A stretch of DNA of 64,000 nucleotides, from positions 11,677,501 to 11,741,500 of the forward strand of contig NZ_JAMZEB010000002.1 in assembly GCF_024172165.1 (NCBI RefSeq). The letters are read 5' to 3'. The notes beneath the pieces were generated by a model. That model did no database searches and was not told where the DNA came from. It saw only the letters and a list, made by a program, of their open reading frames with translations. Every line of letters starts with the position of its first letter. The stretch's first letter is position 1. This document shows, piece after piece, positions 1 to 64,000 of the stretch. The position numbers and the translations under genes are program-made. The DNA is from Nonomuraea thailandensis (GTDB lineage Bacteria; Actinomycetota; Actinomycetes; Streptosporangiales; Streptosporangiaceae).

Positions 1-2020
<2,020 letters not shown>

Positions 2021-2078
2021 AGCATCTTGCTCGCGTCCACTAAGCAATTCTGAGACAGCAAACAGGCTGTTTCGCAGG

Positions 2079-2197
2079 GTTACGGCGGTTATGGCGGGAA
2101 GGAAACACCCGGTTACATTCCGAACCCGGAAGTTAAGCTTCTCTGCGCCGATGGTACTGCACTCGGGAGGGTGTGGGAGAGTAGGTCACCGCCGGAC
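2079..2197 (+). rRNA. rrf: 5S ribosomal RNA
   Basis: A 119-nt sequence with the typical actinobacterial 5S layout: it starts GTTACGGCGG and ends CACCGCCGGAC, so the two termini pair. The internal CCGAACCCGGAAGTTAAG segment is diagnostic. It follows the 23S gene by about 60 nt, as in a 16S-23S-5S operon. The exact ends may shift by one or two bases. Confidence 0.96.
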
Positions 2198-2208
2198 AAT
2201 CTCTATGG

Positions 2209-2243
2209 AAAGGGCCCCGACGCCGAGCGTCGGGGCCCTTTCT
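2209..2243 (+). terminator. rrn operon intrinsic terminator
   Basis: A perfect 15-bp stem (2209-2223 with 2227-2241) closed by a 3-nt loop. Its right arm ends in CCTTTCT. It lies 11 nt after the 5S gene and marks the end of the rRNA operon. Confidence 0.93.
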
Positions 2244-2363
2244 GCGTTGCGCCGATTGCTCTGTGTCGCGCCGGCGGCGTCGCTTGTCCCCGTTGGTCGC
2301 GCATAGTACGGTCGCGTCCACGAGCGGTGGCCGCCAGGGAGGGCCATCCTCCGAGGGGGCCTC

Positions 2364-3224
2364 GTGAGCGAGATCTTCATCTCTTACCGTCGCACCGACA
2401 GCAGCCCGGTCTCCGGCCGCTTGTACGCGGCTCTCCAGCACGCCTACGGCGACAGGGCCGTCTTCATGGACACCTCGTCCATCGCTCCCGGAGCCAGCTG
2501 GCCCAGGAGCCTGGAGAACGCCCTCGCACGGGCGAAGGTGGTCCTCGTGGTCATGGGCCCTCAGTGGATCAGGGCCGCCAACGAGTGGGGCGAGCGGCTG
2601 ATCGACCAGGAGGGCGACTGGGTGCGCCGTGAGCTGGAAGGCGCTCTGGCCGCCGACAAGCAGGTGATCCCCCTGCTGGTGAGCGGCGCCAGGATGCCTC
2701 CGCCCGAACGGCTGCCGGAGTCGCTGCGGAGTCTGTGCGAGCGGCAGGCGGTGCCGCTGCGCGACGAGTTCTTCGAGCACGACCTGAAGCTGGTCGTGAC
2801 GCAGGTCGAGGCGAGGGCGAAGCTCGCGGGGCTGCCCAGTGTGGACAACTGGTATCCGCAGCCGCCTCCCGATGTGCCGGATCCCCTGTCCGAGGAGAAG
2901 CTGGCCGTGGCGTTGAAGGCGGTGCTGCGGCATTGGCAGGTGGTCGAGAGCCCGCTTCCGCAGGACGAGTCGGCCACCCGGATCGAGCTCTACCGGGAGT
3001 ACCGCTTCAGGACCTTCAGGGACGCGATCGCGTTCATGAGCGAGGTGGCGCCGGGCTGCGACATCGCCAATCACCATCCGCGCTGGGAGAACGTCTGGCG
3101 TCATGTACGGGTCTCCCTGACCACATGGGACATCGGTCACCGGATCTCCGATCGCGACGTGCAACTCGCCAAGTACTTCGACAGCGCCTACGGGGAGTTT
3201 CCCGGAGCCGACCCACCCGGTTGA
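2364..3224 (+). CDS. TIR domain / pterin-4a-carbinolamine dehydratase fusion protein
   Basis: 286 aa, GTG start preceded by GAGGGGG. Residues 1-~140 form a TIR domain: FISYRR at 5-10, VFMDTSSIAPG at 33-43 and a WVRREL segment that puts a glutamate at residue 90, where NAD-cleaving TIRs carry their catalytic Glu. After a proline-rich linker (about 160-174), residues ~175-275 match the 4a-hydroxytetrahydrobiopterin dehydratase (PCD/DCoH) family: a YREYRFRTFRDAIAFM segment, the NHHP signature (His237, His238), and LTTWDIG followed by RDVQLAKYFD. The third active-site His of classical PCDs, in the LxTH motif, is Trp255 here. Standalone PCDs recycle oxidised pterin cofactors; TIRs in bacteria are NADases or scaffolds, often in phage defence. 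The combination and its function are inference. It is the first gene after the rrn terminator and has no same-operon partner that I recognise. Confidence 0.85.
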   Translation: MSEIFISYRRTDSSPVSGRLYAALQHAYGDRAVFMDTSSIAPGASWPRSLENALARAKVVLVVMGPQWIRAANEWGERLIDQEGDWVRRELEGALAADKQVIPLLVSGARMPPPERLPESLRSLCERQAVPLRDEFFEHDLKLVVTQVEARAKLAGLPSVDNWYPQPPPDVPDPLSEEKLAVALKAVLRHWQVVESPLPQDESATRIELYREYRFRTFRDAIAFMSEVAPGCDIANHHPRWENVWRHVRVSLTTWDIGHRISDRDVQLAKYFDSAYGEFPGADPPG

Positions 3225-3288
3225 CGACGCCGCGCTGAGGCGGGCGTCACACTAGCGGGGCGGCTGAGGTCTTCGTGATAATGATCGC

Positions 3289-4263
3289 GTGATCGCGGCC
3301 GCCGCGAAAGCGATGCCACGGCTGTTCCTCGTGCTCGCTCTGCTCGTCCCGTTGCTCCTGGCGAACGAGCAGATGCCGGCCGAGGTCAGTGCCGTTGACG
3401 TGCCGTCGCCCGTGGTCGGGCGAGCTCCGGAGCTCGTGCCCTTCAGGACGGCCGTGCGGGCTCCGTCCGCCCGCTCCCCGCGCGCCGAGGAGCCCGGCGT
3501 CCAGCCCGTGATCCGCAGGGCGAAGGTGCCGGCGGCGCGGATCTCCAAGCGGCTCGACCGTTTCCTGGCGGGCAGGCCGGGGCCGGTGACGGCGATGGTG
3601 AAGGAGCTGGGGACCGGGCGGGTCTACCGGTATCACGCGGGCGAGCGGCTGATCACGGCCAGCACGGCCAAGGTGCAGATCCTCATGGCGCTGCTCCTGC
3701 GTACCCCGTGGAAGAAGCTTCCCGCGGCGGTCAGGCGCGATGCGGAGAAGATGATCCGCTACAGCGACAACCACGCCGCCGACCGGCTGTGGCTGCGGAT
3801 CGGGGGCGCGGCGGGGTTCGGCGCGGCGGGGCGGAAGTTCGGGCTGAAGCACACCCAGGGAGTGCCGGGGAGCTGCGTCGACCTGTACTGCTGGGGGATC
3901 ACGAAGACGTCCGTGGACGACCAGGTGCGGCTCATGGCGGCGCTGGTGTCGGAGAAGAGCCCGCTCAAGGCCGGGGATCGCAAGCAGGTGCTCAGGCTCA
4001 TGGGCGCGGTCGTCGACGGCCAGGACTGGGGCATCAGCGCCGCCGCGTGCCGGGGCGAACGGGTGGCGCTGAAGAACGGCTGGCTCAAGCGCGTCTCGAA
4101 CAAGCTCTGGGCCACGATCAGCGTGGGCCTGATCAGGGACGGCGGGCGCGACTACGCCGTTGCCGTACTCACCGAGGGCAGCCCTGAGGTGGGGTACGGC
4201 ATCGCGACGGTCGAAGGCGTGGCCGAGCGGATCATGCGTGACTTCCGGCGATGCCAGGGGTGA
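3289..4263 (+). CDS. Class A beta-lactamase-like serine hydrolase
   Basis: 324 aa, GTG start. A hydrophobic stretch at residues ~10-25 looks like a signal peptide or anchor, so the enzyme probably acts outside the membrane. The catalytic region has the penicillin-recognising triad: S125-T-A-K128 (SxxK), S159-D-N161 (SDN), and a KNG triplet at 262-264 in place of KTG. The ~75 residues after the leader are low-complexity and Pro/Ala-rich. The usual E166-type deacylating Glu is not obvious to me, so a muramoyl-peptide or D,D-peptidase role is as likely as antibiotic hydrolysis. The 3' end overlaps the convergent regulator gene by 32 bp. Confidence 0.85.
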   Translation: MIAAAAKAMPRLFLVLALLVPLLLANEQMPAEVSAVDVPSPVVGRAPELVPFRTAVRAPSARSPRAEEPGVQPVIRRAKVPAARISKRLDRFLAGRPGPVTAMVKELGTGRVYRYHAGERLITASTAKVQILMALLLRTPWKKLPAAVRRDAEKMIRYSDNHAADRLWLRIGGAAGFGAAGRKFGLKHTQGVPGSCVDLYCWGITKTSVDDQVRLMAALVSEKSPLKAGDRKQVLRLMGAVVDGQDWGISAAACRGERVALKNGWLKRVSNKLWATISVGLIRDGGRDYAVAVLTEGSPEVGYGIATVEGVAERIMRDFRRCQG

Positions 4264-4957
4264 CCAGCCGGTAGCCCACCCCGCGTACGGTCTGGATGAG
4301 CTGGTCGTCCTCGTCGCCCAGGCGCGCCCGCAGCCGCTTGACGTGCACCGCGATCGTGTTCGTCGAGGTGTTCGCGGCGGCGTGCCAGACGTGGCGCATG
4401 ATCTGCTCGCGGGTGACCGTGCGGTCGGCGTTGCGCATGAGGTACTGCAGCAGCTCGAACTCGCGCAACGGCAGGTGCACGGCCCGCCCGGCGACGCGCA
4501 CCTGATAGGCCTGAACGTCCAGCTCGACCCCGCCCACGGCCAGCACCTTGCGGGACTCGGGCGAGGCCGCCTGGATGAACGGCAGCAGCTCCGGCACCCT
4601 GTAGGGCCTGGCCACGCAGGCGGCGGCGCCGGCCGCGAGCGCGCGCACCGCCTGCTCGGCGTGCCCCTCGCCGACACCGAGCAGCACGGGCACGGCCCGG
4701 GCCCGCCGTACGGCGCGGACGAACTCGACCGCGTCGATGACCGGCAGCGTGGCCGAGACGAGCACCACGTCCGGCTGGAGGGCGCCCGCCTGCAGCAGCC
4801 CCTGCGCGCCGTCCGGGGCGCCGGTCACGGCCACGCCCTCGTGTTCGAGGGCCGTGGCCACGTCGTCCACGACGGAGTCGTCGGGATCGGCGATGAGCAG
4901 TACGGGCTTGGTCCTCGTGTCCCCGTTCATCGTGGATGCCGCCTGCTGTCGGGTCAT
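4232..4957 (-). CDS. OmpR/PhoB-type winged-helix regulator with degenerate receiver domain
   Basis: 241 aa. The ATG overlaps the pstB stop codon (TGATG), so it is translationally coupled and last in the pst operon. The C-terminal ~100 residues are a canonical winged-helix DNA-binding domain (LREFELLQYLM, TREQIMRHVW, IAVHVKRLRARLGDE, RGVGYRL). The N-terminal ~120 residues have the receiver layout, but the phospho-acceptor position is not Asp: PDVVLVSATLP aligns with the usual PDLVLLDLMLP, putting Ser where Asp is expected. The invariant Lys of the KPF motif is Arg (ARPY). Phosphate operons usually carry a phosphorylatable PhoB/PhoP; this one probably works without canonical phosphorylation (inference). 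No sensor kinase lies beside it. Confidence 0.88.
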   Translation of the reverse strand: MTRQQAASTMNGDTRTKPVLLIADPDDSVVDDVATALEHEGVAVTGAPDGAQGLLQAGALQPDVVLVSATLPVIDAVEFVRAVRRARAVPVLLGVGEGHAEQAVRALAAGAAACVARPYRVPELLPFIQAASPESRKVLAVGGVELDVQAYQVRVAGRAVHLPLREFELLQYLMRNADRTVTREQIMRHVWHAAANTSTNTIAVHVKRLRARLGDEDDQLIQTVRGVGYRLVTPGIAGSHA

Positions 4958-5736
4958 CAGCCGAAGCGCCCCGTGATGTAGTCCTCGGTCGCCTTCTGCG
5001 TCGGGTTGGTGAACATGCGGGACGTCTCGTCCATCTCGATGACCTTGCCGGGCTGGCCCTGCGCGGCGAGGTTGAAGAACGCCGTCCTGTCGCTGACCCG
5101 GGCGGCCTGCTGCATGTTGTGGGTGACGATGACGATGGTGTACTGGTCCTTCAGCTTGGCCATCAGGTCCTCGATGGCCAGCGTCGAGATCGGGTCGAGG
5201 GCCGAGCACGGCTCGTCCATCAGCAGGACCTCGGGCTGCACCGCGATGGCGCGGGCGATGCAGAGGCGCTGCTGCTGACCGCCGGACAGGCCGGCGCCGG
5301 GCTTGTTGAGGCGGTCCTTGACCTCGTTCCAGAGGTTGGCGCCCTTGAGGGACTCCTCGACGATGCCGTCCATCTGGGACTTGGAGATGCGGCCCCGGTT
5401 GAGGCGCAGGCCGGCGGCCACGTTCTCGTAGATGGACATCGTGGGGAACGGGTTGGGGCGCTGGAACACCATGCCGATCAGGCGGCGGACCGAGACGGGC
5501 TCGATCGTGGGGGCGTACAGGTCCTCGCCGTCGAGCAGCACCTTGCCCTCCACCCGCGCGCCGGGGATGACCTCGTGCATGCGGTTGAGCGTGCGCAGGA
5601 ACGTCGACTTGCCGCACCCCGACGGGCCGATGAACGCGGTGATCGAGCGGGGCTCGATGGTCATGGACACGTCCTCGATCGCCTTGTGCGATCCGTAGTA
5701 CGCGTCCAGGCCCGAGACCTGGATCTGCTTGGACAT
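4957..5736 (-). CDS. pstB: Phosphate ABC transporter ATP-binding protein
   Basis: 259 aa, the usual PstB length. It has Walker [10 protein letters not shown], signature [14 protein letters not shown], Walker [14 protein letters not shown] and the H-loop VTHNM. The protein sits on the cytoplasmic side and drives phosphate import with PstA/PstC. It is 15 nt downstream of pstA, with GGGGGAAA as ribosome-binding site. The stop codon overlaps the start of the winged-helix regulator. Transcription presumably starts at the PHO box upstream of pstS. Confidence 0.97.
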
Positions 5737-5751
5737 TGTGGTCGTTTCCCC

Positions 5752-6627
5752 CTATCGGCCCTTGGCAGGCGAGCGCCACCAGGCGATCAGGCGCGCCACC
5801 AGGTTGAGCAGCATGACGATCAGGATGAGCGTGAGGGCTCCGGTCCACGCTCGGTCGATGGCGGTGTCGTTCGGACGGGCCGCCTGGTCGAAGACGAAGA
5901 GCGGAAGGCCCATCTGCGGCCCGCTGAACGGGTCGTTGTTGATGGAGTTGGTGAAGAACACCGTCATCAGCAGCGGCGCGGTCTCACCGGCGACGCGGGC
6001 CACGGCCAGCATCACGCCGGTGACGATGCCGGTGAACGCGGTCGGCAGCACGACCTTGACGATGGTGCGCCACTTGGGCACGCCCAGCGCGTACGAGGCC
6101 TCGCGCAGGTCGGTCGGCACCAGCCTGAGCATCTCCTCCGCCGATCGCACGACCGTCGGCATCATCAGGATGGACAGCGCCAGCGCGCCCGCCCAGCCGG
6201 AGAACTGGAAGCCGAGGAACAGGATCCAGAACGCGAAGACGAACAGGCCCGCAACGACGGAAGGGACGCCGGTCATGACGTCCACGAAGAAGCTGATGGA
6301 GCGGCTCAACCGGCCGCCGTTGCCGTACTCGACCAGGTAGATGGCGGTGAGCAGGCCGATCGGCACCGAGATCAGCGAGGCCAGCAGGACCTGTTCGAGC
6401 GTGCCGATGATGGCGTGGTACGCGCCGCCGTGCGCGTCCCTGGCTCCGATGCCGTTCATGGAGTGGGTGAGGAACTCCAGGTCGAAGCGCTCCATGCCGT
6501 TGGAGATGACCAGCCAGAGCACGGAGATGAGCGGCACCACGGCCAGCGCGAACGCCAGATAGACCAGGCCCTGGACGACCCGGTCCTTGATCCGGCGGCC
6601 GGTGGAGATGTGTTGGATCGTGGTCAT
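5752..6627 (-). CDS. pstA: Phosphate ABC transporter permease PstA
   Basis: 291 aa with about six membrane segments and the inner-membrane-component loop EASYALGVPKWRTIVKVVLP, which contacts PstB. The ATG overlaps the stop of pstC by 4 nt (6624-6627), indicating coupled translation. Together with PstC it forms the membrane channel of the high-affinity phosphate transporter. Family assignment rests on motifs and operon position. Confidence 0.96.
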   Translation of the reverse strand: MTTIQHISTGRRIKDRVVQGLVYLAFALAVVPLISVLWLVISNGMERFDLEFLTHSMNGIGARDAHGGAYHAIIGTLEQVLLASLISVPIGLLTAIYLVEYGNGGRLSRSISFFVDVMTGVPSVVAGLFVFAFWILFLGFQFSGWAGALALSILMMPTVVRSAEEMLRLVPTDLREASYALGVPKWRTIVKVVLPTAFTGIVTGVMLAVARVAGETAPLLMTVFFTNSINNDPFSGPQMGLPLFVFDQAARPNDTAIDRAWTGALTLILIVMLLNLVARLIAWWRSPAKGR

Positions 6628-7604
6628 GCGCCGGCCCTCGCGTACTCCTTGCGGCGGTTGATGACGAACCGCGCCGCCATGTTGACCAGCAACGTGATGA
6701 TGAACAGCACGAGACCGGACGCGATCAGGGCGCCGCGGCCGATGTCGTTGGCCTCGCCGAAGCCGTTGGCGATGTTCGCCGCGATGCTGTTGGCGTGCGG
6801 GGTGAGGATCTGGAAGGTGATGTCGAAGGTGGCGGGGAAGATCAGCGCGACCGCGATGGTCTCGCCCATGGCGCGGCCGAGGCCGAGCATGGCGGCGCTG
6901 ATGACGCCTGGGCGGCCGAACGGCAGCACGGCCATCCTGATCATTTCCCAGCGGGTCGCGCCGAGCGCGAGCGCCGCCTCCTCGTTCATCTTCGGCGCCT
7001 GGAGGAACACCTCGCGGGAGATGGCGGCGATGATCGGCAGGATCATGATGGCCAGCACGACAGAGCCGGCGAGCATGGTCTTGCCGCCGATGATGCCCTC
7101 ACCGCCGAACAGCGGGAACCAGCCGAGGGTCTCGTTCAGCCACTGCGAGGGCGTCCTGAGCAGCGGCACCAGGAACGCCACGCCCCACAGGCCGTACACC
7201 ACGCTGGGCACGGCGGCGAGCAGGTCGATCAGGTAACCGAGCGGGGCGGCGAGCCTGCGCGGCGCGTAGTGCGAGATGAACAGCGCCACGCCGACCGCGA
7301 TCGGGGTCGCGATCACGAGTGCGAGCAGGGAGCTGAGCACGGTGCCGAACGCCAGTGCCGCGATGCCGAACTCGCGGCTGCTGTTGGGCTCCCAGGTCAG
7401 CTCGGTGAAGAAGTTCGCCTCGTTCGCCCGCAGGGCGGGGATGGCCTCGCTGATGAGGAACACGGCGATGGCAGCCATGATCGCCAGAAGGGCGACGCCG
7501 GCCGCGGTGGACAGGTAGCGGAAGGGCGCTTCACCGCGGCTGCGCCGCGAGGCGGACCGGCTCGTGGCCGGCCCGCCGTCACGGGTACGTACGTTGGTCG
7601 CCAT
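6624..7604 (-). CDS. pstC: Phosphate ABC transporter permease PstC
   Basis: 326 aa. The N-terminal ~40 residues are Arg/Ser-rich and cytoplasmic, followed by a first membrane helix (VALLAIMAAIAVFLI) and further hydrophobic segments. The coupling loop reads EEAALALGATRWEMIRMAVLP. The start lies 6 nt after the pstS stop, and its own stop overlaps the pstA start. It is the second half of the phosphate channel. Confidence 0.96.
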   Translation of the reverse strand: MATNVRTRDGGPATSRSASRRSRGEAPFRYLSTAAGVALLAIMAAIAVFLISEAIPALRANEANFFTELTWEPNSSREFGIAALAFGTVLSSLLALVIATPIAVGVALFISHYAPRRLAAPLGYLIDLLAAVPSVVYGLWGVAFLVPLLRTPSQWLNETLGWFPLFGGEGIIGGKTMLAGSVVLAIMILPIIAAISREVFLQAPKMNEEAALALGATRWEMIRMAVLPFGRPGVISAAMLGLGRAMGETIAVALIFPATFDITFQILTPHANSIAANIANGFGEANDIGRGALIASGLVLFIITLLVNMAARFVINRRKEYARAGA

Positions 7605-7610
7605 GGGGGA

Positions 7611-8729
7611 TTAGGAGATCGCCTCGACCGCGGTCCGGACCTTGGTGAGCAGAGTGCCCGAGAGCGGGGCGTAGCCCAGCTCCTTGAGCGCCGCCTGGCC
7701 CTCGTCGCTGGAGGTGTACTTGAGGAACTCCTTGACGACCTTGGCCTCCTCGGCCGGCAGGCCCTTCTCGCAGGTGATCTCGTAGGTCACCAGGACGATG
7801 GGGTAGGCGCCGGCGGTCTTGGTGGCGTAGTCGATCGACAGGGCCAGGTCGTTGCCGGTGCCCTTGATCTCGGCCGTCTCGACCGTCTTGGCCGCGTTCT
7901 CGGGGGTCAGCTCGACGAACTCGCCGGCGCCGTTGGCGACCTTGGCCTTCTGCAGCGAGGAGTTCTCGGCGTAGGAGAGCTCGACGTAGCTGATGGCGCC
8001 CTCGGTGTCCTTGACGGAGGAGGCGATGCCGTCGGAGCCCTTGGAGCCCTGGCCCTTGGCCTCGGCCGGCCAGGCCTTGGCGGGCTCGTGCGGCCAGTCG
8101 GTCTCAGCGGTGGCCTTGAGGAACTTCGTGAAGTTGTCGCTGGTGCCCGACTCGTCCGAGCGGTGGAACGCCTGGATCGGGGTGGAGGGCAGCGTGGCGC
8201 TGGGGTTGTCGGCCTTGATGGCGGCGTCGTCCCACTTGGTGATCTTGCTGTTGAAGATCCCAGCGAGCGTCTTGGGGGAGAGCTGCAGGCCCTCGACGCC
8301 GGGCAGGTTGTAGACGACCGCGACCGGGCCGGTCACCATCGGGATGTTGATGGCGTTGCCGGTCTTGCACCGGGCGTTGGCCTGGGCGGGCTCGTCCTCC
8401 TTCAGGGCCGAGTCGGAGCCGGCGAAGGCCACCGTGCCCTGGATGAACGCCTGCACACCCGCGCCCGAGCCGCTGGGCTGGTAGTTCAGAGTGACACCAG
8501 GGTTCGTGGCCGTGAAGTTCTTCGTCCACTCGGTGATCGCGTTGGCCTGGGCCGAGGAGCCAGCGGCGTTGATCGTGCCACTCAGGCCACCGTTGTCGTT
8601 GCCCGCGGCGGGTGCGCTGGCGCTGGCGGAGCTGGTGCTCCCGGCGCCGGCGTTGTTGTCTGTGCCGCACGCAGCGAGCGAGAGCGCGCCGACGACGGCG
8701 ACGGCGGCGAGCCGGCCTGCATACTTCAC
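7611..8729 (-). CDS. pstS: Phosphate-binding lipoprotein
   Basis: 372 aa, GTG start with GGGAGGAA eight bases upstream. A lipoprotein signal peptide ends in the lipobox LAAC (Cys21), so the protein is anchored outside the membrane. The TINAAGSSAQ segment near the N-terminus and the later SDESGTSDNFTKFL match the PstS phosphate-binding loops. A Ser/Ala/Gly-rich spacer separates the lipidated Cys from the binding fold. It is first in the pst operon, with a PHO box about 75-95 bp upstream. Confidence 0.97.
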   Translation of the reverse strand: MKYAGRLAAVAVVGALSLAACGTDNNAGAGSTSSASASAPAAGNDNGGLSGTINAAGSSAQANAITEWTKNFTATNPGVTLNYQPSGSGAGVQAFIQGTVAFAGSDSALKEDEPAQANARCKTGNAINIPMVTGPVAVVYNLPGVEGLQLSPKTLAGIFNSKITKWDDAAIKADNPSATLPSTPIQAFHRSDESGTSDNFTKFLKATAETDWPHEPAKAWPAEAKGQGSKGSDGIASSVKDTEGAISYVELSYAENSSLQKAKVANGAGEFVELTPENAAKTVETAEIKGTGNDLALSIDYATKTAGAYPIVLVTYEITCEKGLPAEEAKVVKEFLKYTSSDEGQAALKELGYAPLSGTLLTKVRTAVEAIS

Positions 8730-8804
8730 GGTTGGGTTCCTCCCACTTGGTCCTTAGTCGCCATGAAAGTTATGCAGCGAAGGTGACTCAGACCCCCTAT
8801 CGAG

Positions 8805-8822
8805 GGTGAACGTTCGGTGAAC
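8805..8822 (-). promoter_or_regulatory. PHO box (PhoP-binding direct repeats) upstream of pstS
   Basis: Read on the minus strand, two exact GTTCACC heptamers (8816-8822 and 8805-8811) are spaced 11 nt apart, matching the actinobacterial PHO box, a tandem of 11-bp units beginning GTTCACC. The site lies 76 bp upstream of the pstS start and only 29 bp before the divergent phosphatase gene, so it could affect both transcripts. Confidence 0.88.
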
Positions 8823-8850
8823 GTGCCAGGTCACCCTCATGATGGGTGTT

Positions 8851-9333
8851 ATGACTTATCGCGTATGCCTGGTGTGCATGGGGAACATCTGCCGCTCGCC
8901 GATGGCCGAGGTCGTCCTCCGTCAGACGCTCGCCGACCGCGGCCTGGGCGACAGTGTCATCGTCGAGAGCGCCGGGACGGGCGGCTGGCACGTCGGGGAT
9001 CCCATGGACGAGCGGGCGCTGGCGATCCTCACCGAGCACGGCTACGACGGCTCCGCCCACCGGGCGCGGCAGTTCACCAAGGACTGGTTCGACCGCTACG
9101 ACCTCGTGCTCGCCATGGACCGGGACAACCTGTCCAACCTGCGCCGGCTGGCCCCCGCCGGGGTGGAGGTGCGGCTGTTCCGCTCCTTCGACCCGGCGGC
9201 GCCGGAGGAGGCTGAGGTGCCGGATCCGTACTACGGGGGCCATGAGGGGTTCGAGGAGGTGCTGGGCCTGGTCGAGGCCGCCTCCGAGGGGATCGCCAAG
9301 CACATCGCCGACTCGCTCGATGAGATTCACTGA
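8851..9333 (+). CDS. Low-molecular-weight protein phosphatase (possible deglycation phosphatase)
   Basis: 160 aa from the ATG at 8851; two earlier in-frame ATGs (8839, 8842) exist and none has a strong ribosome-binding site. The P-loop C9-MGNIC-R15-S is the C(X)5R(S/T) signature, and the DPYYGG segment supplies the general-acid Asp. This family dephosphorylates phosphotyrosine. Some members instead act on ribulosamine-5-phosphates, products of protein glycation. The next gene, a fructosamine-kinase homologue, overlaps it by 14 nt, which supports a deglycation role (inference from established knowledge of both families). It is divergent from pstS across a shared PHO-box region. Confidence 0.9.
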   Translation: MTYRVCLVCMGNICRSPMAEVVLRQTLADRGLGDSVIVESAGTGGWHVGDPMDERALAILTEHGYDGSAHRARQFTKDWFDRYDLVLAMDRDNLSNLRRLAPAGVEVRLFRSFDPAAPEEAEVPDPYYGGHEGFEEVLGLVEAASEGIAKHIADSLDEIH

Positions 9334-10105
9334 GGACCTCGGCTCGTCGCACGGATGGCGGCTGCGACGGGGCGTGCTGGACGACGGGCGCGAGGTGTTC
9401 GCCAAGAGCGGGGCCGCCTCCGAGCTGTTCGCCTCGGAGGCGGCCGGGCTGCGCTGGCTGGGCGAGGCCGCCGCGGTGCCCGAGGTGATCGAGGTGGGGC
9501 CCGACCGGCTCGTGCTGTCCTGGGTGCGCCAGGAGCGGCCCGACGCGGCCGCCGCCGAACGGTTCGGGCGTTCGCTGGCGAGGATGCACCGGGCCGGGGC
9601 GCCCGGCTTCGGCGCCCCGTGGGCCGGGTTCATCGCCGAGCTGCCGATGGACAACGCGCCCTGTGCCGGCTGGCCGGCCTTCTACGGTGAACGGCGGGTG
9701 CTGCCGTTCCTGCGGCTCGCGCGGCTGCCCGCTGCCGACGTCGCGCTGGTGGAGCGGGCGGTGGGGCGCTTCGCCGACGTCGCGGGGCCCGCGGAGCCGC
9801 CCGCGCGGATCCACGGGGACCTGTGGAGCGGGAACGTGCTCTGGTCGGGCGGGGACGGGGTGCTCATCGATCCGGCCGCCCATGGCGGGCATCGGGAGAC
9901 GGACCTGGCCATGCTGGAGTTGTTCGGGCTGCCGTACCTGGATCGGGTGCTGGGGGCGTACCGGGAGGAGTGGCCGCTCGCGCGGGGGTGGCGGGAGCGG
10001 GTGCCGCTGCACCAGCTGCATCCGCTGCTCGTGCACGTGGTGTTGTACGGGGAGAGCTACCGCGAGAGCTTGATGAGCACGGTGCGGCGGGTGCTGGCCC
10101 TCTAA
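9320..10105 (+). CDS. Fructosamine/ketosamine 3-kinase family protein
   Basis: 261 aa, ATG inside the end of the phosphatase gene (14-nt overlap in another frame), so the two are certainly co-transcribed. It has the aminoglycoside-phosphotransferase-like fold of FN3K: a short N-lobe (EVFAKSG), the catalytic loop RIHGDLWSGNVLW, and the metal-binding IDPAAHGGHRETDLAM. FN3K homologues phosphorylate sugars attached to protein amino groups, so the adduct falls off. Bacterial members tend to prefer ribulosamines and erythrulosamines. The 3' end overlaps the convergent tetR-type gene by 4 bp. Confidence 0.9.
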   Translation: MRFTEDLGSSHGWRLRRGVLDDGREVFAKSGAASELFASEAAGLRWLGEAAAVPEVIEVGPDRLVLSWVRQERPDAAAAERFGRSLARMHRAGAPGFGAPWAGFIAELPMDNAPCAGWPAFYGERRVLPFLRLARLPAADVALVERAVGRFADVAGPAEPPARIHGDLWSGNVLWSGGDGVLIDPAAHGGHRETDLAMLELFGLPYLDRVLGAYREEWPLARGWRERVPLHQLHPLLVHVVLYGESYRESLMSTVRRVLAL

Positions 10106-10953
10106 CGGTCTCCGCGGCCGCGGTGTGGCGACTGCCGGGTGCTGCGCTTGCGGTAGGCGCGCTGCTGGCAGGCGCGTGAGCAGTAGACGCGGGGACGGCC
10201 GGAGGCGGCCGGAGCGAGTGCCTTGCCGCATTCACGGCAGGCTTCATCACGGCTTTCATCACGCTCTTTGATGAGGGCTTCGATGCCGTCCAGGAGGCGG
10301 CGCAGGCCGAACTCGAAGGAGTCCTCCGGGTGGTCCCAGCCGCCCGACTCCCACAGGTGGGTGATCGCCGGATAGCGGTCGAGGCGTTCGTACAGGGAGT
10401 CGCGCGAGCCCCACCACTCCTGCTCGGACACGCCGCTGCGGCGCTCCTCGCGCCGCGTCTCGACCAGGACCAGGGCCTCGGCGTCCACGAAGCGGCCGAG
10501 CAGGCCGATGGCCGCGATCACCTCGGACGGCCTGAGCGCGGTGCCGGTGAGTGTGGCCAGCATGTCGTCGTAGTGCGCGACGGCGTGCGGGCCCGGGAGG
10601 TGGCGGGTGCCGCGCACCTCGGCCAGCCAGGGGTGCCGCTTGCGGATCTCCCAGGCCTGCCTGGCGATCGCCTCCAGCCGGACGCGCCAGCCTTCCTGCT
10701 GGGGCGGGGCCTTCGGGTGCTCGCTCATGACCTCGTCGCTCATGAGATCGACGAGCTGGTCGCGGCCGGGCACGTGGCGGTAGAGCGACATGGTCGTGAA
10801 GCCCAGCCGGTCGGCGACCTTGCGCATGGACAGGCCCTCCAGGCCCTCGGCGTCGGCCAGCTCGATCGCGGCGCGCACGATCCTGCCCACGCTCAGGCCC
10901 GGGCGCGGCTCGGGCTCCTCCTGCCGCCACAGCAGCTCCACCGGATCTGGCAT
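10102..10953 (-). CDS. TetR-family regulator with C-terminal zinc-finger extension
   Basis: 283 aa. The N-terminal helix-turn-helix (IVRAAIELADAEGLEGLSMRKVA; RLGFTTMSLYRHV) is TetR-like, and the middle all-helical domain resembles the TetR_C class. The last ~45 residues are an extra module: ACRECGK followed by RPRVYCSRACQQRAYRKR, a C-x2-C/C-x3-C putative zinc ribbon with a basic tail, like the CGNR finger. The divergent beta-helix gene lies 59 bp away and an inverted repeat lies between them, suggesting it represses that gene and itself (inference). Confidence 0.87.
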   Translation of the reverse strand: MPDPVELLWRQEEPEPRPGLSVGRIVRAAIELADAEGLEGLSMRKVADRLGFTTMSLYRHVPGRDQLVDLMSDEVMSEHPKAPPQQEGWRVRLEAIARQAWEIRKRHPWLAEVRGTRHLPGPHAVAHYDDMLATLTGTALRPSEVIAAIGLLGRFVDAEALVLVETRREERRSGVSEQEWWGSRDSLYERLDRYPAITHLWESGGWDHPEDSFEFGLRRLLDGIEALIKERDESRDEACRECGKALAPAASGRPRVYCSRACQQRAYRKRSTRQSPHRGRGDR

Positions 10954-10967
10954 GCCTCTAGTTTATG

Positions 10968-10994
10968 GTGTATTACTTCGTGTACGGCATACAC
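10968..10994. promoter_or_regulatory. Putative TetR-type operator
   Basis: GTGTA-CGGCA-TACAC at 10980-10994 is an exact 5+5 inverted repeat. A third half-site GTGTAT begins at 10968, so the outer pair GTGTAT/ATACAC spans 27 bp. It lies between the divergent TetR gene (start 10953) and the beta-helix gene (start 11013), the normal place for a TetR operator. Confidence 0.6.
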
Positions 10995-11012
10995 ATAGTG
11001 GAGGTGGCTGAG

Positions 11013-12701
11013 ATGTTCTACGTGTCTCCGGCGGGGGACGACTCGGGGCAGGGCTCCTTCGAGCACCCGTTCAGGACCCTGGAGCGGGCCCGTTCCGCGG
11101 CCCGCGAGGTCCCCGGCGAGGTCGTCGTGCGGCTGAGGGGCGGCACGCACCTGCTGACCCGGCCGTTCGAGCTCACGGAGGCCGACTCCGGGACGGTCTA
11201 CGAGGCGTACGGCCACGGGAGCGCCGAGCGGGAGGAGGCGGTGGTCAGCGGCGGCCGGCCGATCACGGGGTGGCGGGAGCGCGACGGGGTGTGGCGGGCC
11301 GAGGTCGGCGACCTGGAGGTCCGCCAGCTCTACGTGGACGGCCGCCGGGCCGCCCGCGCCGCCATCCCCGGCCTGCCGGGAGCCGCGGAGGCGACCGGGA
11401 CGGGATACGTCACGGACAGCGCCGAGCCGCTGGGCTGGCGGAGCGCCGAGTTCGTCCACCGGGGCGTCTACCCGTGGACGGAGGCGCGGCTCGCGATGGC
11501 CGCGGCCACCGCCGACGGCGACAGGACCGTGATCACCATGGCGCAGCCCGGGTTCGGCTGGGCCACGGAGCTGTACAACTCCACCTGGGAGGGCAGCACC
11601 TCCCGCGGTCCCGGCCTGCCGACGGCGATCGAGAACGAGCCGGGTTTCCTGCGTGAGCCGGGCACGTTCGTGCTCGACCGGTCGCGGCCGGGGGAGCACG
11701 TGCTGCTGTACCTGCCGCTCCCCGGTGAGGATCCCGCGCGGACGACCGTGGTCGCGCCGGTCCTGGAGACGCTGGTGCGGGTCGCGGGGGCGCGGGACGT
11801 GGCGTTCAGGGGGCTGGTGTTCGCCGACGCCACGTGGCTGCGGCCCGGCCGTCCGGAGGGGTTCGTGCACTACCACGGGAGCGGTTACTACGAGGGTGGG
11901 GGAGTCGAGACGGCCGTTCTGGGCGAGGGGGCGTCCGTGACGTATCCCACGGATTCCGTCACGATCCCGGCCTGCGTGCGGTTCGAGGAGACGGTGGGAG
12001 CGCGGATCGAGGGCTGCCGGTTCACCCGGCTCGGGGCCTCCGGGCTGGGCGTCTCCGGGGGTGAAGGGCTGACGGTACGCGGCTGCGACTTCGACACGCT
12101 GTCCGCCGGCGGCATCGTGGTGTCCGGCAGCCGGGGGACCCTCCTTGAGGACAACCGGGTGCGGCGCACCGGGCTGGAGTTCAGCGGGTCGCCGGGGATC
12201 GCGGTGACCGGCACGCACGGATGCGTCGTCGCGAACAACGAGGTCGGCGAGGTGCCGCACTGCGGCATCGTCGCCGGCGCGGGCGAGGGCACCAGGATCC
12301 TGCGCAACCTGACCGTGGACACCATGCAGGTGCTGGCCGACGGGGGCGGGGTGTACATGAGCGGGCCCCAGGGGGAGGGGGCCGAGGTGCGGGGGAACGT
12401 GATCGAGGACACGCGCACGCCGTACAACTTCGGGCTCTACCTCGACTACGGCGCCAGCGGGGTGACCGTCGAGGAGAACGTCGTCCTGCGCGCCGACAAC
12501 ACGTCCGTCCTGCACGTGGGGCCGCCGCTGGAGAACGTCGTCTTCCGGGGCAACTTCTGGGACGCCGACCCGCTCGGGCACGACGATCCGCCGAGCGGGG
12601 TCACGTACGAGGGAAACGTGACGATCAAAGATGAACGCGAGCTGAACGCCGCGACCGAGGGCATCCGGGCGCGGGCGGGGCTGCTGCGGCCCCGCGGCTA
12701 G
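11013..12701 (+). CDS. Right-handed parallel beta-helix protein
   Basis: 562 aa from an ATG with GGAGG eight bases upstream; an earlier in-frame ATG at 10965 lies in the operator region and is less likely. The N-terminus MFYVSPAGDDSGQGSFEHPF with FRTLERARSAARE is the usual opening of pectate-lyase-like beta-helix enzymes. The second half has many short G/N/V-rich turns (for example GIAVTGTHGCVVANNEVGEV), consistent with parallel beta-helix coils. No signal peptide is seen. Substrate is unknown; glycoside hydrolase, polysaccharide lyase or epimerase are all possible. The divergent TetR-type gene is its likely regulator. Confidence 0.8.
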   Translation: MFYVSPAGDDSGQGSFEHPFRTLERARSAAREVPGEVVVRLRGGTHLLTRPFELTEADSGTVYEAYGHGSAEREEAVVSGGRPITGWRERDGVWRAEVGDLEVRQLYVDGRRAARAAIPGLPGAAEATGTGYVTDSAEPLGWRSAEFVHRGVYPWTEARLAMAAATADGDRTVITMAQPGFGWATELYNSTWEGSTSRGPGLPTAIENEPGFLREPGTFVLDRSRPGEHVLLYLPLPGEDPARTTVVAPVLETLVRVAGARDVAFRGLVFADATWLRPGRPEGFVHYHGSGYYEGGGVETAVLGEGASVTYPTDSVTIPACVRFEETVGARIEGCRFTRLGASGLGVSGGEGLTVRGCDFDTLSAGGIVVSGSRGTLLEDNRVRRTGLEFSGSPGIAVTGTHGCVVANNEVGEVPHCGIVAGAGEGTRILRNLTVDTMQVLADGGGVYMSGPQGEGAEVRGNVIEDTRTPYNFGLYLDYGASGVTVEENVVLRADNTSVLHVGPPLENVVFRGNFWDADPLGHDDPPSGVTYEGNVTIKDERELNAATEGIRARAGLLRPRG

Positions 12702-13495
12702 CTTCTGATCGTGGTGCCGTTGAGGCGGTCGATGACCTCGTTGTGCAGGACACCGTTGCTGCACACCAGGCTGCCGCCCTCAAGGCCCTTCACGCCGGCG
12801 GTGTCGGTCCAGACGCCGCCGGCCTCCTCGACGATCACGGTGAGCGCGGCCATGTCCCACGGGGACAGCTCCGGCTCGGCCGACAGGTCCACCGAGCCTT
12901 CGGCGACCATCATGTGCGACCAGAAGTCGCCGTACGCCCGGGTGCGCCAGCAGGCGCGGCTGAGGTCGAGGAAGTTGTCGAGCTTGCCCCGCTTCTCCCA
13001 GCCGCCGAAGCTCGAGTACGAGAACGAGGCGTCCTCAAGGGCGGACACGGAGGACACCCGCATGCGGGACGCCTTGGTCAGGCTCTTGCCCGTCCACGCG
13101 CCGCCTTCGGTCGCCGCCCACCAGCGCCGGCCGAGGGCCGGGGCCGACACCAGGCCGACGACGACCTTGCCGTACTCCATGAGTGCGATGAGCGTGGCCC
13201 AGACCGGCACACCGCGCACGTAGTTCTTGGTGCCGTCGATGGGATCGATGATCCACGACCGGGCGCCCCACCCGGTCTTGCCGAACTCCTCGCCCACCAC
13301 CGCGTCACGCGGTCTGGCACGGCGCAGCGTGCCCCGGATGGCCTCCTCCACGGCGCGGTCGGCGTCGCTGACCGGCGTCAGATCGGGCTTGGTCTCGACC
13401 TTGAGGTCGACCGCCTTGAACCGTCGCATGGTCAGGTCATCGGCGGCGTCCGCCATGACATGCGCGAGGCGAAGATCATCGGTATAACCCTGCAC
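12698..13495 (-). CDS. hisN: Histidinol-phosphatase, inositol monophosphatase family
   Basis: 265 aa from GTG (QGYTDDLRLAH start, which fits actinobacterial HisN proteins); an upstream ATG at 13531 would add 12 residues. Metal-binding motifs are clear: VGEEFG, the IDPIDGTKNYVRG signature and SPWDMAAL. Actinobacteria use this family for the histidinol-phosphate step of histidine synthesis, though a general IMPase activity cannot be excluded. Its 3' end overlaps the beta-helix gene by 4 bp. It is divergent from the hotdog-fold gene. Confidence 0.88.
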   Translation of the reverse strand: MQGYTDDLRLAHVMADAADDLTMRRFKAVDLKVETKPDLTPVSDADRAVEEAIRGTLRRARPRDAVVGEEFGKTGWGARSWIIDPIDGTKNYVRGVPVWATLIALMEYGKVVVGLVSAPALGRRWWAATEGGAWTGKSLTKASRMRVSSVSALEDASFSYSSFGGWEKRGKLDNFLDLSRACWRTRAYGDFWSHMMVAEGSVDLSAEPELSPWDMAALTVIVEEAGGVWTDTAGVKGLEGGSLVCSNGVLHNEVIDRLNGTTIRS

Positions 13496-13585
13496 GATCG
13501 CCCACGCTACCGTGTCGGGTATACAGAGCATCAGTCGCTAAAGCCCCTTTTCTGGTAACTCGCGTTCCAGTTACTCGCCAGTAGC

Positions 13586-14044
13586 ATGGTGGGTATGTCA
13601 GTAGATGTCGGTGGCCTCCTGCTGGATACAGTTCCGTTTGCCCGGACTCTGGGGATCGTGTTCGACACGGTCGAGGACGGGCGGGCGGTGTGCCGCGTAC
13701 CGGACCGTCCGGAACAGCGCAACCACGTGTCGGGGCCACACGCCGGGGTGCTCTTCACGCTCGCGGAGTCCGCGTCGGGGGCCGCCGTGCTCTCGTCGCT
13801 CGGCGACCAGCTCGGCCGGGCGGTGCCGCTGCCCACCACCGCCACCATCGAGTACCGGAAGGTGGCCTTGGGCGAGGTGCGGGCCGAGGCCCGGCTGCTC
13901 GCCTCGCGCGAGGAGGTCGTGGCCAGGCTGGACGCGGGGGAGCGGCCGGTGTTCGACGTGGCGGTGGAGATCACCGACGCGGACGGCACCGTGGTGTCGG
14001 CCCTGACCGTCACCTGGACCCTCCGCCCGAACCGGCCCCGCTGA
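13586..14044 (+). CDS. Hotdog-fold thioesterase (DUF4442/PaaI-like)
   Basis: 152 aa; a second ATG three codons in is possible. The sequence has the hotdog-fold pattern: NHVSGPHAGVLFTLAESASG (central helix with preceding His/Asn), then beta strands TTATIEYRKVALGEVRAEARL and FDVAVEITDADGTVVSALTVTW. Such proteins hydrolyse acyl-CoA thioesters; the substrate is unknown. The next gene follows after 14 nt. Confidence 0.78.
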   Translation: MVGMSVDVGGLLLDTVPFARTLGIVFDTVEDGRAVCRVPDRPEQRNHVSGPHAGVLFTLAESASGAAVLSSLGDQLGRAVPLPTTATIEYRKVALGEVRAEARLLASREEVVARLDAGERPVFDVAVEITDADGTVVSALTVTWTLRPNRPR

Positions 14045-14058
14045 GCCCTGGATCCGGT

Positions 14059-14868
14059 ATGAACGCCCTGATTCGGGCGGCCCTGATAGGGGCCGTGATC
14101 GGGATCGCGGAGGACGCTCTCGCCACGCGGGCGTTCGAGCATGACGAACAGCTCGCCTTTCTGATCATGCTGGTCGGGCCCGTTCCTGCGAGCATGTTGC
14201 TGTCCTTCTGGGCGAAGCTGCCGCGGTGGTGGCTGATGTCCCTTCTGGGGCCGGTCGCGGTCGTTGTGTGCATCGCTGTGATGTGGTTCCTGCCTGGTGT
14301 CACCACGAGCCTGGGTGAGTGGGGCGGGCGCCTGACGTTCATGGGGCTCGGCGCGCTCGGCTTCGCGCTCGCCGCCGCTGCGGTGACGCCGATGCGCCGG
14401 ACGGCGCGGCTGGTCACCATCGGCGTGCTGGCCGTCGGGGTGGTCGCCGCCCGGTTGGTCGTGGGGGTCGTCATCGTGCTGATCAGCACGCAGGTGGCGG
14501 CTCACCACGGAGTGCCTGTCGTCGCGCCGGAGCTGCCCGGACATCGCCTCACCCACGTGCGGGCCACGGAGCGTGAGCTCTCCCTTGAGTACGAGCGGCG
14601 GTCGGACGGGGTGAGGCTTACCGTCGGCGTGCGGGCCAGGGGTGAGGTGACTCCTCGGCGGAGGTGCGAGGAGGGGTATCCGGAGGCCGCGTGTCGTGAG
14701 GTGGCGCCGGGCGTCTGGGCCGGTGAGCGGGAGGTGGATGTGGTGTTGTACTCCGTGCATGGTGATGCGCTGGTGGAGATCAGGAGCCACGCGGCGACCA
14801 GGGCGGACGCGCTCGCCGTGCTGCCTGCCCTGCGGCCGGTGGGGTGGTGGGAGCTGGCCTGGCAGTGA
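14059..14868 (+). CDS. Uncharacterised integral membrane protein
   Basis: 269 aa, ATG, 14 nt after the hotdog gene. Residues 1-~155 contain four to five hydrophobic helices (for example LLGPVAVVVCIAVMWFL and LVTIGVLAVGVVAARLVVGVVIVL). The last ~110 residues are soluble and likely exposed, with paired cysteines in RRRCEEGYPEAACREV that could form a disulfide. I do not recognise the family. The reading frame has the strong GC3 bias of a real gene. Confidence 0.65.
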   Translation: MNALIRAALIGAVIGIAEDALATRAFEHDEQLAFLIMLVGPVPASMLLSFWAKLPRWWLMSLLGPVAVVVCIAVMWFLPGVTTSLGEWGGRLTFMGLGALGFALAAAAVTPMRRTARLVTIGVLAVGVVAARLVVGVVIVLISTQVAAHHGVPVVAPELPGHRLTHVRATERELSLEYERRSDGVRLTVGVRARGEVTPRRRCEEGYPEAACREVAPGVWAGEREVDVVLYSVHGDALVEIRSHAATRADALAVLPALRPVGWWELAWQ

Positions 14869-15081
14869 TCGCCCTGGTACGGGGGGTGGCTTCCCCTACG
14901 CGTGCCGCGCCGGTCCGCTCGCGCCGCGCCCGCCTGCGAGCGGTCGCGGTTGCGCCCTGGTGCGCTTCGCTGTCGCTACGGTCGCGCGTTCGTGCCTGCG
15001 GGTCTCCTCGTCCGCGCGCGTTGCCACCCGCCTGGGCATGTCCGTGACGCGCGCAGGAAAGGGCTCGGGTCGTGGGGCGGG

Positions 15082-16158
15082 TCAGGGGGCGTCGTTCGGG
15101 ACGGGCTCGCGGCGAGGGGCGGACGGGTCGTCCGGGGTGCCCTCGCGGCTGGACAGGAGGCGGCGGAGGGACTCCAGGCGGGCGGGGTCGGCGTTGCCGG
15201 CCGCGACCCAGGCGTCCAGCGCGCAGCCCTCGTCCAGGTGGGTGCAGCCCTTCGGGCAGGTGACCGTGCCCTCGACCAGGTCGGGGAAGGCCGCCAGCAC
15301 CGTCTCCACCGACACGTGCGCCAGCCCGAAGCTGCGCACGCCCGGCGTGTCGATGATCCAGCCGCCCTCGGGCAGCTCCAGGGCCACCGCCGAGGTGGAG
15401 GTGTGGCGGCCGCGGCCGGTGACGGCGTTGACCTGGGAGACGGCGCGGTTGGCGTCGGGGACGAGGGCGTTGACCAGCGTTGACTTGCCGACGCCCGAAT
15501 GGCCCACGAGGACGCTGATGCGCCCGGCCAGATGATCGCGCAGCTCGTCCAGGGCGCCGCCCTTGTGGACGACGACGTGCGACACGCCCAGCGGCTCGTA
15601 AAGTGCCACCAGCTCGTCGGGCGGCGCGAGGTCGGACTTGGTGAGGCAGAGCAGGGTGTCGATCTCGGCGTCGAAGGCCGCCACCAGAATCCTGTCGATC
15701 ATGCGGGGGCGCGGTGGCGGGTCGGCCAGGGCGGTCACGATGACGAGCTGGTCGGCGTTGGCGACGACCGGCCGCTCGATGCCGTCCGTGTCCTCCGTGT
15801 CGTCGGCCGAGCGGCGCAGCATCGACGTGCGCGGCTCCACGCGTACGACCCTGGCCAGCGTGTCGGGACGGCCGGAGACGTCTCCCACCAGAGCCACCCT
15901 GTCGCCCACGACGATGCCCTTGCGGCCCAGCTCTCGGGCCTTCATGGCGACCACGAGCCGGCGTTGCGGAGGCTTGCGTTTCTGGGCCGAACCCTTGGCT
16001 CGCTCCGGCTCGACCAGCGTCGTGTAGCGGCCCCGGTCGACGGCCACCACGAACCCTTCGACGGCGTCCTCGTGCGCAGGACGAATCCGGGTCCTGGGGC
16101 GGGAACCCTTGCCCGGCCTGACCCGTACGTCGTCCTCGTCGTACTGCCGCTTGCTCAG
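15082..16158 (-). CDS. rsgA: Small ribosomal subunit biogenesis GTPase RsgA
   Basis: 358 aa if started at CTG (16158), which is preceded at a 7-nt spacing by GGGAG. The homologous actinobacterial N-terminus S-K-R-Q-Y-D-E-D-D-V-R-V-R-P-G begins exactly there, and no ATG, GTG or TTG is found nearby upstream in this frame. The next internal start would be at 16050. The protein has the OB-fold N-terminal part, the circularly permuted GTPase (G4 TKSD, G1 GHSGVGKST, G3 DTPG) and the C-terminal zinc knuckle CPKGCTHLDEGC. RsgA matures 30S subunits. The CTG overlaps the stop of an upstream reading frame (CTGA). Confidence 0.92.
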   Translation of the reverse strand: MSKRQYDEDDVRVRPGKGSRPRTRIRPAHEDAVEGFVVAVDRGRYTTLVEPERAKGSAQKRKPPQRRLVVAMKARELGRKGIVVGDRVALVGDVSGRPDTLARVVRVEPRTSMLRRSADDTEDTDGIERPVVANADQLVIVTALADPPPRPRMIDRILVAAFDAEIDTLLCLTKSDLAPPDELVALYEPLGVSHVVVHKGGALDELRDHLAGRISVLVGHSGVGKSTLVNALVPDANRAVSQVNAVTGRGRHTSTSAVALELPEGGWIIDTPGVRSFGLAHVSVETVLAAFPDLVEGTVTCPKGCTHLDEGCALDAWVAAGNADPARLESLRRLLSSREGTPDDPSAPRREPVPNDAP

Positions 16159-16893
16159 CGGTCCGCTCCCATGCGCTCGCTTCCCCTCTGTGCTTGTCGT
16201 GCTGTGTGCGTGTGGTGGTGATGGCCGGGCGGCGGGGCGAGGCCGTCGCGCCGGCGTGGCTCACCCGTGCCGCCGGCGCGAACCCGGCCCGCCCCACCGC
16301 TGCCGGCAAGGCGGCTGTCGGTGGCGTCGGCAAGACGGTGCTCACCGGTGCTGGTCAAGCGGAGGTCGCCGAGGGCGGCCACGCGCTGGCCCGCATGGCT
16401 GGTGCTGATGCCTATGGTGCCGGTTGTGCTCTGTGCGGTGGTGCTCTGTGCGGTGGTGCTCTGTGCGGTGGTGCTCGTGCTGGTTCGTGGTGTGGTGTGC
16501 GTGCTGGTGGTGCTCCACTGCGGGGCGCCTGTCCCCGTGAAGCTCCCCGGTGGGAGGTGCGTCCCCGTGGTGCTCCGACGTGCGGGGCCCGTGCGGGTGG
16601 GGCGCCGGCCGGTGTGGCCGTGCCCTGCCGAGCGCCGGGGTGCGTGGCCGAGGCTCGTGAAGGGACGGCACGCGCGGGCGGTGCTGAACGTGTGCGTGTA
16701 CGTGTAACCGGTATCGATGCTGCGGACGCCACCCCGGCCTGGGAGAGTGGCGGTGTCTTGCGGGTGGATCACTTCTTCTTCGCCATGCGGGCAGCGCGCG
16801 GTCACGTGCCGCCCTTCTCCGACGTGCCCGACGTGCCCCGGGCGAAACCAGCCGCAAGGAGACGACGGTGTCGGCCCGTCATGATCGTGGAGG
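16159..16893. other. Region between aroA and rsgA with no confident gene
   Basis: 735 bp. On the minus strand a GTG frame runs from 16805 to 16155 (216 codons) and ends in a TGA overlapping the rsgA CTG start. Its product is Thr/His/Arg-rich with a TTAQS triplicate and no family I recognise. Its third-position GC is visibly lower than in neighbouring genes. A 23-codon frame (ATG about 16880) bridges it to aroA with a GTGA overlap. Plus-strand frames here are equally open, typical of GC-rich low-complexity DNA. I treat it as non-coding or decayed unless translation is shown. Confidence 0.4.
16426..16470. repeat. Three exact 15-bp tandem repeats
   Basis: The unit GTGCTCTGTGCGGTG occurs at 16426-16440, 16441-16455 and 16456-16470, followed by a partial fourth GTGCT. 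In the minus-strand frame it encodes the TTAQS repeat. It lies in the otherwise unassigned stretch between aroA and rsgA. Confidence 0.9.
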
Positions 16894-18276
16894 TCATCGG
16901 GCTTCCAGCATCGCCGTCCACATCTGGACGAACTCCGGCAGGGTCTTGGCGGTCGTCGCGATGTTCTCCACCTCGACCTCCGGCACCGCCAGGCCGATCA
17001 CGGCGCCCGCCGTGGCCATGCGGTGGTCGTCGTAGCTGTGGAAGGTGCCGCCGTGCAGCGGGCGGGGGCGGATGATCAGGCCGTCCTCGGTCTCCTCGGC
17101 GTCGCCGCCGAGGCGGTTGATCTCGGTGGCGAGGGCGGCGAGGCGGTCGGTCTCGTGGCCGCGCAGGTGGGACACGCCCCGGATGCGGCTCGGGGTCGAG
17201 GCCAGCGCCGCCAGGGCGGCGATCGTCGGTGTCAGCTCTCCCACATCGTGGAGGTCGGTGTCGATGCCGGTGATCCGGCCCGTGCCCGTGACCACCAGGT
17301 CGGCGGTGGCCGGCCCCGTGGAGTGGTCGGAACTCGCGGCGGAGCCGGTGACCGAGGCATCAGTCGAGTCGGAGCCAGTCGATGCGTGCGTGGCCGTCGG
17401 GTCGCGGTCGGCCGGGGCGCGGGTGACCGTGGCGCCCATGGCGGTGAGCAGGTCGCGCAGGGCGTCGCCTGCTTGCGTGGTGCGCAGCGGCCAGGCGGGG
17501 ATCGTGACCGTGCCGCCCGTCACCAGGGCCGCTGCCAGGAACGGCGCGGCGTTGGACAGGTCGGGCTCCACCGTCATGTCCCTGGCCGCGATCGGGCCGG
17601 GCTCAACCCGCCAGACGTCGCGCTCGCCGTCGTCGACCCGGACGCCCACCGCCCTGAGCATCTCCACCGTCATCTCGATGTGCGGCAGCGAGGGCACCGG
17701 CGGGCCCACGTGGCGGATCGTGATGCCCTTCTCGAAGCGGGGGGCCGCCAGCAGCAGGCCCGAGACGAACTGCGACGAGCCCGACGCGTCGAGCGTGACC
17801 TCGCCGCCCGCCAGCGGCCCGCTGATCGTGAACGGCAGCGCGTCGTTGTCGATCCTGACCCCGAGCGAGCGCAGGGCGTCGAGGATGGGGCCCATCGGGC
17901 GCTTGCGCGCGTGCGGGTCGCCGTCGAAGGAGACGGGGCCGTCGGCCAGGGCGGCCACCGGGGGCACGAACCGCATGACCGTGCCTGCCAGGCCGACGTC
18001 GATGTGGCCGCCGCCGCGGATCGGGCCGGGCGTCACCTGCCAGTCGACGCCCGCCGCGGTCTCCCGCACGGCCACCAGGGTGGTGCCGAGTGCCCGCAGT
18101 GCCGCCACCATCAGGTCGGCGTCGCGGCTGCGCAGCGCCTGGCGTACGACTCCCGGACCGTCGGCGAGCGCGGCGAGCAGGAGCGCGCGGTTGGTCACCG
18201 ACTTGGAGCCGGGCAGCGGGACGGTGGCGGTGACCGGGGTGGTCGCCGTCGGCGCGGGCCAGTGCGGAGCGGGCAT
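16894..18276 (-). CDS. aroA: 3-phosphoshikimate 1-carboxyvinyltransferase (EPSP synthase)
   Basis: 460 aa from ATG (a TTG two codons upstream is possible). It has the substrate motifs [68 protein letters not shown] and [21 protein letters not shown] synthase joins shikimate-3-phosphate and PEP in aromatic amino-acid synthesis. It is longer than the usual ~430 aa because of a Ser/Thr-rich insertion at residues ~287-324. No other aro gene is adjacent; rsgA follows in the same direction after about 735 bp. Confidence 0.95.
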
Positions 18277-18589
18277 GGTCAAAGAGTACTGGCCGTGGCG
18301 GGGCGGGGGTCACAGCCTGTGGACAACGACTGCCGCACTGTCGCGGCCTGTGGATGGACGCGCGATGAACAGCGCCGCCGCGCCGTGTGTCTTTCGGTGA
18401 TGGCCGGGCCGGAAAGCACCGTGTTGCGGGGTCCGTGGTGGCGGTGCTGAGGCCGAGCCGTGCCGCGTGTGCCGGTGGCGGTGGTGGTGGGGGTCGTGCC
18501 GCGTGTGCCGGTGGTGGGAGTGCCGGCCGACAGGGCGGTGAGTACGACGCAGGCATGCGGCCGAAAGCCGGACATGGCAGTGTGGGGTC
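18277..18589. other. Intergenic region between divergent aroA and SRAP genes
   Basis: 313 bp. It contains one exact copy of the actinobacterial DnaA-box sequence (TGTGGACAA at 18318-18326) and a weaker copy about 30 bp later, then G/T-rich low-complexity repeats (about 18460-18535). I see no LexA-type GAAC-N4-GTTC site, terminator or RNA gene. The two DnaA-like sequences alone are not evidence of an origin. Confidence 0.5.
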
Positions 18590-19336
18590 ATGTGCGGTAG
18601 ATACGCCTCGGCGCGCAAGAAGCACGAGTTGCTCGAGGAGTTCCAGATCGAGCAGGACGGCGAGCCCGACAAGGAGCTCAACGCCGACTACAACGTCGCG
18701 CCCACCAAGAACGTCTACGCCGTGCTGAGCCGCGTGCCCCACGAGGCCGAGCGGGCGGTGCGGCAGCTCAGGATCGTGAAGTGGGGCCTGGTGCCGCCGT
18801 GGGCCAAGGACCCGTCGATCGGTTCGCGGCTGATCAACGCCAGGGCCGAGACGCTGGCCGAGAAGCCGTCGTTCCGGCGGGCGTTCGCCAAGCGCAGGTG
18901 CCTGCTGCCGGCCGACGGCTACTTCGAGTGGATGCCCGTGGAGGGTGAAAAGAAGAAGAAGCAGCCGTACTTCATCCATCCCGCCGACGGCGGGGTGCTG
19001 GCCATGGCGGGCCTGTACGAGTTCTGGAAGGACCCGTCGCGTGACGACGACGACCCGCTCAAGTGGCTGGTGACCTGCACCGTCATCACCACGAACGCCG
19101 AGGACAAGCTCGGCCGCATCCACGACAGGATGCCCATGATGATCGAGCGGGAGCGCTGGGCGGAGTGGCTCGACCCCAAGCTCACCGACACCGAGCAGGC
19201 CGGGGCGCTGCTGGTGCCGGCGCAGCCGGGGCGGCTGACCGCGTACGCGGTGTCGACGGACGTGAACAACGTCCGGAACAATGGCCAGGACCTCATCAAA
19301 CCTCTCCCTGAGGAGGAGGAAACCGCGCTTTTCTAA
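18590..19336 (+). CDS. SOS response-associated peptidase (SRAP/HMCES family)
   Basis: 248 aa starting MCGRYA, so removal of Met exposes the catalytic Cys2 that covalently traps abasic DNA sites. Other family motifs: INARAETLAEKPSFRRAF, RRCLLPADGYFEW and TNAEDKLGRIHDRMPMMI, which carries the active-site His. The protein shields abasic sites in single-stranded DNA by forming a thiazolidine link. Length is normal for the family. No SOS box is visible upstream. Confidence 0.93.
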   Translation: MCGRYASARKKHELLEEFQIEQDGEPDKELNADYNVAPTKNVYAVLSRVPHEAERAVRQLRIVKWGLVPPWAKDPSIGSRLINARAETLAEKPSFRRAFAKRRCLLPADGYFEWMPVEGEKKKKQPYFIHPADGGVLAMAGLYEFWKDPSRDDDDPLKWLVTCTVITTNAEDKLGRIHDRMPMMIERERWAEWLDPKLTDTEQAGALLVPAQPGRLTAYAVSTDVNNVRNNGQDLIKPLPEEEETALF

Positions 19337-19493
19337 AGGTGTAAGGAGCGCGGTTAGTGGGCATCCGGTGAGGAAAGCGATGCATCCGGTTTACTCGGTG
19401 TCACCGCCAGAAAGTGCCCCCTAATTGCACCGGGCGGGACATCCGGGGAGTCCTAGCCGCGGGTTGCCCTCATTCACCCGGAGGTGCGGATTC

Positions 19494-19826
19494 GTGGACG
19501 TCACGACCGCTCGTGAGCGGCTGGAAGAAATGCTCGCGGAACTGGATCGTTCGATCGGGGTCCTCCAGGGCGACCCCGTCGCGGTGCGTGAGCACTCCGC
19601 GGCGGACGCCGGCTCGGACCTGACCGACGCCGACCGCGCCCAGGCCATGATCACCGCGGCCACGGCACAACGCCAGGCGATCATGGAAGCGCTCAAGCGC
19701 ATCGACGAAGGCGTGTACGGGAGGTGCGTCGACTGCGGCAGCCCGGTCCCGGAGGGCCGGTTGGAGGCCCGCCCGGAGGCCGCGCGCTGCGTGCAGTGCC
19801 AGGGCAAGCGGGAACGCCGCCGCTGA
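19494..19826 (+). CDS. DksA/TraR-type zinc-finger protein
   Basis: 110 aa from GTG, with GGAGG at a 9-nt spacing; an upstream in-frame ATG has no ribosome-binding site. A coiled-coil-like helical region (residues ~1-70) is followed by a four-cysteine finger CVDC-x20-CVQC, the zf-dskA_traR pattern. In proteobacteria DksA binds the RNA polymerase secondary channel; in actinobacteria this family is less studied. A 42-bp tandem repeat begins in its last codons. Confidence 0.85.
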   Translation: MDVTTARERLEEMLAELDRSIGVLQGDPVAVREHSAADAGSDLTDADRAQAMITAATAQRQAIMEALKRIDEGVYGRCVDCGSPVPEGRLEARPEAARCVQCQGKRERRR

Positions 19827-19943
19827 GTGCGTGATCTCGCGGCCGGACACGAGGATCACCGCCGCCGAGCGCGTGAACTCGCCGCCGGACACGAAGAACA
19901 CCGCCGCTGAGGACGTACGCCGGCCGCCGGACACGAAGAACGG
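19815..19943. repeat. Three imperfect 42-bp tandem repeats
   Basis: The segment GCCGGACACGA recurs at 19842, 19884 and 19926, exactly 42 bp apart. Flanking sequence (CACCGCCGCTGAG-like and GCGTGAACTCGC-like) also repeats with mismatches. The first unit starts inside the last codons of the zinc-finger gene, as though its 3' end had been copied downstream. All three lie between that gene and the convergent methyltransferase. Confidence 0.9.
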
Positions 19944-19989
19944 CGGCGCGGCGACTCGGACGGGTCACCAGGCCGGGAGCGATCCTCCC

Positions 19990-20733
19990 TCAGCCGGGAC
20001 GGCGGGCGCTGGCCACCAGGTGGATGCCCACCGTGTCGTCGTCGTTGGGCTGGGCTTCGAGCTCGGTCCGCACCAGGTAGTTGAGCGCCCGCGCGTCGGA
20101 GCTCAGCACGTGGTCGACCGTGGACGGCGACAGCACGGTGCGCGGCCGCATCCACTCCACCTCCAGCCCGGCCCCGATGAGCAGCTCACGCAGCTGCCCG
20201 CTGCTGAAGCAGCGCGTGATGCTGCCGTCGGGCCAGGGCACGAGCATGACCTCGCCGGTCTGCCGCAGGTGCTGCCACTGCTCCTGCTCGGCCAGGATCG
20301 CCATGCCCAGCACCAGCGAGTCGACGCACACCAGCGCCCGGCCGCCGGGCCGCAGCACCCTGGCCACGTCGCTCATCGCCGACTCGGCCATCAGCTCGAT
20401 CGACATCACCCGTTCCTCGGCGAGCACCGCGTCGACGCTCGCGTCGGGCAGGAAGGCCAGGTCGTCGGCGCGTACGTGGCGGACGCGGTCGGCGTCGCGC
20501 AGCCGGGACAGCCCGTCGGGGGTCCGCCGGAAGTCGAGCACCTCGATCACCCGGTGCCCCAGCCTGGCGGCCTGACCGGACCACTTGCCGCGGCCGCCGG
20601 AGAGATCGAGGATCACCGAGGGTTCGCCGGGGAGCCATCGGTTCAGTTGTTCGGCGGCGACGGCGCGGTAGAAGGTCCAGTACGGCCCGAGCGTCCCTGA
20701 GCCGTTCAGTTCCTCGGCCGGAATGGGCAGCAC
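19990..20733 (-). CDS. SAM-dependent methyltransferase
   Basis: 247 aa from a GTG with AGGAG six bases upstream; a longer form from 20793 would run into the sigR promoter region. The class-I methyltransferase core is visible: [28 protein letters not shown] (motif I with the SAM glycine loop and acidic residue after beta 2), then [21 protein letters not shown] and [14 protein letters not shown]. The substrate is unknown. It is divergent from sigR. Confidence 0.8.
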
Positions 20734-20819
20734 ACGCGACTCCTGGGTTCCGGAAAAAGGGCTACCAGCCGGTACGTATGACGTTCCCCGCACCGGGTCC
20801 TTCGTACCTTCTATCTTGC

Positions 20820-20847
20820 GGGAACAGACAAGGGCGCGGGCGTGTTG
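20820..20847 (+). promoter_or_regulatory. SigR/SigH-type autoregulatory promoter
   Basis: GGGAAC (20820-20825) is followed after 18 nt by GTTG (20844-20847), matching the GGAAT/C-N18-GTT consensus of disulfide-stress ECF sigma factors. The predicted transcription start falls within a few bases of the ATG at 20856, so a transcript from here would be nearly leaderless. Confidence 0.75.
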
Positions 20848-20855
20848 CGACGAGC

Positions 20856-21572
20856 ATGCTCACATTGGTAGAACCCCAGCCCGCTGACCGACTGGTCATG
20901 GGCCAGCGGGTATCCTCCCCTGAGTACGGTGTTCCGCCACAGCCGGCCACCGGTGATCTTAGGGGGGTGGGTCCGGTGCCCGCGACAGGCGCGGAGACGC
21001 TGGAGCAGCGAAGCGAGCGATTCGAGCGCGACGTCATGCCGTATCTCGAGCAGCTCTACTCCGCCGCGCTCCGGATGACCCGAAATCCCGCGGACGCGGA
21101 GGACCTGCTGCAGGAGACCTTCGCCAAGGCGTTCGCGTCGTTCCACCAGTTCCAGCAGGGCACGAATCTCAAGGCGTGGCTCTACCGGATCCTCACCAAC
21201 ACCTTCATCAACAGCTACCGCAAGAAGCAGCGGGAGCCGAAGCAGTCGGGCACGGAGGAGATCGAGGACTGGCAGCTCGCGCGCGCCGAGTCCCACACCT
21301 CGAGCGGGCTGAAGTCGGCCGAGGTGGAGGCGCTGGAGCATCTGCCCGACGGCGACATCAAGCAGGCGCTCGCGGCCCTGCCCGAGGAGTTCAGGATCGC
21401 CGTCTACCTGGCCGACGTCGAAGGCTTTCCCTATAAGGAGATCGCCGACATCATGGGCACTCCGATCGGCACCGTGATGTCGAGGCTGCACAGAGGACGC
21501 AGGCAGCTCCGGGGCCTCCTTGAGGACTATGCTCGCGAGCGTGGACTGGTCCCGGCGGAGGGATCGAAATGA
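20856..21572 (+). CDS. sigR: ECF sigma factor, SigR/SigH family (disulfide stress)
   Basis: 238 aa from the ATG at 20856; an internal GTG at 20976 preceded by AGGGGGG gives a 198-aa form. Sigma region 2 ([27 protein letters not shown]) and region 4 ([41 protein letters not shown]) are intact and very close to SigR/SigH of Streptomyces and mycobacteria. In S. coelicolor a longer form made from the autoregulated promoter is unstable; the 40-residue extension here may be equivalent (inference). The stop overlaps the rsrA start by 4 nt. Confidence 0.94.
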
Positions 21573-21835
21573 GCTGTGGAAACCCGCACGACACCGACTG
21601 TCGCGAGGTCCTCGACAAGGTGTACTCCTACCTCGACGGTGAGCTGACCGAGGGGGACGTCGCGGAGATCCGCGTGCACCTCGACGAGTGCAGCCCGTGC
21701 CTGAAGGAGTACGACCTCGACAAGGCCATCAAGGCGCTGGTGCACAAGCACTGCGGCTGTGACCCGGTCCCGGCGGACCTGCGCTCGAAGGTGCTGGACC
21801 GCATCGCGCAGGTGAGGTCCGAGCTCGCCGACTAG
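21569..21835 (+). CDS. rsrA: Redox-sensing zinc-dependent anti-sigma factor
   Basis: 88 aa, ATGA-overlapped with sigR. The zinc-binding anti-sigma signature H37-x3-C41-x2-C44 is present with C3, C11 and the later HCGC (C62, C64), closely matching RsrA numbering. Family knowledge: disulfide formation releases zinc and frees the sigma factor. Length and operon context agree. Confidence 0.94.
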
Positions 21836-21850
21836 AAGGCTCGGCAGAGC

Positions 21851-21899
21851 GAAGGGCCGGACGACCAGAGGGGCTGGCAGACCGGAAGGGCCGGACGAC
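21851..21899. repeat. 15-bp direct repeat between rsrA and the epimerase gene
   Basis: GAAGGGCCGGACGAC occurs at 21851-21865 and 21885-21899. It fills most of the 77-bp gap. I see no stem or T-tract, so it is not a terminator. Confidence 0.85.
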
Positions 21900-21912
21900 T
21901 AGGATCTCCTGC

Positions 21913-22854
21913 ATGCGTGTTCTGGTCACCGGGGGTGCCGGCTTCATCGGTTCGAATCTCGTCGATCGCCTCCTGGCCGACGGGCACGAGGTGCACGTCG
22001 TCGACGACCTGTCGTCCGGCACGCGCGACAACCTGGTGGAGGCCGCCCGCAGCGACCGGTTCCGGCTGCACGAGATGGACATCCGGGACCCGGCGCTGAT
22101 CGGGCTGATGGCCGAGCTGCAGCCGGAGGTCGTCTGTCACCTGGCCGCGCAGATCAGCGTGCGCAAGAGCGTGACCGACCCGGCGCACGACGCCAGGCTC
22201 AACGTCGAGGGCACGGCGGCCGTGCTGAACGCCGCCCACGAGGGGCGCACGCGCAAGGTGGTGTTCGCCTCGTCGGTGGCCGTCTACGGCCGCCCCGCCA
22301 CGATCCCCGTGCCCGGCGACGCGGCCACGGACCCGCGCTCGCCGTACGCCGCCTCCAAGCTCAGCGGCGAGATCTACCTCGCCACGTTCCGCGCCCTGTA
22401 CGGCATCGAGTACACGACGCTGGTGCTCTCCAACGTCTACGGCCCGCGCCAGTCGCCCGACGGCGAGGCGGGCGTGGTGGCCATCTTCACCGACGCCCTG
22501 CTCGGCGGCACGCCCACGGTCCTCTACGGCGACGGCACCCAGACCCGCGACTACGTCTACGTCGGCGACGTGGTCGACGGCTTCGTCAGGGCGTGCGGCT
22601 CCGACGGCAACGGTCGCCGCTTCAACCTCGGCACCGGCATCCAGACCACCGACCGGCGGCTGCACTCGCTGATCGCCGACGCCGCGGGCGCCCAGGACAA
22701 GCCCGGCTTCGCGCCGCCGCGCGTGGGCGACCTGCCGGCGATGGCGGTCGATCCGGTGCCCGCCCACGACGGGCTCGGCTGGCAGCCGCGCACCGACCTG
22801 TCGACCGGGGTGAAGAAGACCGTCGAGTGGGCCGCGGGACGTCGCACGAAGTAG
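21913..22854 (+). CDS. NAD-dependent epimerase/dehydratase (UDP-glucose 4-epimerase-like)
   Basis: 313 aa. Rossmann motif VTGGAGFIGSNLVDRL at the N-terminus, the catalytic YxxxK in SPYAASKLSGE, and family motifs NVYGPRQSPDGEAGVVAIF and YVYVGDVVDGF. It is an extended short-chain dehydrogenase of the GalE type, probably acting on a nucleotide sugar; GalE, UDP-glucuronate epimerase or a dTDP-sugar enzyme are all possible. No glycosyltransferase is adjacent. Confidence 0.88.
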   Translation: MRVLVTGGAGFIGSNLVDRLLADGHEVHVVDDLSSGTRDNLVEAARSDRFRLHEMDIRDPALIGLMAELQPEVVCHLAAQISVRKSVTDPAHDARLNVEGTAAVLNAAHEGRTRKVVFASSVAVYGRPATIPVPGDAATDPRSPYAASKLSGEIYLATFRALYGIEYTTLVLSNVYGPRQSPDGEAGVVAIFTDALLGGTPTVLYGDGTQTRDYVYVGDVVDGFVRACGSDGNGRRFNLGTGIQTTDRRLHSLIADAAGAQDKPGFAPPRVGDLPAMAVDPVPAHDGLGWQPRTDLSTGVKKTVEWAAGRRTK

Positions 22855-22952
22855 TGGCTTGATTACGCTTTGCTTGCGATTTCCGACTCCGCCCATGCGG
22901 CCACGTCGGGTTCTGTAGCGTGAACTCCACAAGTCGACGTGGAGGCATGTGG

Positions 22953-23057
22953 ATGTTCAAGGTTACGGTCGCCCGGCTGCTCACGGCCGTCGTGCTGGTC
23001 ACCCCGGTGATCATGCTGATCGGCGGAGCGGCCACTCCTGGGGTGTCCTGGACCTGA
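22953..23057 (+). CDS. 34-residue small membrane peptide
   Basis: A short frame, ATG with GGAGG nine bases upstream, coding for 34 aa: a basic start (MFKVTVARLL), one hydrophobic span (LLTAVVLVTPVIMLIGG) and a short polar tail. It ends 18 nt before the HD-GYP gene. The good ribosome-binding site and position suggest a real single-pass peptide co-transcribed with the HD proteins. No family recognised. Confidence 0.5.
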   Translation: MFKVTVARLLTAVVLVTPVIMLIGGAATPGVSWT

Positions 23058-23075
23058 TCGCCGTGGGGGGCCGCA

Positions 23076-24431
23076 ATGCGTGATCTGCCGTGGCCCGCAA
23101 GGGTCTATCTGGTCGCCGTGATCGGCGCGGCGGCCGTGCTCGTCGTACGCGGCGTGATCGTCTCGGGCGCGCCCGTGGCCACGGAGGACCTCGACATCCT
23201 CCTGGTCCTCGCCCTGCTGTTCCTGGTGTGCGAGTCGATGCCGACGCTGCTCAACGTGGAGCAGTTCGCCGTGTCGGTGAGCTTCTCCGCCTCGCTCGCC
23301 GCCGTGGTGCTGCTCGGCCCCGAGGGCGCGGCGCTGGTGGGCCTGACCGCCGTGCTCAGCGTGCGGCCGGGGCTGCCGCTGATCAAACGGCTGTTCAACG
23401 GCGCGCAGTTCGCCATCTGCGGCTTCGTCGCGGGGCGGGTGTACGAGGCGCTGGACGGCCGCGTGGGCGTGCCGGAGGTCAACGCCTTCGACGACCTCAT
23501 CGGCCCGTACGCCGCCGCCACCGCCGTCTTCGTGCCGCTCAACATCGCGCTCACGCTCACCATGGTCGGGCTGGCCACCCAGGTGCGGGCCACCGAGGTG
23601 CCGATGCGCGGCATGGCCCAGTTCCTGCTGTCCTACCTGGGATACGGGACGTTCGGGCTGCTGGTGGCGGGCCTGTGGGCCACGGTGGCGTCGATCTCGG
23701 CGGTGCTGGTGCTGCTGCCGCTGTTCGTGGCGCGGTGGGCGTTCGGTCAGTACCACGCGCAGCAGCGCTCGTACGACGCCACGATCGCCGCGCTCTGCCA
23801 GGCCGTGGAGACGAAGGACTACTACACCAGGGGCCACTGCACGCGCGTCTCCCACGCCTCCTCCATGATCGCTCAGGAGATCGGCATGGGGCTGGAGCGC
23901 GTGCGCGCCATCCGCTACGCCGGCATGCTGCACGACGTCGGCAAGCTCGGCGTGCCCACCAAGGTCCTGCAGAAGGACGGGCCGCTGACCGAGGAGGAGT
24001 TCGCCGCGATCCAGCTCCATCCGATGCGCGGGCTGGAGATCGTCAGGGGCATCGGCTTCCTCGACGAGGCGTACGCCGGGATCATGCACCACCACGAGAA
24101 ACACGACGGCACCGGCTACCCGATGGGGCTGGCCGGTGACGAGATCCCCGAGTTCGCCAAGGTGATCGCGGTGGCCGACGCGTTCGACTCGATGACCTCC
24201 GACCGCTCCTACCGCGGCGCCAGGCCCGTCCCCGAGGCCGTCGAGGAGCTGCGCAAGAGCGCGGGCACGCACTTCGACCCGGTGATGGTGGCGGCGTTCA
24301 TCCGCGCGCTGGAGCACGAGCCGTGGCAGCCGCCGCGCCGCGTCGAGCAGCCGCCGCCCGACGCCGCGGAGGCGACGATCAAGGACCACGACGACCCGAC
24401 GATGCCCATCCAGGTCGTGACCGGCTCATGA
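23076..24431 (+). CDS. Membrane-anchored HD-GYP domain phosphodiesterase
   Basis: 451 aa. Residues ~5-235 hold several hydrophobic helices, resembling a membrane sensor domain. The C-terminal HD-GYP domain is complete: GHCTRVS (His254), MLHDVGKLG (HD 286-287), LHPMRG, MHHHEKHDGTGYP (GYP at 347-349) and VADAFDSMTSDRSYRG. Such domains cleave cyclic di-GMP or related dinucleotides. The stop overlaps the start of a paralogous HD gene by 4 nt. Confidence 0.9.
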   Translation: MRDLPWPARVYLVAVIGAAAVLVVRGVIVSGAPVATEDLDILLVLALLFLVCESMPTLLNVEQFAVSVSFSASLAAVVLLGPEGAALVGLTAVLSVRPGLPLIKRLFNGAQFAICGFVAGRVYEALDGRVGVPEVNAFDDLIGPYAAATAVFVPLNIALTLTMVGLATQVRATEVPMRGMAQFLLSYLGYGTFGLLVAGLWATVASISAVLVLLPLFVARWAFGQYHAQQRSYDATIAALCQAVETKDYYTRGHCTRVSHASSMIAQEIGMGLERVRAIRYAGMLHDVGKLGVPTKVLQKDGPLTEEEFAAIQLHPMRGLEIVRGIGFLDEAYAGIMHHHEKHDGTGYPMGLAGDEIPEFAKVIAVADAFDSMTSDRSYRGARPVPEAVEELRKSAGTHFDPVMVAAFIRALEHEPWQPPRRVEQPPPDAAEATIKDHDDPTMPIQVVTGS

Positions 24432-25723
24432 TCACTACAGAGCGCGTCAGGCGCACCAGCGGACGGTCGCTGAACACGGTCCTGCGCCGCCTCGACTCCG
24501 GCCAGCTCCTGCTGATCTGCGCGGCGGGGCTGGTCGCGCTGGCCGGCGTGGCCCACACGGCGGCGGTCGGGCTGGAGCGGCCGGAGATCGCGGTCGGGTT
24601 CGGCGCGCTGATCGCGGTCGGCGAGCTGGCCAGGCTCACCATGCCGGGCAACAGGGAGGTCGCGCCGATCGGCGCCGCCGCCGCGCTGGGCTACACGTTG
24701 CTGCTCGACCTCAGCCAGGTCCCGCTGGAGCACTCGGCGCTGCAGGTCGTGGCCGTGATCGCCGTGGGCATGACGGCCGGCGCGCTCCCGCACCTGGCCG
24801 TGGGCCGCCCGCCCCGGCTCGACGCGATGGCCAGGCGGCTGCTCACCGGCGCGCTGCTGGCCTTCGCGTTCCGGCCGCTGGCGGCCCCGCTCTACGAGAT
24901 GACCAAGCCGCCGACCCAGACGTGGTGGCCGGCACTGGTGGTCATGGTCACGCTCATCGCGATCACCCTGCTCATCGACGTGCTGATCGCCGCGCTGCTA
25001 CGCGCCGAGCAGGTGCGCACGGCGTTCAGGGTGGCGGTGCGCGACGAGATCAACATGGCCTTTCCGCTGGGCGCCGCCGTGGCCTCGTCGGGCGTGCTGC
25101 TCGCCCTGGCCACGCACAGCATGGACCTGGTGGCGCTGCTGGTGTTCGCCGCGCCGCTGCTGGTCACGCAGGTGGCCTTCCGCAAGTACGCCGGGATCAG
25201 GGCGACCTACCTGCAGACCGTCCGCGCGCTGTCGCGGGTCACCGAGGTGGGCGGTTACGTCGAGCCGGGGCACTCGCGGCGGGTGAGCCGCCTGGCCGTG
25301 GCCATCGGCAGGGAGCTGGGCATGGCCGAGCCCGAGCTGCTGGAGCTGGAGTACGCCGCGCTGATGCACGACATCGGCCAGCTCTCGCTGCGCGACCCGA
25401 TCCCCGGCGGCGCGACCGTGCTGACCGAGCCCGAGCAGGCCCGCCGCATCGCCGAGCTGGGCGCGGAGGTGATCAGGCAGACAGGGGTGCTCGACCGGGT
25501 GGCCGAGGTGGTCAGCAGGCAGTGCGAGCCGATCACCGACGACCCGCCGCTGTCGAGCCGCATCATCAAGGTCGCCAACGCCTACGACGACCTGGTCGGG
25601 CCCTCCACCGATCGTGACCGCGGCGGGGCGGCGCTGGAGCGGATCCGGCTGTCGTCGGGGAGCGCGTACGATCCTCATGCGGTCGAGGCCCTCGCCCGGG
25701 TGATCGACCGCGGGCGCGTGTGA
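24428..25723 (+). CDS. Membrane HD-domain protein with incomplete HD-GYP motif
   Basis: 431 aa, coupled by ATGA to the preceding HD-GYP gene. Hydrophobic helices fill residues ~25-260. The soluble part keeps the first His (GHSRRVSRLAVAIG) and the HD pair (ALMHDIGQLSLRD) plus VANAYDDLVG, but lacks the HHExxDGxGYP stretch: the region reads VVSRQCEPITDDPPLSSRI. It is probably a paralogue that has lost part of the metal site, acting as a regulator or partner of the intact enzyme (inference). Confidence 0.82.
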   Translation: MITTERVRRTSGRSLNTVLRRLDSGQLLLICAAGLVALAGVAHTAAVGLERPEIAVGFGALIAVGELARLTMPGNREVAPIGAAAALGYTLLLDLSQVPLEHSALQVVAVIAVGMTAGALPHLAVGRPPRLDAMARRLLTGALLAFAFRPLAAPLYEMTKPPTQTWWPALVVMVTLIAITLLIDVLIAALLRAEQVRTAFRVAVRDEINMAFPLGAAVASSGVLLALATHSMDLVALLVFAAPLLVTQVAFRKYAGIRATYLQTVRALSRVTEVGGYVEPGHSRRVSRLAVAIGRELGMAEPELLELEYAALMHDIGQLSLRDPIPGGATVLTEPEQARRIAELGAEVIRQTGVLDRVAEVVSRQCEPITDDPPLSSRIIKVANAYDDLVGPSTDRDRGGAALERIRLSSGSAYDPHAVEALARVIDRGRV

Positions 25724-25738
25724 ACGAGGGGAGTCCCG

Positions 25739-25951
25739 GTGGCTGAGGTGCACGCCGAGATGGTGGCCAGCGTGTGGAAGGTGGTCGTCCAGGAGGGCGA
25801 CACCGTCTCGGAGGGTGACACGCTGGTCATCCTGGAGTCCATGAAGATGGAGATCCCCGTGCTCAGCGAGGACACCGGCGTGGTGGCGCGGATCGAGGTG
25901 GCCGAGGGCGACGTGATCCAGGAAGGCGACCTGATCGCCGTCATCGAGTAG
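25739..25951 (+). CDS. Solitary biotin/lipoyl attachment-domain protein (TB7.3-like)
   Basis: 70 aa, GTG start 15 nt after the HD gene. The whole protein is one biotinyl domain with the biotinylation motif ESMKMEIPV, whose Lys is the attachment site, and the GDxVxEGD repeats. It matches the small biotinylated protein TB7.3 found near pdtaS/whiB1 in mycobacteria. No carboxylase subunit is adjacent, so its partner is unknown. The 3' end overlaps the convergent thioesterase by 11 bp. Confidence 0.9.
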   Translation: MAEVHAEMVASVWKVVVQEGDTVSEGDTLVILESMKMEIPVLSEDTGVVARIEVAEGDVIQEGDLIAVIE

Positions 25952-26321
25952 CGCGGGCGAGGAACGTGGCGCGGTCCACCACGATCCGCTCGATCGTGCC
26001 CTTGCCGACCACGGTGTGCTTGTCGTGCGCCTCGAACGCGAAGACCAGCCGCCGGCCGTCCACCTCGGTCAGCTCCACGCCGATCTGGACGTGCGTGCCG
26101 AGAGGGCTGGCGGCCAGGTGCTCGAGCTCGACCCGGGTGCCGACGGACGTCTCGCCGGGGGCGAGGTGCCGCTCGACGGCGCGTACGGTCGCCGCCTCCG
26201 CCAGCGCGAGCAACCGGGGCGTGGCCAGCACGGGAACGTCTCCGCTGCCGATCCGCTTCGCGGTGTCCTCCATCTCGACCATGATGAGCAGTTGGGCACG
26301 GAGACCTGGCGTGAGCGTCAT
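25941..26321 (-). CDS. Hotdog thioesterase, fluoroacetyl-CoA thioesterase-like
   Basis: 126 aa. It reads as a compact hotdog fold with the FlK-like pattern: VPVLATPRLLALAEAATVRAV, LAPGETSVGTRVELEHLAAS, VQIGVELTEVDGRRLVFAFEA, HDKHTVVGKGTIERIVVD. Members hydrolyse short acyl-CoAs; many actinobacterial ones are housekeeping proteins of unknown substrate. It converges on the biotinyl-protein gene. Confidence 0.82.
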   Translation of the reverse strand: MTLTPGLRAQLLIMVEMEDTAKRIGSGDVPVLATPRLLALAEAATVRAVERHLAPGETSVGTRVELEHLAASPLGTHVQIGVELTEVDGRRLVFAFEAHDKHTVVGKGTIERIVVDRATFLARATR

Positions 26322-26564
26322 GGGACGAGCCTCTCATGAGGCCGCTGACTTCCCGGAAACGCGGACAAGTCGGGGAGGAAGGCCCCAGGATAGGCTTTGT
26401 ACGGCTTGAGGCATTTGAGTGGCATGTGGGTCAGGTGAGTCGTACACTCTCTGAGTTCCGTGACCACTGTGTTACCTCACCGCGACAAAACTTCGCTTTG
26501 TTGGAGATCCGCGGGGTGGGCGAGGTAAATGGGTTCCGGGACGTAGGGGGGTAGCGGGGGAATC

Positions 26565-28292
26565 ATGGTGGCCCAAGGGACGACGCTGGCGGGGCGGTAT
26601 CGGCTGGATACCCGCATCGGCGCCGGTGGCATGGGCGAGGTGTGGCGAGGCGAGGACGTCGTGCTCGCACGCACCGTCGCCGTCAAGGTGCTGCTCCCCG
26701 GCCGCATGGAAGACCCCGGATTCGTCGCTCGCTTCCAGGGGGAGGCGCGGGCGATGGCCACGATCAACCACTCCGGCGTGGTCGACGTCTACGACTACGG
26801 CGTCAGCGGCGACACCGTCTACCTGGTGATGAAGTTCGTCGACGGCGAGCCGCTCGATCGCCTGCTCGGCAGGCTGGGGCGCATCCCGCCGCAGCCGGCC
26901 ATGGAGCTCATCGCGCAGGCCGCGTCGGCGTTGCAGGCCGTGCACGACCAGGGGATCGTCCATCGCGACGTCAAGCCGGGCAACCTGCTCGTGCAGCGCG
27001 ACGGCACGCTCGTCCTCACGGACTTCGGCATCGCCCGCTCCGACATCGCCAGCCGGCTCACCGACGCCGGCATGGTGCTCGGCACCGCCGCCTACTGCGC
27101 TCCCGAGCAGGCCGAGGGCGCCCCCGTGACGCCCGCTGTGGACATCTACGCGCTCGGCGTGGTCGCGTACGAGTGCCTGGTAGGCCAGCGGCCGTTCGAC
27201 GGCGACAGCGCGGTCACGATCGCGCTCAAGCACATCCGCGAGGCTCCGCCCCCGCTGCCCCAGGACATCCCCCAGCAGGTGCGCACGCTGGTGGAGATCG
27301 CCCTGTCGAAGGACCCGGCCAGGCGTTACCCGAGCGCGCGCGCGATGAGCGAGGCCGCCAGGGCGATCGCCAGCGGGCAGACGCCCGCCGTGCCCGAGCT
27401 GGCCACCGGCTCCACCATGGCCCAGCCCCCGCAGCAGCAGACGGGCCAGCAGTACCAGCAGCCCCCGGGCCAGCAGCAGCAGCAGTACCCGCAGACGGGC
27501 CAGCAGTACGCCCAGCCCGGCCAGCAGTACCAGCAGACCGGCCAGTTCCAGCAGACCGGCCAGTTCCAGCAGACCGGCCAGCACGACGCCAACCCGTACC
27601 AGACGGGCGCCCGGATGGCGCACGAGGACACGGCGATCTCCGACCGGCGGGGGAGCCGGCGCGCGGCCAAGGCGCCGCGCAGGACGGGCCTGATCGCGGG
27701 CATCGCCGCGGCGGTCGTGCTCGGCGCGGGCGCGACCGCGGTCGCGCTGACGGGCATGCCCCTCGGCGCCCCGGAGCAGACGGTCATCGAGACCCCCGTC
27801 GGCAACGACACGGAGACCACCAAGCCGCCGTCCAAGCCCGTGACCAAGACCTCGGAGCCCGACCCCGAGCCCGAGCCGACGAGGCAGACGTCCAGGCCTC
27901 CCACCCGGGTCGCGCAGCCCACGCCGACGCCGGACGAGACCGAGGAGCCGACGAAGACGCCGTCCAGCACGCCCTCGTCCACCCCCTCGGCGTCGAAGAC
28001 GCCCACCCCGACCACGTCCGCCAACAAGGTGCTGATGCCGAACGTGATCGGCAAGCGCTACCTGGAGGCGGTGGACATGGTCGAGGCGGCCGGCCTGCTG
28101 TCCAACCCCGACGACCAGACCACCACGACCGACGGCATGCGCTGCGGCCGGGTCAAGGCGTCCACGCCGGGCGCGGGCAAGTCGGTCACCAAGGGCACCA
28201 CGGTCACCCTGGTCGTCGTCGACAGCGTCTGCCCCGAGGACGCCTCGCCCACGCCCACCCCGACCCCCAGCCCCACGCCGAAGAAGTCGTAG
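26565..28292 (+). CDS. Transmembrane Ser/Thr protein kinase with PASTA-like domain
   Basis: 575 aa. Residues ~11-270 are a Hanks-type kinase: GAGGMGEV glycine loop, K41, catalytic HRDVKPGN (133-140), DFG 153-155 and APE. Residues ~289-340 are a Gln/Tyr/Pro-rich juxtamembrane stretch built of QQTGQ units, then one membrane helix (374-395), a Thr/Pro/Ser-rich extracellular stalk and a PASTA-like domain (KVLMPNVIGKRYLEAVDMVE). This is the PknB-type plan that senses cell-wall muropeptides. The upstream 243 bp contains a small hairpin (ACAAA...TTTGT near 26492) and no other gene. Confidence 0.93.
   Translation: MVAQGTTLAGRYRLDTRIGAGGMGEVWRGEDVVLARTVAVKVLLPGRMEDPGFVARFQGEARAMATINHSGVVDVYDYGVSGDTVYLVMKFVDGEPLDRLLGRLGRIPPQPAMELIAQAASALQAVHDQGIVHRDVKPGNLLVQRDGTLVLTDFGIARSDIASRLTDAGMVLGTAAYCAPEQAEGAPVTPAVDIYALGVVAYECLVGQRPFDGDSAVTIALKHIREAPPPLPQDIPQQVRTLVEIALSKDPARRYPSARAMSEAARAIASGQTPAVPELATGSTMAQPPQQQTGQQYQQPPGQQQQQYPQTGQQYAQPGQQYQQTGQFQQTGQFQQTGQHDANPYQTGARMAHEDTAISDRRGSRRAAKAPRRTGLIAGIAAAVVLGAGATAVALTGMPLGAPEQTVIETPVGNDTETTKPPSKPVTKTSEPDPEPEPTRQTSRPPTRVAQPTPTPDETEEPTKTPSSTPSSTPSASKTPTPTTSANKVLMPNVIGKRYLEAVDMVEAAGLLSNPDDQTTTTDGMRCGRVKASTPGAGKSVTKGTTVTLVVVDSVCPEDASPTPTPTPSPTPKKS
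27427..27588 (+). repeat. Gln-rich coding repeat in kinase gene
   Basis: A CAG-rich stretch coding for QQ-rich units; the clearest part is an 18-bp tandem coding for QQTGQF repeated at about 27533-27580. It lies in the cytoplasmic segment before the membrane helix, where length variation between strains would be tolerated. Confidence 0.8.
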
Positions 28293-28300
28293 GGGGCCGC

Positions 28301-29947
28301 TCACACCCCCGTCGTGTTGCGGGGGTAGGCGATCTGCGGGTCGGTGGCGATGTTGACCAGGTACGGCACGCCGGAGTCGAACGCCCTGCGCAGCGCGGGC
28401 CCGATCTCCGACGGCTTGGTCACCAGCTCGCCGCCCCCGCCGAGCGCGGTCACGACCTGGTCGTAGCGGCACTGCGGCTGCAGCTCCGCGGCCACGTCGT
28501 AGCCGTACAACATCTGCATGGGGTGCTTCTCCAGGCCCCACATGCCGTTGTTGCCGCAGATCATCACGACCGGGAGCCTGTGGCGGACGAGGGTGTCGAC
28601 GTCCATCAGCGAGAAGCCGGCGGCGCCGTCGCCGAGCAGCAGCACCACCTGCGAGGACGGCCTGGCCAGGCGGGCGGCGATGGAGTAGCCCAGGCCGGTG
28701 CCCAGGCAGCCGTACGGGCCGGGGTCGAGCCAGTTGCCCGGCTGCTTCGGCTCGACGTACTTGCCGGCGTAGGAGACGAAGTCGCCGCCGTCGCCGATCA
28801 CCACGGCGTCGTCGTCGAGAACCCGGTTCAGCTCGCCGTAGACGCGCATCGGGTGGATCGGGTCGGAGCCGGAGGCCAGCAGCTCGGCGTCGCCGGCGAT
28901 GGCCGCGGCGGCCGCCTCGGACAGCCTCGTCACCCACGAGGCGTACGCGTCGGGCTTGACCCCCGCCTCGCCGCAGGCCGTGCCGAGGCTCCAGAACACC
29001 ACCGACAGGTCGCCGGCGGCGGAGGCGGCCGGCTGCATGTGCGTGGCGAGCTGCGAGGGCGCGTCGGCGATGTGCACCACCCTGGCCAGCGGCGCGCCGT
29101 CCTTGCCGCCGAACCAGCCGTAGCCGAGCCGGAAGTCGAGCGGCGTGCCGACCACGATGACCAGGTCGGCCTGGGCGAAGGCGAGGCCGCGGGCCCGGGT
29201 GACGAGCAGCTCGTGGCCGGACGGCAGGATGCCGCGGCCCTGGCCGTTGGGGATGACCGGCAGCCGCCACGTCTCGGCGAAGTCGCGGGCGGCCTCCTCG
29301 GCGCGGTCCATCCACACGTCGGAGCCGTACACCAGCACGGGGCGCTCGGCCTCCGCCAGCAGCCGCGCGATGCCCGCCAGGTCGTCGGGGTCGGGCTCCA
29401 GCGGCGACGGCGACTGCGTGTGCACCTCGTGGGCCGGCGAGGGGGAGAACAGGTGGTCCATGTAGAAGTCGAGGAAGACTGGGCCGCGGTGCGGCGCGAC
29501 CGCCGTGCGGAAGGCGACCTCGACGTCCTGGCCGACGGAATCGGCGCCGGACGCGGTGAACGACAGCTTGGTGATCGGCTCCAGCAGCGGCGGGTGGTCC
29601 ATCTCCTGGAGGGCACCGCTGCCCCAGCGGGACTGGGGCGCCCGGCCGCCCAGGACGACCACGGGGGAGCCGTTGAAGTGGGCGGTCGCGACGCCGCTGA
29701 CGCCGTTGGTGATGCCGGGGCCCGCGGTCAGCACGGCCAGGCCGGGTTTCCTGGTCAGCCTGGCGGTCGCCTCGGCGGCGAAGACCGCGCTCTGCTCGTG
29801 GCGTACGTCGAGGATGCGCATGCCCTCGTGCACGGCGCCGTCGTAGAGCGGGAAGACGTGCCCTCCCGACAGGGTGAACATGGTCTCGACACCGTAGGCC
29901 TTGGACACGGCGACGGCGGCGTCACCGGCGTGCTTCGCAGACTCCAT
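28301..29947 (-). CDS. Thiamine-diphosphate-dependent enzyme, acetolactate synthase-like
   Basis: 548 aa. The N-terminal Pyr domain has RHEQSAVFAAEATARLT with the catalytic Glu that activates ThDP and GPGITNGVSGVATA; the C-terminal PP domain has the GDGAAGFS(L)MD metal motif and NNGMWG. The overall organisation is that of acetolactate synthase large subunits and oxalyl-CoA decarboxylases, but no small regulatory subunit is adjacent, so the reaction is uncertain. It converges on the kinase gene, 8 bp apart; a GGGGGT/ACCCCC hairpin near the shared end may stop both transcripts. Confidence 0.85.
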   Translation of the reverse strand: MESAKHAGDAAVAVSKAYGVETMFTLSGGHVFPLYDGAVHEGMRILDVRHEQSAVFAAEATARLTRKPGLAVLTAGPGITNGVSGVATAHFNGSPVVVLGGRAPQSRWGSGALQEMDHPPLLEPITKLSFTASGADSVGQDVEVAFRTAVAPHRGPVFLDFYMDHLFSPSPAHEVHTQSPSPLEPDPDDLAGIARLLAEAERPVLVYGSDVWMDRAEEAARDFAETWRLPVIPNGQGRGILPSGHELLVTRARGLAFAQADLVIVVGTPLDFRLGYGWFGGKDGAPLARVVHIADAPSQLATHMQPAASAAGDLSVVFWSLGTACGEAGVKPDAYASWVTRLSEAAAAAIAGDAELLASGSDPIHPMRVYGELNRVLDDDAVVIGDGGDFVSYAGKYVEPKQPGNWLDPGPYGCLGTGLGYSIAARLARPSSQVVLLLGDGAAGFSLMDVDTLVRHRLPVVMICGNNGMWGLEKHPMQMLYGYDVAAELQPQCRYDQVVTALGGGGELVTKPSEIGPALRRAFDSGVPYLVNIATDPQIAYPRNTTGV

Positions 29948-29987
29948 GCCGGGAACTTACCAACCAGTCACACAGGTAAACAGACTT

Positions 29988-30764
29988 TCATCGGCAGCAC
30001 ACGCTCACGAGGCCATCGGGGGCCCTCACAGTGATCTTCCTTGACGCGTTGGGGGACATCTTGACGTCGAGCGTGGTGTTGGCGCCTTCGGCCGTGACGG
30101 CGTACAGGCTGGGCGGCACGTGCATGCGGACGTCGCCCGTCGTCCGCACCGTCGCCTTGACCTGGGACGGCGCGCTACGGAAGGTCAGCTCGACGTTGCC
30201 CGAGCCGACCTCCACGTCGGCCCGCTCGCTGCGCAGGCGGTCGCCGTCCACGCGGCCCGTGCCGGTGCGCACCCACAGGTCCCCGGCGAGCGCGTTGACG
30301 CGCACGTTGCCGGACACGGTCGTCAGCCGCAGGTCGCCGAAGAGCTCGGACACCACGAGCGCGCCCACGGACGTGGCGGCCTCGAGCGTGGTCTCCGGTG
30401 GCACGGCCACCACGTAGTCGGCCTCGCAGATCGGCCCCCGCGGCTGGTCGGAGCCGGGGCACACGGCGTCGAGCCGCAGCGTGGCGGAGTCGGCGTCCCA
30501 GTCCTCGGTGACGGTGGGCCGGTCGCGCGACCAGCTCAGCGAGCGCTGGATGAGCAGCTCGCCCGCCTTCCCCGACAGCACCCACAGGTTCACCTGGCCC
30601 TTGCCCGCCTTGATGCGCAGCTCCTGGCCGTCGAACGGGATGGAACGCATGGTGACGTCCGTCGGGGTCCTGGCCTTGGCGAAGCCGCGCCACAGCAGCG
30701 TCGTGGACACCAGCAGGGCGAACACGGTGGCCGCCGCTCCGGCCGCCAGCCACACCGCTCTCAC
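29988..30764 (-). CDS. Membrane-anchored Toast-rack (DUF4097-type) protein
   Basis: 258 aa with an N-terminal anchor (VWLAAGAAATVFALLVSTTLLW). The rest is a repetitive beta-structure: TSVGALVVSELFGDLRLTTVSGNVRVNALAGDLWVRTGTGRVDGDRL, the DUF4097 pattern of stacked short strands, and it ends with paired cysteines (VSVCCR). The start overlaps the response-regulator stop by 4 nt, so it is the third gene of a histidine kinase-regulator-Toast-rack operon. An envelope-stress sensing or output role is inferred from similar lia/psp-like operons. Confidence 0.8.
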   Translation of the reverse strand: MRAVWLAAGAAATVFALLVSTTLLWRGFAKARTPTDVTMRSIPFDGQELRIKAGKGQVNLWVLSGKAGELLIQRSLSWSRDRPTVTEDWDADSATLRLDAVCPGSDQPRGPICEADYVVAVPPETTLEAATSVGALVVSELFGDLRLTTVSGNVRVNALAGDLWVRTGTGRVDGDRLRSERADVEVGSGNVELTFRSAPSQVKATVRTTGDVRMHVPPSLYAVTAEGANTTLDVKMSPNASRKITVRAPDGLVSVCCR

Positions 30765-31417
30765 GGCAGGCTCCGGATCTTGAGGAACTGCAGCACCGCG
30801 AGCACCCGCCGGTGGTCACCCTCGGCGGGCGGCAGGTCGAGCTTGGTGAAGATGTTGCCGATGTGCTTGCCCACGGCCCCCTCGCTGAGCACCAGAGCCT
30901 GCCCGATGCCGGCGTTGGAGCGGCCCTCGGCCATCAGCCTGAGCACCTCGTGCTCGCGCGGCGTGAGCCGCTCCAGCGGGTCGCTGTTGCCGCGCAGCAG
31001 GAGCTGGGCCACGACCTCCGGGTCGAGCGCGGTGCCGCCGGAGGCCACCCTGCGCAGCGCGTCGATGAACTCCGTCACGTCCGCCACCCGGTCCTTGAGC
31101 AGGTAGCCGACGCCGCCGGCCGAGGCGGAGGCGAGGAGCTGGGCGGCGTAGCGCTCCTCGACGTACTGCGAGAGCACCAGCACGGCCAGGCCCGGCTGCT
31201 GGCGGCGCAGCACGAGCGCGGCCCGCAGGCCCTCGTCGGTGTGCGTGGGCGGCATCCTGACGTCGGTGACGACCAGCTCCGGCTTGTGCTCCTCGGCCGC
31301 CCGCAGCAGCCCCTCCGCCTCGTCCACGGCCGCCACCACCTCCATGCCGGCGGCGGCCAGGAGCCGGATCAGGCCCTCCCTCAGCAGCACGGAATCCTCT
31401 GCGAGCACTACTCGCAC
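30761..31417 (-). CDS. LuxR-type (NarL/LiaR) response regulator
   Basis: 218 aa from the GTG at 31417, which overlaps the kinase gene by 10 nt. The receiver has the acid pair in LAEDSVLLREGL, the phospho-Asp in ELVVTDVRMPP and the Lys in YLLKDRV. The C-terminal helix-turn-helix reads LTPREHEVLRLMAEGRSNAGIGQALVLSEGAVGKHIGNIFTKL. It pairs with the adjacent LiaS-type kinase. Confidence 0.94.
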   Translation of the reverse strand: MRVVLAEDSVLLREGLIRLLAAAGMEVVAAVDEAEGLLRAAEEHKPELVVTDVRMPPTHTDEGLRAALVLRRQQPGLAVLVLSQYVEERYAAQLLASASAGGVGYLLKDRVADVTEFIDALRRVASGGTALDPEVVAQLLLRGNSDPLERLTPREHEVLRLMAEGRSNAGIGQALVLSEGAVGKHIGNIFTKLDLPPAEGDHRRVLAVLQFLKIRSLP

Positions 31418-32568
31418 GGCAGCTCCACCTCGATCGTCGTCGGTCCGCCCAGCGGGCTGGACAGCCGTAGAGTCCCGTCCACGGAGTCGATCCGCTGGGC
31501 CAGGCCGCGCAGCCCGGTCCCGCCGTCCATCCTGGCACCGCCGCACCCGTCGTCGTAGACGAGCACGTGCAGGCGATCGCGCTCACGCCGCACGCTCACC
31601 TCGGCCCGCTTGGCCGCGGCGTGCTTGGCGATGTTGGTCAGTGCTTCTGACACGGTGAAGAACGCCACCGCCTCGATGGTCGGAGTGGTACGCCGCTCGA
31701 TGTCGACGCGCAGCTTGACGGGGAAGGGCGCGCGGGCCGCGACGCCGGACAGCGCCGCGTCCAGGCCCTGGTCGTTGAGCACGGCGGGGTGCAGGCCGCG
31801 GACGAAGTCGCGCAGCTCCTTGAGCGCCTGCTTGGCCTCCTCGTGCGCCTGCTCGATGGCCTCGCGGGCCGGCTCGGGCAGGTCGGTCAGCGTGGCCCTG
31901 GCCAGGCCCAGGTTCATGGCCAGGGAGACGAGCCGCTGCTGGGCGCCGTCGTGCAGGTCGCGCTCGATCCTGCGGCGCTCGGCGTCGGCCGCGTCGATCA
32001 CGCCGGCCCGGCTCTCGGTCAGCGTCTCGATGCGCTGCCCCAGCTCCGTACGGCTGGGCCCGAGCAGCGTACGGGCCACCGACAGGTCCAGCGCCGCCAT
32101 GCCGCGGGCCAGGAACGGCGCGAGCACCAGCAGCGCCAGCCCGATCAGCATGAACGCGAGCTGCACCCGGTTGTCCCTGAGGTCGAGCGCGAACTCCAGC
32201 GGGGGCTCCTGCAGCTTGGGCGGCAGGAACGCCAGCAGCCCCACCACCGCCCCGCCCCACGCGAACGCCACCAGGGCCGCGCCGGCCAGGCCCACCACCG
32301 GCGACAGCAGGTGGTAGCCGATCTGCCGCCACGTCAGCGGATCGCGCCAGCTCGCCGGGGCGGGCACGGGCGGGATGAGCACGCCCTGGAAGGCGCGCAG
32401 CCGCGAGCGCTGCACCCTGGTGAACCACGGCAGGGCCCGCTGCAGCAGCGGCGGCGCCACGGCCAGCAGCAGCGTCAGCCCGCCGAGCAGCACGGCGACC
32501 GGAAAACCGGTCATCACATGGGCCGTGTCCAGCCAGGCCCGCGCCGACCAGGGACGGGGGACTTTCAT
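31408..32568 (-). CDS. Membrane sensor histidine kinase (NarL/LiaS type)
   Basis: 386 aa with several membrane helices in the first ~170 residues, then a HisKA_3 dimerisation domain carrying ERDLHDGAQQRLVSLAMNLGLA (phospho-His in LHDG) and an ATPase domain with FFTVSEALTNIAKHAAAKRAEV (N box) and DDGCGGARMDGGTGLRGLAQRI (G boxes). It is the first gene of the kinase-regulator-Toast-rack operon. The signal sensed is unknown. Confidence 0.93.
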   Translation of the reverse strand: MKVPRPWSARAWLDTAHVMTGFPVAVLLGGLTLLLAVAPPLLQRALPWFTRVQRSRLRAFQGVLIPPVPAPASWRDPLTWRQIGYHLLSPVVGLAGAALVAFAWGGAVVGLLAFLPPKLQEPPLEFALDLRDNRVQLAFMLIGLALLVLAPFLARGMAALDLSVARTLLGPSRTELGQRIETLTESRAGVIDAADAERRRIERDLHDGAQQRLVSLAMNLGLARATLTDLPEPAREAIEQAHEEAKQALKELRDFVRGLHPAVLNDQGLDAALSGVAARAPFPVKLRVDIERRTTPTIEAVAFFTVSEALTNIAKHAAAKRAEVSVRRERDRLHVLVYDDGCGGARMDGGTGLRGLAQRIDSVDGTLRLSSPLGGPTTIEVELPCE

Positions 32569-32659
32569 GCCTCAACGGTATTGACCTGGAGCGAGGACGC
32601 GAAATGGGTCTGGTGTGCCGGTGCATGGTGGGGTTAACCCCACCCTCGGGACCGCGCGG

Positions 32660-33379
32660 CTAGAGGCTGTGGCGCTGCCTGAAGGCCAGCGGGTCGAAGG
32701 CGCCGCCCAGCGTGGCGCCCAGCCCCTGGCGGGCCGCCTCGGCGAACTCCTGGCGCCCCCGCAGGCCGCCCAGCCCCTCGGGCAGCACGCCGGCCAGCGG
32801 CCTGGCCGCCAGCATCTCCAGATCCGTCACGCTGCCGCACGCGACGGGACCGGGCGTGGCCGGCCACCGGCCGATGACGATCCCGGCCAGGTCGAGCCCG
32901 TGGTGGGCCAGCGACTCCAGGGTGAGCGCGGTGTGGTTGACGGTGTCGCGGGAGGGCCGCACCACGACGAGGACCTGCGCGCGCAGGGCGCGGGCCAGGT
33001 CGGCGAGGGTGGCGCCCTCCTCGTCGTAGCGGTCGAGCAGCCCGCCGGCGCCGTCCACGACGACCAGGCGGCTGCTCTCGGCCAGCTCCCGCACCAGCCC
33101 GGCGGCCGCGGACAGCGACACGGGCGGCACTCCCGCCGCCCGGGCCGCCGCGGCGGGCGGCAGGGGGCCGGGGAAGCGGCCGAGCTCGAACGTGGTGGTG
33201 ACGCCTGACAGCCGGATGACCTCGTCCACGTCGCCCGGCTCGCCGGCCGCCAGCCCGGTCTGCGCGGGCTTGACCACCGCCGCCGCGGACCCGCGGGCGA
33301 GCGCCAGCGCGCTCAGCGCCGCCGTGACGACGGTCTTGCCGACGCCGGTGCCGGTTCCCGTGACGACCAGGACGCTCAT
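32660..33379 (-). CDS. bioD: Dethiobiotin synthetase
   Basis: 239 aa from the ATG that overlaps the dasR stop by 4 nt. P-loop GTGTGVGKT at the N-terminus, VKPAQTG substrate loop, [16 protein letters not shown] and the conserved [19 protein letters not shown]. It closes the ureido ring in biotin synthesis. bioA, bioB and bioF are not nearby, so the link to dasR is notable. Confidence 0.93.
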
Positions 33380-34095
33380 GGGCGCCGCAGGCGGGTGACG
33401 AACTTGTACCGGTCGCCGCGGTAGAGCGACTGCGCCCACTCGACGGGGTTGCCGTCGGCGTCGAAGGCGTGCCGGGTGAGCAGCAGCATCGGCAGGCCGA
33501 CGTCCACGCCGAGCGCCTTGGCGTCGTAGGGGGTGGCCAGGACGGTCTCGATGATCTCTTCGGCGTCGGTCAGCCGCACGTTGTAGGCGTTGTGCAGCGT
33601 CTCGTACAGGGAGGCGTGCACCTCCAGCTCGCGCCGCAGGCGGGGGAAGCGGCGCGCCGACAGGTGGGTGGTGTCTATCGACACCGGCTCGCCGTTGGCC
33701 AGCCTGAGCCGGTGGATGCGCAGCACGCGCCCGCCCGGGTTGATGGCCAGGCGCCGCGCGAGCGCCTCGTCGGCGGTGATGTAGCCGATCTCCAGGATCT
33801 TGGTGTCCGGCTCCAGACCGGCCGTGCGCAGATCCCCGATGTAGGAGGTGAGCTGCAGCACCTGGGCCACCTTGGGCTGCGCCACGAACGTGCCCTTGCC
33901 CTGGATGCGCAGCAGCCGCCCCTCGACGACCAGCTCGGTCAGCGCCTGCCTGACGGTGGTGCGCGAGGTCTCGAACCGTACGGCCAGCGTGCGCTCGGGC
34001 GGCAGGGCCGTGCCGGGGGGCAGGGTCTTGGTGAGCTCGAGCAGGGCCCGTTTCACGTCGTAGTACTTGGGAACGCGGGGGCTGTCGTCTGTCAC
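33376..34095 (-). CDS. dasR: GntR/HutC-family regulator, DasR homologue
   Basis: 239 aa. The winged helix ([47 protein letters not shown]) and UTRA effector domain ([50 protein letters not shown]) are strikingly close to Streptomyces DasR, the GlcNAc-6-phosphate-responsive regulator of chitin use, development and antibiotics. The next gene, bioD, is translationally coupled. I see no full dre palindrome (core TGGTCTAGACCA) just upstream. Confidence 0.9.
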
Positions 34096-34557
34096 GCTCT
34101 CACCTTCACTTCTGCCACGGCGGTGAGGGCGTGTCTGATCACCGCGAGATCATCGGAACTCACTTTGGCCCGAGCGGTCAACCGCGGGCAGGAGCGGCCC
34201 GCAGGCTCCGGGCGCGTACGGGTGTGAGCACACGCGGATCCGGGCAGCTCAGGTTGATTGTGAAGGATATCCACAGCAGCGCGCGCGATCACAACCGAGG
34301 CCGGTTCGCGCGCCGTGTCGCGGAAGAACCACCTGCCCGTGTGGATCACCTCCGGCTCGCCGCGCACCGTCCCGTCTGGGATCCGGCGACTTCGACCCTG
34401 TGATGGTTCTCACAATATGAGATTGACCCCTCACCCATATGGTCTTATGCCCCCGCTGGCGTGAACTCTGCCTGCTCGTCCCCTATCGGCCCGACCCTGC
34501 CCCCTCTCACCGGGAGTCGGTTTGGTTGTTGCGGGGGAAAGCACGCATGATGCACTC
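34096..34557. other. Intergenic region between divergent dasR and pdtaS
   Basis: 462 bp, lower in GC than the genes around it, with A/T-rich spots near 34400-34450. TTGACC (34423-34428) followed after 17 nt by TATGCC (34446-34451) is a possible promoter for pdtaS. Overlapping short frames on both strands lack ribosome-binding sites and are not supported. Confidence 0.45.
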
Positions 34558-36027
34558 GTGCCGACTCTCAGCGACCTCGTAGCCCGTCACACAGCGCTCG
34601 ACGAGGCGGATCTCGACTGGCTGCACTCGCTGGTCTCCGACTGGCAGCTGCTGGCCGATCTGTCCTTCGCCGACCTCATCCTGTGGGCGCCGCTGCTGGG
34701 GGAGAGCGGCTGGATCGCGATCGCCCAGATGCGCCCGACGACCGGCCCGACCGTCTACCACGACGACATCGTCGGCACCGTGGCCGCCAAGGGCGAGCGC
34801 AGCCTCATCGACACGGCCTGGAACGAGCGCCGCATCTGCCGCGAGGGCGACCCCGACTGGTCCACCGGCGTGCCCGTCCGCGAGGAGACCATCCCCGTGC
34901 GCCGGGCGGTCGAGGGCGGCGAGGGCCGCTTCCTGGCGGTCATCCAGCGCTCCACGAACCTCTCCTCGGCCCGCACGCCGTCCCGTCTGGAGCTGACCTA
35001 CCTGCAGAGCGCCTCCGACCTGGCGCAGATGGTGGCCGAAGGGCGCTTCCCGTTCTCCGGCGAGGAGCCGATCCTGGTGCGCTCGCCGCGCGTGGGCGAC
35101 GGCCTGCTGCGGCTCGACAGGGCGGGGCGCGTCACGTACGCGTCGCCGAACGCGCTGTCCGCCTACCGCCGGCTCGGCCTGCACGCCGACCTGGTCGGCG
35201 CCGAGCTGGGCCGGGTCACCGCGACGCTGTGCTACTCGGACGAGCCGATCAACGAGGACCTCATGATCGTGGCCAGCGGGCGCGCGGCCAAGGAGACCGA
35301 GGTCGAGTCCGGCGGCACGATCGTGCAGCTCCGGGCCATCCCGCTGATCGTCGGCGGCGGCCGCATCGGCGCGCTGGTGCTCATCAGGGACGTGACCGAG
35401 CTGCGGCGGCGCGAGCGCGAGCTGATGACCAAGGACGCCACCATCCGCGAGATCCACCACCGGGTCAAGAACAACCTGCAGACCGTGGCCGCGCTGCTCC
35501 GGCTGCAGGCCAGGCGGCTTCAGGTGCCCGAGGGGCGGGAGGCGCTGGAGGAGGCGGTGCGCAGGGTCGGGTCGATCGCGATCGTGCACGAGACGCTGTC
35601 GCACGCGCCGGAGGAGTTCGTCGACTTCGACGAGATCGCCGATCGGGTGATCGCGATGGCGGGAGAGGTGTCCTCACCGGAGGTGGGCGTCACGCCGCGC
35701 CGGGTGGGGGAGTTCGGGGTGTTGCCCTCGCTCATCGCCACACCGCTGGCCATGGCGATGACCGAGCTGTTGCAGAACGCGTTGCAGCATGGCCGGCCCA
35801 AGCGGCTGGAGGTGGTGGTCGAGCCCGCGCACGAGCGGCTGAACGTGACCGTCTGGGACGACGGCCGCGGCCTGCCCGTCGGCTTCGACCTCGACAGCTC
35901 CACCAGTCTGGGGCTGCAGATCGTGCGTACGCTGGTCGAGGGGGAGTTGTCCGGGCGGCTCACCATTGAGCCGCGCCAGGACGGAGGCACGGAGGTCGTC
36001 CTGTCGATCCCGCTCCCGCCGAGCTGA
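34558..36027 (+). CDS. pdtaS: Sensor histidine kinase PdtaS-like
   Basis: 489 aa from GTG (PTLSDLVARHTALDEADLDWLH matches mycobacterial PdtaS). An N-terminal GAF-like domain, then a PAS-like domain ending LIRDVTELRRRERELMTKD, then the HisKA_2 box EIHHRVKNNLQTVAALLRLQAR with the phospho-His, and an ATPase domain (MTELLQNALQHGR; VWDDGRGLPVGFD). It is soluble. In mycobacteria it phosphorylates the ANTAR regulator PdtaR and sits beside whiB1, as it does here; no pdtaR gene is in the window. Confidence 0.92.
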   Translation: MPTLSDLVARHTALDEADLDWLHSLVSDWQLLADLSFADLILWAPLLGESGWIAIAQMRPTTGPTVYHDDIVGTVAAKGERSLIDTAWNERRICREGDPDWSTGVPVREETIPVRRAVEGGEGRFLAVIQRSTNLSSARTPSRLELTYLQSASDLAQMVAEGRFPFSGEEPILVRSPRVGDGLLRLDRAGRVTYASPNALSAYRRLGLHADLVGAELGRVTATLCYSDEPINEDLMIVASGRAAKETEVESGGTIVQLRAIPLIVGGGRIGALVLIRDVTELRRRERELMTKDATIREIHHRVKNNLQTVAALLRLQARRLQVPEGREALEEAVRRVGSIAIVHETLSHAPEEFVDFDEIADRVIAMAGEVSSPEVGVTPRRVGEFGVLPSLIATPLAMAMTELLQNALQHGRPKRLEVVVEPAHERLNVTVWDDGRGLPVGFDLDSSTSLGLQIVRTLVEGELSGRLTIEPRQDGGTEVVLSIPLPPS

Positions 36028-36100
36028 ACGCGCCGGCTGAACGACGGGGGCCGCTGCTGCGCGCGGACCGGCGTCGCGTATGTTCTTGGGTGTGACAGGT

Positions 36101-36355
36101 TCAGGCGGTGGCGCGGGCACGAGCCCGGGCGGAGCGGCGCTTGAGCGCGCGGCGCTCGTCCTCGCTCAGGCCGCCCCAGACGCCGGCGTCCTGGCCGGAC
36201 TCCAGCGCCCACTTCAGGCAGGCCTCGACCGCCGAGCAGGAACGGCAGACCTGCTTGGCCTCTTCGATCTGCATGAGTGCCGGGCCGGTGTTGCCGATCG
36301 GGAAGAACAGCTCGGGGTCCACGTCACGGCAGGCAGCTCGGTGGCGCCAGTCCAT
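36101..36355 (-). CDS. whiB1: WhiB-family iron-sulfur transcription factor (WhiB1/WblE type)
   Basis: 84 aa with the four cluster cysteines C9, C37, C40 and C46, the GVWGG turn at 58-62 and a basic C-terminal tail for DNA contact. The sequence matches WhiB1, an essential NO-sensitive [4Fe-4S] protein that binds the principal sigma factor. It is convergent with pdtaS, as in mycobacteria. AAGGAG precedes the ATG. A CRP-like palindrome lies 56-69 bp upstream. Confidence 0.94.
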   Translation of the reverse strand: MDWRHRAACRDVDPELFFPIGNTGPALMQIEEAKQVCRSCSAVEACLKWALESGQDAGVWGGLSEDERRALKRRSARARARATA

Positions 36356-36410
36356 GCGTCCACTCCTTAGTAGATGGAGCCTCTGGTCGGCTCCGTGCGG
36401 CTACTACTTT

Positions 36411-36424
36411 GTGAAGAGTTTCAC
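36411..36424. promoter_or_regulatory. CRP-like palindrome upstream of whiB1
   Basis: GTGA-AGAGTT-TCAC, the core of the TGTGA-N6-TCACA consensus (the flanking 5' T is also present). It lies upstream of whiB1, whose mycobacterial counterpart is known to be controlled by a cAMP receptor protein. Confidence 0.6.
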
Positions 36425-36627
36425 TAACTCGCGCGAACAATTACCCGCATCCTGTGAGGACCGGGGTTGTCCGCTGATCATCGGAGGACCCTGGGGTGTT
36501 TAAAGGTCCTACGTTCCGACGTCATGAACGAGCCTGTCAGCCACGCAGAGTGCACGCAAGGGGGTTGGCGGGAAGTTTTGGCGGTTATGGATGTCGGATG
36601 CGTCACACAATGACCGAATGTAACCGG

Positions 36628-37593
36628 CTAGACCAGAACTTGTAATGCGTTCGGTGTAGACCGGAATGTTACGGTTTCGCGTTCTCCCAGGTAGTCGCCG
36701 TCCAGCTGGAAGGCCACGGGACGGTCGGCGGTGAGCGTGATCTCGGCCTCGTCGTGCATCTGGACGAGGTGCCGGCCGGACGGAAGGATGTCACTCTCCG
36801 TGAGAATGTGCCGGATCACCTTCGCCAGCGTCATCGGCCCCATGCGCCGCATGCCGAGGAGGTCGAGCCCGGTCTCGAAGCTCGCCCACGGGGTGGGCCG
36901 GACCGGCTTGCTGCCCACGAACGTCCACGGTGAGGTGTTGGAGACGATCGCCATGAACACCCCCTCCGCGGGCGGGATGCCGGGGCCGGTCACCGTCATC
37001 GCGGGATGCCGCTTGTCCGTGGCCAGATAGTGTCTCAGAGCCGTGTTCACATACCGTGCAGGGGTAGCCTTACGCCCGGTGCCCCTGAGGCCCTCCACGG
37101 CCCGTACAACCTCTGCGTCGTACCCCATTCCCGAGCAGAAGGTGAAATAGCGGCTCTGTCCCTCCCAAAGGGCTTGGCCCAAACCCACGGTCCTGCGCCG
37201 GTCCTCCCTGAGCGCCTCCAGCACCTGGCCGGTCGACTCCACGGGGTCGTTCGGCAGGCCCAGCGCGCGGGCGAAGACGTTCGCGCTGCCGCCGGGGATG
37301 ACGATCAGGCCGGGGCGGCCGGTGCTCGGGTCCGCCCTCGGCGGTTCGTCGCCGCCGTTCACCGGGTTCAGCAGGCCGTTGACCGTCTCGTTGATCGTTC
37401 CATCGCCGCCGAGCACCGCGACCACGTCGTACCCCTTGGCCCGCGCGGTGGCCGCCAGGGCGGCGGCGTGCCCGCGGTAGCGGGTCTCCTCGACGGCGAG
37501 CTCGACCGCCGCGCCGAGCGCGCGGATCAGCACGTCCCGCGTACGGGCGTTCGTGGTCGTGGCCTTGGGGTTGACCAGCAGCATTGCGCGCAT
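36628..37593 (-). CDS. Diacylglycerol kinase-like lipid kinase
   Basis: 321 aa from the ATG at 37593. The catalytic fold is plain: LLVNPKATTT, VVAVLGGDGTINETVNGLL (GGDGT nucleotide loop), IPGGSANVFARALGLP and ERETVTFRSTPNALQVLV. It likely phosphorylates diacylglycerol or another lipid. It lies upstream of whiB1 in the same direction, 272 bp away, and is divergent from a small membrane protein gene. Confidence 0.9.
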   Translation of the reverse strand: MRAMLLVNPKATTTNARTRDVLIRALGAAVELAVEETRYRGHAAALAATARAKGYDVVAVLGGDGTINETVNGLLNPVNGGDEPPRADPSTGRPGLIVIPGGSANVFARALGLPNDPVESTGQVLEALREDRRRTVGLGQALWEGQSRYFTFCSGMGYDAEVVRAVEGLRGTGRKATPARYVNTALRHYLATDKRHPAMTVTGPGIPPAEGVFMAIVSNTSPWTFVGSKPVRPTPWASFETGLDLLGMRRMGPMTLAKVIRHILTESDILPSGRHLVQMHDEAEITLTADRPVAFQLDGDYLGERETVTFRSTPNALQVLV

Positions 37594-37681
37594 ATCGCCA
37601 GCGTAGCCGGTGGCCTTGTCCGACTTATCGGCCGAACGTCCTATTTTCCGGCCCGTCCTGCCCGGGAGGTAGGGTACGGAC

Positions 37682-38095
37682 GTGAACGGTCGCCCGCTTA
37701 CCCTGCTCATCGCCGCCGCGGTCGTCGCCCTGGAGGGGCTGGTCGCGCTCGGGCTCGGCGTCTACGTCGCGGTGCAGACCCTGATCGGGGCGCCGGACGA
37801 TCTCATCAGCGCCCTGGCCGTGGCCGGGTTCGCGGTGCTCGTCGGGGCCGGCCTGCTCTGGGTGGCCTGGGGCGGGTTGGTCAAGATGGAGCGGTGGGGG
37901 AGGTCGCCGGGCGTGCTGACGCAGATCTTCATGCTGCCCGTCGGCGGCACCCTCATCACGTCGAGTCAGCCGCAGCTCGGGATCCCCATGATCGTCGTGG
38001 CCGTGGCGGGGCTCGTGACGCTGCTGGCTCCCCCGACCACGCAGGCGCTCTACGGAGACGGCCAGGCCTCGGACGCGGACCCGTCACGCCGTTAG
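37682..38095 (+). CDS. Small integral membrane protein
   Basis: 137 aa, GTG start, with four hydrophobic segments (LLIAAAVVALEGLVALGLGVYVAV, AVAGFAVLVGAGLLWVAWGG, MLPVGGTLITS, MIVVAVAGLVTLLA). No recognised family or catalytic motif. It is divergent from the lipid kinase gene and converges on sigF. Confidence 0.7.
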   Translation: MNGRPLTLLIAAAVVALEGLVALGLGVYVAVQTLIGAPDDLISALAVAGFAVLVGAGLLWVAWGGLVKMERWGRSPGVLTQIFMLPVGGTLITSSQPQLGIPMIVVAVAGLVTLLAPPTTQALYGDGQASDADPSRR

Positions 38096-38147
38096 ACCCC
38101 TTTCCGCACATCGGGCCGCGTGGGCGGCGACGCGCGGAAAGCCGGGC

Positions 38148-38948
38148 TCAGTCGTCGGCGGTCAGGCCCTCGCGCAGCTGCGCCAGCGTGCGGGCTAGCA
38201 GGCGCGAGACGTGCATCTGCGAGATGCCCAGCTCGGTGGCGATCTGCGACTGCGTCATGTTGCCGAAGAAACGCAGCAGCAGGATGCGCTTCTCGCGCGG
38301 CGGCAGCCGTTCGAGCAGCGGCTTGAGCGACTCGCGGTACTCGACGCCCTCCAGCGACTCGTCCACGATGCCGAGCGAGTCGGACACCGCGGGAGCGTCG
38401 TCGTCTCCCGAGTCGGGCGCGTCCAGCGAGACGGTGGAGTACGCGTTGGCCGACTCGAGCCCTTCGAGCACCTCCTCCTCGGTCATCTTGAGGTAGGAGG
38501 CCAGCTCGGCCACGGTCGGGGCGCGGCCCTCGCGCTGGGACAGATCGCTTATCGCCTTGGTCAGCGAGAGCTTCAGCTCCTGCAGCCTGCGCGGCACGCG
38601 GACCGCCCAGCCCTTGTCGCGGAAGTGCCGCTTGATCTCGCCGACGATGGTGGGCGTGGCATAGGTGGAGAACTCCACGCCCCTGTTGAGATCGAACCGG
38701 TCGATGGACTTGATCAGCCCGATGGTGGCGACCTGCGTGAGGTCGTCGAGCCACTCGCCCCTGTTGCGGAAGCGGCGAGCCAGGTATTCGACCAGAGGAA
38801 GGTGAAGCTCGACCAGCTCATCCCTGATGCGCTGGCGGCGCGGCTCCTCGGGGCCCAGCTCGGCCAGCTCGGCGAAGAGCATGCGGGCACGCACCCTGTC
38901 GGGCACGGCGTGTTCGCTGGTGGCCATGGCTCCAGTCCTTTCCGTCAC
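38148..38948 (-). CDS. sigF: Alternative sigma factor, SigF/SigB family
   Basis: 266 aa from the ATG that overlaps the anti-sigma stop by 4 nt. Region 2 (LVEYLARRFRNRGEWLDDLTQVATIGLIKSIDRFD; EFSTYATPTIVGEIKRHFRDKGWAVRVPRR), region 3 and region 4 (LPPREKRILLLRFFGNMTQSQIATELGISQMHVSRLLARTLAQLR) are complete. This group controls general stress and, in streptomycetes, sporulation. Coupling to an RsbW-type kinase gene is typical. Confidence 0.94.
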   Translation of the reverse strand: MTERTGAMATSEHAVPDRVRARMLFAELAELGPEEPRRQRIRDELVELHLPLVEYLARRFRNRGEWLDDLTQVATIGLIKSIDRFDLNRGVEFSTYATPTIVGEIKRHFRDKGWAVRVPRRLQELKLSLTKAISDLSQREGRAPTVAELASYLKMTEEEVLEGLESANAYSTVSLDAPDSGDDDAPAVSDSLGIVDESLEGVEYRESLKPLLERLPPREKRILLLRFFGNMTQSQIATELGISQMHVSRLLARTLAQLREGLTADD

Positions 38949-39370
38949 GCCGGCCTCGCCGCGCCTCGGCGCTTACGCAGGACGATCGCCATGCGATCAG
39001 GGGAGTCGGTCACCGCGTCGACGTCGTCGGCCAGGGCGGTCAGCACCATCCAGGCGAAGTCGTCGCGCTTGGGCGCGGAGCTGCCGACAGTCGCCACCTC
39101 GACCCTGACCTGCATCTCCTGCCCGGTGAGCTCGAACTCCGCGGTGAGGTCGGTGCCGGGCACCGCCTCGTTCAGGAGCATGGCGCAAGCCTCGTCGACC
39201 GCGATCCGCAGATCCTCGATCTCGTCCAGGGTGAAGTCAAGCCGCGCCGCAAGGCCGGCGGTTGCCGTACGCAGCACAGACAGGTAGGCACTCGCCGCGG
39301 GGAGCCTGATGCTCACCACGTCTCGGATGCCTGCCACGCCCTCCGCGCGCGTCTCGGTTTCCTCGGTCAC
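38945..39370 (-). CDS. RsbW-type anti-sigma factor kinase
   Basis: 141 aa, GTG start with GAGGAGG. GHKL ATPase family: IEDLRIAVDEACAMLLNEAV holds the N box, and VRVEVATVGSSAPKRDDFAW lies where the G box is expected but lacks the typical DxGxG. It is coupled to sigF, whose product it should bind. No anti-anti-sigma gene lies in the cluster. Confidence 0.87.
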   Translation of the reverse strand: MTEETETRAEGVAGIRDVVSIRLPAASAYLSVLRTATAGLAARLDFTLDEIEDLRIAVDEACAMLLNEAVPGTDLTAEFELTGQEMQVRVEVATVGSSAPKRDDFAWMVLTALADDVDAVTDSPDRMAIVLRKRRGAARPA

Positions 39371-39453
39371 GTTCCTCCTCGCGAATCCGACGCTGACTGC
39401 AACTTACCGCCCTTCAGAGGTGCTTGGATGAATCAGACTCGCCATCTACGGAA

Positions 39454-39488
39454 AAGGCTCTGTGCGGTTGGTAACCGCACAGAGCCTT
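39454..39488 (-). terminator. Intrinsic terminator downstream of sodN
   Basis: A perfect 16-bp stem (39454-39469 with 39473-39488) and a 3-nt loop; on the minus strand it is followed by TTTTCC. It separates sodN from the anti-sigma/sigF operon. Confidence 0.9.
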
Positions 39489-39498
39489 ATGTGCCGTT

Positions 39499-39900
39499 TT
39501 AGGCGGCCTTGGTCTCCCAGAAGATCTTGGAGATTTCGTCGATCTTGCCCAGCAGGTCCTCGGCCTTGGCGACTTCCACGGTGCCCTTGGCGCCCGCGGC
39601 GCCCGCGAGCTTTGTGGCGTCCCAGAAGAGCTGGTGGAGCTGAGGGTACTGCTCGAGGTGCGGCGGCTTGAAGTAGTCGGTCCAGAGCACCCAGAGGTGG
39701 TGCTTGACCAGCTCGGCCCGCTCCTCCTTGATCTTGATGGCGCGGGCGCGGAAGACCGGGTCCTCGTTGGCCGCGTACTTCTCCATGATCGCCTTGACCG
39801 ACTCGGCCTCGATGCGGGCCTGAGCGGGGTCGTAGACCCCACAGGGCAGGTCGCAGTGTGCGGAAGCGACATGCTTGGGTCGTAGCAGTCGTGCGAGCAT
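39499..39900 (-). CDS. sodN: Nickel superoxide dismutase precursor
   Basis: 133 aa from the ATG with GGAAGGA upstream. After a 14-residue propeptide the mature enzyme begins HCDLPCGVYDP (H15, C16, C20), the nickel hook, and ends FWETKAA. SodN is cytoplasmic and converts superoxide to peroxide and oxygen; the propeptide must be cut by the peptidase encoded divergently. Length and sequence are typical. Confidence 0.97.
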   Translation of the reverse strand: MLARLLRPKHVASAHCDLPCGVYDPAQARIEAESVKAIMEKYAANEDPVFRARAIKIKEERAELVKHHLWVLWTDYFKPPHLEQYPQLHQLFWDATKLAGAAGAKGTVEVAKAEDLLGKIDEISKIFWETKAA

Positions 39901-39919
39901 CAGAAAGTCCTTCCTGGAT

Positions 39920-39930
39920 GCTGAATCAGC
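39920..39930. promoter_or_regulatory. Palindrome between sodN and sodX
   Basis: GCTGAATCAGC, an exact 5+1+5 inverted repeat, 20 bp upstream of the sodN start. It does not match the published nickel-regulator (Nur) box pattern, and its role is unknown. Confidence 0.4.
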
Positions 39931-39988
39931 TTGGTCCATGAACGACCTTACTCGTGTGCCAACGCCTGCGGAGTGGGGGGTCTAGACG

Positions 39989-40294
39989 ATGAGAGTGCGT
40001 GTCGAAGGGGATTCGATGCGGCCCGCGCTGGCGCCGGGCGACTGGCTCCTGGTGCGCCGGGGGGCCACCGTGCACCCGGGCGACCTCGTGGTGGCCAGGC
40101 TTCCCGGCGACCCCGACCGGCTCATCGTCAAGCGGGCGCAGTGGCACGGGGCCGACGGGTGGTGGCTGGAGAGCGACAACCAGCGGGCCAGCGGGCGGCG
40201 CGACAGCTGGGACTTCGGGCCGGTGCACGACATCGTGGGGCGCGTGGTGCTGCGCTACTGGCCGCTCCTGCGCAGGGCTCCCCGCAAGGGTTAG
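39989..40294 (+). CDS. sodX: Nickel-type superoxide dismutase maturation peptidase
   Basis: 101 aa. S24/S26 signal-peptidase fold: GDSMRPALAPGDWLLVRRG with catalytic Ser9, and RLIVKRAQW with the general-base Lys48. No membrane segment is present. It is divergent from sodN, the standard arrangement of this pair, and its job is removal of the SodN propeptide. The 3' end overlaps the convergent CGNR gene by 4 bp. Confidence 0.95.
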   Translation: MRVRVEGDSMRPALAPGDWLLVRRGATVHPGDLVVARLPGDPDRLIVKRAQWHGADGWWLESDNQRASGRRDSWDFGPVHDIVGRVVLRYWPLLRRAPRKG

Positions 40295-40716
40295 GAGCCG
40301 TTCCTGCGGCGGGCCCGGAAGGCGGCGACGTTGGCGCGGCTGGCGCAGCGGGCCGAGCAGTAGCGGCGGGAGCGGTTGGAGGAGGTGTCGAGGAAGGCGA
40401 GCCCGCAGCGCGGCTCTCGGCAGCGCCCGAGCCGGTCCACGCCCAGCTCGGCGACGACCGAGGCCAGGCCCATGACGGCGGTCGCGGCCGGGTCCTCGGC
40501 CAGGTGGAGGTGCCAGCCGTGGCCGTCGTGGTCGGAGAGCTGGGGGCGTACGGGATAGCGCACCAGCAGGGCGTTCAGCCGCCCGGCCACGGCGCGCTCG
40601 TCGCCGGCCGCGTCGAAGACGGCGGCCAGCTCGTCGCGCAGGCGCCTGAGCTCGGGCGGCGGGTCGGGGTCGTTGGCCAGCCGGACCGCCCACTCGGCGT
40701 AAGAGGTGAGGTCCAT
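40291..40716 (-). CDS. CGNR zinc-finger regulator
   Basis: 141 aa. The C-terminal finger is CREPRCGLAFLDTSSNRSRRYCSARCASRANVAAFRARR without the run beyond the motif being informative: four cysteines and the SNRSRRYCS core of the CGNR family. The N-terminal ~90 residues match the ABATE-type helical domain that accompanies such fingers. It is probably a DNA-binding stress regulator; its target is unknown. Confidence 0.85.
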   Translation of the reverse strand: MDLTSYAEWAVRLANDPDPPPELRRLRDELAAVFDAAGDERAVAGRLNALLVRYPVRPQLSDHDGHGWHLHLAEDPAATAVMGLASVVAELGVDRLGRCREPRCGLAFLDTSSNRSRRYCSARCASRANVAAFRARRRNGS

Positions 40717-40735
40717 GCCGGTCTATTACAGCAGA

Positions 40736-40777
40736 AGGCGGGGCGCCCGGGAGGAGAGCTTCCCGGCGCGCCCCGCC
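40736..40777 (-). terminator. Terminator of the amino-acid ABC operon
   Basis: GGCGGGGCG (about 40736) pairs with CGCCCCGCC (to 40777) and an inner CCGGGA/TCCCGG stem extends it. It lies 9 bp past the ATPase stop codon on the minus strand. Confidence 0.75.
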
Positions 40778-40785
40778 CCTGGCGG

Positions 40786-41532
40786 CTAGTCCTCCGGGTG
40801 CAGGACGCGGTGCAGGAACGTGCGGGTGCGCTCCTGCTGGGGGTCGCCGATGACCTGCGCCGGGGCGCCGTCCTCGACGATCACGCCGCCGTCCATGAAC
40901 ACCACCCGGTCGGCCACCTGCCGCGCGAAGCCCATCTCGTGGGTGACCACCAGCATGGTCATCCCCTCCTCCGCCAGCTTGCGCATGACGGTGAGCACGT
41001 CGCCGACCAGCTCGGGGTCGAGCGCCGAGGTGGGCTCGTCGAAGAGCATCAGGCTGGGGCTCATCGCCAGGGCCCTGGCGATCGCGACGCGCTGCTGCTG
41101 GCCGCCCGAGAGCTGGCCGGGCAGGGAGTCGCACTTGGAGCCGACGCCCACCTTGTCGAGGTTGTCCCGGGCGATGACCTCGGCCTCGCGCTTGCCGCGC
41201 TTCAGCACCCGCTGCTGGGCGATCATCACGTTCTGCAGCGCGGTCATGTGCGGGAACAGGTTGAACTGCTGGAAGACCATGCCGATGCGGCGGCGTACGG
41301 CGTCGAGGTCCACGTCGGGGTCGGTGACCTCGACGCCCTCCACGAACACCTTGCCCCTGGTGGGCGTCTCCAGCAGGTTCACGCAGCGCAGCAGGGTGGA
41401 CTTGCCCGAGCCCGAGGGGCCGATGACGCAGACCACCTGGCCCGGGTCGACGGTCATGTCGATGCCCTTGAGCACCTCGTTCTTGCCGAAGTACTTGTGC
41501 AGGTCGCGCAGCTCGATGGCGTGGGTTGTCAT
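40786..41532 (-). CDS. glnQ: Polar amino-acid ABC transporter ATP-binding protein (GlnQ-like)
   Basis: 248 aa with Walker [10 protein letters not shown], signature [16 protein letters not shown], Walker [14 protein letters not shown] and the [22 protein letters not shown] loop typical of the polar amino-acid (PAAT) subfamily. Its start overlaps the permease stop by 4 nt. It powers uptake of an amino acid, glutamate or glutamine being the usual choices. Confidence 0.94.
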
Positions 41533-42356
41533 CGATTCCTCCCCTTACGCCCCTCCAGCCGGGACGCGAGGTAACCCAGCGGGATGGTCACGATCAGGTA
41601 CGTGATGCCGGCGACCATGATGGGCGTGGCGTTGGCGTACTGGGAGGCCAGGTCGTTGCCGAACTTGGCCAGCTCGACGTACTCGCCGGACACGCCGAGG
41701 AACAGCACCAGCGACGAGTCCTTCAGCAGGGCCACGAACTGGTTGGTGGTCGGCGGGATGACCATCCGGATGGCCTGCGGGATCACGACGGTGATCTGGG
41801 CGCGGGTGGCCGACATGCCGAGCGACCTGGCGGCCTCCGTCTGCCCCTTGGGCACGGCCTGGAGGCCGGCCCTGAAGATCTCCGCCTGGTAGGCGGCGCC
41901 GACCAGGCCGAGCCCCAGGATGCCCTGCCCGTACGTGCCGCCGGGCACCTCGAAGCCCGGCAGCGCCAGAGGCAGGAACACGATCAGCAGGAAGATCAGC
42001 AGCGCGGGCAGCCCGCGGAAGATCTCGATGTAGATGAGCGAGATCCACCGGTACGGGCGCACCTGAGAGAGCCGCATGAGCGCGAGCACCAGGCCCACCA
42101 CGAACGCGAAGACGAACCCGCCCACCGTGTAGATGATCGTGTTGCGCAGCGCGACGGTGAAGAGCTCGGGCAGCGCGGCACTCGCCACGTCGGCCTTGGC
42201 GAAGTTCTGGGCGAGGCTCGCCCAGTCGGCGTACAGTACGACGGCGACGAGCGCGGCGGCCAGGATGACGTACTGGACACCCCGGCTGACCTGCTGCTTT
42301 TTCCGAGGGCTGAGCCCGGTACGCCCGGGCTCAGCCGTCTTCGGCTGGTCGGCCAT
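41529..42356 (-). CDS. Polar amino-acid ABC transporter permease
   Basis: 275 aa. An N-terminal cytoplasmic stretch, a first helix ([19 protein letters not shown]), then the His/Glu/Gln-type permease domain with [37 protein letters not shown] as coupling loop. A single permease suggests a homodimeric channel. It starts 3 nt after the binding-protein gene. Confidence 0.94.
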
Positions 42357-42359
42357 GGA

Positions 42360-43220
42360 TCAGCCCAGCTCGCCGGGCTTCTTGCCGAACCACTTCACGT
42401 AGATCTTCTCGTAGGTGCCGTCCTGCTTGGCCTTGGCGATCTCTTCGTTGATCGTCTTGAGCAGGGTCGGGTCGGCGCCCTTCTTCAGCCCGATGCCGTA
42501 CTGCTCACCGGTGTCCAGGCTGCCGATCATCTCGAACTTGGCGGCGACCTCGGGCTTCTTCAGCCAGGTGAGGACGACGGGCAGGTCCTGGACGATCACG
42601 TCGGCCTGGCCGGCCTGCAGGGCCAGCAGCTCCTTGGCCGAGTCGGCGTACTCGGTCGGGTCGAAGCCCTGCTTCTTGACGTAGTCGAGGCCGGTGGTGC
42701 TGGCCTGGGCGCCCAGCTTGAGCCCCTTGGCCTTGACGTCCTCCAGGGAGGCGGCGCCGGTGCCCTTCTTGGCCAGCAGGGCCTGCGTGGCGTCGAAGTA
42801 GGGCTCGGAGAAGTCGATGTTCTGCTTGCGCTCGTCGGTGATCGTCATGCCCGCGGCGGCGACGTCGCACTTGTTCGCGGCCATGGCGGCGCCACTCTTG
42901 ATGACGGCGAAGTCGATGTCCACGATGTTCTGGGTCACGCCCAGCTTCTTCGCGGCGAGGTCGACGATGTCCACGTCGAACCCGACGATCTTGCCGCTCG
43001 CGTCCTTGAACTGGAACGGCTCGTACGGGATGTTCGTGCAGACCGTGAGCTTGCCGGGCTGCACCAGCTTGGCACCGCCGGCGGCGGAGGCACTGGCCCC
43101 GGCGCTGGTCGTGCCGGTGCCCGAGCCGGTGTCACTGCCGCACGCGGTGAGCGTGAGCGCAGTGGCCAGGGCGAGCGCGCCGGCGGCGTAGCCACGGCGG
43201 CCCAGGGGTCTGAGGGCCAT
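42360..43220 (-). CDS. Amino-acid-binding lipoprotein of ABC transporter
   Basis: 286 aa, ATG with GAGGAGG upstream. Lipoprotein signal peptide with lipobox LTAC. The binding fold has YEPFQFKDASGKIVGFDVDIVDLAAKKLGV and AAAGMTITDERKQNIDFSEPYFDATQALL, the solute-binding protein family 3 signature. It is first in the three-gene uptake operon. Confidence 0.95.
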   Translation of the reverse strand: MALRPLGRRGYAAGALALATALTLTACGSDTGSGTGTTSAGASASAAGGAKLVQPGKLTVCTNIPYEPFQFKDASGKIVGFDVDIVDLAAKKLGVTQNIVDIDFAVIKSGAAMAANKCDVAAAGMTITDERKQNIDFSEPYFDATQALLAKKGTGAASLEDVKAKGLKLGAQASTTGLDYVKKQGFDPTEYADSAKELLALQAGQADVIVQDLPVVLTWLKKPEVAAKFEMIGSLDTGEQYGIGLKKGADPTLLKTINEEIAKAKQDGTYEKIYVKWFGKKPGELG

Positions 43221-43501
43221 GTACGGCCTCCTCGTAGTGAAAAGCCAGGAAACTTGCGTTTTGTGCAGTTTAGATGGGGTTTAGCTGCGGTCTGTCACCC
43301 GGGATTTAACGATGCGTCAACAGAACGGCGTCGGCGCCGACACCGAAGACCATCTCAGCATGTGGCAAGATGGGGAGACGGGTGACCCCCGAACCCCCTC
43401 ACCAGACGACCGGCGAGGGGATCCTGGCAGCTACCGAAGCCAGCCCGCTCGCGCTCGTCCGCCGAAGGTTACTTCCGCTACCGATGACTACAGGGGTCGC
43501 T

Positions 43502-44692
43502 GTGGCTGCCACGCCCGCTTCTGCTTCCGTCGAAACACCCGACCTCGATCCCGCCTTCGCCCTGCACAGGGGAGGCAAGATCGAGATCCGCTCCACCGTT
43601 CCCGTCCGCGACGCCGACGACCTGTCGCTCGCGTACACGCCCGGCGTCGCCCGGGTCTGCACCGCCATCGCCGATCAGCCCGCGCTGGCCGACGACTACA
43701 CCTGGGTCTCCAACGTGGTGGCCGTCGTCTCCGACGGCACCGCGGTGCTCGGCCTCGGTGACATCGGCCCCGCCGCCGCCATGCCCGTCATGGAGGGCAA
43801 GGCGCTGCTGTTCAAGGAGTTCGCGGGCGTCGACGCCGTGCCCATCTGCCTCGACTGCACCGACGTCGACGGGCTCGTCGAGACCGTGGTGCGCCTGGCG
43901 CCCTCGTTCGGCGGCATCAACCTCGAGGACATCAGCGCCCCCCGCTGCTTCGAGATCGAGGACCGGCTGCGCGACCTGCTCGACATCCCGGTCTTCCACG
44001 ACGACCAGCACGGCACCGCGATCGTGGCGCTGGCCGCCCTGCAGAACGCCGCCCGGCTGACCGGCCGCGCGCTGGGCGACCTGCGGGCCGTCGTGGCGGG
44101 CGCGGGCGCGTCCGGCGTGGCCGTCACCCGCATCCTGCTGGAGGCGGGCATCGGCGACATCGCGGTCTCCGACTCCAAGGGCATGCTCTACGAGGGCAGG
44201 GAGGGCCTCAACCCGGTCAAGCAGGCGCTGGCCCGCGACACCAACCGGGTGGGCCACACCGGCTCCACGGAGGAGGCACTGGAGGGCGCCGACCTGTTCC
44301 TGGGGCTGTCCGGGTCGACGGTGTCGGAGCAGGCGATCGCGTCCATGGCGCCCGACGCCATCGTGTTCGCCCTGTCCAACCCGACGCCGGAGGTGCACCC
44401 CGACGTGGCCGCCAGGCACGCCAGGGTGGTGGCCACCGGCCGCTCCGACTTCCCCAACCAGATCAACAACGTGCTGGCCTTCCCCGGGGTGTTCCGGGGC
44501 GCCCTCGACGTGCGGGCCACCGCGATCACCGAGAACATGAAGGTGGCCGCGGCCAACGCGCTGGCGGGCGTGGTCGGTGACGACCTCACGGCGACGTACA
44601 TCATCCCGAGCCCGTTCGACGAGCGCGTCGCGCCCGCCGTGACGGCCGCCGTGGCCGCCCAGGCCCGGGCGGACGGGGTCGCACGCCTCTAG
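43502..44692 (+). CDS. NAD(P)-dependent malic enzyme
   Basis: 396 aa from the GTG preceded by AGGGG; longer in-frame starts at 43484 and 43370 are less likely. Catalytic Tyr in LAYTPGVARVC, metal-binding CTDVDGLVETV and FHDDQHGTAIVALAAL, the nucleotide loop VAGAGASGVAVTRILLEAG and SNPTPEVHPDVA. It decarboxylates malate to pyruvate. No phosphotransacetylase domain is attached, so it is the short bacterial form. Confidence 0.93.
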   Translation: MAATPASASVETPDLDPAFALHRGGKIEIRSTVPVRDADDLSLAYTPGVARVCTAIADQPALADDYTWVSNVVAVVSDGTAVLGLGDIGPAAAMPVMEGKALLFKEFAGVDAVPICLDCTDVDGLVETVVRLAPSFGGINLEDISAPRCFEIEDRLRDLLDIPVFHDDQHGTAIVALAALQNAARLTGRALGDLRAVVAGAGASGVAVTRILLEAGIGDIAVSDSKGMLYEGREGLNPVKQALARDTNRVGHTGSTEEALEGADLFLGLSGSTVSEQAIASMAPDAIVFALSNPTPEVHPDVAARHARVVATGRSDFPNQINNVLAFPGVFRGALDVRATAITENMKVAAANALAGVVGDDLTATYIIPSPFDERVAPAVTAAVAAQARADGVARL

Positions 44693-44701
44693 CGGTCTCC
44701 C

Positions 44702-44747
44702 GGCGAGCGAGAGAGCCCTTTCCGGCCCTCGCTCGCCCCAATTTTTA
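44702..44747 (+). terminator. Intrinsic terminator after malic enzyme
   Basis: GGCGAGCGAG (44702-44711) pairs exactly with CTCGCTCGCC (44728-44737), followed by CCAATTTTTA. Confidence 0.93.
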
Positions 44748-44972
44748 CCGTCTCCCACCAGGTCGTTCTCCCTTTCGGGTTACGGGGGCGTTTCGTGGGT
44801 AGTTGAGATCCCCGTCCAGGAGCCAGGGCCGCCCGCGCACGCGCAGGACGGCCCGCGGTGTGGGATGGAGTTTGGGTGACCTTTGGGAACTGCCATAATC
44901 CCTTTACGCAAGGTGCTATAACAGTAGCTCTCTGTAATGATGTGGGCGCCGACTCCTGTGACGAGGAGAGCG

Positions 44973-46331
44973 ATGGAACGCGAGCCGAATCGACTGCTGC
45001 AGCAGCTCATCGCAGAGGCGGGTTTTTCCCACAAGGGACTGGCCAGGCGCCTCAACGATCTGGGAGCCGCGCGTGGCACGCCGGGCCTGAAGTACGACCA
45101 CAGCTCCGTCCTGCGCTGGATCGGAGGCCAGAGGCCGCGCGATCCGGTCCCGTGCCTGCTCACCGAGATCTTCGCGCTCCGGCTGGGCAGGCCGGTCTCG
45201 TCGGAGGACCTCGGCATGCCGGCCGTCATCACACCCCTTGATCTTGGACAGGAGTTCACGCACACCTGGCAGGAGGGGGTCGCGACCGTGACGGCGCTGT
45301 GGCGGGCCGATGTGGAGAGACGGAGGTTCCTGATCGACTCGACGTTCGCGATAGGAGCAGGCTCTGTTGGAGCCGTACGCTGGCTGACATCGCCCTCTGA
45401 GGGGCACCCGAGCGGCACCGGGACGCGGCGGGTGGGCCGCGCCGACGTCGCCGCCATCCACGAGGTCACCCGCTCGTTCGGTGAGCTCGACAACCGCTTC
45501 GGCAGCGGACGCGTCCGCTCGTCCGTGGTCAAGTACCTCGACACCGCCGTCTCACCCTTGCTCAAGGACGGCTTGTACGGCGAGTCCACCGGCAGGCAAC
45601 TGGCCGCCGCGGCCTCGGAGCTGACCCGCCTGGCGGGGTGGATGGCCTACGACATGGAGCAGCACGGCCTCGCCCAGCGGTACCTGATCCAGGCCCTGCG
45701 CCTGGCCAGGGGCGCCGACGACCAGACGCTGGGCGGCGAGATCCTGGCCGGCATGGCGCACCAGGCCATCTACATGGGCCAGCCGGCCCACGCCCTCGAC
45801 CTGGCCAGAGCCGCCCAGATGGCGGCCCGCGCGGCCGGGGTGAAGACCCTCCTTGCCTCCGCGCACGTCCTGGAGGCCCACGCGCACGCCGGCCTGGGCG
45901 ACGCCCGCTCCTGCGGCCACGCCCTGCACGAGGCCGAGTGCGCCTTCGACGCCCGCAAGCCCGCCGACGAGCCCAAGTGGCTCAGCTACTTCGACGAGGC
46001 CTACCTGTCCGCCAAGTTCGCCCACTGCTTCCGCGACCTCGGGGAGGGAGAGCGGGTCGTGCGCCAGGCGCGGCGCTCGCTCGACATGGACTCCCGGTAC
46101 GTGCGAGGCCGCATGTTCAACCTGTCGCTGCTGGCCGCCGGGCTGCTGCAGTGCGGGGAGCTGGAGGAGGCGTGCTCGGCGGCGGCCGGCGCGCTGACGC
46201 TGGCCGCCGAGCTCCAGTCGGCGCGGTCGCGGTCGTACGCGGCCGATCTGCGGCGGCGGCTGGAGCCCTACAAGAACGAGCGGCCGGTGGCCGCGCTGCG
46301 CGAGCGCACGCGCGAGCTCACCGCCGTGTGA
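44973..46331 (+). CDS. NsdA-like regulator with helix-turn-helix and TPR region
   Basis: 452 aa from the ATG with GAGGAG upstream. The first ~90 residues (NRLLQQLIAEAGFSHKGLARRLNDL; LKYDHSSVLRWIGGQRPRDPVPCLLTEIFALRLGR) form an unusual helix-turn-helix shared with streptomycete NsdA-type developmental repressors. Residues ~200-440 are repeated helical pairs of TPR type (AQRYLIQALRLARG, ALDLARAAQMAARAAG, AHAHAGLGDARSCGHAL). The upstream ~280 bp holds the malic-enzyme terminator and A/T-rich spots including TATAAC. It converges on the trypsin-like array. Confidence 0.8.
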   Translation: MEREPNRLLQQLIAEAGFSHKGLARRLNDLGAARGTPGLKYDHSSVLRWIGGQRPRDPVPCLLTEIFALRLGRPVSSEDLGMPAVITPLDLGQEFTHTWQEGVATVTALWRADVERRRFLIDSTFAIGAGSVGAVRWLTSPSEGHPSGTGTRRVGRADVAAIHEVTRSFGELDNRFGSGRVRSSVVKYLDTAVSPLLKDGLYGESTGRQLAAAASELTRLAGWMAYDMEQHGLAQRYLIQALRLARGADDQTLGGEILAGMAHQAIYMGQPAHALDLARAAQMAARAAGVKTLLASAHVLEAHAHAGLGDARSCGHALHEAECAFDARKPADEPKWLSYFDEAYLSAKFAHCFRDLGEGERVVRQARRSLDMDSRYVRGRMFNLSLLAAGLLQCGELEEACSAAAGALTLAAELQSARSRSYAADLRRRLEPYKNERPVAALRERTRELTAV

Positions 46332-46338
46332 ACCCCGT

Positions 46339-46368
46339 GCCGGGCCCGGGCTGTGACCCGGGCCCGGC
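46339..46368. terminator. Bidirectional terminator between NsdA-like gene and protease array
   Basis: A perfect 12-bp GC-only stem (46339-46350 with 46357-46368) with a 6-nt loop, between two convergent stop codons. There is no strong T-tract on either side. Confidence 0.75.
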
Positions 46369-46374
46369 GTGAGG

Positions 46375-47919
46375 TCACTTCAGGAGCTCGCCGTTCGGGC
46401 CGACGATCTTCTTCGTCTCGGCGAAGTTCGCCTTGTTGTAGACGTCGGCGGTCTCGCCGTCGAAGATGGCCGAGCTGATGGTGTCGATCCGGTCGTTGCC
46501 GTCGTTGTCGGCGAAGACGCTGGTCACGCCGTTGACGTAGCCGGTGCGCTTGCTGTTGTTGTACTTCATGAGCCACGGGCCGCCGTCGGCCCCCCAGGTC
46601 ATGGAGCACTTGAGCACCTGGTGGGTCTCGACCTTGAACGTGTTGACCTGCACGCTCTTCGTGCCGGTCTTGCCGGTGCACCACTTGGGGGTGACGCCGG
46701 TGTACGGCCTGTCGCCGTCGGGGTGCGGGGCGCTCGGGTAGCCGAAGACCGTCACCTGCTGGCCGAGCGGCTGGTTCCAGGCGAAGCCCTGGCCGCCGAC
46801 GACGTCGCCGAGGCGGCCGAGGTCCTTGGCCAGGCCGAGGAAGTAGTGGTCGCGGAAGTAGCGGACCGTCTTGCCGGCCTTCACCCACTGCTTGACGTAG
46901 AAGCGGGTCTCGAACCACGCGGTCTCGGTGCCGTTGGCGTCCTTGGTGACCGTGAGCTTGCCGAGGTACTTGCCGTCGCCCTTCTCAGCCGTGAGCTTCT
47001 TGAACTCCTCCTGGCTGATGGGGGTCGGGCCGGCCTGCTCGTACTGCTCGCCGTTGACGTCGCTCGCGGTGTCCTTCGGCGCCTTGCCGTACTCCGACTC
47101 CGTGACCTCGACCTTGGTCAGGATCTTCTCGCCCGAGTAGTTGTGCGCGACCTTCTCCGGCGTGACGTCGAAGTCCTTCGACCAGTACGGCCCCGCGGGC
47201 CCGTACTTCTCGAACCCGGCGTCGTACTCTTCCTTCTTGATCTCTTCGTGCTTGATCCACTTGTCGCCGGCCCAGGCGTGGAACTCGCTCTTGACGACCT
47301 CCTTGGAGCCCGTCAGCGCGAAGCCGTTGTGCACCGCGACGAAGGCGTAGTCGCCGTCGTAGTCGTCGTAGGTGTCGAGGTCGTAGGCGGTGAAGGCGTA
47401 GGCGCCGACGTAGACGCCCCAGGGGGCCTTGCCCTGGTAGTAGCCCGGCACGAAGATCCACTTGCGGTAGACCTCGTCCTTGCCGTTCTCGAACACGCAG
47501 TGGCCGGCCGTGGCGACCAGGTTGCGGTTCCTCGACTGGATGGACGTGGCCGAGCACCAGCGGTAGTGGCCCGACTTGTCGAGGAAGAAGACCTTGCCGA
47601 TGGTCTTCGGCAGGTTGACGTTCTTGCTGGTGGTCGCCTTGGCGGTGGTGGTCGGGCCGGTCATGCCGGGCTTGCCGTCAGGCACGCCCTTGCTGCCCGA
47701 GCTGACGACCTTCGGCACGTCCTTGGCGTCCAGGTTGTACTGCGTGGCCTTCCGCAGGGCGGCTCCGTTGGAGTCGAGCCAGAAAGCGGCGGCGCCGTAC
47801 GCGTCGGCCGGCTTGGTCAGGAGATCTTCGGATGCCCAGGACGGGGCGGCGTTGGCGGGCGAGGCCAGTACGGCGGCGCTCAGGCCGGCGGCGGCGAGGG
47901 GGATGAGCAGGCGCTTCAA
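46375..47919 (-). CDS. Secreted trypsin-fold protein A, Ser-to-Asp variant with insert module
   Basis: 514 aa from TTG preceded by GGAG; the open frame continues upstream to 48282 but that part overlaps the next gene. Signal peptide at 1-24 (MKRLLIPLAAAGLSAAVLA). The trypsin-like core has WCSATSIQ and ATAGHC (His140), DGDYAFVAV (Asp190) and, in place of GDSGG, TWGADGG with Asp445 at the nucleophile position. A ~165-residue module (about 200-370) sits between the Asp strand and GRLGDVVGGQGFAWNQ. Conserved cysteine pairs suggest two disulfides. It is the most downstream of six paralogues. Loss of Ser predicts no classical protease activity; binding or a different chemistry is open. Confidence 0.86.
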   Translation of the reverse strand: MKRLLIPLAAAGLSAAVLASPANAAPSWASEDLLTKPADAYGAAAFWLDSNGAALRKATQYNLDAKDVPKVVSSGSKGVPDGKPGMTGPTTTAKATTSKNVNLPKTIGKVFFLDKSGHYRWCSATSIQSRNRNLVATAGHCVFENGKDEVYRKWIFVPGYYQGKAPWGVYVGAYAFTAYDLDTYDDYDGDYAFVAVHNGFALTGSKEVVKSEFHAWAGDKWIKHEEIKKEEYDAGFEKYGPAGPYWSKDFDVTPEKVAHNYSGEKILTKVEVTESEYGKAPKDTASDVNGEQYEQAGPTPISQEEFKKLTAEKGDGKYLGKLTVTKDANGTETAWFETRFYVKQWVKAGKTVRYFRDHYFLGLAKDLGRLGDVVGGQGFAWNQPLGQQVTVFGYPSAPHPDGDRPYTGVTPKWCTGKTGTKSVQVNTFKVETHQVLKCSMTWGADGGPWLMKYNNSKRTGYVNGVTSVFADNDGNDRIDTISSAIFDGETADVYNKANFAETKKIVGPNGELLK

Positions 47920-48012
47920 CGGAGGCTCCACAGTTGTCAAAAAGGGTGTAAAGACCCTATCGACCCACCAGTCACTCTGGTAAGGGGAATGCTCAGATTT
48001 ATCGGAGAAAGG

Positions 48013-48044
48013 CCAAAGGGCCCGGCAGAAGCCGAGCCCTTTGG
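48013..48044 (-). terminator. Terminator of trypsin-fold gene B
   Basis: CCAAAGGGC (48013-48021) pairs with GCCCTTTGG (48036-48044), with an inner CGGC/GCCG stem and AGAA loop. It lies 50 bp beyond the stop codon at 48095 and before gene A. Confidence 0.8.
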
Positions 48045-48094
48045 GTGAAGCATGTGAACGATGACCAGGTCGTCGTTCGGTACAGCGGCAAGAA

Positions 48095-49693
48095 CTACGG
48101 AACGAGCTTGCCGGACCACGAGGCCGAAGCGGCCTTGTAGATCGCGGCGGTCTCACCGTCGAAGTACGGCGAGGTGATCGTGTCGTAGCGCTTGTTGCTG
48201 TCGGTGTCGGCGATGAGGCTGGTGACACCGTTGACGTAGCCGAGACGCTTGCTGTTGCTGTACTTGTACAGCCACGGCGCACCGTCGTAACCGGCGGTCA
48301 CGGTGCACTTGAACGACATCTGCTCCTCGACCTTCTTGGACGGGATGCGCAGAACGTTCTTGGCCGTCTTGCCGTAGCACCACTTCGGCGTGACACCGGT
48401 GAACGGCTTGTTGCCGTCCAGGTGCGGGCCGAAGGGGTAGCCGAAGGTGCGGACGTACTTGCCGGTGGGCTGGTTCCAGGCGAAGCCCTGGCCACCGACG
48501 TTGTCACCGAGACGGCCGCCGCTCTTGATGAGCGCGCCCTCGACGACGTAGTAGTCCTCGACCCAGTAGTTCACCTGAGCGGTGGACTTGATCCACTTCT
48601 TGACGTAGAACTGCTGCTTGAACCAAGCGGTCTCGGTGCCGTTCGCGTCCTTCACGACGCGCAGGGTGCCGAGGAACTTGCCGTCGCCCTTCTCCGCAAC
48701 GAGCTTGTGGTACTCCTCCTGGGAGACCGCGATCTCGTTGGAGAGACGCTCGAACTTGTTGCCGTTGTCCAGACCGGCGGAGGCAGCGTTGTAGACCGAC
48801 TGCGTCACCTCGACGCCGACCAGCTTCACGCCGTCGACGCCAGTGGCGATGTAGTCCTCGATCTTGTCCGCGGCGTTGGCCGGCTTGGCAACCGACTCGA
48901 CCTTGGGGTCAGCAGCAGCCGACTTGTACGGGCCAGCCTCGCCGTACTTCTCGTAGCCCGCGGCGAACTCCGCGGCGGTGATGGGGGTCTCCTTGACGAA
49001 GCCCTTACCACCCTTGGCGACGTGCGCCTTGTACTCGCTCGGGGTGACCTTGGTGACCTTGGGGTTGCCCGGCACGAGAGCGTCGTAGACGGTGACGAAC
49101 GCGTAGTCGCGGTCGAAGTCCTCGTACACGTCGAAGTCGTAGTGGGTGAAGGCCTGCTTACCCACGTACACGCCCCAAGGCGTCTTGCCCTGGTAGTAAC
49201 CGGGGACGAAGACCCAGCGGGAGACGACCTCGTCGTTGCCGGCGATGTCGTACACGCAGTGACCGGCCGTGGCGACCAGGTTGCGGTACTGCGACTGGAT
49301 CGAGGTGCCCGAGCACCAGTACAGCGAACCGTCACGGTACTCGAAGAAAACCTTACCGATGGTCTTCGGCAGGTTCACGTTCTGAACCTTGGCGGTGGTC
49401 TTCTTCTCCTCGCCGATGGGGGCGGTGGAGCCCGGCTTGGTGTCCGCGCTGTAGCCGCCACCGGAGGAGATCTTCTGAACCTCGAGAGCGTCCGGGTTGA
49501 ACGCCACAGCCTTCTTCAGGGCCGCGTTGTTCGACGCCGTCCAGAACTTGAGGGTCTCGTACGCCTGGGCGGACGTCTTCGCCAGCTCAGCCTTGGCGAT
49601 GTCGTCGTCGGCCTGCGCCGTGGTGGCGAGACCGGCGGCCAGGAGACCAGTGGCCAGAATGGCGCCACTGGCGGGGAGGAGGATGCGCTTCAA
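48095..49693 (-). CDS. Secreted trypsin-fold protein B, Ser-to-Asp variant with insert module
   Basis: 532 aa from TTG with AAGGAG at a 5-nt spacing; an ATG 14 codons upstream (49735) lacks a ribosome-binding site. Signal peptide MKRILLPASGAILATGLLAA...AQA. His145 in ATAGHC, Asp196 in DRDYAFVTV, and GYDGA at the nucleophile site (Asp470, with the second Gly also changed to Ala). The insert module spans ~205-390. The C-terminal tail YFDGETAAIYKAASASWSGK is shared with genes C and D. The leader up to 41 bp is almost identical to that of gene C, pointing to recent duplication. Confidence 0.87.
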   Translation of the reverse strand: MKRILLPASGAILATGLLAAGLATTAQADDDIAKAELAKTSAQAYETLKFWTASNNAALKKAVAFNPDALEVQKISSGGGYSADTKPGSTAPIGEEKKTTAKVQNVNLPKTIGKVFFEYRDGSLYWCSGTSIQSQYRNLVATAGHCVYDIAGNDEVVSRWVFVPGYYQGKTPWGVYVGKQAFTHYDFDVYEDFDRDYAFVTVYDALVPGNPKVTKVTPSEYKAHVAKGGKGFVKETPITAAEFAAGYEKYGEAGPYKSAAADPKVESVAKPANAADKIEDYIATGVDGVKLVGVEVTQSVYNAASAGLDNGNKFERLSNEIAVSQEEYHKLVAEKGDGKFLGTLRVVKDANGTETAWFKQQFYVKKWIKSTAQVNYWVEDYYVVEGALIKSGGRLGDNVGGQGFAWNQPTGKYVRTFGYPFGPHLDGNKPFTGVTPKWCYGKTAKNVLRIPSKKVEEQMSFKCTVTAGYDGAPWLYKYSNSKRLGYVNGVTSLIADTDSNKRYDTITSPYFDGETAAIYKAASASWSGKLVP

Positions 49694-49723
49694 GGTAACT
49701 CCTTGCGCTGTCGTGGAACGCTT

Positions 49724-49764
49724 CTTGCGTCCCATGCGTCAGTAAAGGGATAGCCAGGAACATA
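49724..49764 (-). promoter_or_regulatory. Leader/promoter block of gene B (twin of gene C block)
   Basis: 41 nt that match the gene C block 51762-51802 at 40 positions. On the minus strand it begins with the -10-like TATGTT and runs through the ATGGGACGCAAG stretch. In both genes CCAAAGCGG lies exactly 25 nt further upstream. Gene D has a diverged copy near 54061-54088. Confidence 0.6.
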
Positions 49765-49968
49765 CAGTGTCGATCTTGAGATCCGGTAGCCGCTTTGGTC
49801 GGAAAGATGGGGACTCGGCGGCCGTGATCGTTCTGTGATGTTTAAGCGGCTGATGCGCAGGAGCTGAGGAAAGCGGATCTTGTCACCGTTTGCCCAGATC
49901 AACATAAGGAAGTTGTCAGTGGGACTCCGGTGGCTGAGGCGATCTCATGGTTCCGGCCGATCTCATGA

Positions 49969-49984
49969 TGTGACGCAGATCACA
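49969..49984. promoter_or_regulatory. Perfect CRP-type palindrome upstream of gene B
   Basis: TGTGA-CGCAGA-TCACA, an exact match to the CRP consensus TGTGA-N6-TCACA. It lies 276 nt upstream of the gene B start; related sites precede genes C and D. Confidence 0.7.
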
Positions 49985-50049
49985 TCGACTTGATGGCACC
50001 GTCTTGCCGTCCCGTGCGTCCAAACGCCTTCACATTCGGCGGGAAAGCA

Positions 50050-50078
50050 GAAGGGCCCGGCGGGATGCCGGGCCCTTC
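50050..50078 (-). terminator. Terminator of trypsin-fold gene C
   Basis: Perfect 12-bp stem GAAGGGCCCGGC (50050-50061) with GCCGGGCCCTTC (50067-50078), loop of 5 nt, 48 bp beyond the stop. Confidence 0.88.
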
Positions 50079-50126
50079 GCCAGTAGCGGTCACACGAACG
50101 GTCTACGACCGATCGCTATCCGTCAC

Positions 50127-51728
50127 TTAGACAATCTTGCCGGACCACGAAGCCGCGGCGGCCTTGTAGACGGTGTTCGTCTCGCCGTCGAAGTACGGCG
50201 AGGAGATGTAGTCCACGCGGCCGTTGCCGTCCTGGTCGTTGAAGGTGCTGGTGACACCGTTGACGTAGCCGAGACGCTTGGCGTTGCTGTACTTGTACAG
50301 CCACGGGCCACCGTCGGCGCCCTCGGTCATGGCGCACTTGAGGGCGACGTGCTCCTCGATCTTCTTGGCGGCCGAACCGACCAGCTTCTTCGTGGTGGTG
50401 CCGTAGCACCACTTCGGAGTCACGCCGGTGTAGTTCTTGTTGCCGTCGGGGTGAGCAGCGGCCGGGTAGCCGAAGACGCGCACGGGCTTGCCGGTCGGCT
50501 GGTTCCAGGCGAAGCCCTGGCCGCCGACGTTGTCGCCGAGACGACCAGCGTCCTTGCCGGCGATGTCGACCACGTAGTAGTCCTCGACCCAGTACTTGAT
50601 CTGAGCGGTGGACTTGATCCACTTCTTGATGTAGTACTGCGTCTTGAACCAGGCGATCTCGTTCTTGTTGGCGTCAAGCTGGGCGCGAACCTCGCCCATG
50701 AACTTGCCGTCGCCCTTGGCGGCCTTCAGCTCGTTGTACTGCTCCTTGCTGATGGGCACCTCGGTGCTCAGGCGCTCGAACTTGGCGCCGTTGTCGAAGC
50801 CCGTGGGAGCCGCGGTGTACTGCGACTTGTAGACCTCGGCACCGACGAGCTGGACACCCTTGGTGGGGCCCTCGCCCTTGATGTAGGCGTCGACGTTGCT
50901 GCCGGTCACGTCGGCGGGCTTCGCGACCGTCTCGACCTTCGGGTCGGCGGCCTTCGACTTGAAGGGGCCGTCCTCGCCGTACTTGTCGTAGCCGGCCTCG
51001 AACTCTTCCTTCGTGATCGAGGTTTCCTTGACGAAGCCGACGCCGCCCTTGGCCACGTGCGACTTGTACTCGCTCGGCGTGACCTTGGTGGTCTTGCCGG
51101 AGACGTGAACGCCGTTGTAGACGGTCACGAACGCGTAGTCGCGGTCGTAGTCCTCGTAGACGTCGAAGTCGTAGTGGGTGAAGGCCTGCTTACCCACGTA
51201 GATGCCCCAGGGGGACTTGCCCTGGTAGTAACCGGGGACGAAGACCCACTTGGACAGGACGTCCGTGTTGGCGGCGGTGTCGTAGACGCAGTGACCGGCC
51301 GTGGCGACCAGGTTGCGGTACTGCGACTGGATCGAAGTGGCGGAGCACCACTTCTTCTCGCCCTTGCTGTTGACGAAGAAGACCTTGCCGATGGTCTTCG
51401 GCATGTTGACGTTCTGGACCTTCGTGGAGGTCTTCTTCTCCTGGCCGATCGGAGCGGTCGAGCCCGGCTTGGTGTCCGAGCTGTAGCCACCCTTGCTCTG
51501 CAGCTTGGCGACGTCAGTCTTGTCCCAGACGTTCGACTCGGTAGCGGCCTTGAGGGCAGCACCGTTGTTCTCCGCCCAGAACTGAGCGATGGCCTTGGCG
51601 TTGGCCGCGCTCGTCGCCATGTTGTCCTTGGCGACGGTGTCGTCGGCCTGGGCCGTACCGGCCAGGCCGGCGGCCAGGAGGCCGGTGGCCAGGAGGGCGC
51701 CACCGGCGGGGATGAGGATGCGCTTCAA
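50127..51728 (-). CDS. Secreted trypsin-fold protein C, Ser-to-Asp variant with insert module
   Basis: 533 aa from TTG with AAGGAG eight bases upstream; an ATG at 51773 is an alternative. Signal peptide MKRILIPAGGALLATGLLAA...AQA. His146 in ATAGHC, Asp197 in DRDYAFVTV, and TEGADGG with Asp472 at the nucleophile site. The insert module (~205-390) contains four motifs of the form [VI][TS]xxE[YF], for example KVTPSEYKSH and SITKEEFEAGYDKYG. Everything outside the module is close to gene D, which lacks it. A CRP-like site lies 270 nt upstream. Confidence 0.87.
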   Translation of the reverse strand: MKRILIPAGGALLATGLLAAGLAGTAQADDTVAKDNMATSAANAKAIAQFWAENNGAALKAATESNVWDKTDVAKLQSKGGYSSDTKPGSTAPIGQEKKTSTKVQNVNMPKTIGKVFFVNSKGEKKWCSATSIQSQYRNLVATAGHCVYDTAANTDVLSKWVFVPGYYQGKSPWGIYVGKQAFTHYDFDVYEDYDRDYAFVTVYNGVHVSGKTTKVTPSEYKSHVAKGGVGFVKETSITKEEFEAGYDKYGEDGPFKSKAADPKVETVAKPADVTGSNVDAYIKGEGPTKGVQLVGAEVYKSQYTAAPTGFDNGAKFERLSTEVPISKEQYNELKAAKGDGKFMGEVRAQLDANKNEIAWFKTQYYIKKWIKSTAQIKYWVEDYYVVDIAGKDAGRLGDNVGGQGFAWNQPTGKPVRVFGYPAAAHPDGNKNYTGVTPKWCYGTTTKKLVGSAAKKIEEHVALKCAMTEGADGGPWLYKYSNAKRLGYVNGVTSTFNDQDGNGRVDYISSPYFDGETNTVYKAAAASWSGKIV

Positions 51729-51761
51729 GGGAACTGCTCCTTGCTCTGTCGTGGGTCGCAA

Positions 51762-51802
51762 CTTGCGTCCCATGCGTCAGTAAAGGGATAGCAAGGAACA
51801 TA
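51762..51802 (-). promoter_or_regulatory. Leader/promoter block of gene C
   Basis: Partner of the gene B block (40 of 41 positions identical). It carries the TATGTT -10-like hexamer (51797-51802), with TTCACC 17 nt further upstream as a possible -35. Confidence 0.6.
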
Positions 51803-51997
51803 GCGTGGTGATCTCCGCAGGTGAAACCCGCTTTGGACGATCCGGTAGACACCCTTACCGCCGTGACCTTTCCGTTACCTGTCAGGGACTTATGCGCGTT
51901 GTGATCGTCAAGTCACGTTTTTGCAGGGTATGGAGGGGTTGTTGTTCCTGGGACGAAAGTGCCGTTAGATGGCTGACACATTGCGTAGTCGCAAAAA

Positions 51998-52013
51998 CGT
52001 GACTCAGATCACA
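51998..52013. promoter_or_regulatory. CRP-like palindrome upstream of gene C
   Basis: CGTGA-CTCAGA-TCACA, one mismatch from TGTGA-N6-TCACA, 270 nt upstream of the gene C start, close to the 276 nt seen for gene B. Confidence 0.6.
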
Positions 52014-52140
52014 GGAACCAGATCGGAACCTGCCCCGTCTAAGTTGGCCCGTTTCTCACAGGAGATCTTCAGGATCGGGCCCGGAGGGCTTCGGAGAGCC
52101 GTGTGCGCCGGGGTTCCGGAGGGTTTGCCGGCACATGAAA

Positions 52141-52169
52141 CGGCCCGCCGACGCGTGGTCGGCGGGCCG
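52141..52169 (-). terminator. Terminator of the DUF4096 gene
   Basis: Perfect 12-bp stem CGGCCCGCCGAC (52141-52152) with GTCGGCGGGCCG (52158-52169), then TTTCATG on the minus strand. It gives the transposase-like gene its own transcription unit. Confidence 0.88.
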
Positions 52170-52185
52170 TGGAGTGGGGTGCGGG

Positions 52186-52617
52186 TCAGGCTCCCTTGGG
52201 TCTGGCCGTCTCGCCCAGCAGGGCTTGGAGGCTGGTGAGCACCGCTGTGTCCTTGAGAGGGGACAGGTGGGGTGGTGTCGTGCCGGAGGAGCCTGGCGGA
52301 TGGTCGCGGATGGGGCCGAGCTCCGCTGGGCCGATCCTGCCCGTACGAGCCGGCACGTGGTCGCCGGGGTCGCGGGGGGCGTCGGGGTGGAGCGCCAGGG
52401 TCAGGCGCTGCCAGGTGCCGTCCGCCAGCCAGCGGCGGTGGCGTTTGTAGATGGTGACCCAGCAGCCGTACCGGTCGGGGAGGTAGCGCCATCGGACGCC
52501 GGTGCGGGCCTGGTAGAGGAGGCCGTTGATCACGGTGCGGTCGTCGGTGACGCCGTTCTGGGGGAGGAGGGTGGCGACCCGGTCCCATTCGGCGTCTGTC
52601 AGATCATCGCGACGCAT
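52186..52617 (-). CDS. Solitary DUF4096 transposase N-terminal-like protein
   Basis: 143 aa. Residues 1-~80 (MRRDDLTDAEWDRVATLLP; INGLLYQARTGVRWRYLPDRYG; WQRLTLALHPDA) match the DUF4096 helix-turn-helix domain that opens IS5/IS402-type transposases. The remaining ~63 residues (Pro/Gly-rich, ending LTSLQALLGETARPKGA) are not the catalytic DDE part, and no second frame, inverted repeats or target duplication is found. It has its own terminator. It is either an IS remnant or a domesticated DNA-binding protein. It sits inside the trypsin-fold array, between C and D. Confidence 0.75.
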   Translation of the reverse strand: MRRDDLTDAEWDRVATLLPQNGVTDDRTVINGLLYQARTGVRWRYLPDRYGCWVTIYKRHRRWLADGTWQRLTLALHPDAPRDPGDHVPARTGRIGPAELGPIRDHPPGSSGTTPPHLSPLKDTAVLTSLQALLGETARPKGA

Positions 52618-52804
52618 GCGCCCATCGTGACAAGGCAAATACGGTCTGTCAGTCGAACAAAGAAAGATCTTCATGCTGACAGGTGTGATGGCTGGGTATG
52701 CGCTGCTTCGGGGTGGGGGAGGTGCCCGGCCCCGTGTTTTGGTCACGCCCGATCCGGTGTCCGCCCCCGTGTGCGGCCGCGCTGTGGGGTCCGGAAACAA
52801 CAAG

Positions 52805-52832
52805 GCGAGGGCCTCGGGATCGAGGCCCTCGC
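52805..52832 (-). terminator. Terminator of trypsin-fold gene D
   Basis: Perfect 12-bp stem GCGAGGGCCTCG (52805-52816) with CGAGGCCCTCGC (52821-52832), 4-nt loop, followed on the minus strand by CTTGTTGTTTCC. Confidence 0.9.
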
Positions 52833-52848
52833 TTTCCCCTGGTAGGGC

Positions 52849-54012
52849 TTACTTGTAGAGCTCGCCGTTCGGGCCCACGATCTTGCCGGACCACACGTTC
52901 TTCGCCGCGCTGTAGACCGCGGCGGTCTCACCGTCGAAGTACGGCGAGGTGATGTAGTCGATCCGGTCGTTGGCGTCCTGGTCGGCGAACGTGCTGGTGA
53001 CGCCGTTGACGTAGCCGAGACGCTTGGCGTTGCTGTAGTTCAGCAGCCACGGGCCGCCGTCGTAGCCCGGGGTCACGGCGCACTTGAGGCCGACGTGCTC
53101 CTCGATCTTCAGCCAGGAGGCCCCGACGGTCTTGGCGGTGGTGTTGCCGTAGCAGTGCTTCGGCGTCACGCCGCTGTACGGCTTGTTGCCGTCCGGGTGC
53201 GGGGCGGCCGGGTAGCCGAAGGCGCGCACGGGCTTGCCGGTGGGCTGGTTCCAGGCGAAGCCCTGGCCGCCGACGTTGTCGCCAAGGCGGCCCGCGTCCT
53301 TGGACAGCAGGATGTAGTAGCGGCCGCCCCAGCCCCGCTTCGGGCCGGTGAAGCGCTCGAAGTCCTTGCGGTCGACCTGCTTGACGCCGTTCGAGGTGAT
53401 GCCGTTGTACACGGTGACGAACGCGTAGTCGCGGTCGTAGTCCTCGTAGGTGTCGAAGTCGTAGTGGGTGAAGGCCTGCTTGCCGACGTAGATGCCCCAC
53501 GGAGCCTTGCCCTGGTAGTAACCGGGGACGAAGACCCACTTGTCCATCGTGGAGGAGTTGCTGTCGGTGTCGTAGACGCAGTGGCCGGCGGTGGCGACCA
53601 GGTTGCGGTAGTTCGACTGGATGGAGGTGCCCGAGCACCAGCGGAACTTGCCGTGCGCGTCGACGAAGAACACCTTGCCGACGGTCTTGGGGAGGTTGAC
53701 GTTCTGGGCCCTGCCGGTCGACTTCGACTCGCCGGTCGGGGCCGTGGTGCCGGGGCTGCCGTCAGGGCTGTAACCGCCCTTGGAGACGACCTTCCGAACC
53801 TCGTTCGAGTCCCACGTGTACTGGGTCGCGGACCGGAGCGCGGCGCCGTTCGAGGCCAGCCAGAAGGAGGCGACGGAGACGGCGGCGGAGTTGTTGCGGG
53901 CCATCGGGTCGTGGGCGACGTCGCCGTCGGCCTGCGCCGTACCGGACAGGCCGGCGGCCAGCAGACCGGTGGCCAGGATGGCGCCGCCGGCGGGGAGAAG
54001 GATTCGCTTCAA
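52849..54012 (-). CDS. Secreted trypsin-fold protein D, Ser-to-Asp variant without the insert
   Basis: 387 aa from TTG with TGGAG upstream (ATG alternative at 54048). Signal peptide MKRILLPAGGAILATGLLAA...AQA. His144 in ATAGHC, Asp195 in DRDYAFVTV, and TPGYDGG with Asp318 where Ser is expected. The Asp-type core is complete, but the large module is replaced by about 30 residues (VDRKDFERFTGPKRGWGG). It is probably the closest to the ancestor of the Asp-type branch. The C-terminus YFDGETAAVYSAAKNVWSGKIV matches B and C. Confidence 0.87.
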   Translation of the reverse strand: MKRILLPAGGAILATGLLAAGLSGTAQADGDVAHDPMARNNSAAVSVASFWLASNGAALRSATQYTWDSNEVRKVVSKGGYSPDGSPGTTAPTGESKSTGRAQNVNLPKTVGKVFFVDAHGKFRWCSGTSIQSNYRNLVATAGHCVYDTDSNSSTMDKWVFVPGYYQGKAPWGIYVGKQAFTHYDFDTYEDYDRDYAFVTVYNGITSNGVKQVDRKDFERFTGPKRGWGGRYYILLSKDAGRLGDNVGGQGFAWNQPTGKPVRAFGYPAAPHPDGNKPYSGVTPKHCYGNTTAKTVGASWLKIEEHVGLKCAVTPGYDGGPWLLNYSNAKRLGYVNGVTSTFADQDANDRIDYITSPYFDGETAAVYSAAKNVWSGKIVGPNGELYK

Positions 54013-54202
54013 GGTAACTCCAGGTTGCGCTGACATGAGGCGCCTCATGCACCTCCATAACTCAGCAAACGGACAGCCCGGAACCTATCGGTTTGACTCG
54101 AATCATGTGAATCGCCGGTGGATCCTGTCAGCGTTCCAAAACGCGCCGTGACCGTACCGAGACAAAGAAGCCGCTGATCACCCGTCGTGATCATTCGGTT
54201 GC

Positions 54203-54218
54203 TATGACTTAGGTCACA
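54203..54218. promoter_or_regulatory. CRP-like palindrome upstream of gene D
   Basis: TATGA-CTTAGG-TCACA, one mismatch from the CRP consensus, about 190 nt upstream of gene D. It overlaps the stop codon of gene E. A TGATCA-N7-TGATCA pair lies next to it at 54175-54193. Confidence 0.45.
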
Positions 54219-55294
54219 TTTGACAGGGTGCTGAGCCCGGCGGCGCGTCGGTAGACCTCTCCGGTGGTGGTGTCGAAGTACGGAGCCGACACCGAGTCGT
54301 AGCGGCCCTTGGCGTCCCGGTTCCAGGTCAGGCTGTTGACGCCGCCCAGGCTGCCGAGCCTGCGGTTGTCGTCGTAGGCGATCACCCAGGGGCCGCCGCT
54401 GGCGCCCGGGCTGAAGTCGCACGGCGTCAGCTCGACACCCTTCTGCAGGTCGCGGCCGGGGGCGACGGTGAAGCGGGTGTTGCCGGGCAGGCACTTCTGC
54501 AACGTCTTGCCGTCGTACGGGTGCGAGCCGTCGGGCTGCTGGCCCGCCGGGTAGCCGAACGCGGTCACGGTGTAGGTGCCGGGCTTCTTGTTCAGCTCCA
54601 GGCCGAGCCCGCCCACGTTGTCCTGGAGCCGGCCGATGTCCCGCATGACGTACCCGCCGTCCTTGGCGACCCAGGCGAAGCCGCGGTGCACGGTCACGAA
54701 CGCGTAGTCGTAGTCGTAGTCGCCCTTGCCCGACCAGTCCTCGTGCAGGCTGATCGAGGCGCCCACGTAGATGCCCTCGGGCGCGTTGCCGTTCGGCTCG
54801 GGGTTCGGGACGAAGATCCAGTAGTCGGCGGGCTTGGCCGTGCGCGAGTCGTACGCGCAGTGCCCGGCGGTGGCCACCACGCTGCGGTTCTTGGCCGCGA
54901 CCGCGGCGGCGGAGCACCAGTACTCCTTCTCCCCGAACCGGAAGAAGACCTTGCCGATGGTGTTGGCGGCGGTGCCCTTGCGCGGCAGCGCCGGGGAGAC
55001 GCCGGCCGCGGCGGTCGTCCGCTTCACGGTGACGGACGCGGCGGCGCCCGACGAGGTCGCCGAGGCGGCGGAGCCGGAGCCGGGCGTGGCGGGGGTGGAC
55101 AGGTCGGTCTTCTGCAGGCGGTCGGGCCTCCAGTAGTCGGCGACCCGCTTCACGTCCGTGAGCGTCTTGGCCAGCGGGACGGCGTACACCTTGCTGGGCG
55201 CGACGGCGGCGTGGGCGATCCCCGTGAAGGCAGGCACGATCAGCAGCGCGCTGCTGAGGGCAGCGGCCACGAGGTGCCTGACACGGGGGATCAT
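54209..55294 (-). CDS. Secreted trypsin-like serine peptidase E (intact triad)
   Basis: 361 aa, ATG with AAAGG upstream. Signal peptide LVAAALSSALLIVPAFTGIAHA. A Ser/Ala/Thr-rich linker follows (residues ~68-105). His145 in ATAGHC, Asp196 in DYDYAFVTV, and SPGASGGPW with Ser299, so the classical triad is complete. Two conserved cysteine pairs match the paralogues. It should be an active extracellular protease, unlike A-D. It has neither the MKRIL signal-peptide type nor the leader block of genes B-D. Confidence 0.9.
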   Translation of the reverse strand: MIPRVRHLVAAALSSALLIVPAFTGIAHAAVAPSKVYAVPLAKTLTDVKRVADYWRPDRLQKTDLSTPATPGSGSAASATSSGAAASVTVKRTTAAAGVSPALPRKGTAANTIGKVFFRFGEKEYWCSAAAVAAKNRSVVATAGHCAYDSRTAKPADYWIFVPNPEPNGNAPEGIYVGASISLHEDWSGKGDYDYDYAFVTVHRGFAWVAKDGGYVMRDIGRLQDNVGGLGLELNKKPGTYTVTAFGYPAGQQPDGSHPYDGKTLQKCLPGNTRFTVAPGRDLQKGVELTPCDFSPGASGGPWVIAYDDNRRLGSLGGVNSLTWNRDAKGRYDSVSAPYFDTTTGEVYRRAAGLSTLSNVT

Positions 55295-55631
55295 GAAATG
55301 CCTTTCTTGGGGTCGTAAGGGTGGATTTTTCCAGATGTACAGACGGTATTGCAGCTCGGATAGAGATTCGTTACCTGATCAAGAGTGCATCGTGAACCAT
55401 AAGGACACCGTCAGCCGAACGCTCCTGATACGTGTAAACGATCATTAAGCCGGTCATGTCTCCGCAGGTCAGAGGCCGGTTCCGGAGCGCTCGTCGTGTA
55501 CGGAATTCGCGTCCATTCGCGGTCGTATTCGCACGCTCCAAGTGGCGTACGCCACGTCGGCAAGTGGCCCCCATTCCGTCGAAGGGATGGCCCCGGCTCC
55601 CAGGGGGAACCGGGGCCCGGGGTGCCGTCGA
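55295..55631. other. Intergenic region between genes E and F
   Basis: 337 bp, A/T-richer in its first half (55330-55450), where gene E promoter elements are expected. It ends with a hairpin GGCCCCGG (55589-55596) / CCGGGGCC (55610-55617) plus an inner TCCC/GGGA stem, the likely terminator of gene F. No CRP-like palindrome and no gene seen. Confidence 0.6.
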
Positions 55632-56756
55632 TCAGCGCCAGTTGCCGGTCCAGCGGTTGGCGGCGGCCTTGTAGACCTTGTAGGTGTCGGTGTTGAAGTA
55701 CGGCGACGAGATGTGGTCGTAGCGGTCGTTGCCGTCGGTGTCCCACGCGACGCTGTTGACGCCGACCAGGTAGCCGGTCCGCGACGCGCTCTTGTAGTTG
55801 TAGATGAACGGCCCGCCGCTCGCGCCGGCGGTGAAGGAGCACTTGAAGCCGATGTGCTCCTGCAGGTTGTACTTCTTGGCCTCGGGCATCGCCTTGGTCT
55901 TGCCGTAGCAGTACTTCATCGTGCGGCCGGTGAACGGCTTGTCGCCGTCGGGGTGCTCACCGGCGGGGTAGCCGAACGAGAACACGTTCAGCTTGGTGCT
56001 CCGGTTCCAGGTGAAGCCCTGGCCGCCGACGTTGTCGCCGAGGCGGCCGACGTTCTTCACGGTCCACTTCCACTGACCGTTGACCTTCTCCCAGTTGACC
56101 TTGATGCCGTTGAAGACGTTGACGAACGCGTAGTCGTAGTCGTAGTCCTCCTTCACGACGAAGTCGTCGTGCGCGTTGAACGTCTTGGCGGCGTAGATGC
56201 CGTAGGGAGCCTTCCCGTTCCAGACCTTGTCGCCGTCCCAGTAGGACGGGATGAAGATCCAGTTGTCGTAGAAGGTGTTCTTCTTGGTGTCGTACACGCA
56301 GTGGGCGGAGGTCGCCACGAGGTTGCGGTACTTGCCCTGCACGGAGCTGGCCGAGCAGTAGCGCCAGTTCTTCGGGTTGCGGGGGTCGGCCTTCGGCAGC
56401 GTGAAGAACACGCGGCCGACCGTGTTCGGCAGGTTGACGTGCTTGCTCTTCGAGGTCTTCGCCTTCTCCGCGCCGATCGGCGGAACGGAGCCGGCGGGCC
56501 CGTCGGGAGCGTCGTTGCTCCCCTTGACGCCCTTGGAGGACAGGTCGAGGCCGTCGTTGTGGTCGGTGGCCAGCTTGACGCGGTCCGGCGTCCAGAACTG
56601 GACCGCCTGCTCGGCGGGGGTCGCCGAGTTCTTCGAGACGACGTCTGAGGGTGCGGTCGTCGCGTTGGCCGCGGCGCCGCCGACCATTCCCGCCGCCAGC
56701 CCGATGGCCACGAGGCCGGCGAGGGGGATCGCGATGCGCCTTGCTCGGGAATACAT
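55632..56756 (-). CDS. Secreted trypsin-like serine peptidase F (intact triad)
   Basis: 374 aa, ATG with GAGGAG upstream. Signal peptide MYSRARRIAIPLAGLVAIGLAAG. His152 in ATSAHC (Gly before His is Ala), Asp208 in DYDYAFVNV and TAGASGGPF with Ser313. The C-terminal SPYFNTDTYKVYKAAANRWTGN is the counterpart of the WSGK tail in B-D. It is the first (most upstream) gene of the array, and with E forms the Ser-type branch. Confidence 0.9.
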   Translation of the reverse strand: MYSRARRIAIPLAGLVAIGLAAGMVGGAAANATTAPSDVVSKNSATPAEQAVQFWTPDRVKLATDHNDGLDLSSKGVKGSNDAPDGPAGSVPPIGAEKAKTSKSKHVNLPNTVGRVFFTLPKADPRNPKNWRYCSASSVQGKYRNLVATSAHCVYDTKKNTFYDNWIFIPSYWDGDKVWNGKAPYGIYAAKTFNAHDDFVVKEDYDYDYAFVNVFNGIKVNWEKVNGQWKWTVKNVGRLGDNVGGQGFTWNRSTKLNVFSFGYPAGEHPDGDKPFTGRTMKYCYGKTKAMPEAKKYNLQEHIGFKCSFTAGASGGPFIYNYKSASRTGYLVGVNSVAWDTDGNDRYDHISSPYFNTDTYKVYKAAANRWTGNWR

Positions 56757-57039
56757 GGAGCTCCTCTCAGCTTTCGGCGGCCCAGAGCGGGGTACTGCGC
56801 CCCGGTGGGCCAGGAAAACGTTCGGAACGTTAATGAACGGCTCGGCGCGACGGCCAGGAAACGACGTCAAAAAGCATGGGCCGGTTCCATTCCGTTATAG
56901 AAATAGCAATTAAGCATGTATTCGACATTGGCATTTCCGCAGGTCAGCGTCGGGTTTGAATTTCTCTGGTCACAGCGGTAACGCCAATTATCAAACGCCA
57001 CTCCCTGTCAACCGAGCGATGTTCTGGTTAGCATGGGGC

Positions 57040-58473
57040 ATGGACCCTCGCACCCCCTGTCTCATCGGCATCGCCCAGCGCACGATTCGCGAGCAGCCCG
57101 GCCCCGAGCCGCTCGATCTCTGGGAGTCCGTGGCGCGCGAGGCCGCCGCCGACGCGCGGCTGCCCGTCGAGCGGCTCGACTCGATCCAGATCGTGTGGAC
57201 CGACTCCTGGTACTACGACTCGCCCGTCGGCCGCCTCGCCGAGCGCCTCGGCGCCGCGCCGCGCCACCAGGTCTACTCCAAGGTCGGCGGTACGGCCCCG
57301 CAACTGCTCATCGGCGCCGCGGCGGCAGCGATCGCCGCGGGCGAGCTCGACTCGGCGCTGATCGCGGGGGCCGAGGCGCTCGCCACGCGCAGGGCGTACA
57401 GGAAGGCGGGGGAGCACGCGCCGTGGAGCCACCCCGCCGACCCCAAGCCCCCGTACGGGTGGGAGCGGCCGCCGCACCCGTCGGCGCTCGCGCACGGGCT
57501 GTTCCTGCCGGTGCACACCTATCCGATCATGGAAACCGCGCGGCGCGCGGCGGCCGGGCTCACCATCGAGGGGGAGATCCGCGAGCGGGCGCGCATCATG
57601 GCGCCGATGACCGAGGTCGCCGCCGCCAACCCGCACGCCTGGCGCAGGGCCGTCCGCACCCCCGGCGAGCTCGCCGGTGGCCGCTTCGTCGGCTGGCCCT
57701 ACACCAGCGACACGGTGGCCGTGCTGGAGGTGGACCAGGCCGCGGCCGTCGTCCTGGCCAGCTCGGAGCTGGCCGATCGGCTGGGGGTGCCGGCGGATCA
57801 GCGGGTCTACCTGCGGGGGTGGGCGTACGCGGAGGACACCTGGGAGGTGGCGACGCGGCCCGCGCTCGGCTCCTCGCCCGCCATCGCCCACGCCGCCGAG
57901 GCCGCCTTCGAGCGGGCCGGGCTCGGCCTGGACGACATGAACGCCCTGGACCTGTACAGCTGCTTCGCGATCGCGCTGCGGCAGGCGTGCGACGCCATCG
58001 GGCTCGACCCGTTGGATCCGCGCGGGCTCACCGTGACCGGGGGACTGCCGTACGCGGGCGGGCCGGCCAGTGACTACGTGCTGCACTCGACCGCGACGAT
58101 GGCGGGGCTGCTCCGGGCCCAGTCGGGGCACGGGCTGGTGAGCGGGGTGGGGATGCATCTGACGAAGCACACGTATGCGGTGTGGTCGAGCGAGCCGGGC
58201 GGGCGGCTGGGGGATGTCGCGCCGGTGCACGTGGCCAAGGAGGTGCCGCTGGTGGACTCGTACGAAGGAGTGGGGGTGGTGGCGGGCTACACGGTGGCGC
58301 ACGGGCGCGATGGCGGGGCCGAGAAGGGATTCCTGGTCGTGGACGTGCCTGGAGGAAGGGCCTACGCGGTGGTGTCGGAGCGGGGGCTGCTGGAGGAGGC
58401 GGAGGGCCGGGAGCTGGTGGGGGAGGAGGTGCGGGTGTCCAGTGACGGGAAGGTCAATGTGGCTGTCTGGTGA
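57040..58473 (+). CDS. Thiolase-like acetyl-CoA acetyltransferase
   Basis: 477 aa from the ATG at 57040. Family features: PCLIGIAQRTIREQPGPEPLDLW at the start, SKVGGTAPQLLIGAAAAAIAAGELDSALIAGAEAL in the N-half, and LDLYSCFAIALRQACDAIGL with GGLPYAGGPASDYVLHSTATM in the C-half. It belongs to the unusual SCP-x/lipid-transfer thiolase group, and the C-terminal ~60 residues look like an added OB-type domain. The nucleophilic Cys of ordinary thiolases is not obvious, so degradative thiolase activity is uncertain. Divergent from gene F. Confidence 0.82.
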   Translation: MDPRTPCLIGIAQRTIREQPGPEPLDLWESVAREAAADARLPVERLDSIQIVWTDSWYYDSPVGRLAERLGAAPRHQVYSKVGGTAPQLLIGAAAAAIAAGELDSALIAGAEALATRRAYRKAGEHAPWSHPADPKPPYGWERPPHPSALAHGLFLPVHTYPIMETARRAAAGLTIEGEIRERARIMAPMTEVAAANPHAWRRAVRTPGELAGGRFVGWPYTSDTVAVLEVDQAAAVVLASSELADRLGVPADQRVYLRGWAYAEDTWEVATRPALGSSPAIAHAAEAAFERAGLGLDDMNALDLYSCFAIALRQACDAIGLDPLDPRGLTVTGGLPYAGGPASDYVLHSTATMAGLLRAQSGHGLVSGVGMHLTKHTYAVWSSEPGGRLGDVAPVHVAKEVPLVDSYEGVGVVAGYTVAHGRDGGAEKGFLVVDVPGGRAYAVVSERGLLEEAEGRELVGEEVRVSSDGKVNVAVW

Positions 58474-58588
58474 TGCGCGGTTGTGAATTCGTGACCTGTG
58501 ACAAGGATTTCGGGCTTGCGCCGGCGGTCGCCGCTCAATTGAACTGGGTCGTAAGGGCGCAAGCCGGCACTACTCGGCTAGGAACGTC

Positions 58589-59476
58589 GTGGCTGACCAG
58601 TTCGACGTCATCGAGGCAGGCGAGCGCGGCCGTCGCCGGTGGACCGGGCTGGTGGTGGTTCTGGCGCTCCTGCTGATCCCCGTTGTCGGCCTGCTCGTCA
58701 GCCGGGACCCCGAGCCCGTGCCCGAGGCCGCTCCGGCGAGCCGGACTCCCGGGCCCATCAGGTCGCTGACCACGCTCGACAACGTGCCCAACCTTCTCAG
58801 CGTGCCGGCCAGGAGCAAGGGTGGCGACGAGGTCATCCAGGTGGTGTTCCCGCACGGCGTGCGGGCCGAGGTGCGGTATCCGGCCGAGCTGGGGCTCGCC
58901 GAGATGGGGTCGCGGCCGTTCCGGGCGGGGTGGATCGACGGGATGTTCCGGCAGTTCGTCGCGCCGTACGGCGGCGAGGCCGAGGTCACGCGGGGTGGGC
59001 GGCCGCTCAGGAACTACGCCCCCAACGTGACGCTGTGGCCGCGCCAGGCCGGGAGCGGGCAGTACGGGCAGGTGCTGCTGTTCGCGTTCGGGCCGTGGCG
59101 GCTGGCGATGTACGACCGGGGGCAGGGGCTGACGTTCGAACAGCGCAAGACCGTGGCCGAAGGTCTGAAGGGACGGGTGACCAAGGACGGGTATCTCGTG
59201 CTGACGGCCCAGGGCGGGGTGCAGCTGGCCGAGCCCGGAGAGCACGTGCAGGGGGAGCCGGTCGGGCCGCAGCTGTGGTTCGGGGGCGGGGCGGGGGAGA
59301 TGGTCGCGCTCGTGCCGACGCCCGACTGCGGGAAGCAGGCCAGGATGCCCGGGGCGATCGAGAGGCCCGGGCGGCGGGCCGAGATGGTGTGCCGGGGTGA
59401 CGTGCTGGTCGCCGCCATCGGGCCGCCGTCGTTCCGGGCGAAGGCGATCTCCGGCATCCGGGTCGCGCTCACGTGA
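58589..59476 (+). CDS. Membrane-anchored protein of unknown function
   Basis: 295 aa, GTG start. One hydrophobic helix (GLVVVLALLLIPVVGLLV, ~19-37) anchors a soluble domain with a repeated beta pattern (VIQVVFPHGVRAEVRYPAELGLAEMG; VLLFAFGPWRLAMYDRGQGLTFEQR) and two cysteines near the C-terminus. No family recognised. Codon use is that of a normal gene. Confidence 0.7.
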   Translation: MADQFDVIEAGERGRRRWTGLVVVLALLLIPVVGLLVSRDPEPVPEAAPASRTPGPIRSLTTLDNVPNLLSVPARSKGGDEVIQVVFPHGVRAEVRYPAELGLAEMGSRPFRAGWIDGMFRQFVAPYGGEAEVTRGGRPLRNYAPNVTLWPRQAGSGQYGQVLLFAFGPWRLAMYDRGQGLTFEQRKTVAEGLKGRVTKDGYLVLTAQGGVQLAEPGEHVQGEPVGPQLWFGGGAGEMVALVPTPDCGKQARMPGAIERPGRRAEMVCRGDVLVAAIGPPSFRAKAISGIRVALT

Positions 59477-59507
59477 GCCTCAGGCCGGGCTGAAGTAGGG
59501 TGCGGCC

Positions 59508-60464
59508 ATGTTCGCCGTAACCGCCACACAGACCGATCCCGACAACCCGCTCGCCGGCCTGGCGCTGGGCGAGCACCCGGAGCCGAAGGTGCCCGACGGG
59601 TGGACGACCGTCTCCGTACGGGCGGCCGCGCTCAACCACCACGACCTGTGGACGCTCAAGGGCGTCGGCATCAGGCAGGACCGGCTGCCGATCGTGCTCG
59701 GCTGCGACGCCGCCGGCGTGGACGAGGACGGTAACGAGGTCATCGTGCACTCGGTGATCGGCACCGGGGCCGACGAGACGCTCGACCCCAAGCGCACGCT
59801 GCTGTCCGAGGTGTACGACGGCACGTTCGCCGAGCGCGTGGCCGTGCCGCGCCGCAACCTGGTGCCCAAGCCCGCCGGGCTGAGCTTCGAGCACGCCGCC
59901 TGCCTGCCGACGGCCTGGCTGACCGCGTACCGGATGTTGTTCGACAAGGCCGGGCTGCAGCCCGGCTCGACCGTGCTGGTGCAGGGGGCGGGCGGGGGCG
60001 TCGCGACCGCGCTGATCGCGCTCGGCCGGGCCGCCGGGTACCGGGTGTGGGCCACCAGCCGCTCGGAGGAGAAGCGGGAGCGGGCCCTGGAGTGCGGCGC
60101 CGACCAGGCGTTCGAGTCCGGTGCGCGGCTGCCCGAGCGGGTGGACGCTGTCATGGAGACGGTCGGGCAGGCCACCTGGGACCACTCGCTCAAGTCGCTC
60201 AAACCGGGTGGCCGCATCGTCGTCTCCGGCGCCACCAGCGGCGCGGTCCCGCCGGCCGACCTGAACCGGGTCTTCTTCCTGCAGCTCTCCGTGATCGGCA
60301 CGACGATGGGGACGCGGGAGCAGCTCGGGCGGCTGGCGGTGTTCCTGGAGCAGACCGGGCTGCGGCCCGTGGTGGACCGGGTGCTGCCCCTGGCCGAGGC
60401 GCGTGACGGGTTCGCCGCCATGGACGCCGGGGAGATCTTCGGAAAGATCGTCTTTACGGGCTGA
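59508..60464 (+). CDS. Zinc-type alcohol dehydrogenase-like oxidoreductase
   Basis: 318 aa. Medium-chain dehydrogenase/reductase fold: LNHHDLWTLKGVG, DRLPIVLGCDAAG, the AWLTAYRMLFDKAGLQPG segment and the NADPH loop VLVQGAGGGVATALIALGRAAGYR. The catalytic zinc Cys of true alcohol dehydrogenases is absent in the expected N-terminal motif, so it is probably of the quinone-oxidoreductase type. The preceding gene is 31 nt away; possible operon. Confidence 0.87.
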   Translation: MFAVTATQTDPDNPLAGLALGEHPEPKVPDGWTTVSVRAAALNHHDLWTLKGVGIRQDRLPIVLGCDAAGVDEDGNEVIVHSVIGTGADETLDPKRTLLSEVYDGTFAERVAVPRRNLVPKPAGLSFEHAACLPTAWLTAYRMLFDKAGLQPGSTVLVQGAGGGVATALIALGRAAGYRVWATSRSEEKRERALECGADQAFESGARLPERVDAVMETVGQATWDHSLKSLKPGGRIVVSGATSGAVPPADLNRVFFLQLSVIGTTMGTREQLGRLAVFLEQTGLRPVVDRVLPLAEARDGFAAMDAGEIFGKIVFTG

Positions 60465-60540
60465 ATAAGTGAAGGGTTACTTCTGACCCTCCTGGGTGAT
60501 ACAAGAAGAATGGGGTTGTACCACCCAGGAGGCAGTCATC

Positions 60541-61398
60541 ATGGACGTTGAGCCCTTCGGCCCAGGTTCGATGCACTGGGACACCGCCGGCGAGTACCGC
60601 AACCTGCTCGTGGCCGGCAGCGCGCTGGTCCTCCAGACGATGCATCCGGCCGTCGGGGCCGCGGTCGCCGAGCATTCCACGTACAAGGACGACCCGTGGG
60701 GGAGGCTGGAGCGCACGCTCGCCTCCGTGCAGAAATGGGTCTACGGCGGCGCGGACGGTCCCGCCGAGGGGCGGCGGCTCAGGGAGCTGCACAAGCCGAT
60801 CAGCGGGGTGGACGAGCAGGGCAGGCACTACCACGCGCTGAACGGCGAGGCCTGGGCGTGGGTGCACCTGTCGCTGTTCGAGCGGTTCATCGCGCTCAAC
60901 CGGTACTTCGGCACCCCGTTCACCACGGCGCAGGAGCGGCGGCTCTACGCGGAGTCGCGGCAGCTCGGCGCCATCCTGCGGGTGCCCGAGCGGGAGATGC
61001 CCGCTGACCTGGAGGCGTTCTGGCGGTACTTCGACGAGATGGTGAGCGGCCGGCTGGAGGCGCACGCCACCGCGCTCGACGTGCTGACGGTGATGCGCGG
61101 GACACCGGCGCCGCCCCGGTTGCCCGCTCCGCTGCGGCGGTTGTGGACGCCGGTGGGGGCGGGGGCGGGCGAGTTCAACTACTTCGTCACCGTCGGCACC
61201 TTGCCGCCTGCCGTTCGGGAGAAGCTGGGACTGCGCTGGACCGCCAGGGACGAGCGGCGGTTGCGGCATCTCGGGCACGCGGTGGCGATGGTGACGCCGC
61301 GGCTGCCCGAGCGGCTGCGGTACATGCCGATCGCCTACCACGCCAGAAGGGCCGCACGGAGCTCGCGCCGCCGCCGGCTCGAACGCCTGTCGGCCTAG
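60541..61398 (+). CDS. DUF2236 / MpaB-type oxygenase-like protein
   Basis: 285 aa from the ATG with AGGAGG upstream. FGPGSMHWDTAGEYRNLLVAGSALVLQTMHPAV and HSTYKDDPWGRLERT, then HALNGEAWAWVHLSLFERFIALNRYFG, match the DUF2236 family, which includes latex-clearing and MpaB haem proteins. Conserved histidines are candidate haem ligands. The natural substrate is unknown. Confidence 0.85.
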   Translation: MDVEPFGPGSMHWDTAGEYRNLLVAGSALVLQTMHPAVGAAVAEHSTYKDDPWGRLERTLASVQKWVYGGADGPAEGRRLRELHKPISGVDEQGRHYHALNGEAWAWVHLSLFERFIALNRYFGTPFTTAQERRLYAESRQLGAILRVPEREMPADLEAFWRYFDEMVSGRLEAHATALDVLTVMRGTPAPPRLPAPLRRLWTPVGAGAGEFNYFVTVGTLPPAVREKLGLRWTARDERRLRHLGHAVAMVTPRLPERLRYMPIAYHARRAARSSRRRRLERLSA

Positions 61399-61509
61399 CG
61401 GCCCGGCGTGCGCCGCCCCCGGGCGAGGGGTGAGCGGGCGGGCCGTTCGGAGCGCCGCGTTCTTCCGGGGCGCGGGTTGCCGGGGAGGCGGGGCGCGCTC
61501 CCCGGCGGG

Positions 61510-62265
61510 TCAGCGGCCGAGGATGTCGTGGATGCTGCGGGCGGCCTCGTCGAGCGTCGTCCGCAGCTCGGCCAGCTTCTCCGCGGTCAGGCGCGCCTCC
61601 GAGGCCTCCTCGCGGGCCTTGGCGACGAAGTCGGCGAGCAGCTCGCCGAGTTCGGCGTCGAGCGCGGCCCGGTTGGGCGAGGAGCCGCCGGACGCGGGGC
61701 CGCCGAGCGTGGCCCAGACCTCCGACCAGATCCTGCGCCACTCGTTGCCGATCCGCTCGCCCTCGTCCTGCCAGTGGTAGGCGTGCTCCATCCACTGCCG
61801 CTTCTGCTGGTCGCGCAGCCGCTTGAGGTCCTCCTTCTGCTGGTCGCGCAGCCGCCTGGTGTCCTCGGCCGCCCCCGTGCGGACGTCCTTGGCCATCCGG
61901 GTCAGCTCGTCGCGCAGCGACTTGACCGTGTCGCGCACGTCCTCCTTGACCTCGCGGGCGATGTCGCGGACGGAGGCCGAGATCTCCTGCTCCAGGTCGT
62001 CGAGCTCGTCGAGCCGCGCGTTCAGCTCCTCGCGCCCCTTGTCGGTGATGGAGAACACCTTCTTGCCCTCGACCACCTCGTGCGTCACCAGGCCCTCCTC
62101 CTCAAGGCGGGCCAGGCGCGGGTAGATCGTGCCGGGAGACGGCGAGTAGACGCCGAGGAAGCGGTCCTGGAGCAGCCGGATGACCTCGTAGCCATGGCGC
62201 GGGCTTTCTTCCAGCAGCTTGAGCAGGTACAGCCGGAGCCGGCCGTGACCGAAGACAGGGCTCAT
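61510..62265 (-). CDS. PadR-family regulator with long coiled-coil domain
   Basis: 251 aa. The N-terminal winged helix is PadR-like (LYLLKLLEESPRHGYEVIRLLQD; SPSPGTIYPRLARLEEEGLV). Residues ~85-170 are a strong coiled coil (EQEISASVRDIAREVKEDV; RRLRDQQKEDLKRLRDQQKR), much longer than in simple PadRs, reminiscent of PspA-type helices. Its start overlaps the Toast-rack gene stop by 4 nt. Confidence 0.88.
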   Translation of the reverse strand: MSPVFGHGRLRLYLLKLLEESPRHGYEVIRLLQDRFLGVYSPSPGTIYPRLARLEEEGLVTHEVVEGKKVFSITDKGREELNARLDELDDLEQEISASVRDIAREVKEDVRDTVKSLRDELTRMAKDVRTGAAEDTRRLRDQQKEDLKRLRDQQKRQWMEHAYHWQDEGERIGNEWRRIWSEVWATLGGPASGGSSPNRAALDAELGELLADFVAKAREEASEARLTAEKLAELRTTLDEAARSIHDILGR

Positions 62266-63065
62266 TCCTTCTCTCCCTTGAGCAGCGTGACCTCGCCGGA
62301 GACCGTGATGGCCGACAGCGAGGCCATGCCGCCACCCAGCCGCCCCGACAGCGACTTCGCGCCGGGACCGCTCGTGTTGGACAGTTCCTCGAACGTGCTG
62401 ACCAGCCTGCCGGAGGTGGACCTGATGCTGACGTCCGCCTCCACGTTCTCCGGCAGCCTGACCAGGATGTCACCGGAAACGCTGTTGAACGTGACGTGGC
62501 CCGTCGGCCGCAGCGCGAGATCCGCCGTGATGCGGCCCGAGACGGTGTTGGCCTTCAGCCGGCGGGGCGTGCCGTCGGCTACGGTCAGGTCGCCCGAGAT
62601 GCTGATGAACGACAGGTCGCCGTCCATGGCCCGGGTCTCGACGGCGCCCGAGACGGTGTTGGCGGCGACGTCGCCGCTGACCCCGTCGAGCACGACGTCC
62701 CCGGAGACGCTCTTGACGTGCGTCATCTTCTCGAACCCGGCCAGCACGGCGGGGGCGGACACCACGCCCGCCCTGACCTTGCAGGTCTTGGGCACGGCGA
62801 TGGACAGCACCGACCTGTGCCTGTCGCGGCGCAGCCAGCCGAGCACGCCGTCCCAGGTGAGGTCGCGGTCGGCGATGGTGAGCGCCCGGGTGGCCTCGTC
62901 GTAGGTCACGGTGAGCGGTGAGGCGGGCTCGATGTCGGTGATCTCCAGTGTCGGCGGGCCGTCGCTGGCCAGCACGTCCAGGCGGCCGGCGACGATGCGG
63001 ACGTCCAGCGTCTCCACTTCACCGAACGTCAGCTGCCCCGGCTCGTCGATGGTCCATTGCTGCAT
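62262..63065 (-). CDS. Toast-rack (DUF4097) protein coupled to padR
   Basis: 267 aa from the ATG with GGGGAG upstream. It has no membrane anchor. Repeated VSGDV/VSGRI/SVSGDI turns (KSVSGDVVLDGVSGDVAANTVSGAVETRAM; TFNSVSGDILVRLPENV) are the DUF4097 stacked-strand pattern. It is the first gene of a two-gene operon with padR. The upstream region carries a 12-bp direct repeat that may be the PadR operator. Confidence 0.87.
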   Translation of the reverse strand: MQQWTIDEPGQLTFGEVETLDVRIVAGRLDVLASDGPPTLEITDIEPASPLTVTYDEATRALTIADRDLTWDGVLGWLRRDRHRSVLSIAVPKTCKVRAGVVSAPAVLAGFEKMTHVKSVSGDVVLDGVSGDVAANTVSGAVETRAMDGDLSFISISGDLTVADGTPRRLKANTVSGRITADLALRPTGHVTFNSVSGDILVRLPENVEADVSIRSTSGRLVSTFEELSNTSGPGAKSLSGRLGGGMASLSAITVSGEVTLLKGEKE

Positions 63066-63111
63066 GGCTCCCCCGCCCCTCTCTAGGCGACACCGCTTCT
63101 CACGAATCACG

Positions 63112-63150
63112 ATATGTCGCGTTTCGTCGAAACTCAAGATGTATCGCGTT
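63112..63150 (-). promoter_or_regulatory. Direct-repeat operator candidate of the PadR/Toast-rack operon
   Basis: ATATGTCGCGTT (63112-63123) and ATGTATCGCGTT (63139-63150), 10 of 12 positions alike, 27 bp apart, A/T-richer than the surroundings and just upstream of the Toast-rack start. Suggests autoregulation by PadR (inference). Confidence 0.45.
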
Positions 63151-63190
63151 ATTCGAGACTACGGCATCCGGCAGGCAGCCGCGGCGGCGG

Positions 63191-63370
63191 TCAGTCGTCC
63201 TCCTCGTCGTCGAGGCGCGCCAGCCACGTGGCCAGCCGCTCGACGGGCGTCTCGAACTCCGGGTTGAGATCGACGAACTCGCGCAGCCGCTCGCCCAGCC
63301 ACAACAGGCTGACCTCCTCCTCGCCGCGCCGCTCGACCAGCTCCTCGATCCCCCGATCGGTGAAGTACAT
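63191..63370 (-). CDS. DUF6104 small protein
   Basis: 59 aa, ATG with GGAGAG upstream. MYFTDRGIEELVERRGEEEV, then SLLWLGERLREFVDLNPEFE and an acidic end LARLDDEEDD. A conserved actinobacterial small protein often found next to kgd, as here. Function unknown. Confidence 0.88.
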   Translation of the reverse strand: MYFTDRGIEELVERRGEEEVSLLWLGERLREFVDLNPEFETPVERLATWLARLDDEEDD

Positions 63371-63431
63371 CGCTCTCCATTCACAACGTCAGCAGGCACC
63401 CGGCCTGCACTTTAGCCTGCCTGAGCAGCAG

Positions 63432-63470
63432 CGAGCCCCCGGCCGCCCGAATGAGCGGGCCGGGGGCTCG
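63432..63470 (-). terminator. Terminator of kgd
   Basis: Perfect 13-bp stem CGAGCCCCCGGCC (63432-63444) with GGCCGGGGGCTCG (63458-63470), extended by GCCCG/CGGGC. No T-tract follows. It lies 13 bp after the kgd stop. Confidence 0.82.
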
Positions 63471-63482
63471 GATGCCGGTGGC

Positions 63483-64000
63483 TCAGCCGAAGATCTGGTG
63501 AAGGATCTCCTCGAGCTCCGTGTCGTGCGAGTTGTGCGACCCGGTCGCCGGCGAGCTGTTCGGCGTGCGCGAGACGCGCCGCACCGCCCGGCCGCCCAGG
63601 GTCTGCGGGTCCTCGGCCAGCTTGAGCGTGAGGTACGGCCACGGGCCCATGTTGGCCGGCTCGTCCTGCGCCCAGAACAGCTCCACCTGGTCGCCGTACC
63701 GGGCGAGCTCGGTGGCGAGCTCCTCGGACGGGAACGGGTAGAGGCGCTCCAGCCGGACGATCGCGACGTCGTCGCGACCGCTCTTGTCGCGGTGCCCCGC
63801 CAGGTCGTAGTAGAGCCTGCCGGAGGTGAGCACCACCTTGGTGACCTTGGCCGCGTCGGCGGTCGTGTCGCCGATGACCGGCTGGAAGGAGCCCGCGGTG
63901 AAGTCGGACGCCTTCGACGTGGCCGCCTTGTGGCGCAGCAGCGACTTGGGCGTGAAGACCACCAGCGGCTTGTGCCGCTCCGACTCCACCTGCCAGCGCA
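63483..64000 (-). CDS. kgd: Multifunctional 2-oxoglutarate decarboxylase/dehydrogenase, C-terminal part
   Basis: The frame runs off the window end; about 172 C-terminal residues are visible. ESERHKPLVVFTPKSLLRHK, VTKVVLTSGRLYYDLAGHRDK, IVRLERLYPFPSEELATELARY and FWAQDEPANMGPWPYL match the transketolase C-domain of KGD/SucA enzymes, and it ends with the family LEEILHQIFG. It acts in the TCA cycle. The 5' part, including the N-terminal acyltransferase region typical of actinobacteria, is outside. Confidence 0.95.
   Translation of the reverse strand, partial: RWQVESERHKPLVVFTPKSLLRHKAATSKASDFTAGSFQPVIGDTTADAAKVTKVVLTSGRLYYDLAGHRDKSGRDDVAIVRLERLYPFPSEELATELARYGDQVELFWAQDEPANMGPWPYLTLKLAEDPQTLGGRAVRRVSRTPNSSPATGSHNSHDTELEEILHQIFG

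Follow-up and report, generated by a model that had tools for sequence, protein, structure and literature searches.

Aspartate in place of the catalytic serine in an array of predicted secreted trypsin-fold proteins from Nonomuraea thailandensis

Trypsin folds with and without a catalytic serine

The closest solved structures to the six proteins considered here are AL20 (3cp7) and Anisep (3wy8), serine proteases placed in an S1D(new) group (PMC6524800). They resemble proteins A–F in their fold, in a sequence match that extends over the domain and in the positions of the catalytic His and Asp, and their loop GSSGGPW matches the nucleophile loop of the array. However, AL20 and Anisep carry Ser where A–D carry Asp, A–C add an insertion of about 150 amino acids, and the domain of A–F, unlike that of AL20 and Anisep, is preceded by an encoded N-terminal segment.

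Trypsin folds that do not cleave have also been described. MamO is a bacterial trypsin-fold pseudoprotease that has lost Ser, keeps His and Asp and is not a protease (PMC4794232). It parallels A–D in its replaced nucleophile, in the retained His and Asp and in its place beside an active relative, MamE; however, MamO is HtrA-like, with Thr at 195 and Glu at 193 (PMC4794232), whereas A–D have Asp at 195 and Gly at 193, are predicted to be secreted and form a tandem array. PRSS23 keeps the triad, yet its activity is reported as not detectable (PMC13194640). Human protein Z is described as being without catalytic activity, and A–D are likened to it as putative non-cleaving trypsin folds. The animal serine protease homologues are likewise trypsin folds without cleavage, as A–D putatively are. 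Protein Z presumably carries Asp in place of the catalytic Ser; we take it to have lost His too, whereas the Asp proteins of the array family keep His in 227 of 228 cases.

The expansion of pseudoproteases is of a known kind, and it is the Asp variant that is unusual here. When a protein abandons catalysis, erosion of its remaining active site often follows, and the Leu/Ile class described below is an example. The present family contains Ser, Asp and Leu/Ile members together, and its Asp form alters little beyond the nucleophile, which offers a natural comparison for the role of a catalytic pair retained without its nucleophile and for asking if Asp-based chemistry is possible in a trypsin fold.

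The array and its nucleophile column

The window, i.e., the whole stretch of 64,000 nucleotides analysed, belongs to the 13.77-Mb genome of a soil actinomycete and contains six minus-strand genes, A–F (46375-56756), every open reading frame of which was found open at its position. The Asp-type motif is GADGG in gene A (46375-47931; H144, D194, Asp449 at 46585-46587, S471) and gene C (50127-51773; H161, D212, Asp487 at 50313-50315, S509), GYDGA in gene B (48095-49735; H159, D210, Asp484 at 48284-48286, S506) and GYDGG in gene D (52849-54048; H156, D207, Asp330 at 53059-53061, S352). Gene E (54209-55294; H145, D196, Ser299 at 54398-54400, S321) and gene F (55632-56756; H152, D208, Ser313 at 55818-55820, S335) are of the Ser type, GASGG. 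The nucleophile codon is GAC in A–D and AGC in E and F. The GTG start of gene A is inferred, and no clear ribosome site was seen before it. The 25 bases preceding the starts of B and C (49736-49760 and 51774-51798) differ at one place only, which suggests that these upstream regions were duplicated.

Each protein runs from an N-terminus that reads as signal-like through a segment to the trypsin-fold domain. The two-barrel trypsin/chymotrypsin fold (PA clan, S1-like) is assigned by structural models for C and D and from sequence only for A, B, E and F. Against 3wy8, model D gives Z 29.5 and rmsd 2.0, and model C gives Z 28.9 and rmsd 2.1, each over 216 aligned residues. Both models place a small confident segment first, then a low-confidence link and then the domain, and as modelled the segment and link look like a propeptide and its junction. 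The insertion follows the catalytic Asp in the alignment of the six, where it is present in A–C and absent from D–F; it has no Pfam match, and in the model of C (residues 219-408) it appears as strands, each followed by a helix beginning like [ST]xEE[YF]. A long insertion is commoner among Asp than Ser representatives (68/87 vs 18/94) and is found in both. Only gene E passes a curated Pfam cut-off (PF00089, 24.3 vs 20.6); F falls just under that of PF13365 (26.7 vs 27.6), A–D match both Pfam trypsin models weakly and below their cut-offs, and NCBIfam assigns no family to any of A–F.

The six motifs occupy one gap-free column of a single alignment, and ATAGHC or ATSAHC and the Asp before YAFV are present in 6/6 proteins. 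This alignment, together with the reading frames and codons, confirms the earlier note, which had described six secreted trypsin-fold proteins that all keep the catalytic His and Asp and of which four have Asp at the nucleophile. The search for an alternative Ser at the nucleophile site of A–D returned none: phmmer pairs the gene D Asp with the Ser nucleophile of AL20 (gydggpw vs gssggpw), so this place is free of another Ser, and the catalytic Ser residues of AL20 and Anisep fall in the nucleophile column of A–D. The His57-Asp102-Ser195 triad is complete in E and F, which are presumed to be active proteases, but not in A–D, where Asp stands at 195. A–D combine a protease fold with a replaced catalytic residue, as pseudoproteases do; by sequence alone, the residue set of an Asp-nucleophile hydrolase (Asp, a His-acid pair and an oxyanion Gly) also lies in the right columns.

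Spread of the aspartate form and retention of its active site

Family members occur in 54/54 genomes of the genus that were searched, and array stretches were read in 20 of the 53 other Nonomuraea genomes. The gene order in these 20 stretches, whose slots were named by order, fits F-E-D-C-B-A, with six family genes in 15/20, five in 4/20 and three in one, L083, an incomplete stretch whose genome has more family matches beyond it. At least two Asp genes are present in every one of the 20. Slot C is GADGG in 20/20 and slot A is Asp in 20/20, slot D is Asp in 18/19, slot B is Asp in 15, Asn in 3 and Ala in 2, and one slot F (L084) has Asp. When relatives were assigned to slots with length taken into account (an assignment ignoring length put long proteins in slot D), Asp was found in 61/63 of slot C and 47/48 of slot A, while slot B had Ala, Asn or Ser in 9/33. 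Strong matches in the class and phylum samples came, among those listed, only from the window's family (f1). The DNA pattern for TxGxDGGPW matched in 10/296 class genomes, five of them in that family; the five outside were taken as chance, since their reading frames read as nothing trypsin-like. The corresponding Ser pattern with an AGY codon matched in 46/296 genomes (27/28 in the family and 19/268 outside, matches not individually checked). The pattern search detects one motif form only, so that absence elsewhere is not thereby shown.

For comparison of the residue classes, 547 non-contained members were aligned, of which 516 scored at least 150 bits and 501 had all three catalytic columns (15 were dropped). 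None of the 516 comes from outside the window, f1 genomes and the records of named relatives, and because members were gathered around arrays, the class shares are not prevalences. Position 195 holds Asp in 228 of the 501, Ser in 187, Leu in 41, Ile in 16, Asn in 15, Ala in 6, Thr in 5 and Gly in 3, giving a Leu/Ile class of 57 and 29 others. This share of Asp, with two or more Asp genes in every one of the 20 Nonomuraea stretches, is more than chance would give. The motif is odd, T[NA]DGS, in three of the 228 Asp proteins (L114, L227 and L228), whose arrays are rich in Leu/Ile members. The 31 weaker relatives used as the outgroup all have Ser at 195.

His57 is kept in 227/228 Asp, 187/187 Ser and 45/57 Leu/Ile proteins, Asp102 in 227/228, 186/187 and 44/57, and Ser214, named by its motif GVTS or GVNS, in 224/228, 182/187 and 2/57, respectively. 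The four residues His57, Asp102, Gly193 and Ser214 are intact together in 223/228 Asp, 182/187 Ser and 0/57 Leu/Ile proteins (83/87, 90/94 and 0/25 at 80% redundancy), and in 9/15 Asn and 11/14 Ala, Gly or Thr proteins; Gly193 is uninformative, as it is also kept in all Leu/Ile proteins. On the tree, losses of His57 or Asp102 number 2 in 42.9 units of Asp branch length, 1 in 84.1 of Ser, which includes the outgroup, and 11 in 12.7 of Leu/Ile (Leu/Ile vs Asp, p 4.5e-6; Asp vs Ser, p 0.26); an Asn branch and a Thr branch add one loss each. The Ser class has 44 columns with a conservation of at least 95%; in the Asp class only one of them is overturned, the nucleophile, which itself defines the classes, and the next lowest stands at 82%. 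The Leu/Ile class keeps these columns except for the nucleophile, His57, Asp102, Ser214 and one Gly. This class shows what loss looks like and acts as a built-in control, in which Ser214 is gone and His57 and Asp102 are drifting, although its rows are mainly one clade and the control thus rests on few lineages. Entropy over whole loops was discarded as a class separator, since the loops of Leu/Ile and Ser proteins are equally conserved relative to the rest, which leaves the catalytic residues alone to discriminate. Elsewhere in the genome of the window, two distant paralogues (L009 and L010) have Leu at the nucleophile (GALGSAW and GALGSSW), so that a single genome carries all three forms, Ser, Asp and Leu.

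These counts bear on slow decay, in which redundant paralogues would have lost Ser and persist by chance or for reasons of fold only. The occurrence of Asn, Ala, Gly and Thr at 195 would agree with it, as would the high pairwise dN/dS obtained by simple count (slot medians 0.38-0.73); however, the Ser paralogue E has a similar value, 0.63, and dN/dS was set aside as evidence, since synonymous sites look saturated and dS is poorly estimated in GC-rich DNA. Against decay stand the intact remainder of the site in 223/228 Asp proteins, the slots kept across the genus and the arrays kept across genera, and we regard it as very improbable. Simple erosion is unlikely given that nearly everything but the nucleophile is retained when compared with the Leu/Ile class, and the Asp form looks maintained, the same swap being common among relatives. 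The Asp variant is thus not scattered decay confined to one genome, and with neither that nor an alternative Ser found, the proposal of the earlier note that selection, for binding or for other chemistry, is likelier than decay is supported. Its phrase "consistent replacement" is weakened by two results: slot B is often occupied by Asn, Ala or Ser, and for a given length of tree Asp changes more often than Ser does.

Function and history of the aspartate form

The retained site would fit a charge-locked binding cleft and an Asp-based catalyst equally. We consider that A–D are probably secreted, non-proteolytic pseudoproteases in which the cleft is still needed as a charged binding site, putatively as decoys or partners. 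The Asp carboxylate would pair with His57 in its protonated form, with Asp102 and Ser214 in turn holding the His. This network, drawn from general chemistry, could keep the cleft stable, charged and unable to cleave while it binds, for instance, a peptide, an inhibitor or a partner's pro-segment. The Asp proteins may then work alongside the Ser paralogues E and F, whether as decoys, as binding subunits or as cofactors. In favour of this reading stand the retained supporting residues, the near-constant sharing of arrays by Asp and Ser members, the modelled trypsin fold of C and D, and MamO.

Alternatively, Asp195 may act as a nucleophile or general acid/base; His57-Asp102 would then activate water, and the oxyanion hole would be formed by Gly193. 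Within the alpha/beta-hydrolase fold, haloalkane dehalogenases and epoxide hydrolases use an Asp nucleophile. Searches of open-licence literature for such a nucleophile in a trypsin fold listed no case. The kept remainder of the catalytic machinery and the near-invariant Asp of slots C and A (61/63 and 47/48 assigned relatives) agree with such a catalyst, as do the Asp-to-Ser changes implied on the tree, by which the scaffold is seemingly still able to host Ser. However, by raw counts Asp was exchanged 16 times in 42.9 units and Ser 9 times in 84.1, slot B tolerates Ala, Asn or Ser (9/33), and the loop around His57 varies more among Asp proteins than among Ser proteins (entropy 0.64 vs 0.37), and we hold this catalytic role to be unlikely. 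The faster turnover of Asp, the tolerance of slot B, the looser His57 loop and MamO, in which a kept His-Asp pair is compatible with lost proteolysis, make binding the safer bet over other chemistry.

A metal site, in which Asp195 and His57 bind an ion with a structural or catalytic role, would draw on Asp next to His being a common ligand pair. MamO offers a repurposed trypsin fold that binds metal, although at a surface di-histidine (PMC4794232). The replacement of Asp by Asn and Ala in slot B counts against such a site, and no extra Asp, Glu, His or Cys was found among the columns specific to the Asp class; its presence seems most improbable.

Ser is the ancestral state, as the outgroups all have it. 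On a quick maximum-likelihood tree of 67 rows, which kept 8/20 outgroup rows, the label Asp requires 6 changes, and starred branches force at least 3 of these. A strict single origin, with the 19 Asp rows of the 67 as one clade, was rejected (p-AU 4.7e-71), much of the rejection being driven by one odd row, L228 (TADGS, in the Leu/Ile clade), without which p is 0.0006; with Asn rows added, p is 0.0175. A clade of 19 Asp/Asn rows and one nested Ser row, selected once the tree was known, withstands the test (p 0.52). On the larger FastTree, Ser seems to give way to Asp once in a main step and twice in small ones, followed by changes of Asp to Asn (5), Ser (5), Ala (3), Gly (2) and Thr (1), and its basal Ser-to-Asp branch has a support of 23 only. 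The number of switches is accordingly soft, since the clade tests hinge on row choice and the key branch is poorly supported. The preferred reading, a charged binding cleft, does not depend on the number of Asp origins, so that its probability is unaffected by these tests. An Asp class of enzymes with an Asp-His-Asp triad, a different reaction and repeated Ser/Asp switching appears decidedly unlikely. The nucleophile codons (GAC or GAT for Asp, AAC for Asn and mainly AGC for Ser) would fit a path through Asn.

Among 60 array stretches, Nonomuraea included, 43 have an Asp gene and 42/43 of these also a Ser gene (41/42 distinct stretches, as L112 and L230 are one place), with the residues of reading frames outside the alignment assigned by a motif rule; the one Asp-bearing stretch without a Ser gene is L083, which is incomplete. 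Four of the 60 have no Ser member, three of them being Leu/Ile only. A malic enzyme gene (43370-44692) adjoins the array in Nonomuraea and other genera, and a gene on the plus strand (44937-46331), regulator-like by reading and without a Pfam match, possibly encodes a regulator and flanks the array in several genera. In the 40 stretches from other genera (again with L112 and L230 as the same place), some of which end too early to show either gene, the regulator-like gene occurs in 18 and the malic enzyme in 22. Together they form a block (43370-46331) next to the array in several genera. Additionally, the gap between C and D holds a short minus-strand reading frame of an IS4/5-type transposase (52186-52803; PF13340). 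Similar reading frames, at 55-79% identity, are present in 19 loci, with some genomes counted twice, and most occupy this gap too, a pattern that resembles vertical descent.
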